From assembly GCA_019894715.1 (NCBI GenBank), contig JAGXOA010000141.1, positions 1 to 36,521 on the forward strand: a stretch of 36,521 nucleotides of DNA, read 5' to 3'. Under the pieces are notes generated by a model that was given only the letters and a program-made list of their open reading frames with translations, ran no database searches and was not told the origin of the DNA. How positions within the stretch are numbered: position 1 is the stretch's first letter; the number at the start of each line of letters is the position of its first letter. This DNA is from Promethearchaeota archaeon. Lineage in GTDB: Archaea > Asgardarchaeota > Lokiarchaeia > Sigyniarchaeales > SOKP01. Both the position numbers and the translations under genes were made by a program. This document shows positions 1 to 36,521 of the stretch, one piece after another.

Positions 1-185
1 ATCATGGTTAAATTTCTTATACGTAAAAGAAAACATAAGTATGATTTCCTATCGCATCAACCCTCTGTGAACGAGGAATCCTTCAAAAACCAATGGAAGG
101 GTTTTCTACGATATACAGGCCAATCCTTAGTAGAAGCGATTGTGCACTCGTAGGAAGCCACGTCCTTCAGGGCGTGGTAGTTCAC
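1..185 (+). mobile_element. Right end / omegaRNA-like tail of an IS200/IS605-type (TnpB) element, truncated by the window start
   Basis: Hairpin CCACGTCC-TTCA-GGGCGTGG at 158-177 followed by TAGTTCAC, resembling IS605-family right ends; upstream GAAGCGATTGTGCACTCGTAGGAAGCC also resembles such ends. No transposase ORF inside the window here. Confidence 0.6.
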
Positions 186-1231
186 TTTTTGTTATTAAAT
201 ATTTTAGTAATTTCATCTCTTTCAGAATAATTTAATGGAGTGATTTTTCCCCCTCCTTCGTTTAAAAAAAATCCTTTTTCTTTTTCAATGAATTTTCCTA
301 TTTTGGCAGCAAAAATATTATTTTTAATTAAAAAATCAATTAAAATCTCAGCATCTTTTTCTTCTATAACAATTAACAATGATCCTGACGTTATAGTACC
401 ATATGGATTTAGATTAAACCTTTCACTAAGTTCCTTAGCCTCTGAATATATGGGTATTTCTCGTTTATCTACAATAACTCCTAAATTCGAAGCAATAGCA
501 ATTTCGGCTATTCCCATAAATAATCCCCCTTCTGTTGGATCATGCATTGCCTTAATTTTAAAATGTTGATTCACTAAAAAGGCTTCTTTATAGACACTTA
601 TACCTGGATTAAATATGTAGTTTTTACATTTTTCTATAAATTTTTTATCAAAACCTTCTTTTTCTAGAATATTTTCCTTTTCTCTAGCTATTATTGATGT
701 TCCTTCAATAAAAATTCCTTTTGTTAAAACTAATAAATCTCCTTTTTCCGCCCCAGACGTTTTTACTAGCTTATCATGATCTACTTCTCCTATTAAGGTC
801 CCTACTACTATTGGTCGATTAAGACCTTCTGTAATTTCTGTATGTCCTCCAATAACAGTAATATTCATAGACTGACAAGTATCATGAATCTCTTTAAAAA
901 TAGACTCTATTAGTTCATAAGTAGTTTTTATTTCTGGTAAGAGAATAGTTGATAAGAACCATTTGGGTTTAGCTCCAGTACATACAACATCATTTACATT
1001 AACATTTACAGCGTAATATCCAATTAAATCACTTGTAAATGTAATTGGATCTGTTTTTACAACTAAAAGTTGATCTTCATTTGTACTAATTACAGCGGCA
1101 TCTTCTCCAATTTCAGAACCGATAATAATTCTCTTATCATGAATTCTTAAATCAGAAACATAATTTTTAAACATCTTTCTAAGAATATCATGCTTTATTT
1201 TCCCAGGAAAAAATATATTGTTATCAGACAT
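182..1231 (-). CDS. AIR synthase-related / HypE-like protein
   Basis: 349 aa; 'IGEDAAVI', 'VVKTDPITF', 'VNDVVCTGAKPKWFLSTILLPE', 'VIGGHTE', 'MHDPTEGGLFMGIAEIAIAS' are AIRS/HypE family motifs; C-terminus lacks the HypE PRIC tail. Confidence 0.85.
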   Translation of the reverse strand: MSDNNIFFPGKIKHDILRKMFKNYVSDLRIHDKRIIIGSEIGEDAAVISTNEDQLLVVKTDPITFTSDLIGYYAVNVNVNDVVCTGAKPKWFLSTILLPEIKTTYELIESIFKEIHDTCQSMNITVIGGHTEITEGLNRPIVVGTLIGEVDHDKLVKTSGAEKGDLLVLTKGIFIEGTSIIAREKENILEKEGFDKKFIEKCKNYIFNPGISVYKEAFLVNQHFKIKAMHDPTEGGLFMGIAEIAIASNLGVIVDKREIPIYSEAKELSERFNLNPYGTITSGSLLIVIEEKDAEILIDFLIKNNIFAAKIGKFIEKEKGFFLNEGGGKITPLNYSERDEITKIFNNKK

Positions 1232-1414
1232 TTTAAGATCTCTTTAGTCATTATTATCTGAACTTTATTTATTTAGCTTTTTAATTTTTTCAATACATAT
1301 TATAATAATAGGATATTTTTCCTATTCCTAAAAACTAAATTTTTAATTTTAAATAGAATTACATTTAAACATATTATTTTTATTTATCTTAATAATGAGG
1401 AAATGTAATAAAAT

Positions 1415-2866
1415 ATGGTTAGACCAAGCCCTTTAGATATATATACACTTGTTGACAAATCTAATTGCAAAGAATGTGGATATGATACATGTATGGCTTT
1501 TGCTACTGATCTTTTAGAAAGAAAAATCCACTTAGAAGATTGCACACATCTAATGAAAGATCAAAAACAAAAGAAAAATTATTTGAAACTTAAAGAATTG
1601 ATAACACCTCCTCAGAAACCCGTTCAAATAGGAGTTGGCCCTCGTAAAGTGATAATTGGTGGTGAGGAAGTACTTATGCGCCATCAATTGACATTCTACA
1701 ACCAAACAGGTATTTTTATTGAAATTGCAGATACTCAAGAAGATATCATAAGCATTATAAAATATTTAACAGATTTAAAAATTGAAAGAATGGGTGAAAA
1801 ACTTACTTTAGATGGTATTGCATTAAGATGTGTTTCGAAAGAGGGAGAAAAATTTATGGAAGCGGCCAAAACCATAGTTAATAATACAGATTTACCAATA
1901 ATGTTATGCTGCTTAGATCCAGAAATACTAATAAAAGCTGCTGAGGAAATAAAAGATAAAAAACCTGCTTTATATGCAGCAACAAAAAAGAATTGGGAAT
2001 TACTTGGTCAATTTTCAATTCAAAACAATCTACCATTAGTAGTTACCTCAAATAATTTAGACGAATTAATATCTCTAAGCACAACTTTAGATAAACTAGG
2101 TGTTGATCAAATTATTTTGGATCCTGGAACTTTCTTTGGACAAGGTAAAATCGGTTTCAATTACGATAATATTGTGCAATTACGAACCGCAGGGATTGAA
2201 AAGAATATTTATAGTGCTGGATGGCCTATTATGGGTGTACCTGCAGCATACTGGGCTCAAATAAGAAAGATAAAAAAAAAAGAGGATTTATGGAAGCATA
2301 AATATCAAGAAGTGATTATGGGATCAATTATGATTTCTATTGATACTTCCCTAATTATACTTCATACAGGAAAAAATAAGGATGATATTTGGGCTTTGTT
2401 AGCTCTAATGACTCTCAGGCAAAGTATTTTTTCGGATCCAAGAATTTATCCTTCAGTAGAACCGGGATTATATGAAATCGGAAATCCTGATCAAATGTCC
2501 ACTGTCTTAGTCACTTCTAATTATAGATTAACAAAAATTCCAGTTGAAATTGATGTTAAAGGTGCGAATATTGATTCATGGTTATTAGTTGTCGATAGTG
2601 AGGGGATAGGAATAGAAAGTGCTGTAGCTGGAGGTCAATTTAGTGCAAGTGCTATTGGTGAGGCTGTAAAGGAATATAATGTTTTTGAGAAACTAAACCA
2701 TCGTATATTAATAATTCCTGGTATGGCAGCTCGATTAAGTGGTGCTTTAGAAGATGAAGCTGATTGTTATGTTCTTGTGGGTCCAAGAGATAGTTCTGGT
2801 ATTAAGAAGTTTATTGATGAAATGTGGACTCCTGAAAAATATATGAAGGAATATAAAAATCGATAA
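1415..2866 (+). CDS. cdhE: Acetyl-CoA decarbonylase/synthase complex subunit gamma (corrinoid iron-sulfur protein large subunit)
   Basis: 483 aa; N-terminal 4Fe-4S motif CKECGYDTC...C (CX2CX4CX16C), 'VRPSPLDIYTLV' start, TIM-barrel and C-terminal corrinoid-binding-like region. Confidence 0.92.
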   Translation: MVRPSPLDIYTLVDKSNCKECGYDTCMAFATDLLERKIHLEDCTHLMKDQKQKKNYLKLKELITPPQKPVQIGVGPRKVIIGGEEVLMRHQLTFYNQTGIFIEIADTQEDIISIIKYLTDLKIERMGEKLTLDGIALRCVSKEGEKFMEAAKTIVNNTDLPIMLCCLDPEILIKAAEEIKDKKPALYAATKKNWELLGQFSIQNNLPLVVTSNNLDELISLSTTLDKLGVDQIILDPGTFFGQGKIGFNYDNIVQLRTAGIEKNIYSAGWPIMGVPAAYWAQIRKIKKKEDLWKHKYQEVIMGSIMISIDTSLIILHTGKNKDDIWALLALMTLRQSIFSDPRIYPSVEPGLYEIGNPDQMSTVLVTSNYRLTKIPVEIDVKGANIDSWLLVVDSEGIGIESAVAGGQFSASAIGEAVKEYNVFEKLNHRILIIPGMAARLSGALEDEADCYVLVGPRDSSGIKKFIDEMWTPEKYMKEYKNR

Positions 2867-2879
2867 TTCTTATTATTTT

Positions 2880-3542
2880 CTAACTATAGATATTCATGAA
2901 TGAAATGAATTTTTCAACTGATAATTGAGAAATGTTTTCTAAGATTAATACGGGTACAGAAGAATCATCTAATAATTCCTCTTTAGAATGATTTCCTGTT
3001 AAAACACCAATAAACTTAGAATTAAGCATTTCTGCTAATCTTCTATCACTGATATGATCTCCAACTATAAAATAACTATAATCTGGATAATTTTCATCGA
3101 AAAAGTTCTTAATATTTATATCTGTTTTCGACTTAATTTTAGGAGTTTCACCTATAATAAAATTAAAATAATGACTTATTTGCAAAAAATCTAATAATTT
3201 TATTGCCAATTCTTGTTTTTTTGAAGTTACAACTCCAAGAATAATATTTTGTTCCTTTAGAGAATTCAAGATTTCGCTAACTCTAGGAAATATCTCAACT
3301 TGATAAATACCTTTTTTTGCATAGTATTCTCTAAAAGTTTTTATTAATTCTATTGGATTAAGATCTGAGATTTTACTAAAAACCTTTTCTAAAGGTATTC
3401 CAATCATTTTTTTAAAATTATCATCCAATTTTTGAGGAATATTATATTTACTGAATACATAATCAAAAGAATTTAAAATTCCCTCTTGGTTATTAATTAA
3501 TGTAAAATCTAAATCAAAACTTACTAAAATCTTTTCAATCAT
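2880..3542 (-). CDS. HAD-superfamily hydrolase (phosphoglycolate phosphatase-like)
   Basis: 220 aa; motif I 'FDLDFTL', motif II 'GVVTSKK', motif III K and motif IV 'FIVGDHISDRRLA'. Confidence 0.9.
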   Translation of the reverse strand: MIEKILVSFDLDFTLINNQEGILNSFDYVFSKYNIPQKLDDNFKKMIGIPLEKVFSKISDLNPIELIKTFREYYAKKGIYQVEIFPRVSEILNSLKEQNIILGVVTSKKQELAIKLLDFLQISHYFNFIIGETPKIKSKTDINIKNFFDENYPDYSYFIVGDHISDRRLAEMLNSKFIGVLTGNHSKEELLDDSSVPVLILENISQLSVEKFISFMNIYS

Positions 3543-3567
3543 TTTAATTTAAAATCATTTTACTACT

Positions 3568-5226
3568 TTATAATCTCTTGAAAAGGTTAATTAAATATTT
3601 TATGTCATCAGAACTATCTATTAATCGACTCATATGAAATGGAAAATCCTTAATCTCTATTTTTTCATTATTACTCACTTTATCTACAATTATGTTAATC
3701 ATTTGTTTAAAAAGTTCTATTGTTTTTCCTTTTGAATCTATTTCAGAAATAATTTTCTTTGCTTTATTTAATTTTCCAATAATGATAAGAGATAATGAGG
3801 CAATAATGTATGAATGGACAATATGAGAATTATTAATTTTTTTTGTATTCGCAGCTCTATAGTAATATTTATATGTATTTTTTATCATTTCTCTTAGTAA
3901 AAAGTCTTTGGCGGTATCAAGTTGTTCATAAAATTTAATACTCTCAAGAATTAATGTAGCTGCTGCATAATATTGCTTATTTTGAAGATCATGTTCAGCA
4001 ATTATATTTAAACATCTTACTATCTGATTAAATAATCCAAAACGATTAAATTCTAGATTCCCTTCCATTGCAACATCATAAGCATTAAGATAACTTTCAG
4101 TTGATCTATTATAACTTTTAATTTCCCAAAAATTATCTCCTGATTTCATGAAATGTTTGTAAGCTAATTCATAATTGTTTAATTTCTTGAATATTTTTGC
4201 TGCATCAAAATAATTAATTGCTGTTTGATTATTATCCTTAATTCTTTTGCAATAATTCCCTGCTAAAACAAAACAAGAAGCAGATTCTAATAAATTCTGT
4301 TCTATCTCTTTATAGCAAAGAGCAGCACCACGATAATATCTCGCAATTTTATAAAAATTCTTATCGTCTTTTTTTAAATTTTCAGCTAGATTAATATATG
4401 AACTTGCTTCTCTTTTTGAATAAAATATGTATTGTTTGGGATTTTCTAATTGTTGATGTAAATTTTTAATTATTTGACTAATTTGGGCAATTGCTAAATT
4501 ATCATTTTTTTCTTTTAATTCTTCATATAAACCCATAAAGAAATCTATAGCATCCAATAAAATATCTTTTGAATTACGATAATCATCTAGCTCTTCATAA
4601 CTTAAGGAAACTTGTTTATAGGAATATGATAAGATGTCATAGAATTTATAAATTTTAGCGAATTCAATTACTCTTTTAAAATATTTTATTGCTTTTTTGT
4701 AATGTGATAGTTTAAAATATAATTCTGCAATATTTTGATAATTTTGAGCAAGTTTTCTTCCTTCTTTAAATTCACCTAATAATTTGGACTCCTGTTTTAG
4801 GCATTTTATACATTTAAGGATATATTCTTTTTCTAAATTAAACTCCTTATATTTTTCTCCATAAATCTCAGCAATTCTAAGATATAATTCACTAATCTCA
4901 TGTATTTTTCCTTGCATCTGATAGGAATTTATTTGATTTTCCCAAAAAGAAATTACTTCCCTATATAAATCTAAGGTTTTTGTATAGCTAATATCCTCAA
5001 GAAGTTCTGCAACTGAATATAATAACTCCCCTGCTTCAAAGAAATCTCCGATTCCTACCATTTGATTTGAATAATCTATAGATGTATTTATTATATTATT
5101 GATTTCATTCCTTTTTTCTTCATCATCTGTAAGATTATTAATATCATAGATTGAATTTCTTATAATTTGAATATTTTCTAAGTAATCTGAATAATCTTCC
5201 CTTTCAAGAATAGAAAACCAACTCAT
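3568..5226 (-). CDS. Tetratricopeptide-like helical repeat protein
   Basis: 552 aa; repeated helical hairpins with A/Y/G spacing ('YQNIAELYFKLSHYKKAIKYFKRVIEFA', 'YFDAAKIFKKLNNYELAYKHFMKSGDNFWEIKSYNRSTESYLNAYDVA'). Confidence 0.8.
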   Translation of the reverse strand: MSWFSILEREDYSDYLENIQIIRNSIYDINNLTDDEEKRNEINNIINTSIDYSNQMVGIGDFFEAGELLYSVAELLEDISYTKTLDLYREVISFWENQINSYQMQGKIHEISELYLRIAEIYGEKYKEFNLEKEYILKCIKCLKQESKLLGEFKEGRKLAQNYQNIAELYFKLSHYKKAIKYFKRVIEFAKIYKFYDILSYSYKQVSLSYEELDDYRNSKDILLDAIDFFMGLYEELKEKNDNLAIAQISQIIKNLHQQLENPKQYIFYSKREASSYINLAENLKKDDKNFYKIARYYRGAALCYKEIEQNLLESASCFVLAGNYCKRIKDNNQTAINYFDAAKIFKKLNNYELAYKHFMKSGDNFWEIKSYNRSTESYLNAYDVAMEGNLEFNRFGLFNQIVRCLNIIAEHDLQNKQYYAAATLILESIKFYEQLDTAKDFLLREMIKNTYKYYYRAANTKKINNSHIVHSYIIASLSLIIIGKLNKAKKIISEIDSKGKTIELFKQMINIIVDKVSNNEKIEIKDFPFHMSRLIDSSDDIKYLINLFKRL

Positions 5227-5480
5227 ATAATCTAAGGATTTAATTTTTATAATTTATTAAAACATAAAAAAGAAATGGATTATTGAATAGTGTAAAATTT
5301 CAATTTTATTCCAAAAGATTTTTAATATCATTCGAAATTATGTTTAATATAAAAATATGTTAAAATAAAATAATTAAATATAAATGGTTTACGTTTGCTT
5401 GCAGGATTGGAATAATAGATGAAGTTAAAGATTATTATCCTATAAAAACCGCTTAAACCATAAATTAGGTGATAAATAAT

Positions 5481-5693
5481 ATGGATTATAAAACAAAATT
5501 GAAAGAATATATAGATTTCCAAGGAGAAATATCATTTAAATTAGTTGGTAATGAACAAGTTTCATTTGGTATTATAAAAGATGTTCAAGATGACTATATA
5601 AAAGTATTTATTGGTGGAAATCCACAACAAGAAACAAATGTCTATATACCTATTAATTATATCATTTCTATAACTGTGAAAGAGGATAGATAA
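5481..5693 (+). CDS. Small beta-rich protein, possibly Sm/SH3-like barrel
   Basis: ORF called from GTG 5469, but ATG at 5481 is the more natural start. 'GEISFKLVGNEQVSFGIIKDVQDDYIKVFIG...VYIPINYIISITV' has an alternating beta-strand pattern. Confidence 0.6.
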   Translation: MDYKTKLKEYIDFQGEISFKLVGNEQVSFGIIKDVQDDYIKVFIGGNPQQETNVYIPINYIISITVKEDR

Positions 5694-5720
5694 TATTCTA
5701 AAAAAATAGGAGATCTAAAA

Positions 5721-6197
5721 ATGACTCAACAATTTAAAAAAATTCAAAAAGAAGGGTATGCCAATATCATTTTTTCTTCTAAACCTATTGAATATGGAGC
5801 AGAAGATGAAGAATCTTTAAAAAAAGTCTTTACTAAACCAGATCCAATATATGCAAGATGTTATTTTCCTAATCATATAGGAAAGATTGAAAAAAGAAGT
5901 TTCTGGCATGAAATCTGGATTGATGGTAAATTTATAAAAAGAACTCTCTATGAAAGTCCTCCAGATCCCGAATGGGATCAGATTCAAATTTGGATTACTG
6001 ATGATGACTATAAAAATGAAATATTAAATCTTGATTCAGGGAAGCATGAAATTGTGATTTGGGTAATGAAATGTGAATTCGAAGGTAAATATTTTAAAAT
6101 AGAAACAACTCTTTCAGGAGATCCACTAATTAATGAAAAAGAGCGAGTAAAATTATCAAGATTATCAAAAGGTAATATTACTTATGTAGTACCATAA
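5721..6197 (+). CDS. Hypothetical beta-rich protein
   Basis: 158 aa ORF with ATG and upstream purine-rich 'ataggagatc'; no recognised family. Confidence 0.65.
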   Translation: MTQQFKKIQKEGYANIIFSSKPIEYGAEDEESLKKVFTKPDPIYARCYFPNHIGKIEKRSFWHEIWIDGKFIKRTLYESPPDPEWDQIQIWITDDDYKNEILNLDSGKHEIVIWVMKCEFEGKYFKIETTLSGDPLINEKERVKLSRLSKGNITYVVP

Positions 6198-6227
6198 TTT
6201 TTTAATAAATTACCATAAAGATTTTTC

Positions 6228-6243
6228 TTTTTTTTTTTTTTTT
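6228..6243 (+). terminator. Poly-T tract consistent with an archaeal terminator
   Basis: 16 consecutive T residues shortly after the stop at 6197. Confidence 0.5.
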
Positions 6244-6342
6244 CAAAAACCAAACTCAAAATAGAATTATTAAAATTAATCAAATTTATTAGGCAATGAT
6301 ATTATCTTTATTTTAATTAAAAATCAATCGAGATAGATTAAA

Positions 6343-6798
6343 ATGTTATACAATTGGTTAATTGCCCAAGATGTTAGTGAAGTAGGAATTTCTTGGTTAG
6401 ACTTCTTTAGTATTGGTCATATCTGCATGGGATTAGGTATTTTCTTACTATTTTCTCTGTTTTATACAATTCCAATGTCTAAAAGCAATGGATCAGCACA
6501 AGTAAAATTACCTTTGTGGTGCGCATGGATTATTACTATAGTGATGGCGATTATATGGGAATTGATCGAAAATATTCTTTTATATGATTTGGGATTAAAA
6601 TTTGAAGGTAGAAGAGATAGTACAGCAAATATTATAACCGATATTATTCTTGTAGGCATGGGTGGTTTAGGCATGTGGATATTTGGCCATTTAGTCTTTA
6701 AATACCATAAAAAAGTATGGCCTTATTATGTTTTTGGTATTATTGGTTTAGCTCTCTGGATCGGTGTTTTCTTAATTCTCCGATATTTTACACTGTAA
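6343..6798 (+). CDS. Predicted integral membrane protein, about 4 TM
   Basis: 151 aa with four hydrophobic segments; conserved-looking 'IWELIENILLYDLG...RDSTANIITDIILVGMGGL'. Confidence 0.75.
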   Translation: MLYNWLIAQDVSEVGISWLDFFSIGHICMGLGIFLLFSLFYTIPMSKSNGSAQVKLPLWCAWIITIVMAIIWELIENILLYDLGLKFEGRRDSTANIITDIILVGMGGLGMWIFGHLVFKYHKKVWPYYVFGIIGLALWIGVFLILRYFTL

Positions 6799-6960
6799 AA
6801 AATATAAATTTTAATTATTTCATATTATTTTTTTATAACTTTAACAAATTGAGATCACATTCACATATTTCTTTTTAGCCAGTCATGTAATAATAAAGAT
6901 ATAAATAATCATTTTTATTCTATTAATAATAATCATTGAATTCAGACAATATAAGAAACT

Positions 6961-7293
6961 ATGGATCCTATTAATATAGAAGATTTAGAAGCTTTTATTA
7001 ATGGGTTAAAAGTATCGTTTGATTCATTAGAACATATTCAGACAAATAATTCACAAGGAGTACAAGCCCAAGTAGCGAAAGCAATTTCCCAATTAAGAGC
7101 AAAAAAACTAGATAAAATAGAACCTTTACCTCGATTATTAGGGCATATAACAAAAGAAGATCTAAAAAATCTTTTTCTAAATCGATTGGAGAAATTAAAA
7201 TATATTTTAGAATCAAATAATTATCCCAAAAGTAGAAAATTTAATCTTGTTATGAAAATTGTAAAGTTAAGAGAAAAAGTAAATAGTTTTTAA
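6961..7293 (+). CDS. Hypothetical helical protein
   Basis: 110 aa ATG ORF, helical composition; no recognised family. Confidence 0.55.
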   Translation: MDPINIEDLEAFINGLKVSFDSLEHIQTNNSQGVQAQVAKAISQLRAKKLDKIEPLPRLLGHITKEDLKNLFLNRLEKLKYILESNNYPKSRKFNLVMKIVKLREKVNSF

Positions 7294-7361
7294 ATTAGAA
7301 ATACTACAATTTAGATATTAATTTCTCTTTTATTTGATAATTATTTGGATTGAAGAATAAA

Positions 7362-8117
7362 ATGCTTATTGATGTTCATTGTCATACTAATCTCTATTTA
7401 GAACTTGATAAGGTTTTAGAAGAAGCAAAAAAAGTAAATATTGAAAAAATAATATCTGTTGGAATGAGCAATTTAGGCCTAGAAAGGACGATTGAGATTG
7501 CCCATAAATATAAAATGATATATCCTGCTTTAGGTATTCATCCTGAAGAAACTTTAATGAATAAAAATATTGAAAATCAATTAGATAATATCCTTGAATT
7601 TATTTTCCAAAATAGTAATAAAATATGCGCTATCGGGGAGATTGGATTAGATCATCATTTTATAAAAGATAAAAATATATATCCTCTTCAAGAAAAAATT
7701 TTCTTAGATATGCTTGATTTAGCTCAAAAGCTTAATTTGCCTGTAAATCTTCATACAAAAGGAGCTGAACAAGAGATTTTTGAAATTCTACCTTCTTTTA
7801 CAATCCCAAATGTAAATATTCATTGGTACTCTGGACCTGATAAATATTTAAAATTTGGAATTGAACGAGGTTATTATTTTTCAATAACACCTGCAATTTC
7901 TTATTCTCCCGTTATTAAAAAAGTAGTTGAATTAGTTGATTTAAATCATTTATTGTTGGAAAGTGATGGACCTGTAAATTATTCTGGCAAAGTAGGGTCG
8001 CCATCAATGATTAGAAATGTGTTAGCTGCAATTTCTAGTATAAAAAATATATCAAAGAAGGAATTAGAAGAAAAGATATATCAAAATACAAAAATAATCT
8101 TTCCTAAGTTGTTTTAG
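7362..8117 (+). CDS. TatD family metal-dependent hydrolase
   Basis: 'MLIDVHCHTNLY', 'ALGIHPEE', 'AIGEIGLDHHF', 'VNLHTKGAEQEIFEIL', 'LLLESDGP' are TatD motifs. The ORF track starts at TTG 7350; ATG at 7362 is preferred. Confidence 0.9.
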   Translation: MLIDVHCHTNLYLELDKVLEEAKKVNIEKIISVGMSNLGLERTIEIAHKYKMIYPALGIHPEETLMNKNIENQLDNILEFIFQNSNKICAIGEIGLDHHFIKDKNIYPLQEKIFLDMLDLAQKLNLPVNLHTKGAEQEIFEILPSFTIPNVNIHWYSGPDKYLKFGIERGYYFSITPAISYSPVIKKVVELVDLNHLLLESDGPVNYSGKVGSPSMIRNVLAAISSIKNISKKELEEKIYQNTKIIFPKLF

Positions 8118-8261
8118 TGTATTTTTTTTGTAATTCTGAAAACTTGATTCTATATTTTCTATTCTTCTTATTTAAAGACCCAAGACCTATTAAAATCAAT
8201 TATATTGATAATAAAGTTATTTTTATATTTTTAAAAATAATAAAGTTTATATTTTTATAAT

Positions 8262-8285
8262 GATATATCACTATACTGATATATC
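8262..8285. promoter_or_regulatory. Putative PadR operator (inverted repeat)
   Basis: GATATATCA-CTATAC-TGATATATC: perfect 9-bp arms, 38 bp upstream of the PadR ATG; nearly the same palindrome lies upstream of the second PadR gene. Confidence 0.6.
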
Positions 8286-8322
8286 CGTAATTGATATAAA
8301 TTAACATTTTATGAGAATTTGA

Positions 8323-8871
8323 ATGAGCGATTTAAACGAAGATGCAAAGAATTTTGTTGATAAAATGGAAAAAGAAATGAAAAGAGGTTTTATCAAAATA
8401 ATAGTTCTAGCTATATTAGCGAATGGCCCTTCTCATGGATACCAAATTATAAAAAATATTGAAGATAATACAATATGGAAAGCTTCCGCTTCTTCTATAT
8501 ATCCACTTTTAAAATCATTATCTGAGAAGAATTTCATTAATTATGAAGAAGAAAAGGATGGAGAACGAATTCGAAAGGTTTATGAACTTACAAAAAAGGG
8601 TGAAAAAGCGCTAGAATTAGTTCATCAAAGACATAGAAAAATATTAACATCTATTGATTCAATAGTTAAAATGAAAATAAAGAGTAATTCTAAAATGCCT
8701 TTTCCATTTCCTAATCCTAAGCAAATGTACTCTTATTTTGAAAAATTAATTAATGAAAGTAATAGCGAAGAACTTTATAATTTAAAAACTGTTGCAAAAC
8801 ATCATGTTCAAAATCTAAATCAATTACTTGAAAAAATCAACAATAAAATAAATAATGATAAAAAACAGTGA
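8323..8871 (+). CDS. PadR family transcriptional regulator
   Basis: 182 aa; 'FIKIIVLAILANGPSHGYQIIKNIED...ASASSIYPLLKSLSEKNFINYEEEKDGERIRKVYELTKKGEKAL' is a PadR wHTH. Confidence 0.92.
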   Translation: MSDLNEDAKNFVDKMEKEMKRGFIKIIVLAILANGPSHGYQIIKNIEDNTIWKASASSIYPLLKSLSEKNFINYEEEKDGERIRKVYELTKKGEKALELVHQRHRKILTSIDSIVKMKIKSNSKMPFPFPNPKQMYSYFEKLINESNSEELYNLKTVAKHHVQNLNQLLEKINNKINNDKKQ

Positions 8872-9953
8872 TAAATACGAAAGAAACTGATGATAATGTA
8901 ATTATTAGGCTTAAAAATATTACCAAAAAATTCGGAGATTTCTATGCTGTTTCTAATGTAAATATAGAAATAAAAAAAGGAGAAATTGTTGGATTTCTTG
9001 GTCCTAATGGTGCTGGTAAGTCTACTGCAATGAAAATGATGGCTTATCTTTTAAAACCTACTGAAGGCGAGATTTGGATTCGTGGAAATGGAGAATTAGA
9101 AAAATTAGCCAATCACAATAAAGATTATCTATTGGACAACATTGGATTTCTAATTGAAAATCCTTTTTTCTATGGAAATGTAACCCCTCGTGTGATTTTA
9201 AAATATTTTGCTGAACTTAAGGGATATCCTTATAAAAAAGTCAATCAACGAATTGAAGAAGTAGTTGAGATGTTTGGTTTGACTAATTGGATTGATATGA
9301 AACTTAGGACATTCTCTAAAGGTATGAAGCAGAAAATCGGTATAGCCTCCGCTATAATTCACAATCCTGATATTATTATTTTAGATGAACCACAAACAGG
9401 ACTTGATCCTCAAGCCAGAAGAGATGTAAGAGATTTAATTTTAAAATTAAAAAAAAGTGGTAAAACTATATTTCTCAGTAGTCATTTACTATATGAAATT
9501 AGTGAAGTTGCAGATAGGATCGCAATAATAAATCAAGGTAAAATCGTTGCTTTTGATACACTTGATAATTTAGAATCGAAAGCTAAAAAGAGTATTATTC
9601 ATATTGAATTGCTAAATCATCCTGAAGAACATAATTTGGAAAGTGTATTAAATCATTTAAAAGAAGAAATTACTCCCCTTACAGGAGTTTCTGAAGAATT
9701 AAATTGGATAAAATATAATAAGGATACTAAGACTTTTCAAATCTTGTTTAATGGAGATCCCAAAAATCAATTATCAATATTAAAAAGGCTTTTGGCTCAT
9801 GATTATGAAGTTATAGAATTCTCAGTACCAAAAGCAGGTTTACTTGAAAATCTTTTCATTGACCTTGTTAAACCAAATACAGATCAACTTTCTAACGATA
9901 CTATAAATAAAAAAAAAAAAAAACATAAAAAAAAACTTTTAATAGAGGAATAA
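8868..9953 (+). CDS. ABC transporter ATP-binding protein (ABC-2/CcmA/DrrA type)
   Basis: Walker A 'GPNGAGKST', signature 'FSKGMKQK', Walker B 'IIILDEPQTGLDP', H-loop 'SSH'. GTG start overlaps the PadR stop (GTGA). Confidence 0.95.
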   Translation: MINTKETDDNVIIRLKNITKKFGDFYAVSNVNIEIKKGEIVGFLGPNGAGKSTAMKMMAYLLKPTEGEIWIRGNGELEKLANHNKDYLLDNIGFLIENPFFYGNVTPRVILKYFAELKGYPYKKVNQRIEEVVEMFGLTNWIDMKLRTFSKGMKQKIGIASAIIHNPDIIILDEPQTGLDPQARRDVRDLILKLKKSGKTIFLSSHLLYEISEVADRIAIINQGKIVAFDTLDNLESKAKKSIIHIELLNHPEEHNLESVLNHLKEEITPLTGVSEELNWIKYNKDTKTFQILFNGDPKNQLSILKRLLAHDYEVIEFSVPKAGLLENLFIDLVKPNTDQLSNDTINKKKKKHKKKLLIEE

Positions 9954-9956
9954 AAA

Positions 9957-10868
9957 ATGGCTTCTGATATAAAGCGTGATGAAAAATTAATAAAAGAATT
10001 AGAGATTAGTAGACAAAAAGTAGGTCTTAGAAGAGATTTTATGCAAATAAGCAATACAATTACTTTCGATCTAAAAAGAAATATCAATAAATTATATGTG
10101 ATGTTGTTTGTATATTTGGGTATATTTTTATTATCCTTATTGATGAATGAATTGCTATCGGGATTAATGGGTTTATTGGCTCCTACGGATTCAGCAACTC
10201 TTATGGTTAATTATGTGGGTGAATTCTTTACTATGGCATTAATCATAAGTACTGCTACATTTGGGGGGTCGATAATAGCAGAAGACTTTTATAGACAAAC
10301 TGGAAATTTATTATTTCCAAAAATAAGTAAAACTCGCTTACTTATAGGAAGGTTAATATCACGATATGCATTAAATGCTTTGTGTATTATCTTCTTTTAT
10401 ACCTTAGTATATATACTTGCTTTCATTAAATATGGAGAAGTAAGTACTACAATAATTTATTCCTTTGGATGGGCTCTATTATATTCATTTGTTTTATTAA
10501 CATTTGTAACATTCCTCAGTAGTTTCATGAAAAATACTTCATTTACTATAATTACGAGTATTTTAATGTTATTACTTGTAATGGGGATGATTCCCATGAT
10601 ATTAAGCTTTTCAGGTGTTACAGAAAATAATGAAATACCAATGTTCTTTATATTCTCTTATTTCGGAACGATTATCAGTGGGAGTCTTAATATGCCAGAT
10701 AATCGATTTGTAACACAATTGTTAGGTCCTCCTGGACATGAATTTGAAGTATCATCATGGATAACACCAAGTGAATTTGGAGCGGCCCTTGGAATGATAA
10801 TATACATTGTAATCTTCTTGATATTAACATATATATTATATCAAAGAAGACAAAGTAAAGGAGAATAA
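9957..10868 (+). CDS. ABC-2 type transporter permease
   Basis: 303 aa, multiple TM segments; follows its ATPase with a 3-bp gap. Confidence 0.85.
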   Translation: MASDIKRDEKLIKELEISRQKVGLRRDFMQISNTITFDLKRNINKLYVMLFVYLGIFLLSLLMNELLSGLMGLLAPTDSATLMVNYVGEFFTMALIISTATFGGSIIAEDFYRQTGNLLFPKISKTRLLIGRLISRYALNALCIIFFYTLVYILAFIKYGEVSTTIIYSFGWALLYSFVLLTFVTFLSSFMKNTSFTIITSILMLLLVMGMIPMILSFSGVTENNEIPMFFIFSYFGTIISGSLNMPDNRFVTQLLGPPGHEFEVSSWITPSEFGAALGMIIYIVIFLILTYILYQRRQSKGE

Positions 10869-10871
10869 GTC

Positions 10872-10887
10872 TTTTTTTTTTTTTTTT
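10872..10887 (+). terminator. Poly-T tract between the two ABC cassettes
   Basis: 16 consecutive T residues right after the permease stop. Confidence 0.45.
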
Positions 10888-10965
10888 AAATTTTTTAAAA
10901 ATTGGTCTATATAAATTTAAAATACATTTTATTATTCTTTTTTTTTAGGTTAAAACAAAAAAAAA

Positions 10966-12054
10966 ATGATAGAATTGAACATAGACAATAAAGATATAAT
11001 TATTCGGTTTAAAAACATTACAAAGAAATTTGGAGATTTCAATGCTGTTTCTGACTTAAATATTGAGATAAAAAAAGGTGAAATCGTCGGATTTCTTGGT
11101 CCTAATGGTGCTGGTAAGTCCACTACCATGAAAATGATGGCTTATCTTTTAAAACCCACTGAAGGCGAAATTTGGATTCGTGGAAATGGAAGATTAGAAA
11201 AATTATCTAATCATAATAAAGATTATCTATTGGATAATATAGGATTTCTAATTGAAAATCCTACTTTCTATGGAAATGTAACACCACGTATAATTTTAAA
11301 GTATTTTGCTGAACTTAAGGGATATCCTAAAAAACAACTTAATCAACGAATTGAAGAAGTAGTTGAGATGTTTGGTTTATCTAAATGGATTGATAAGAAA
11401 ATTAAGACATTCTCTAAAGGAATGAGACAAAAAATCGGTATAGCTTCTGCTATAATTCACAATCCTGATATTATTGTTTTAGATGAACCACAAACAGGAC
11501 TTGATCCTCAAGCCAGAAGAGAAGTAAGAGATTTTATTTTACAATTAAAAAAAATTGGTAAAACTATATTTCTCAGTAGTCATTTGCTATATGAAATTAG
11601 TGAAGTTGCAGATAGGATCGCAATAATAAATCAAGGTAAAATTGTTGCTTTTGATACACTTGATAATTTAGAATCTAAAGCTAAAAAGAGCATTATTAAT
11701 TTTGAATTACTTGATCATCCAGAAAAAAACAATTTAAATATAGTTTTAGATCATCTTAGAGATATATTAGCTCCTTTTACTGGTGTTTCTGAAAAAATAA
11801 ATGAAGTAAATTGGATAAATTATAAAGAAGAAGCCAAAATATTCCAAATATTATTTAATGGAGATCCTAAAAATCAATTAATAATATTAAAGACTCTTTT
11901 GAGACATGAATACAAGGTAATTGAATTTTCAGTACCAAAAGCAGGTTTACTTGAAGATCTTTTTATCGATCTTGTTACTACTGGATCATCTCATCCTTCT
12001 AATAGTACAATTAATGAAAATCAAAAACAAAAAGAAATTCTAGTGGAGGTATAA
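10966..12054 (+). CDS. ABC transporter ATP-binding protein, close paralogue of 8868-9953
   Basis: Near-identical blocks 'GEIVGFLGPNGAGKST.MKMMAYLLKPTEGEIWIRGNG', 'SSHLLYEISEVADRIAIINQGKIVAFDTLDNLESKAKKSII'. Confidence 0.95.
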   Translation: MIELNIDNKDIIIRFKNITKKFGDFNAVSDLNIEIKKGEIVGFLGPNGAGKSTTMKMMAYLLKPTEGEIWIRGNGRLEKLSNHNKDYLLDNIGFLIENPTFYGNVTPRIILKYFAELKGYPKKQLNQRIEEVVEMFGLSKWIDKKIKTFSKGMRQKIGIASAIIHNPDIIVLDEPQTGLDPQARREVRDFILQLKKIGKTIFLSSHLLYEISEVADRIAIINQGKIVAFDTLDNLESKAKKSIINFELLDHPEKNNLNIVLDHLRDILAPFTGVSEKINEVNWINYKEEAKIFQILFNGDPKNQLIILKTLLRHEYKVIEFSVPKAGLLEDLFIDLVTTGSSHPSNSTINENQKQKEILVEV

Positions 12055-12057
12055 AAA

Positions 12058-12969
12058 ATGGTAGTAGGTTTAAAACAAGAAGAATATAGGATCCAAAAAT
12101 TAGAAATCACAAGACAAAAAGTAGGTCTCAGAAGAGATTTTATGCAAATAAGTAATACAGTAACATTTGAACTAAAGAAAAATTCAAAGAAATTATATGT
12201 GATGTTGTTTTTATATTTCAGTATATTTTTCTTATCTTTCTTAATGAATGAATTTTTATTGGATTTAATGGGTGAAGTTGCTCCTACTGGTTCAGCAACT
12301 CTTATGAAAAATTATATTATTGGGTTCTTTCCAATGGCACTTTTGATAAGTACTGCTGCTTTCGGTGGATCTATAATCGCAGAAGACTTTTCTAGGCAAA
12401 CAGGAAATTTATTATTTCCAAAAATAAGTAAAACTCGCCTACTTATAGGAAGATTGATCTCAAACTATATATTGAATAGTTTATGCATTACATTTTTTTA
12501 TATTTTAGTATCTATAACTGCTTTAATTAAATATGGAGAGGTAAATACTGCAATATTTTACTCTATAGGATGGGCTTTGTTATATACACTTGTTTTATTA
12601 TCTTTTGTAACATTCCTCAGTAGTTTCATGAAAAATACTTCATTTACAATAATTACAAGTATTTTTATGTTGTTAATTGTTATGGAGATGATCCCATTTA
12701 TTTTAAATTATTCTGGTGTTACTAAGAATAATGAAACACCAATGTTCTTTGTTTTTAGTTATTTTGGATATATAATAGGTGAAAGTTTAGAAATGCCTAT
12801 AGCACGCTATACAACAGATTTGCAAGGACCACCAGGAGCTCAATTTGAGATATCAACATGGTTAACTCCAAATGAATTTGGAGCTGCTCTTGGGATGATA
12901 ATATATATTACAATCTTCTTGATCTTTTCATACATATTATACCAAAGAAGACAAAGTAAAGGCGAATAA
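12058..12969 (+). CDS. ABC-2 type transporter permease, close paralogue of 9957-10868
   Basis: 303 aa; shared 'RQKVGLRRDFMQISNT', 'GNLLFPKISKTRLLIGRLIS', 'ILYQRRQSKGE'. Confidence 0.85.
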   Translation: MVVGLKQEEYRIQKLEITRQKVGLRRDFMQISNTVTFELKKNSKKLYVMLFLYFSIFFLSFLMNEFLLDLMGEVAPTGSATLMKNYIIGFFPMALLISTAAFGGSIIAEDFSRQTGNLLFPKISKTRLLIGRLISNYILNSLCITFFYILVSITALIKYGEVNTAIFYSIGWALLYTLVLLSFVTFLSSFMKNTSFTIITSIFMLLIVMEMIPFILNYSGVTKNNETPMFFVFSYFGYIIGESLEMPIARYTTDLQGPPGAQFEISTWLTPNEFGAALGMIIYITIFLIFSYILYQRRQSKGE

Positions 12970-13061
12970 TTTTTATTTACTTCTTTTTTTCTTTTTTTTT
13001 AAATAATAAACGATAAATTCGAGTACTTTTTTTTTATAAATAGATTTTTATTTAAAAAATA

Positions 13062-13081
13062 ATATATCATTATTGATATAT
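13062..13081. promoter_or_regulatory. Putative PadR operator (inverted repeat)
   Basis: ATATATCA-TTAT-TGATATAT: perfect 8-bp arms upstream of the second PadR gene; same half-site as at 8262-8285. Confidence 0.55.
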
Positions 13082-13131
13082 CATAAATGATACAACATTT
13101 TTGAAATATAATTTATCTAATAAATATTATT

Positions 13132-13719
13132 TTGATAAGGAAAATGATTGAAGAAATTGCTAATAAATTTGAAAGCGCGATAACTAAGGGATTCATAAAT
13201 ATTTTAATACTCTCTATACTAGAAAAAACACCTACTCATGGATACAAAATAAAGAAAGAAATAGAAGAACGTACTCTTGGTATCTGGGTGCCTCCTGATT
13301 CATCGATGTATACTAGTCTTAAAAAAATGACAGAAGATGGACTTGTTAAATTTAAAGAAGAATCAGAAGGAGAAAGAGTTCGAAAAGTCTATAAATTAAC
13401 TTTAAAGGGTAAAAGTATTCTTAGAATTTTATTAAAAAGGCATAAAAGAATAAAAAGGGCTTTAGATTCATTAATATCTTCTGTCTTAAGTAAAGATGAA
13501 TTTAAAGATCTTGTTTTTACTTTTAATAATACCCAATATTTTCTTCCAACCAATTTTGCTTTTGATAACCAAAGCAAAGACATGGAGAAAATTGATAAAA
13601 TTAATTATCTTGAATATCAAAAAAAACAATACTTTAGCGCAATTGGTTTACTAAAAAATATTATTAAGAATATTGATACAACGCTTTTAAAAATAAAAAA
13701 AAATAATGATGAGATTTAA
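13132..13719 (+). CDS. PadR family transcriptional regulator
   Basis: 195 aa; 'FINILILSILEKTPTHGYKIKKEIEERTLGIWVPPDSSMYTSLKKMTEDGLVKFKEESEGERVRKVYKLTLKG'. TTG start at 13132; ATG at 13144 possible. Confidence 0.9.
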   Translation: MIRKMIEEIANKFESAITKGFINILILSILEKTPTHGYKIKKEIEERTLGIWVPPDSSMYTSLKKMTEDGLVKFKEESEGERVRKVYKLTLKGKSILRILLKRHKRIKRALDSLISSVLSKDEFKDLVFTFNNTQYFLPTNFAFDNQSKDMEKIDKINYLEYQKKQYFSAIGLLKNIIKNIDTTLLKIKKNNDEI

Positions 13720-13811
13720 ATTATTATCTAACAGCAATTATAGAAATGCCCTTGTCAAATAATTAATAAAAATTAAATGAAAAAAAATGAAATCAATGGA
13801 GTAATTTTTAT

Positions 13812-16800
13812 ATGGGTGTAATTACAAAAATATCTTTAAGAAATATTAGAAGAAGAAAAATTAGATACATCTTAACAACTGTTTCATTAATAATTGGTGT
13901 TGCTTTATTTGGAGGTGTTATGATTGCTGCTGATTCTTTCAATAAGCTATTTTTAGATAGTATAGATAGGCAAATGGGTACTGTAGATATTTTAATTAGT
14001 TCAAACTCAACTGAGGATGGATGGTTTTATCCAACTAATATTGAGTCGAATTTAATAGATATTGATCATATAGAGCAAATGTCATTCAGAATTTCTGGGT
14101 TTAGTGTATCTGTAAGTGGTGTAGATAATGGAACTCAAATTGATGATAGTACAACAACAACTGTTTATGGAATTAATCAGACAGATCCAGATGAGCCTAA
14201 CTTAGGGGGTACGCCTTACATTGTAGATATTATGGATGAATTAGGAGACGTAAACACAATTGAAGAAATGCTTGATTATAATGATGGTGAGACAAATACT
14301 AGCGTTATTGTAATCACAGAATCGCTTAAAATAAAATTAGGATCTAATGTGAATGCAGGTGATAAAGTATGGATTTTACCAAGAGAAGCAAATTCATCTT
14401 ATAATATCATAGATACAGGGACCTGGGACGAATACAGAATTGTAGCTGTAGTGAGAGATTATGGTGAGGCTCAATTTTATAATCCTTACGAATCAAGTGA
14501 GGCTATTACACTTTCACAACAAGGACCTCTTTTATTCACTAATATAAATAATGCTCATGAACTTGTTGATGGAGATGAAGATCATATTGGTGAATATAAT
14601 ATAGGCGTTATAGGTGTTGATAATATCTATAATACAAAAAAGACAGCTGAAGCAGTTCAAATTGCATTAGATGATTTAATGGATGGATTAGATTGGAAAG
14701 TAATTGATCTAAAGACAAGTAGTATTGAAGAAGTTACTACAACAATGACCACAATTAGAACTATGTTCTTAGTATTTGGAATGATTGCTTTAATATTATC
14801 GATTGTTCTCATTACCAATATCTTTAATATTATTAGAAAAGAGCAAGAATATGAAACAGGTATGTTTCAAGCTATAGGTGCTTCTAAAGTAGAGACTTTT
14901 AAAATGTTTCTTACTCAGGGAATGATAATGGGACTAACAGGTTCTATAATAGGTACAATATGTTCTTATTTTATATCATATCTTATATTCTCAGTTACAA
15001 TTAATGCAATTCAAAATATTCAATCTGCAGGATCATTATTTACGATGTCAATGGTGTTTGAAATTGTATTATTACCAACTACTTTAATTATGGTTTTCTC
15101 TGTAGGTTTTATCTCTTGCTTAATTTCATCAATATACCCAAGTTATAAGGCAAGTAGAAAGCCTATTATTGAATGTTTAAATCCAATAGAAGAGAAAAGT
15201 AAACGAGAGAAAAAAAGGTTCTTAAAACCATTATTGTATACTATTTTTGGAGTATTTCTAATTATAAGTGGTACTTGGTTGTTATTTGGTTCATTAGGTA
15301 ATACTCTCGATGTTGGTGGCTCTGGAGGGGGTATGATGGGAGATCAAGCAGCAATAGCGATGAGTGCTCCAACGTTAGTATTATTAGGAGTTATTATTCT
15401 AGCATCTCTAATTATTCGACCAATATCCAAAATATTAGTAAGGGCTTTTGCTCCTTATCTAAAACAAACACAATTATTAACTAAAAAAAACATATTGAGA
15501 CATCGAAAAAGAACGGTTCTTACTTTTTGTATGATTGCTCTTACAACTAGTTATCTAATTGGCATGAGTGTAATGTTAGATTCCATGAGGGCAGGAGTTA
15601 ATACAACTATTGATGATTTAATAGGTTCTGATGTGAGAGTATTCGCATTTGGAGCACCAAGATCAATAGAAGCAGATCTTTCCGGAATAGAAAATGTTGA
15701 TGAAGTTTTAGGAGTAAGATATCAAAACGCTATGGTTTATGTGGATGATCAATGGGTGGGACATAGTCAATTAGAAACAAATTATAATGTATCTATAAAT
15801 ATCAATGTGATAGATACAGAAAAAGTCGAACAGTATCTACCAAGTATTAATATTATATCTCCAAATGATATTTCTCTTTCTGAAATGTTTAATGAAATTG
15901 AAACTGGAAACAATATAATTATAACTAAAGAATTTGCAACAAGTTACAATGTCGAAGCAGGTGATAATATTAATGTAACCTATAGTTTAGATCTAACCTA
16001 TCCAAATCTTCAAGCAATGTTTGATCAGGATAACTCAGATACTAAAGAAACTACAGTTACAGTCTTGATGAATGTTGTAGCTATAATTGATAAAATTCAA
16101 GGATTCTTTTCTGGTAGTAGCAGTTTCTTAGGATCTTCTATGGGATTAGGTATCACTTATGCCATGTTTGTCTCTTGGAATACTTACAATACTATCGCTA
16201 TGCAAAATTTTCCCGGAGGGGGGACTGATCTAATTTTTAGACAAAAACCTGAAACCGGTGATGTTGTTATAGATAATTTTATGGGTAATTGGGTTAATTT
16301 CTCAGAAGTGCAGCCAATTTTAGAGAATATTGAAGGAATTGAGTATTATACTTCTCGAATGGATTCTATAACGTTAACTTCGACTTTTCCTTCTGATCCT
16401 TATCTAACAAACTTTTCAACTTCTGTATCTGGTATACATACAAATTCTACTGGGAATTTAAGATCCGATGCATATTTTGGAAATCATACTATTATTGAAA
16501 AGAATATAAATTATACTGGATCTACATTAGAAGAGTTACTTGCTAATGCTATTGATAATGTTACTGTTATAGATCAAACTTTCTTGCTCGATCAAAGAAG
16601 AATCAATCCAATTTTTGGAATTGGAGATTATGTACATATTTTTCCACAACAAACAAATCCTATTCCACATGTTCTTTTAGCAAATATAACAAATGCCAAT
16701 TTCACATTTAATATTGGTTCTTGTCCAAACGATCCTGTTGATTCTATGAATTTACCTATCTCAGATAATGTTAATAAAACAATTCTAAGTAATGGTGGAT

Positions 16801-18050
16801 TACTTGATTTTAATATTAATTATACAATGTATGATCCCACAATAGATCCCAAACTTATGTTCAGATTATCAAGAGCAATTTCTCTTGGAATGGAGTCTAG
16901 AGTTAATGATTCTATTGATGATTTAGAGATTCACGCCTTTAACTATTATACTCAAAGTTTTGATAAACTCGGTGATATAAATAATACAACTGAAACTAAT
17001 AATACATTTTACTTTAATTTAGATGGGTCTTATATAGATATGAACACCGCTCAATTAATATTAAGAATAACTGGTAATTCTTCTATAGGTTCTAATTATT
17101 CTCTTGAAATTGATAATCTATATTTAACCATAATGAAATCACAATATAGTATGGATGATCCCTCTTTATGGCCACAATTTGAGGTTATTGGTATTATAGA
17201 ATCTCCTAAATTATACAATACTGAAAGATATAATTGGATGAATGGGATAGAAAATGGATTTGATGTTGCGGGTAATTCTGTCTATGTCTCTTATGAAAAA
17301 GCGAGAAATTATGTTTTCCCCGACTTTAGAGGATCTAATATTACAAATGATCTCGTGAGTTCCTATTTAATAAAATGTGATCATCCTCTTAATATAAGTT
17401 CAATTAAAACTTCTTTAGGACAAGATCTAGTGAGTAATATAGGAGGTGAATGGTCTATTGTTGATACAACTATTTATAGTTTACAGATGAGAAATAGTGT
17501 TTTTGATATATATATTTGGATTTCGGGTGGAACTGATGAAGCTGTTCTTGTGGAAGTTCAACAATATCTTCAAGATGAAGGATATATTGTATTGTTTGGA
17601 TTTACTCGGTCTTTTGCAGTATCTGCATTTAGTACAATAATAGATCTTATAATGTTTATTACTTACGGAATGTTAATCTTGGCGATCGTTATAGCATTAA
17701 TAGGGCTTATGCTTCATTGCCTTTTAACAACAATGTCACGGAGAAGGGAGATTGGAATGTTAAGATCAATAGGGTTAAGCAAAAAAGGTGTTATTAGGTC
17801 TATTTCCGGGGAAACATTGATAATTGCTTTATTAGGTGTATCCATTGGAATTTTTGCTGGCATTCTCCAAGGCACTTTAATGGTATTGGCAACACCTACA
17901 GATGGATTCATTACAGTAACCTATGTTATTCCATGGTTAACTATTGTCATTTTAGTGGTGATAACTGTCGTTGCTGCAATACTGAGTTCTAGATATCCTG
18001 CTAAATGGGCTGCTAATATTAATATAATTGATGCAGTACGTACAAGATAA
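13812..18050 (+). CDS. FtsX/MacB-like ABC transporter permease with large extracytoplasmic domains (duplicated FtsX halves)
   Basis: 1412 aa; N-terminal TM + periplasmic-type domain, 'IIRKEQEYETGMFQAIGASKVETFKMFLTQG' and C-terminal 'TTMSRRREIGMLRSIGLSKKGVIRSISGETLIIALLG' are FtsX-domain hallmarks. Confidence 0.9.
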   Translation: MGVITKISLRNIRRRKIRYILTTVSLIIGVALFGGVMIAADSFNKLFLDSIDRQMGTVDILISSNSTEDGWFYPTNIESNLIDIDHIEQMSFRISGFSVSVSGVDNGTQIDDSTTTTVYGINQTDPDEPNLGGTPYIVDIMDELGDVNTIEEMLDYNDGETNTSVIVITESLKIKLGSNVNAGDKVWILPREANSSYNIIDTGTWDEYRIVAVVRDYGEAQFYNPYESSEAITLSQQGPLLFTNINNAHELVDGDEDHIGEYNIGVIGVDNIYNTKKTAEAVQIALDDLMDGLDWKVIDLKTSSIEEVTTTMTTIRTMFLVFGMIALILSIVLITNIFNIIRKEQEYETGMFQAIGASKVETFKMFLTQGMIMGLTGSIIGTICSYFISYLIFSVTINAIQNIQSAGSLFTMSMVFEIVLLPTTLIMVFSVGFISCLISSIYPSYKASRKPIIECLNPIEEKSKREKKRFLKPLLYTIFGVFLIISGTWLLFGSLGNTLDVGGSGGGMMGDQAAIAMSAPTLVLLGVIILASLIIRPISKILVRAFAPYLKQTQLLTKKNILRHRKRTVLTFCMIALTTSYLIGMSVMLDSMRAGVNTTIDDLIGSDVRVFAFGAPRSIEADLSGIENVDEVLGVRYQNAMVYVDDQWVGHSQLETNYNVSININVIDTEKVEQYLPSINIISPNDISLSEMFNEIETGNNIIITKEFATSYNVEAGDNINVTYSLDLTYPNLQAMFDQDNSDTKETTVTVLMNVVAIIDKIQGFFSGSSSFLGSSMGLGITYAMFVSWNTYNTIAMQNFPGGGTDLIFRQKPETGDVVIDNFMGNWVNFSEVQPILENIEGIEYYTSRMDSITLTSTFPSDPYLTNFSTSVSGIHTNSTGNLRSDAYFGNHTIIEKNINYTGSTLEELLANAIDNVTVIDQTFLLDQRRINPIFGIGDYVHIFPQQTNPIPHVLLANITNANFTFNIGSCPNDPVDSMNLPISDNVNKTILSNGGLLDFNINYTMYDPTIDPKLMFRLSRAISLGMESRVNDSIDDLEIHAFNYYTQSFDKLGDINNTTETNNTFYFNLDGSYIDMNTAQLILRITGNSSIGSNYSLEIDNLYLTIMKSQYSMDDPSLWPQFEVIGIIESPKLYNTERYNWMNGIENGFDVAGNSVYVSYEKARNYVFPDFRGSNITNDLVSSYLIKCDHPLNISSIKTSLGQDLVSNIGGEWSIVDTTIYSLQMRNSVFDIYIWISGGTDEAVLVEVQQYLQDEGYIVLFGFTRSFAVSAFSTIIDLIMFITYGMLILAIVIALIGLMLHCLLTTMSRRREIGMLRSIGLSKKGVIRSISGETLIIALLGVSIGIFAGILQGTLMVLATPTDGFITVTYVIPWLTIVILVVITVVAAILSSRYPAKWAANINIIDAVRTR

Positions 18051-18901
18051 TGAGGTGTAAAAAAATGATTGAAAAAAGTAATGAGATTAAGAAATTAGAA
18101 CAAGAAAAGGTTAAAGTATCTAAGAAAAAGTCTTCAAAATCTTATGAAATTGATAATCATCTTGTTCTCAAGGTGAATAATCTTAATAAATCATATATTA
18201 CTGGAAATATAACTATACAAGCTCTTGAAGATATTAATTTGGAAATTAGAAAAGGAGAATTGGTAGCGATTGTTGGGCCTTCAGGTAGTGGTAAAACCAC
18301 TCTTATTAATTGTTTAGGTGCATTAGATTTTCCTGATGCTGGACAAGTAATTTATAATGTGAATAATAATGGTGAGGGTCATGATATTACAGAAATGAAA
18401 AATCAAGAGCAAAAAAATATGAGACTAAAAAAAATTGGTCTTATTTTTCAATTCTATAATCTTTTTCCAGTTTTAACTGCTTATGAAAATGTTGAATTAC
18501 CAGCCTTAATTGCTAAGATAAAACCTAAATCAAGAAAAAACAAAGTTGAAGAACTTCTAAAATTAGTTGGACTTGGTGAAAGAATAGAACATTATCCCAC
18601 TCAATTATCTGGTGGAGAACAACAAAGAGTAACTATTGCTCGTTCGTTAGTAAATGATCCATTAATTCTTTTAGCAGATGAACCTACTGGTGAGCTTGAT
18701 ACTGAAACAACTCTTCAAATTATGAAGATTTTTCTTCAATTAAAAGACAATGGACATTCAATATTAATGGTGACACATAACGACAGGATAGCCCAAGCTG
18801 CAGATAGAATTCTAACATTGACTGATGGTAAAATTATAGCAGAACGAAAAGCAGGAAAGCATATAGAGGATATTTATAAAATAGAATTTGGAGGTCATTA
18901 A
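18050..18901 (+). CDS. ABC transporter ATP-binding protein (LolD/MacB type)
   Basis: Walker A 'GPSGSGKTT', signature 'LSGGEQQR', Walker B 'LILLADEPTGELD'; ATG overlaps the upstream stop (TAATG). Confidence 0.95.
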   Translation: MRCKKMIEKSNEIKKLEQEKVKVSKKKSSKSYEIDNHLVLKVNNLNKSYITGNITIQALEDINLEIRKGELVAIVGPSGSGKTTLINCLGALDFPDAGQVIYNVNNNGEGHDITEMKNQEQKNMRLKKIGLIFQFYNLFPVLTAYENVELPALIAKIKPKSRKNKVEELLKLVGLGERIEHYPTQLSGGEQQRVTIARSLVNDPLILLADEPTGELDTETTLQIMKIFLQLKDNGHSILMVTHNDRIAQAADRILTLTDGKIIAERKAGKHIEDIYKIEFGGH

Positions 18902-18903
18902 AT

Positions 18904-19659
18904 TTGGGAAAAAACAAATCTAAAACTAGAGCAGAATTAAAGACAGAAACTAACCATTATGATATTGATCCTAATTCTATGATACAAGCTTTTGACCTAT
19001 CTAAAGTTTACAATATGGGAGAACGCATAGAGATAAGAGCATTAGATGGTGTTAATATTGATATCAAAAAAAGTGATTTTGTTTCAGTAATGGGACCTTC
19101 AGGAAGTGGTAAAACAACTTTATTGAACATCATTGGTGCTTTAGATAATCCCACCTCAGGTGCTGTTTATATTGATGGTATAAATATAGCATATATGAAT
19201 GATATGGAAAGAACCAATTTAAGACTTGAAAAAATAGGATTTATTTTCCAATTCTATAATCTAGTACCTGTTTTATCTGCTTATGAAAATGTTGAATTAC
19301 CAATGATTTTTGCAAATAAACCAGAGAATGAACGTAAAAAAATAGTTGAAAGATTCTTAAAATTAGTCGGACTAAATGATAGAAAAGATTTTTTACCTTC
19401 AGAACTATCTGGTGGTGAAAAACAACGGGTTGCTATAGCAAGATCATTAAGTAATCAACCAGCCATATTAATTGCTGATGAACCCACTGGAGAATTAGAT
19501 ACGAAAATGGGAATGGAAATCATTCAATTATTACATGATTTAAATAGAGAATTAGACCAAACTATTCTTATGGTTACACATGATCCTGTTATTGGAGCTC
19601 TTGCAGAAAAAACACTAAGAATGAGAGACGGTAAGATTATCGAAATAACAAAAAACTAA
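18904..19659 (+). CDS. ABC transporter ATP-binding protein (LolD/MacB type)
   Basis: Walker A 'GPSGSGKTT', signature 'LSGGEKQR', Walker B 'ILIADEPTGELD'; TTG start, 2-bp gap to the preceding gene. Confidence 0.95.
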   Translation: MGKNKSKTRAELKTETNHYDIDPNSMIQAFDLSKVYNMGERIEIRALDGVNIDIKKSDFVSVMGPSGSGKTTLLNIIGALDNPTSGAVYIDGINIAYMNDMERTNLRLEKIGFIFQFYNLVPVLSAYENVELPMIFANKPENERKKIVERFLKLVGLNDRKDFLPSELSGGEKQRVAIARSLSNQPAILIADEPTGELDTKMGMEIIQLLHDLNRELDQTILMVTHDPVIGALAEKTLRMRDGKIIEITKN

Positions 19660-19813
19660 TTTTTTTTTATCTTTAAATTTCTTTTATTTTAATTTTTTTA
19701 TTTATATCAAGCATATAACTTTTCTTGATCAAATAACCATTCCTATAAAATAGAATATTTGTATCTGTAAATATTTATTAAATGGATTACTTTTCAAATA
19801 TATTATATTTTAA

Positions 19814-20476
19814 ATGAGAAAGATTAGATTGATTAAAGCTATTACTAGAGAACTAAATAAAAAAATAAAAATATCTAAATTTCCAGATCCAATCAAAAAA
19901 CTAATTTATCTGAATCCAATTTATAAAACCTATCTCATTAGGAAAGGATTACTTTGTAAAATTCCTGGTTGCGAATTAGCAATCTTTATGAGTAAAGAAC
20001 AGATAAAAACAATTAAGAAGTATTTAAAGGAAGAGGATATAATGCTTGAATGGGGTTCTGGGGGAAGCACGGCCTATTTTTCTCAGCTTGTAAAAAAATA
20101 TATAAGTATAGAGCATAATAAAGAATGGTATTCAATTGTTAAAAAATATATTAGCAAAAAAGTTGAATTGCATTACATCAAAAGCAATATGACTCCATCT
20201 CAACTTACAAAAAGATGTGAATTTGTAGATTACATTGAGAAAGTGAATAAATTAAATGTAAATAAATTCAATAAAGTGTTAATTGATGGAAGAGCAAGAA
20301 CTTATTGTGCAATCGAAATTCTACCATATTTGGATGAAAAATCAATTGTTTTTATTCATGATTTCCATGTAAGACCAAGATATAAATCTATTCTAAAGTA
20401 TTATGATCTTATTGAAGAAATAAAAGCCAATAAAGGACTGGTCGTATTAAAACCCAAAAAGACCTTTTTATCATAA
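19814..20476 (+). CDS. Class I SAM-dependent methyltransferase-like protein
   Basis: 220 aa; glycine-rich 'MLEWGSGGSTAYFSQLVKKYISIEHNKEWYSIV' and 'NKVLIDGRARTYCAIEILPYL'. Confidence 0.6.
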   Translation: MRKIRLIKAITRELNKKIKISKFPDPIKKLIYLNPIYKTYLIRKGLLCKIPGCELAIFMSKEQIKTIKKYLKEEDIMLEWGSGGSTAYFSQLVKKYISIEHNKEWYSIVKKYISKKVELHYIKSNMTPSQLTKRCEFVDYIEKVNKLNVNKFNKVLIDGRARTYCAIEILPYLDEKSIVFIHDFHVRPRYKSILKYYDLIEEIKANKGLVVLKPKKTFLS

Positions 20477-20698
20477 CTAATAAAGCCTATAATTTTGTGG
20501 TCAATTTACATATGCAAGATTTATTTTTTTCTGTATGATAAAAACGCTTTTAGATAAATAATAGTATTTTCAATAAAAAGAATGGTTTTTGGATTAAATA
20601 AAGTAGTTTTATCACTTAAATCAACAATAAAAACCTTATTACGAGAATCAGACTTAATTAAATTAGGAATTGCTGTTTTTCTTATAAAAATTATAAAA

Positions 20699-21697
20699 CT
20701 AATCCATGAGATTTATTACTTCTCTGGGGAGATCATCCTTATTTCTCATTCTTATAAGAATATCTTTTATTTCCAAAATCGTGTTTCCATAAATGTGTAA
20801 TGAGTTACTAAAATCTATATATGAGCCTATTTTAACGTTTAATTGTTCAGCAACCATTTTTTGGATCCTCACCATTCCATTTACATTTGCTTCCCATGCT
20901 CTGAAAAGATCTCTACTTCTCCATGTAGTTTGCATAACTAATTTCTTATTTTTTATTCTCATCCATATTCTTTGAAGACATGGAGGATCATTATGAAATG
21001 GGTCTATCATAGGTTTCCATGTTATTGCTTGAGCTCTCCTACTATGAGGACTTTTTTTTAATTTTTCAATAATATAATCTATCTGATTTATTTTTGGAAA
21101 GTTCATAACTCCAATAGGTATTTTTTCTATTCCTATCTGGTCCGAAATTTTTTTATCAAGATCAAATTCCACTCCATTTTTTAACTTCCATACAATAGAA
21201 TCTTCCGTTGTTTTAATCTTTTTAGCTTTAATTAACTTCTGGTGCGTATTTACAAAATTAGAATCAACAAAATTAATATCATAATTTTTATTAACAGTAT
21301 CTTCAACTGAAAAAGGACTATAATGAAAAATCCTATCATGATAAGAATATGGAAAACTCACACCAGATTCCCATAAGAAATGATCATTTATCCCTTCTAA
21401 TACTTCTTCAATATAGCCACTTTGGATAGAACCAATTAAATAAGTATCAGCTAAATTACCATATACTTCATATGAATTTCCAAATTTAGATTTTATTTGG
21501 AGTAATTTACCTTTTCTAATAATTGGAGCACTCATAGGGTTTTTAACTTCAATTAGTACAGTAGCATCCTTAGAAGGTAAATCTTCTGGTTTATCATATT
21601 CTGTTTTAATATCATCTCCTCTGTATAAAACATTCGCGATAGCAATTAACCAAGCGTCTCTGATATTATTTTCAGATATAAAAAAAACTTTTGTCAT
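20699..21697 (-). CDS. Thymidylate synthase family protein
   Basis: 332 aa; 'PHSRRAQAITW', catalytic-like 'NDPPCLQRIW', 'TTWRSRDLFRAWEANVNGMVRIQ', 'YIDFSNSLHIYG' match the ThyA fold with archaeal-type spacing. Confidence 0.85.
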   Translation of the reverse strand: MTKVFFISENNIRDAWLIAIANVLYRGDDIKTEYDKPEDLPSKDATVLIEVKNPMSAPIIRKGKLLQIKSKFGNSYEVYGNLADTYLIGSIQSGYIEEVLEGINDHFLWESGVSFPYSYHDRIFHYSPFSVEDTVNKNYDINFVDSNFVNTHQKLIKAKKIKTTEDSIVWKLKNGVEFDLDKKISDQIGIEKIPIGVMNFPKINQIDYIIEKLKKSPHSRRAQAITWKPMIDPFHNDPPCLQRIWMRIKNKKLVMQTTWRSRDLFRAWEANVNGMVRIQKMVAEQLNVKIGSYIDFSNSLHIYGNTILEIKDILIRMRNKDDLPREVINLMD

Positions 21698-22001
21698 AAA
21701 TTACACTTTTTTTCTAATAATATAAACACAATTTTTACAATTTTATAGTTTTTTTATTACATCTTCAATAAATAATTTAGAAGAATAATGAATAAAATTT
21801 TAATTCTAATTATTTTAAGGCAGTCCTAATTATTTAATTATAAAATGTTTTTTGATTTCCTATTACAAACAAAGAAATAAAAACCTTTAAATTTAGGAAT
21901 TATTATTTTTCTTTTGGGTATCAGAGGATTATTTTTTTAGATATTAATAATATTAGTTTTTTTATATTAAATACAACAATACAATAGGAGTAAATAAAAA
22001 A

Positions 22002-22391
22002 ATGAAAAAAAAAAATAAAATTTCATATATATCATTTCTAAAAGATGGAATTCCATTACTCACTATAGACTTTTATGATAAAGGTATTGGTCACGATCCT
22101 ATCCTATTATCCGCATATATTTCGGCAGTAAAGAAGCGATCCAAAGAAAAAAAAGAAGATGATATAAAATTTATAAAGCAAAAGAAATTAAAATTTGCTT
22201 TAGAAGAAGGAACATTAATTACTACTATCTTTATTGCTCCAAATATAGATGCTATCTTAAGAAAGACAATAAAGAAATTAACAATTGATTTTGAATACTG
22301 TTATTTCGAAACATTGAAAGATGATTGTCCACTTAATCTAAACATCTTTAAAGATTTTAAAACAGTCATTATTAAAGCAATAAGTAATTAG
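22002..22391 (+). CDS. Longin/roadblock-like small protein
   Basis: 129 aa; 'ISYISFLKDGIPLLTIDFYDKGIGHDPILLSAYISAVKKRSKE...LKFALEEGTLITTIFIAPNIDAILRKTIKKLTIDFEYCYFE' resembles the longin-like small proteins common in Asgard genomes. Confidence 0.55.
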   Translation: MKKKNKISYISFLKDGIPLLTIDFYDKGIGHDPILLSAYISAVKKRSKEKKEDDIKFIKQKKLKFALEEGTLITTIFIAPNIDAILRKTIKKLTIDFEYCYFETLKDDCPLNLNIFKDFKTVIIKAISN

Positions 22392-22542
22392 TTCAAAAAA
22401 GAATTTCCTTTTTGAAATGAAAGTATTTGTCTTTCCTAAATTCTATTTTGATAATTGTGAAATTGTACTTTTAAATATAAAAATAAAAAATAAATTCATG
22501 TATTTATTTTATAATTTTGAGTAAAATAAATAAATACTTAAA

Positions 22543-22845
22543 GTGTCTCAAATGATCTCACTTACATTAAATTATGAGCCTCCCTTTAATGAAATAACAA
22601 AAATCTTATCTGAAAATATTAAATTTGATAAAGAGTTATCTCTAAAAGAATTATTGAATTTTTTAAAAAAACAATATGGTGAAGAATTCTATGAACTCTT
22701 ATGGGATAAAAAGAAAAAGGAAGAAATAAATTATTTTCTTTCAATAATTATCAATGGACATAATTTCAGAGATAATAATTTCCTTGGAACACAATTAAAA
22801 GACAAGGATGATTTAACTTTTTTGTATATTTATTTTGGAGGATAG
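22543..22845 (+). CDS. MoaD/ThiS/Urm1-like beta-grasp (ubiquitin-like) protein with C-terminal GG
   Basis: 100 aa; 'LSIIINGHNFRDNNFLGTQLKDKDDLTFLYIYFGG' matches the MoaD pattern, C-terminal di-glycine is exact; GTG start. Confidence 0.75.
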   Translation: MSQMISLTLNYEPPFNEITKILSENIKFDKELSLKELLNFLKKQYGEEFYELLWDKKKKEEINYFLSIIINGHNFRDNNFLGTQLKDKDDLTFLYIYFGG

Positions 22846-22914
22846 GTTATTTTTATATTATTTAAGATTATAATCCAATTAATTAGTATTAAATAACTAA
22901 ATTTGGTATTATCT

Positions 22915-23514
22915 ATGACTCATATTATTTTAGCTTCAAAATCAATTGATCGAAAAGAAATATTCAAAAGAATAAAAATTGATATAATATCCATTAGTTC
23001 TAATATAGATGAAGAAATTTTTAAAGATAAAATTAAAGATCCGATAATATTAGTAAAAGAACTCTCTAAAGCAAAAATCTTTAGTGTTAAGGAAAAAATA
23101 AAAGAAGAATATTTGGATGTTCTTATTATAGCTGCAGATACAATTGTTGAACTACAAGGAGAATTAATTGGAAAAGCAAAAGATGAAGAGGATGCTTTTA
23201 GAATATTACGCAAATTAGCTGGAAAAACACATAATATTATTACTGGAATATCAATCTTAAAATTCCCTGAAGAAAAACTTATCGTAGATTATGATCAATC
23301 CAAAGTTGAATTTCTAGATCTTTCAGATATTGAAATAAAAGATTACATACAAAAAAAAGAATGGATAGGTAAAGCAGGAGCATATTCAATAAGAGAAACA
23401 GCGAGTATGTTTATAAAAACCATACATGGGTCATATTCTAATATACTTGGATTACCTATGCAAAAACTTTATAAAATTCTTAATGATGAATTTAGCATTA
23501 ATTTATTAAAATAA
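22915..23514 (+). CDS. Maf-family nucleoside triphosphate pyrophosphatase
   Basis: 'IILASKSIDRKEIF', 'ADTIVELQGELIGKAKDEEDAFRILRKLAGKTHNIITGISI', 'IHGSYSNILGLPM'. ORF track starts at TTG 22903; ATG 22915 preferred. Confidence 0.92.
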   Translation: MTHIILASKSIDRKEIFKRIKIDIISISSNIDEEIFKDKIKDPIILVKELSKAKIFSVKEKIKEEYLDVLIIAADTIVELQGELIGKAKDEEDAFRILRKLAGKTHNIITGISILKFPEEKLIVDYDQSKVEFLDLSDIEIKDYIQKKEWIGKAGAYSIRETASMFIKTIHGSYSNILGLPMQKLYKILNDEFSINLLK

Positions 23515-23536
23515 AAAAAAATTGTGTCTTTATACT

Positions 23537-24115
23537 ATGAAAAAATTAGAAGTATGTATCAGTTCGTTAAATCCTATAAAAATAGAAGCCGTTAAAATGG
23601 CTTTCGATAAATATTTCGATGATTATAAGATTGTTCCCATAAATACAGATTCAAAAGTACCAAAACAACCTATTGGAATGGATATAATACTTAAAGGTGC
23701 TTTTAATCGAGCAACTAATGCATTTTCATATCTAAACCAGCATAAAAATGAGTATTCAGATATTTATGGTGTAGGTATAGAAGCTGGATTGGTAAATATT
23801 TCATTAGCAAATTCTAAGTATATGGATTTTCAATTTTGTGTTATTATAGATAAAAATAAAGAAATAACATTAGGTTCTGGTATTGCTTTTGAATATCCTC
23901 AGTTTGTGATCGACGAAATTCTCTCTGAAAAAAAACCTGAAATTGGAGAGATATTTGGAAAATTATCTGATAATAAGAATATTAAAAATGAAAATGGAGC
24001 AATAGGATTTCTCAGTAACAATATAATCAATAGAAGAGATATTTTATATCAGGCTGTGATTTGTGCACTTTTACCTAGAATTAATAAGAATCTCTATCTA
24101 AATTTTAAAAAATGA
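23537..24115 (+). CDS. DUF84/YjjX-family inosine/xanthosine triphosphatase
   Basis: 'VCISSLNPIKIEAVKMAF', 'KQPIGMDIILKGAFNRATNA', 'YGVGIEAGLV', 'ENGAIGFLSNNIINRRDILYQAVICALLP'. ORF track starts at TTG/GTG 23522; ATG 23537 preferred. Confidence 0.9.
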   Translation: MKKLEVCISSLNPIKIEAVKMAFDKYFDDYKIVPINTDSKVPKQPIGMDIILKGAFNRATNAFSYLNQHKNEYSDIYGVGIEAGLVNISLANSKYMDFQFCVIIDKNKEITLGSGIAFEYPQFVIDEILSEKKPEIGEIFGKLSDNKNIKNENGAIGFLSNNIINRRDILYQAVICALLPRINKNLYLNFKK

Positions 24116-24213
24116 AATATTTGATAAGAAAACCTAAAGGAAAACATTAAATATCTTTCTAATTTACTAAATAAAATTAACACATTATAATATAAAAATT
24201 AAAGGAATTAAAA

Positions 24214-24555
24214 ATGGCGAGAAAACACTATAGTAATGAGTCCTTGATGAAATTCTTAACCATCATTGGTGGTTTAGTAGGATTAGCTTTTTGTATAATA
24301 GGTTTAACAGGGATGGACGGAAATTATGGTTTTTATCAAGGTATTGATTCGCTTAATTACATTGTTAGATTTATAATTGGAATGGTTATTTCCGTTCTCA
24401 CAATCTATACTGGAATAAAACCAGATAATCCAATTCCTTTTCACTGGATAGTATTATTCATTCTAGGTATCCTTCTTATTGTTTTTGGAGGAGGACTCTG
24501 GGCTTGTGCTTTATTAATAATAGCTGCCTTATTAGGTATAATAGATGAATTATAA
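24214..24555 (+). CDS. Predicted small membrane protein
   Basis: 113 aa, about 3-4 hydrophobic segments; 'attaaaggaattaaaa' upstream of ATG. Confidence 0.7.
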   Translation: MARKHYSNESLMKFLTIIGGLVGLAFCIIGLTGMDGNYGFYQGIDSLNYIVRFIIGMVISVLTIYTGIKPDNPIPFHWIVLFILGILLIVFGGGLWACALLIIAALLGIIDEL

Positions 24556-24615
24556 TCCTAAATTTTAATATCTTTTTCTTTTATTTTTTTAATTTTAAAG
24601 CTCGACTTAATTATT

Positions 24616-25479
24616 TTAAGTAGAATTAAGAAAATATTCAATAATCTCTTTTGATAAATTTTTATTTGAAACTTTTTGCAGAGCTGTAAAACCTGGTGTT
24701 GAATTCACTTCTATCACTTGATACCCTTTATTACTTTCCATAATATCAACTCCTGCAATCTCAGTTTTAACTGCATGTGCAGATCTTATCGCTAATTCCC
24801 TTAATTCCTCTGTTAATTTTAGAGGTTTCATCTTTGCTCCTGCATGTATATTTGTTTTCCAACAATTATTTATACGATACATTCCTGCTATCGCTTGGTC
24901 ACCTAAAACAAGTATTCTAATGTCTTGATTATTATGCTCAATAAATTCTTGTAAATAAAAAACCTTATTTAATTGATAAAGTGTATTTATAACATTTTCA
25001 GCAAATCCCTTATCATTTAATCGAGTAATTCCAATACCTTTTGAGCCATACAATGGTTTAAGTATTACATCTCCCCCTAATTCCTCAAAAGCATTCATTG
25101 CATCTAAATTATTCTCACATACAAATGTTTTTGGAGTAGCAATATTATTCATCTTTAAGTATAGAGAAGATAAAAACTTATCACTTGCAATTTCTAATGA
25201 TTCTCTAGAATTTACTAGTCTAATTCCTATTTTTTCAATAGCACTCAATAAATCAAGTCTGTAGAATATTTTTTGAGTGGGTGCAATTCCAATTCCTCTA
25301 ACTAATCCTATTTTTGGATTAATTTGTCTAAACTCTTCTTTAAAATCTGAGACATTAGCTATGAATCTTTTAGGAATAAAATGCTTTACAATAAAATCTC
25401 TATTCTTTAATTCATTAGTTAAGATTTGAACCTCATGATCAAGAGAATTCGATGTTATGATGATTGTTTTTCTTTTCAT
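24616..25479 (-). CDS. RimK-like ATP-grasp ligase (alpha-L-glutamate ligase family)
   Basis: 287 aa; 'DVILKPLYGSKGIGITRL', 'YLQEFIEHNNQDIRILVLGDQAIAGMYR', 'WKTNIHAGAK', 'GVDIMESNKGYQVIEVNSTPGF'. Confidence 0.9.
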   Translation of the reverse strand: MKRKTIIITSNSLDHEVQILTNELKNRDFIVKHFIPKRFIANVSDFKEEFRQINPKIGLVRGIGIAPTQKIFYRLDLLSAIEKIGIRLVNSRESLEIASDKFLSSLYLKMNNIATPKTFVCENNLDAMNAFEELGGDVILKPLYGSKGIGITRLNDKGFAENVINTLYQLNKVFYLQEFIEHNNQDIRILVLGDQAIAGMYRINNCWKTNIHAGAKMKPLKLTEELRELAIRSAHAVKTEIAGVDIMESNKGYQVIEVNSTPGFTALQKVSNKNLSKEIIEYFLNST

Positions 25480-25658
25480 AAATAAATATCCCCTATGTAA
25501 ATTATTTAATTATTGAGCGAGAAAACACCTATCTTTATGGAAGTGATGAAATACATATAATAAATTTATTAATTAATCTCTGTCCTTATTTTTAAATACT
25601 TATATTGCATTAATACAAAATAATACTAATAAAGGAGTGGGAAATTGAAATAAGAGAA

Positions 25659-25711
25659 AATACATACTTAAATTAATTTTGAATACATACTTAAATTAAT
25701 TTTGAATACAT
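25659..25711. repeat. 23-bp tandem repeat, about 2.3 copies
   Basis: AATACATACTTAAATTAATTTTG at 25659-25681 and 25682-25704, then AATACAT. Confidence 0.9.
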
Positions 25712-25784
25712 TGGATTTTTCTAAAGGATCTCCCTTATTTGTAGAAAAATATTCTCAACTCGAGAATCTAAGCATGAAAATCCA
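25712..25784 (+). ncRNA. Candidate structured RNA or regulatory element (nested inverted repeats)
   Basis: TGGATTTT (25712-25719) pairs with AAAATCCA (25777-25784), enclosing ATTCTC-AACTC-GAGAAT (25751-25767). Confidence 0.25.
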
Positions 25785-25977
25785 TCTATAATTGGAATGG
25801 GTGGCTCTCATGATAACTGAACTGGTCGGAAATGGTTTAAATACATATTTAATAGAAGGTATAGGGTTTATTTTTTAAGAATAAGGTATGTACATACAAA
25901 CTTCATATAAACAATTTTTATTAAAAATGCTGAATATTATTTAACATAACCAACAAAATTGATGAGCTACAAAGAGA

Positions 25978-26586
25978 ATGCAGAGAAAAGAAAAAAATAG
26001 TGATGTTGAAAATTTAACAAATATCTTATCTTCAATTCAAAATCTCTATTATAAGAAAAGAGAACAATTGGAAGAACTTCAGACAGAAATAACTGAATTA
26101 AAAGAAATATTGAATTATCTCACCAAATTTATCACAACCAAATCATTCCATAGTGCTAAAGAAGTCTATTTAGAACTTAATAATGAACAAGAAATACATC
26201 AAGAAGAAAGATATTTTAATACAGATATAACCCAAGATAAAGTTAAAGGAACAAAAATTAAAAGAAAGATTTTCTCAAAAGGGAGCGAAAAAGAAGGAGA
26301 ATTATTATGTGTCTTAAATTTAATTGACATGAATGAGTTAGAAATTAAATTAATCAATCCATTAAGACATAACATCAGAGAAATATCTGAAAAATTTATT
26401 AAAATATTTTTAAAGGGAGCATTAATAAAAATTAAAGAAAAAAATAACGAATTAGTCCTAAAATATGAATATTTTAGGAATACTGATATTATCGAAAAAA
26501 TTAATATTGAGAATTTAAAGTCAATAAAGGATTATGATTTGATAACCTTAAAAATAAAAGAATTATTAATTGAAGAAAAAGCTTAA
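25978..26586 (+). CDS. Hypothetical protein with N-terminal coiled coil
   Basis: 202 aa; heptad-like 'LYYKKREQLEELQTEITELKEILNYLTKFI', then a mixed alpha/beta region. Confidence 0.7.
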   Translation: MQRKEKNSDVENLTNILSSIQNLYYKKREQLEELQTEITELKEILNYLTKFITTKSFHSAKEVYLELNNEQEIHQEERYFNTDITQDKVKGTKIKRKIFSKGSEKEGELLCVLNLIDMNELEIKLINPLRHNIREISEKFIKIFLKGALIKIKEKNNELVLKYEYFRNTDIIEKINIENLKSIKDYDLITLKIKELLIEEKA

Positions 26587-26666
26587 TTTTGATTAATTTC
26601 TAAATATTGTAAAGAATAAAAATTAATAAATTTGTAATCTTTATTATCTATATATAATGAAAGAGT

Positions 26667-27494
26667 GTGTCTTATTTGGCGAAAAAGAAAAAAAAATGGC
26701 TAATAATGCCTAAAATTCATTCAAAGTTCAATACACCTGAATTAGAAGAAAGTTTAATAGCGAAAGCAAATACATTTTTAACAGATAAGGAAAGAGTAGC
26801 CCCTTCTTTTATTTTCTTATCTGGTGGATTTTTTGATGTTCAAGGTTTTGCTTATTCTGCCTTACGTGGTTGGAAAGGTGCCGCTAAACCATCAACTTCT
26901 GATGTCAGTGGTAGAAGACCTCTTATAGAAGCAACTTTTGCTTCTTTATCCGTATATCTAAGTTCTCTATTGTCTCTACAATCTGATTTTTATTTTGCTT
27001 ACGAAGAAATAAAAGAAATTTTATTAGAAAAAAAAAGAGAGGATTTATGGGCAATAATTTCTGAAAAACTTCCCTTTATATCATTACCTCCTAGAGAGAT
27101 GTTTGGCAAACAATCATCACCTATTTCACCTTACTTTGTAATAAAACAAGATGATGAACTCACTTTAGGTGAACTTTATCCTTCTGTGTATCTTACAAAT
27201 ATAATCAAATCAATAAAGTCACGATTTTTTATATTTTTCCAGTATGAAGGATATACTGCATTTGGATTCTTCAATTCTTTACCTCCATTAAAGAATTTTG
27301 GATTTGAAAAGTCAATAAGCAAATTTGAGAAGGAATCAACACCTGAGAATATTATTGCTTATTCTAAAAAAGCTAAAAATCTTAAAGAAGTCCTAATTGC
27401 ATTAATTCATTCACATAATAATGCATTTCTCGAACAATTTTTAATTGAAGATTATGAAACTCTTTTAAGAAAACTCCTAGGAGATGAATTATAA
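26667..27494 (+). CDS. Hypothetical protein, upstream neighbour of the GTPase
   Basis: 275 aa uninterrupted ORF; 'IFLSGGFFDVQGFAYSALRGWKGAAKPSTSDVSGRRPLIEATFASLSVYL'; no family recognised; start codon uncertain. Confidence 0.7.
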   Translation: MSYLAKKKKKWLIMPKIHSKFNTPELEESLIAKANTFLTDKERVAPSFIFLSGGFFDVQGFAYSALRGWKGAAKPSTSDVSGRRPLIEATFASLSVYLSSLLSLQSDFYFAYEEIKEILLEKKREDLWAIISEKLPFISLPPREMFGKQSSPISPYFVIKQDDELTLGELYPSVYLTNIIKSIKSRFFIFFQYEGYTAFGFFNSLPPLKNFGFEKSISKFEKESTPENIIAYSKKAKNLKEVLIALIHSHNNAFLEQFLIEDYETLLRKLLGDEL

Positions 27495-27540
27495 TAAAAA
27501 ATAAAAAAAACTTTCTAAAACAATTGGATGTGATTCTTTA

Positions 27541-28188
27541 ATGGTTAATATTGGTTTGTTAGGGGATGTGTCTGTTGGAAAAACATCACTATTACGACTT
27601 TTTGTAAAATATTTAAATAAAGGGGATATTGAAAAAGTTGAAGGTGGTCGTAGATGTACTATTATTAAGACTGACTTTTCAGGAGAGGCTACATTACCTG
27701 AAGGTGATAAAAAGAATAAGCTTAATGAAAAAGAAACTAAAACAATCCACCCAAATAGAGTTGTTTTTAGGGAAGATGTTACTAATAAAGCACATACTAT
27801 TTTTGCTCCCGGAGGAGACTCTTCACGAGCCGTAGTTAAAATGGGTATTATTACAATCAGCAGAATAGCAACGCAGATAGTTGCTGTTTTTTCATGTGAT
27901 AGACCAATTGAAAAACAATTTGAATTTTTCAATGATATAAGATTCTTTCCAAGTTCAATTTTCTGCGCTGTAAATAAAATTGATCTTTTAGATGGAGATC
28001 GCGAAAAACGAGTTGAAGTTATAAAATCAAAAATTTCGAAATTCTTTAATGAAAGAAAAATAGAAATAAAGAACTATTTTATGACATGTGGAGAGAAAAT
28101 AGAAGGATTTGGAGAAAATGAGACATATAATAACCACGTAGCTGAAATGATCTTAAGTATAACTACTGAAAATAAAATCTTAATTTAA
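27541..28188 (+). CDS. Ras/MglA-like small GTPase with noncanonical G3
   Basis: 215 aa; G1 'GDVSVGKTSL', G4 'NKIDLL', G5-like 'TCGEKIEG'; the G3 position reads 'IFAPGG' instead of DxxG. Confidence 0.85.
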   Translation: MVNIGLLGDVSVGKTSLLRLFVKYLNKGDIEKVEGGRRCTIIKTDFSGEATLPEGDKKNKLNEKETKTIHPNRVVFREDVTNKAHTIFAPGGDSSRAVVKMGIITISRIATQIVAVFSCDRPIEKQFEFFNDIRFFPSSIFCAVNKIDLLDGDREKRVEVIKSKISKFFNERKIEIKNYFMTCGEKIEGFGENETYNNHVAEMILSITTENKILI

Positions 28189-28211
28189 ATTTACTTATAC
28201 CATATTTTCGA

Positions 28212-28736
28212 TCAATTAGATGTTTCCTTAGGCTTAATTTCATTTGATTTTAGTTTCAATGAAAGTTTTGTAAATAATTTTTGAAGATCTAATTGATAAC
28301 CAATTAAAGGAGTTAATCGTACTTCGTTTGTCTTTTCATCTGTTTCAATGTATCCTTCTTCTTGTAAGATTTTTAAATCATCTAAAATATCTTTTTTTTT
28401 CCTTAATTCTTTAATTTCCTTTACTCTAGCAACTCCTGAATTTGAGTAGGTGCATATAATAACACAGAATAATGTTGCAGCTAATTTAGCTTGACCTTTA
28501 AATGGATTTGCAGCAACTAAGTTTGACATTTCATCATCATAAGATATAAACCAATGATCATCTAAGGGATTAAATCTTATGTAAAGGCCAAGAGTCTCAA
28601 TATATTTAGATAAATTTGTTATTAATTCTTGGAAATATATTGATTCATTTCTACCCTTTACTTGAAATACTTCAATTATCTCTTCTTTAGTTGCTCCCAT
28701 CTGATATTTATTTTTCTTTTTACTTAAATAATACAT
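28212..28736 (-). CDS. ScpB/kite-like winged-helix protein
   Basis: 174 aa, last gene of the SMC operon; 'QAKLAATLFCVIICTYSNSGVARVKEIKELRKKKDILDDLKILQEEGYIETDEKTNEVRLTPLIGYQLDL' resembles the second ScpB wHTH. Confidence 0.6.
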   Translation of the reverse strand: MYYLSKKKNKYQMGATKEEIIEVFQVKGRNESIYFQELITNLSKYIETLGLYIRFNPLDDHWFISYDDEMSNLVAANPFKGQAKLAATLFCVIICTYSNSGVARVKEIKELRKKKDILDDLKILQEEGYIETDEKTNEVRLTPLIGYQLDLQKLFTKLSLKLKSNEIKPKETSN

Positions 28737-28768
28737 TAAAAACGATAATTGATTAATTTAGATCACCT

Positions 28769-29419
28769 TTATATATACAATATATCTGTTTCATGCTTAT
28801 ATTTTACTTCCTTGATTTGTAATAAATGAAGAAGATATACAAATTTTTCGTAGATTTCAATTTGATTTCCCATGCTATCGAAAATAGAATTAAAAGAACA
28901 AGGCAATTTTTTCTTAATTGTTTCGAGAAAATCATTCATTTTATCAGTAAATTTCTGGGTAGGTAATTCAAGAATAAAATTTTCTTTAACTTTCTCTCTT
29001 TTTAGATGTTCTATCACTATAGGTGGTATTCTATCACGACTTAATTTTATTTGACTTTGTTCTAAAAAATCATAAGAAAGTGATTGAAGTTGAAATGTTT
29101 TTATCCAACATTCATTAAAGAGTTCAATAATTTCTTTATCATCTGGATTAGATTTTAAGTATAAATCAAATTTCTTTTCATCTTCCATAGAATTTAATAA
29201 ATCCTGAAATTCCTTAAATTTATCCTTGAGGAGTTCACAAGCATCAATATATACTTTGGAATACTTATCAATATTAGAAGTATTTAATGTATTTTTTAAA
29301 TCATTAAATATTGGTACAAGTTCTAAATCTAGAAGTGAAACTTTTCCCCTTTTAACATCTTCATATATTTCTCTAATTTTATCTTTGATCTCGTCTGATA
29401 GATCTTTAAATTCAATCAT
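28769..29419 (-). CDS. ScpA-like kleisin
   Basis: 216 aa directly downstream of SMC; C-terminal 'LPCSFNSIFDSMGNQIEIYEKFVYLLHLLQIKEVKYKHETDILYI' fits the ScpA C-terminal wHTH pattern. Confidence 0.7.
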   Translation of the reverse strand: MIEFKDLSDEIKDKIREIYEDVKRGKVSLLDLELVPIFNDLKNTLNTSNIDKYSKVYIDACELLKDKFKEFQDLLNSMEDEKKFDLYLKSNPDDKEIIELFNECWIKTFQLQSLSYDFLEQSQIKLSRDRIPPIVIEHLKREKVKENFILELPTQKFTDKMNDFLETIKKKLPCSFNSIFDSMGNQIEIYEKFVYLLHLLQIKEVKYKHETDILYI

Positions 29420-32400
29420 TTAATACTCTTCATTATCTATAACTTTTGGTTCAAAAACGGTAGATATTTCTTCTTCTCCTACTCTTGCCACTCCTATTAA
29501 TTTTTCCGCCAGTCGATATAATGCATTTGAAGATTTTGGTAAAAACATAATCAATTGTATAGGATTATTCTTAAGAGTAGATTTTATTAATTCATATGAT
29601 ATTTCTGAATTCTTATCATCTAAAAACATAGATGCCTCATCAAACATACATAGAGGAGATGGTTTCATTTCTTGTAAGGAAAGTATTAAAGCAATTGCAA
29701 CCATAGATACTTGTCCTCCGCTTAAGGCAGTACAAGATAGCAATGGTTTGTTTGAAGTTGAAGCTTTAATATCTACTCCAAGTTCTTCAAATTCTCCAAT
29801 TAAAATCAAATCACAATATACTTGTATGTTTGTTTCATTAAACTTATTATTAATTTTATCTCTTAATTCCTTTAAAACATCTTGGAATTTATTATAGTAT
29901 GTTTTTTCTAATTCTTCTTCTGTTTTTATCGCAGCTCCAATATCACTTTCCATATCGTCTTGATTTTTTGATATTTTAGTTAAAGATGACATAATATAGT
30001 CTTTTTCAACTAAAATAGAATCATCTACATCATAATATTTAAGAAGATCTTTATCAATTTCATAGATATCTTCTTGAATCTTCTCAATTACTCTAGGTTT
30101 TATATTCTCTTTAGTTGAATCTCCTATTTGTGAATCAATTCTTTCTAAATCTTGGGTCTTATGAGATAGTTCTTGATTAACCTGATTTAAATTTATACTC
30201 TCTTGTTCTAATTTTAATTCCAATTCAATCCTTTTTTCATCTTGAATACTTTTAGCTTTTATATATTCATTTCTCTTTTCTTTATGATTTTTTATTTTAC
30301 TTTCTATCTCCTTGATATGATTTTCAACTAGCTCTATCTCTTTATAAATATCAAATGCATTTTTATCTGCATTTTTGAATTCTTCCTTTTTTGTTTCATG
30401 TGTTGATTCCAAAATATCTGATTGATTGTGAAGTTGGACTATATCTTGTCTGATACTATTAAGTAATTCTTTATTTTCATCTAATTTCTTTTCCCATTTT
30501 TTCTTTTGTCCATTTAAATCTAAAAGAATCGAAGGTATTTCTTTAATTCTTTCATTCCAACTGAAGAAATCTGGATCTTGTTGATCTTCTAAAGTCTTTA
30601 TTTTTAACTCTAAATTATTTATTTCTTCTAAATTTTCAATATTTAATTTTACTATTTCTCCCTTCTCTACATATAGATTATTTTTCTTAGTTGTAATTCT
30701 TCTTTTTTGCTTGTAATTATAAAATAGATCATTAAATATCTCTTTTTTTTTGTATAGATCTTTCTGAATGGTATCTAATTTAGATATTTTTTCTTTTAAT
30801 TCTGAGATTTTACTATTATAATTATCGATATCTATTTCTAATTGTTCAACTTGTTCTTTCTGAGTACCAGTACTTAATAATCCTTTCAATTTTTTAAGAT
30901 AAGGAGTTTCAAAAACATATTTATAAGAAATAATTTGTTCTCCCTTTAATGTTACACATCTACCTTTAAAATTAAATTTTTTATAGATGTCTTTTCCTGT
31001 TTTATAATCATTTACGACTAAACTATTCTTAACCTTGGAATAAATAACTTTTTTTACATTGATATCCATAGTTTTTATTAAATCAGCAAGATATCCAATC
31101 ACTCCTTCTGCTTCAAAATCCATTAATGGCTTAATTGGTGTTTTCTTAGGAACATAAATATTACAATAGGCATTATACTTATTCTTTAATCTTTTTAATA
31201 AGTCTAGCGTATCCCAATCATCTGCAACAAAACTATAGAGTAACTTTTCACCTAAAATTGATTCAATTGCATAGCTAAGCTCATCATCATATTTAATATA
31301 GTTAATAATTGGCCCAATGACTTTAAGGCCTCGTTTTTTAATCTCATCTTTTAAAATATTTACTTCAGTTGGTAAGATTAACTTTTGATGATTTAATGAA
31401 CTTTGTAGGCCTTTAAATTGTCTTAATACTTTTGTTCTCTGAATTTCTAATCGTTTTAAATTTTCTTCTAAGCTAAAAATCTCTCCTGTCTTTTTCTTTA
31501 GCTCAAAATCAAATTCACGTATTAAGTCTGTCGAAGGATTTTCTAAAAACCATTTATTCATATCTAATTTATGGTTAATATCTTTATAACTTTGGAATAA
31601 TTGATCAATCTGACTTTCTAAATCTTTAATTAATATTTCATTATCATTATTGTTTTTTTGTAGATTGTCTCTTTTAAATGTTAATTCATTATATTTATCT
31701 AAAAAATGTTTATTGGCTTCAATTCTGCTCATTAATTCTTTTTGTTCTTTAAATAGATTTTCAATCTCATTATCTATTTTTTCTTTTTCCGTTCTAATAT
31801 AATTTAAATCATTTAGTATTTTTTCATTTTGTTTAGTTTGTTTTTTTATTTGTTTTTTAAGATTTTCAATCTTTTCAGAAATTTCATCTAGCTCTTGTTT
31901 CATTTTTACCTTTTCATTTTGCCACTTTTTGATTTTTTTGGAAATATCTTCTTTTTTATAATTATTTTCACCCAATTCTCTGGAGAGGTTGTTGATCTCA
32001 TCCTCAATACTATTTATTTCCAAATTAATTCTTTGAATTTGTTTAAAATTCAAATCCTGATCTTGTTTGTTTTTATGAATTTGATTCTTTAATTTTCTTA
32101 CTTCTTCAGTTAAATCTATTATCTCCAAAAGTAGTTTTTGTCTATTAGCTTGTAATAATTCATCTTCAAAGTCATTTTTTTTACTAATTAATTCCTTCTT
32201 TTTTTCTAATCTTTCTAGTTTTGGTTTAAGTAAGTCCATACTTGTACTAAGTGAATTCTTTCTCGTCTTAAGTGATATTAATTCATTATTTAAAGTTTGA
32301 ATATCTATTTTTTTTTCTAGGATTTCTTCCCTCAATTCTTTTAATCCTATTCCTTGCTCGAGAAAAGCACATAATTCTGTTGGTTTTAAATCCTTAATTG

Positions 32401-32884
32401 CATCAATATGTCCTTGACTTACAAATGCAAAATGATTATTTGGATTATAATTTAAACTAATTATTATATCTTGAATTACATTTGTTTTAACTCTAACAAA
32501 ATCCTTAGAACCTTTATCTTTTAATGAATAATAAGGAGAATGATCTTTTACCACAGTACGTCTGATCTCTATTGATTCTTTTCCATTTTTTATAGTCACT
32601 TCCACCATTGCATGATCTTGACCATGTCTTATAAAATCTGACCATTTTGGATATCTTAAATCACGTTCATTACTTCCCAAAACAAATTTTAATCCTTGAA
32701 AGATTGAAGTTTTACCAGACCAATTAGGCCCTAATACAATAATAAATTTTGAATCATCAAAATTAACTTCATCTCTTTTAAAAGATAGGAAATTCTCCAA
32801 TATTACTTTAGTAATGTGAACCTTTCCTTTTAGTAAAAATTTATCTTTCTTTTGTGCTGATTGTTCTTGTAATTGAACATTCAA
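29420..32884 (-). CDS. SMC-family ATPase with hinge (divergent)
   Basis: 1154 aa; Walker A 'GPNWSGKTS', Q-loop 'FVSQGHIDAI', long coiled coils, hinge near 'KVIGPIINYIKYDDELSYAIESILGEKLLYSFVADDWDTLDLL', signature 'LSGGQ', Walker B 'LCMFDEASMFLDDKNSE'. Confidence 0.93.
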   Translation of the reverse strand: MNVQLQEQSAQKKDKFLLKGKVHITKVILENFLSFKRDEVNFDDSKFIIVLGPNWSGKTSIFQGLKFVLGSNERDLRYPKWSDFIRHGQDHAMVEVTIKNGKESIEIRRTVVKDHSPYYSLKDKGSKDFVRVKTNVIQDIIISLNYNPNNHFAFVSQGHIDAIKDLKPTELCAFLEQGIGLKELREEILEKKIDIQTLNNELISLKTRKNSLSTSMDLLKPKLERLEKKKELISKKNDFEDELLQANRQKLLLEIIDLTEEVRKLKNQIHKNKQDQDLNFKQIQRINLEINSIEDEINNLSRELGENNYKKEDISKKIKKWQNEKVKMKQELDEISEKIENLKKQIKKQTKQNEKILNDLNYIRTEKEKIDNEIENLFKEQKELMSRIEANKHFLDKYNELTFKRDNLQKNNNDNEILIKDLESQIDQLFQSYKDINHKLDMNKWFLENPSTDLIREFDFELKKKTGEIFSLEENLKRLEIQRTKVLRQFKGLQSSLNHQKLILPTEVNILKDEIKKRGLKVIGPIINYIKYDDELSYAIESILGEKLLYSFVADDWDTLDLLKRLKNKYNAYCNIYVPKKTPIKPLMDFEAEGVIGYLADLIKTMDINVKKVIYSKVKNSLVVNDYKTGKDIYKKFNFKGRCVTLKGEQIISYKYVFETPYLKKLKGLLSTGTQKEQVEQLEIDIDNYNSKISELKEKISKLDTIQKDLYKKKEIFNDLFYNYKQKRRITTKKNNLYVEKGEIVKLNIENLEEINNLELKIKTLEDQQDPDFFSWNERIKEIPSILLDLNGQKKKWEKKLDENKELLNSIRQDIVQLHNQSDILESTHETKKEEFKNADKNAFDIYKEIELVENHIKEIESKIKNHKEKRNEYIKAKSIQDEKRIELELKLEQESINLNQVNQELSHKTQDLERIDSQIGDSTKENIKPRVIEKIQEDIYEIDKDLLKYYDVDDSILVEKDYIMSSLTKISKNQDDMESDIGAAIKTEEELEKTYYNKFQDVLKELRDKINNKFNETNIQVYCDLILIGEFEELGVDIKASTSNKPLLSCTALSGGQVSMVAIALILSLQEMKPSPLCMFDEASMFLDDKNSEISYELIKSTLKNNPIQLIMFLPKSSNALYRLAEKLIGVARVGEEEISTVFEPKVIDNEEY

Positions 32885-32904
32885 ACTATTGGCCCTCTTT
32901 TTTT

Positions 32905-34134
32905 TTATTTTCCAAACGACTTTTTAATAAGATCAATTTTTTTTTTTGCTTTTTCTAAACTTATTTGTGCTTTTCCTGGTGGATCATTTAAAATGAAAGG
33001 ATATTTTGATAATAGTTTCCTATCAAGTTCTTCTAAATGTTCATTTTTAAAGAGTTTATCAATTATAATTACTAAATGATTATAATTTTCTGAAGCGGCA
33101 TTTTCATATAATTGATTTAGCATAAATTCAGAATATCTTTCTGACTTGATATTATCAATTAGATTTTTTACATCTTTACTATGATTACTTCCATTATTTG
33201 AATTATTATTATGATATATATGTTTAATTAACCCATTTTTTTTTTCTTTGTGATTATTATAATTATTTTTATGAAATGATGGAATAAATTCTCCTAATTC
33301 GATTATATTTTTTATAATCTCTGTAATTTCATTACTTTTTTTATTTAATTCTGAATTTAAATGATGTCTTAGAATAGCAATATCTATTAGTTTTTTAATT
33401 TCTTTTACTTCCCAGTTTTCTGTTATATCTGTTATTAGATCTATATCAAAAGTGATTTTGTTATTTTTTTCCATAAATGATTTTAAAATTTGAATTCGCT
33501 CAATTTTATTAATTATTGGTACTTTTATTAGAAAATCAAAAACTTCGAAAATTTCCCCTGAATTTTTTACAATTTCATTGTAATCATGATTTATCCAAAT
33601 TAACAAGATATTATTTTTTAAAAGTGTCTTTAAATTCTTTTTCTCGCGATAATAATAAACAAATTTATTTAATAAGTTTTCATCTCCATAAATCTCATTA
33701 AGTTTATGAGTTTGATCAATTAGAAGTATCTTTTTCTTTTTATTATCTACACTATCTTCTTCACTCTCATCAGTAGATTTAGAATTAAGAAGATTATCAA
33801 TATCACTTAAGATCTCAAAAAAATTTTCAAAAAATTCACTTGAATTTTCAATAATTGTTGACTCTTTTAGTTGTATTAATTTTACAAAGAAATTTGATGA
33901 AATTACATTTAAATAGTCTAAAATGTCTGTGCCTGGAAGGATATTTATTAGAAGACTTCCCTTTAAATCAACATAGCTATTTATTTCTAAATCCTTTGAA
34001 TCAGATAAGACTAGTTTTAAATAGTTTATGATTTCTTTATATTTTTCTCGAAGAAAAATATCTTCTTCTTTTAATTTTATATCCACTGGATTTACAATAT
34101 TAATATATTTTAACATTGTTTTTTTTACAGTCAT
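32905..34134 (-). CDS. Degenerate AAA+ ATPase-like protein (probable pseudo-ATPase), first gene of the SMC operon
   Basis: 409 aa; AAA+ landmarks in order: 'LKGSLLINILPGTDILDYLNVISSNFFVKLIQL' (Walker A position, GKT lost), 'KKKILLIDQTHKLNE' (Walker B position, DQ for DE), 'NNILLIWINHDYNEI' (sensor 1-like), 'FDFLIKVPIINKIERIQILKSFM', lid-like 'DIDLITDITENWEVKEIKKLIDIAILRHH'. Confidence 0.7.
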   Translation of the reverse strand: MTVKKTMLKYINIVNPVDIKLKEEDIFLREKYKEIINYLKLVLSDSKDLEINSYVDLKGSLLINILPGTDILDYLNVISSNFFVKLIQLKESTIIENSSEFFENFFEILSDIDNLLNSKSTDESEEDSVDNKKKKILLIDQTHKLNEIYGDENLLNKFVYYYREKKNLKTLLKNNILLIWINHDYNEIVKNSGEIFEVFDFLIKVPIINKIERIQILKSFMEKNNKITFDIDLITDITENWEVKEIKKLIDIAILRHHLNSELNKKSNEITEIIKNIIELGEFIPSFHKNNYNNHKEKKNGLIKHIYHNNNSNNGSNHSKDVKNLIDNIKSERYSEFMLNQLYENAASENYNHLVIIIDKLFKNEHLEELDRKLLSKYPFILNDPPGKAQISLEKAKKKIDLIKKSFGK

Positions 34135-34407
34135 CTTCCAGATCTCACCATTTTTACATAAATCATTTCTGTATTAAATTAATGGAAATTTAAAATATTA
34201 AATTTTTTTATAAGTTTTAATTTAAAAACAGTGATAATTTTCTCAAATTATTTATTATCGACAAAAACTACCTATTATTACTTATTAATGACATTTAAAA
34301 AACTTAATTAAAATAAAATCAGAAATAAATTAGATAAAAAATCTATATTGTCAAAATTTCATAAATGATTTTTCAATAACTTTGAAAAATAAAATAAAAT
34401 AAAGTGT

Positions 34408-34500
34408 ATGATTGTGAGCCTTATTATAATTTTGGTTAGTTTTATTATCTTAATCGTAATATTTGTTATTTTTATATTCTATAAATGGTTATTGACCTGA
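34408..34500 (+). CDS. Possible single-TM micropeptide
   Basis: 30 aa MIVSLIIILVSFIILIVIFVIFIFYKWLLT; no convincing ribosome-binding site. Confidence 0.3.
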   Translation: MIVSLIIILVSFIILIVIFVIFIFYKWLLT

Positions 34501-34595
34501 ATTTATTATGTTTATTAACAGAAATTCATAAATTCTAATATAAATTCTATTTTTTGTTTATAATTTTATTATAAATATTTTTTCGAAACTTTTAT

Positions 34596-34633
34596 ATATC
34601 CAAGTATATATATGGATATTGAAGTATATATAT
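34596..34633. promoter_or_regulatory. Candidate operator upstream of a micropeptide ORF
   Basis: Inverted repeat ATATCCA (34596-34602)/TGGATAT (34613-34619) and 12-bp direct repeat AAGTATATATAT at 34602-34613 and 34622-34633. Confidence 0.4.
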
Positions 34634-34661
34634 TAAAAAAAAAATATTGGAGTGATATAAA

Positions 34662-34748
34662 ATGGATTTAAGTTTTTTATATACATTATTTTTTTTCTTA
34701 GCATTGATAATCCTCATTGCTCTTGGTTTTAAATACGGTCTTACTTAG
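34662..34748 (+). CDS. Possible single-TM micropeptide
   Basis: 28 aa MDLSFLYTLFFFLALIILIALGFKYGLT, preceded by 'ttggagtgatataaa' (RBS-like); 3' end overlaps the convergent arsR stop. Confidence 0.45.
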   Translation: MDLSFLYTLFFFLALIILIALGFKYGLT

Positions 34749-35142
34749 TATCTTTTATATTTTTTTTAAGTAATTCAAGATAATAAACTATTTTTTCATC
34801 AGTTACCTCATAATGAGTGAATTTTCCCTTTTTCCATCCTCTAATAAGCCCAATTTTCTCTAGTTCCCTTAAATGATGTGAGATTGTGGATTGAGATTTA
34901 TCAAGAATTGCTTCTAATTCACATACACAATAATTTTTAATCCTTAAGCTCTGAATGATCTTTAACCGTTCTTGATTGCCCAGAACAGAACAGAAATTAA
35001 AAACCTCCTTAAAAGATTTCTTTTTATTTAGTTCTATTCCAATTTTTTGTAATTCATTAAAATATTGAATTATATCAACATCATTCAAATCAACGCAACT
35101 TTCCAATGTCTCTATGATAATATTTTTCCTTTCTCTATTCAA
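34741..35142 (-). CDS. arsR: ArsR family transcriptional regulator
   Basis: 133 aa; 'VFNFCSVLGNQERLKIIQSLRIKNYCVCELEAILDKSQSTISHHLRELEKIGLIRGWKKGKFTHYEVTD' with the CVC metalloid-sensing-type motif; divergent to acr3. Confidence 0.92.
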   Translation of the reverse strand: MNRERKNIIIETLESCVDLNDVDIIQYFNELQKIGIELNKKKSFKEVFNFCSVLGNQERLKIIQSLRIKNYCVCELEAILDKSQSTISHHLRELEKIGLIRGWKKGKFTHYEVTDEKIVYYLELLKKNIKDTK

Positions 35143-35219
35143 TATTAGGATGACTCCTTTCTATTATGATACAATGTATAAGAATAAAATAATCCATTAT
35201 TTTTAATATTGAGTATTTT

Positions 35220-35245
35220 AGATTTGAATCGATATATTTAAATCT
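35220..35245. promoter_or_regulatory. Putative ArsR operator in the arsR-acr3 divergent intergenic region
   Basis: AGATTTGAAT-CGATAT-ATTTAAATCT (9/10 arm match), plus a further half-site ATTCAAATC at 35263-35271. Confidence 0.55.
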
Positions 35246-35288
35246 GAGGCAAAATTTTATGAATTCAAATCATTAGTTCAAGATAGAA

Positions 35289-36335
35289 ATGGAAAAAATG
35301 AAAGAAAAAGATTTAGATAAAGAAGAGAAGAAATTTGGAATCTTTGAAAAATATTTAACTCTTTGGGTAGGAATATGTATAATTATAGGTATTTCTCTCT
35401 CCCAAATATTACCAAAAATGAGCAAATTTATTAATTCTATGAATGTAGGGGGAATTTCAATTCCTATAGGTATATGCCTCTTTTTAATGATGTATCCTGC
35501 AATGTTAAATCTTCAGTTTTCAGAATTAAAAAAGTTAAGTAAAAATCCAAAACCAATACTAATAACTCTTATTTCGAATTGGTTAGTTGCTCCATTTATT
35601 GGATTAGCTTTAGCATCTATTTTTTTACAAGGTCATGAACAATTAATTTTTGCAATTATATTATTATCAAGTTCTCCATGCACAGCAATGGTTTTAGTTT
35701 GGGGTTATATGGCTAAAGGAAATCAAGAACAGAATGTAGTGAATACAAGTTTAAATACTATAACAATTATATTCTTGTATATTCCAATGGTTTCTTTATT
35801 ATCAGGTATTCAAAATGTACCCATAGATTGGGTTCTATTAGTTGTCTCATTAGTTTTTTTCATAGGAATTCCTCTATTTTTAGGTATATTTTCAAAAAAA
35901 TTGATCATCAAATCAAAAGGAGAAAACTGGTTTCAAAAGACTTATAGACCTTTAATAAGTAAAATCTCAATTTTAGCTTTATTATTCACTCTGATTATTT
36001 TATTTTCATTAAATGGTGATGTATTGATAAATAATCCTGATCTAATGTTGTTAATTTCAATTCCACTAATAATTGGTTTTGTTATTGTTGTGAGTTATAA
36101 TATATTAATCACCAAAATCTTCAAATTAAAATATCGTGAAGCAATCATTACTGTCATAATTGGTTCATCAAGTCATTTTGAAATTGCTATCGCCACAGCA
36201 ACAACTATGTTTGGGATAGGATCAATCGCTGCGCTAGGGACAACAATGGGGTTATTCTGGGAAGTCCCTATAATGCTTGGCCTTGTATATTTAGGAAAAT
36301 ATCTTAAAAAAAGAAATTTCTGGAAATCTGAATAG
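35289..36335 (+). CDS. acr3: Arsenite efflux permease, ACR3 family (BASS superfamily)
   Basis: 348 aa, about 10 TM; 'SSSPCTAMVLVWGYMAKGNQEQNVVNTSLNT' matches the ACR3 Cys motif region; adjacent arsR. Confidence 0.88.
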   Translation: MEKMKEKDLDKEEKKFGIFEKYLTLWVGICIIIGISLSQILPKMSKFINSMNVGGISIPIGICLFLMMYPAMLNLQFSELKKLSKNPKPILITLISNWLVAPFIGLALASIFLQGHEQLIFAIILLSSSPCTAMVLVWGYMAKGNQEQNVVNTSLNTITIIFLYIPMVSLLSGIQNVPIDWVLLVVSLVFFIGIPLFLGIFSKKLIIKSKGENWFQKTYRPLISKISILALLFTLIILFSLNGDVLINNPDLMLLISIPLIIGFVIVVSYNILITKIFKLKYREAIITVIIGSSSHFEIAIATATTMFGIGSIAALGTTMGLFWEVPIMLGLVYLGKYLKKRNFWKSE

Positions 36336-36362
36336 AAAAATAATAAAAATTTTTTATCATAA

Positions 36363-36408
36363 ATGCTCAAGAAGACCCCTCCCTTTAGGGAGGAGATGAA
36401 TTGAGCAT
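36363..36408. mobile_element. Nested inverted repeat, likely end of an IS200/IS605-type element
   Basis: Outer arms ATGCTCAA/TTGAGCAT (36363-36370, 36401-36408), inner hairpin CCTCCC-TTTA-GGGAGG (36378-36393), an IS605-end-like motif. Confidence 0.55.
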
Positions 36409-36475
36409 GGTAAAAAAACAGGTAAATCGCTACACCCTCCCACTTTTTCTCTATTCATATTCTCTTATTATAGTA

Positions 36476-36521
36476 ATGAAGCTCACGCAAAAGATCAGGA
36501 TAAATCTTTCGAAGGAACAAG
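36476..36521 (+). CDS. TnpB (IS605 OrfB)-like protein, N-terminus only, truncated by window end
   Basis: Open frame MKLTQKIRINLSKEQ... resembles TnpB N-termini ('KxTxKIRIxPTKEQ'); 68 bp after the IS-end-like palindrome. Confidence 0.6.
   Translation, partial: MKLTQKIRINLSKEQ

Follow-up and report, generated by a model that had tools for sequence, protein, structure and literature searches.

What does a gene for an AAA+ protein without a recognizable ATP site do at the head of an operon encoding an SMC complex? The question is raised by the window, i.e., the whole 36,521-nucleotide stretch of DNA analyzed here, which belongs to an Asgard archaeon. No known prokaryotes are more closely related to eukaryotes than the Asgard archaea. 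The gene, P0001, had been placed at 32905-34134 with a product of 409 aa by a first-pass annotation based on the letters alone. This reading is exact, the coding strand being the minus strand, and the coordinates also bear out the 20 bp gap to the SMC gene that it reported, counted from the P0001 stop codon to a TTG start at 32884. The features discussed below are as follows.

28212..28736, minus strand: ScpB-like kite (P0004), 174 aa (PF04079 in relatives)
28769..29419, minus strand: divergent ScpA-like kleisin (P0003), 216 aa, with a C-terminal winged helix (weak homology)
29420..32884, minus strand: AAA-linked SMC ATPase, second SMC type (P0002), 1154 aa, TTG start (motifs, domains, and tree)
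32905..34134, minus strand: AAA+-derived pseudo-ATPase (P0001), 409 aa, ATG at 34134, probably the first gene of the operon (AAA+ by profile and predicted structure)
32908..33144, minus strand: conserved helical C-terminal domain of P0001, residues 331-409 (profile searches)
33355..33540, minus strand: SRH remnant without arginine finger, and AAA lid helices, residues ~199-260 (alignment and model)
33712..33729, minus strand: degenerate Walker B, I136-L-L-I-D-Q141, with Gln for the catalytic Glu (sequence comparison)
33922..33936, minus strand: degenerate Walker A site, P67-G-T-D-I71 (family alignment and AlphaFold2 model)

The closest same-strand gene upstream of P0001 encodes an ArsR-type regulator (34741-35142, minus strand) and ends ~600 bp away, hence P0001 is probably where the operon starts. 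A scan for bacterial promoters and terminators gave matches no commoner than in shuffled sequences. Beside the ArsR-type gene lies a divergent gene of the sodium/bile-acid symporter family (35289-36335, plus strand).

As a single query, P0001 matched no Pfam or NCBIfam family. A profile built from 31 homologs, on the other hand, matches the D1 domain of Cdc48/p97 with E=5e-33. The less diverged homologs of family f8 (Asgard families are given as f codes, f1 being Lokiarchaeota) match Cdc48/p97 with 4e-38; in this alignment GPPGTGKT is set against GPxGTDF, and the Walker B DE falls on positions without a conserved DE. The AlphaFold2 model of P0001, made from 48 sequences, has a pLDDT of 77.5 and a pTM of 0.63 and is weak only at residues 119-131 and in the linker at 291-320. 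Foldseek aligns this model with the AAA domains of Msp1, p97, and PAN (E down to 2.6e-8, probability 1.00, TM to target up to 0.70). According to the model, P0001 is an AAA+ fold with a lid, to which a disordered linker joins a C-terminal domain built of helices. Structure prediction, which the first-pass annotation had proposed as a check, thus recovered the AAA+ fold and no contrary outcome, and the profile and Foldseek matches uphold the AAA+ order and spacing of elements that it had read from the sequence.

The catalytic motifs within this fold are lost. In the AlphaFold2 model, PGTDILDYL lies between the first strand (residues 60-64) and the first helix (71-82) of the AAA+ core, the place of GPPGTGKT, in agreement with the lost P-loop noted earlier. 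The Walker B motif reads ILLIDQTH (residues 136-143), as had also been reported, and the SRH has no arginine finger (EVFDFLIKVP, with EVFDF in place of RxGRFD). In the SRH remnant and lid, none of 48 Lokiarchaeota sequences departs from T238, W241, or L249, and close to the sensor-1 position N182 hardly varies across Lokiarchaeota.

The loss is shared by the whole family. A motif census covered 81 distinct members, 78 of them of the SMC-operon type, 73 with residues at the Walker A site. None of these 73 SMC-operon relatives carries GK[S/T]; the three census members that do (3/81) are two ordinary AAA ATPases of the same genome as the window and one free-standing f27 protein. All 73 have I, F, L, or V at the Lys position, and nearly all have D or E in place of the P-loop Gly that precedes it. 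The replacement motif, G-T-D-[I/F], is conserved, and G68 and D70 are invariant among the 48 Lokiarchaeota sequences. Since D70 directly precedes the helix that starts at residue 71 in the model, it probably caps the former P-loop helix. Walker B has become mostly NQ in the Lokiarchaeota relatives (LLIDQ in the window); one relative, L061, keeps DE in Walker B, yet is without a P-loop. A sequencing error or decay in a single genome is therefore ruled out by the family-wide loss. Homologs with an intact P-loop, which had been raised as a possible objection, do exist, as diverged homologs in other Asgard families and not among close relatives; the loss is thus lineage-wide and not genome-specific. 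The dN/dS ratio of the pseudo-ATPase is 0.15-0.25 in eight pairs, compared with 0.10-0.20 for the SMC, which indicates purifying selection. What is seen is selection for the new state of the pseudo-ATPase, rather than drift. Collectively, the profile, the Foldseek matches, and the motif census support the view of P0001 as a dead AAA+ fold.

The tie to SMC is conserved, too. A search with the single protein found homologs of the pseudo-ATPase in 81 of 147 relatives, a count in which the genomes without a match include incomplete ones and in which MAG quality bounds absence; in genome G057, for example, the SMC contig ends within the SMC gene. The pseudo-ATPase gene is the immediate upstream neighbor of SMC in every one of the 54 named Lokiarchaeota loci (gap <60 bp in 38 of them, with some gaps up to ~300 bp), and kleisin and kite genes follow SMC in most. 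The same holds for the upstream position in 22/22 loci of f2, f3, f4, and f8. The linkage for which the first-pass annotation had proposed a neighborhood survey is thus unbroken in every locus examined. Operon linkage of this kind shows shared use, not binding.

Which SMC complex is this? The motifs of P0002 are intact (Walker A GPNWSGKT, signature LSGGQ, Walker B FDE), and both SMC_N and SMC_hinge are over the cut-off. The kleisin gene follows without a gap, and the kite gene 32 bp further on. The kleisin profile of P0003 has 4i99_C and 5xns_C as its two best PDB matches, at E=0.007 and 0.03; both are chains of the C-terminal winged helix of ScpA. In its model, P0003 starts with helices and ends in a winged helix, and its top Foldseek matches are Smc5/6 chains, at a nonsignificant level. 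These data weakly suggest that P0003 is a very divergent ScpA-like kleisin. The earlier assignment of a downstream ScpA is weakly favored insofar as the best PDB matches are C-terminal domains of ScpA, with the qualification that the protein is very divergent and the E values are modest. P0004 itself has no PF04079 match; five of 24 kite orthologs do (best 2.8e-13), and the predicted kite identity of P0004 is confirmed through these relatives.

In a tree of SMC heads and hinges, the split (SH-aLRT 99) between the 21 AAA-linked SMCs and the 18 canonical Asgard SMCs has no exception. Judged by this tree, the AAA-linked SMC is a second paralog, separate from the canonical Asgard clade. Both kinds were present in 30 of the 36 genomes tested, and the canonical SMC genes come with a ScpA and a ScpB of their own, each with a direct Pfam match. 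In several Asgard families the gene ahead of the canonical SMC-ScpA-ScpB operon often encodes a Roadblock/LC7-domain protein (by Pfam in f17 and f8; L176:3014-3376:+ and L183:7587-7949:-). The canonical-type SMC of the genome under study (contig C48, L175:4359-8780:+) is 1473 aa long, ~280 aa above the usual length, and no ScpA or ScpB was recognized beside it. Canonical SMCs are often ~1480 aa in Lokiarchaeota, and proteins of 1480-1500 aa occur in many f1 and f2 genomes. The AAA-linked SMC of f17 is only ~830-840 aa long, with a coiled coil far shorter than that of usual SMCs (L101:6739-9261:-, L102:6095-8590:-, and L120:8791-11289:+). A further divergent SMC type, of 1071-1080 aa, is found in f20 and f22, where it is followed by two small genes and lacks an AAA neighbor (L117:5680-8895:+ and L118:1290-4532:+).

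Across Asgard archaea the slot upstream of SMC holds AAA proteins in different stages of decay. In one genome, of f26, it is occupied by an AAA+ protein with all motifs (GPPGTGKTT, ILFIDEFD, RRFD). The P-loop is kept and the Walker B Glu replaced in f17 (LFIDN), f7 (LFLDN), and f5 (LLIEN); the f19 protein keeps GKT and has LLED, in an ORF that looks truncated at the P-loop. The slot proteins of f1-f4 and f8 are without a P-loop. Finally, the proteins of f10 and f12 are mere stumps (276 and 315 aa), whose recognizable parts are limited to AAA_lid_3 (2e-7 and 2e-5) and the C-terminal domain. The lid and the C-terminal domain are what the stumps keep, which suggests that the retained function resides there and not in the ATP site; this is the best clue to where P0001 acts. 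In an AAA tree without the motif columns, the P-loop-less group forms one clade (93/95; 99/97 with the P-loop columns), which fits one main loss. The P-loop-bearing forms (f17, f5, f7, f19, and f26) are poorly resolved in this tree and very diverged, and their putative orthology is drawn from synteny, ScpB, and this tree, and for f17 also from a marginal C-terminal match (E=2.7e-4). The operon-type ScpB in f5, f7, f19 and, weakly, f26 supports one operon lineage. The SMCs of f5, f7, and f19, however, group nearer the canonical clade, and recruitment may have been separate there.

Some candidates were discarded in this comparison. Genome G075, coded f4, had seemed to carry an intact AAA within the order; both of its SMCs (L103 and L179) fall inside f17 in the tree, and the MAG is probably contaminated or misassigned. 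A common N-terminus of f17 and f5/f7 was a likeness by eye without HMM support. Two neighboring observations concern other AAA genes. Directly upstream of the stump in f12 (L107:5502-8997:-) and f10 (L108:3978-7290:+) lie a MoxR-type AAA gene (AAA_5, AAA_3, AAA_lid_2) and a VWA-domain gene; a live MoxR-type AAA may have replaced the lost one there. In f27, an AAA+ with all motifs (L106:168-1418:+) groups near the operon AAAs and apart from ordinary AAA ATPases, and adjoins a metallo-beta-lactamase-like gene (named by eye) rather than SMC.

Of 228 Asgard genomes, 111 carry the C-terminal domain (~76 aa), each as a single copy, and nearly all of these belong to f1-f4, f8, f10, f12, and f17. A PDB search with it gave no significant match, and ~165 other archaeal genomes gave only partial matches of ~20 bits. 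It is thus a domain without known relatives, not found beyond Asgard among the archaeal genomes sampled. The winged helix-like C-terminus in f5, f7, and f19 looks alike by eye, and was rejected as the same domain for want of hhalign support. Neither a second protein with the domain nor a free-standing copy was found in the Asgard genomes searched. These results extend the first-pass picture, in which the graded erosion of the AAA module across the phylum, the conserved C-terminal domain, and the status of this SMC as a second one beside a canonical SMC had gone unnoticed.

In our view, P0001 reasonably probably serves an Asgard-specific second SMC-kleisin-kite complex, either as a non-catalytic subunit or as a cofactor dedicated to it. 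The first-pass reading, a dead AAA+ subunit that might load, regulate, or scaffold the complex, is supported in part. Around the observed fold, motif loss, conserved operon, selection, and graded decay, a course of events can be proposed. The ancestor would have been an AAA+ ATPase of the Cdc48/Msp1/PAN kind, encoded in the same operon and presumably acting on the complex with ATP. The nucleotide site was then lost in Lokiarchaeota, the sister families, and f8 and replaced by a fixed G-T-D-[I/F] turn, which would cap the former P-loop helix. The present protein would be a rigid body, docked through its lid and C-terminal domain on either the SMC heads or the kleisin-kite unit; we infer such physical binding, and with it an effect on loading or residence. 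Such docking would govern the site or the timing of loading or of residence on DNA, with the SMC still an ATPase in its own right. A bolder version, put forward tentatively and with less than even confidence, is that P0001 represents a third kind of accessory subunit besides kites and hawks, in ancestral Asgard archaea an ATP-driven AAA+ loader or remodeler of an SMC complex and now structural through its lid and C-terminal domain. As part of that version, decay would have taken first the Walker B Glu, then the P-loop, and then the whole core.

Other explanations share part of the evidence. P0001 might act only transiently, as a loader or targeting factor that brings the SMC complex to a site on the chromosome or to another protein, and be no stable subunit. 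Its place as first gene of the operon, the basic disordered linker and basic C-terminal domain (pI 9.8 and 8.8), and an AAA+ ancestry suggestive of a remodeler or loader are consistent with this; however, the Pfam search recognized no DNA-binding domain in P0001, and the lack of a significant PDB match for the C-terminal domain also speaks against it, leaving the idea unlikely. We regard as unlikely, too, and with lower confidence still, that P0001 is the dead partner in a mixed AAA+ ring in which an active AAA+ encoded elsewhere hydrolyzes ATP, as the first-pass annotation had offered among its readings. The AAA+ fold is retained, the genome has ~20 AAA-domain matches, and a MoxR-type AAA with a VWA gene stands beside the f10/f12 stump; nevertheless, the arginine finger is also lost, and f10 and f12 have deleted most of the AAA core that a ring subunit needs. 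An active paralog with the same C-terminal domain was sought in the genome and is absent, and no second protein of these genomes has the domain, so that the proposal has found no specific support.

That P0001 is coexpressed with the SMC complex and functionally separate from it would agree with gene order being the sole tie and with SMC gaps that in some loci reach ~300 bp; a linkage unbroken in 76 loci over deep divergence, for a single-copy gene with no free-standing copy seen, makes this very improbable. Least credible of all is an ATPase that still works with an unusual nucleotide site. The kept fold and the nearly invariant N182 could be read in that way, but Lys, Walker B Glu, and arginine finger are all absent, and an acidic residue occupies the P-loop Gly position.

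The data suggest the conversion of a one-time motor into a fixed, non-catalytic partner of a second SMC machine in Lokiarchaeota and related Asgard archaea. Asgard cells diversified their SMC complexes and tied one to an AAA+ machine, an association spread over several families, which bears on the route from bacterial-type Smc-ScpAB to cohesin and condensin. The successive forms found in living species make the turn from motor to scaffold testable, and for binding studies the C-terminal domain offers a small, concrete target. Related literature deals with an SMC-related family specific to archaea (PMC9389158) and with the replacement of kites by hawks, in a study that also searched HEAT proteins of Lokiarchaeota (PMC5228436); an archaeal survey in which the kite is often absent mentions no such AAA+-derived gene (PMC7055376). 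The literature searched, subscription papers and preprints aside, describes no SMC complex with such an AAA+ subunit, and the same statement in the first-pass annotation is upheld within that scope.

The operon resembles Smc-ScpA-ScpB in that an SMC with intact motifs is encoded together with kleisin-like and kite-like genes, and differs in having a second SMC paralog, a very divergent kleisin, and an extra, AAA+-descended first gene. Wadjet/Jet and MukBEF likewise combine SMC, kleisin, and kite, with a further gene in some; unlike Wadjet/Jet, the operon has no nuclease subunit. PADLOC has no model matching P0001, P0003, or P0004 and takes P0002 only as a general SMC relative, and a defense system was ruled out on the unmatched three. 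As with kite and Hawk subunits, a non-SMC product is tied to an SMC-kleisin operon, but the predicted fold of P0001 is AAA+, neither a tandem winged helix nor HEAT repeats. With Cdc48/p97, Msp1, and PAN it shares the fold, the order of core elements, and the lid, whereas it is without the Walker A Lys, the Walker B Glu, and the arginine finger and has an added C-terminal domain. Delta-prime of the clamp loader and Orc2/Orc3 keep the AAA+ fold as a scaffold after loss of the ATP site, and the rings to which they belong also contain live AAA+ subunits. In the operon, by contrast, the live ATPase next door is the SMC, an ATPase of the ABC type.
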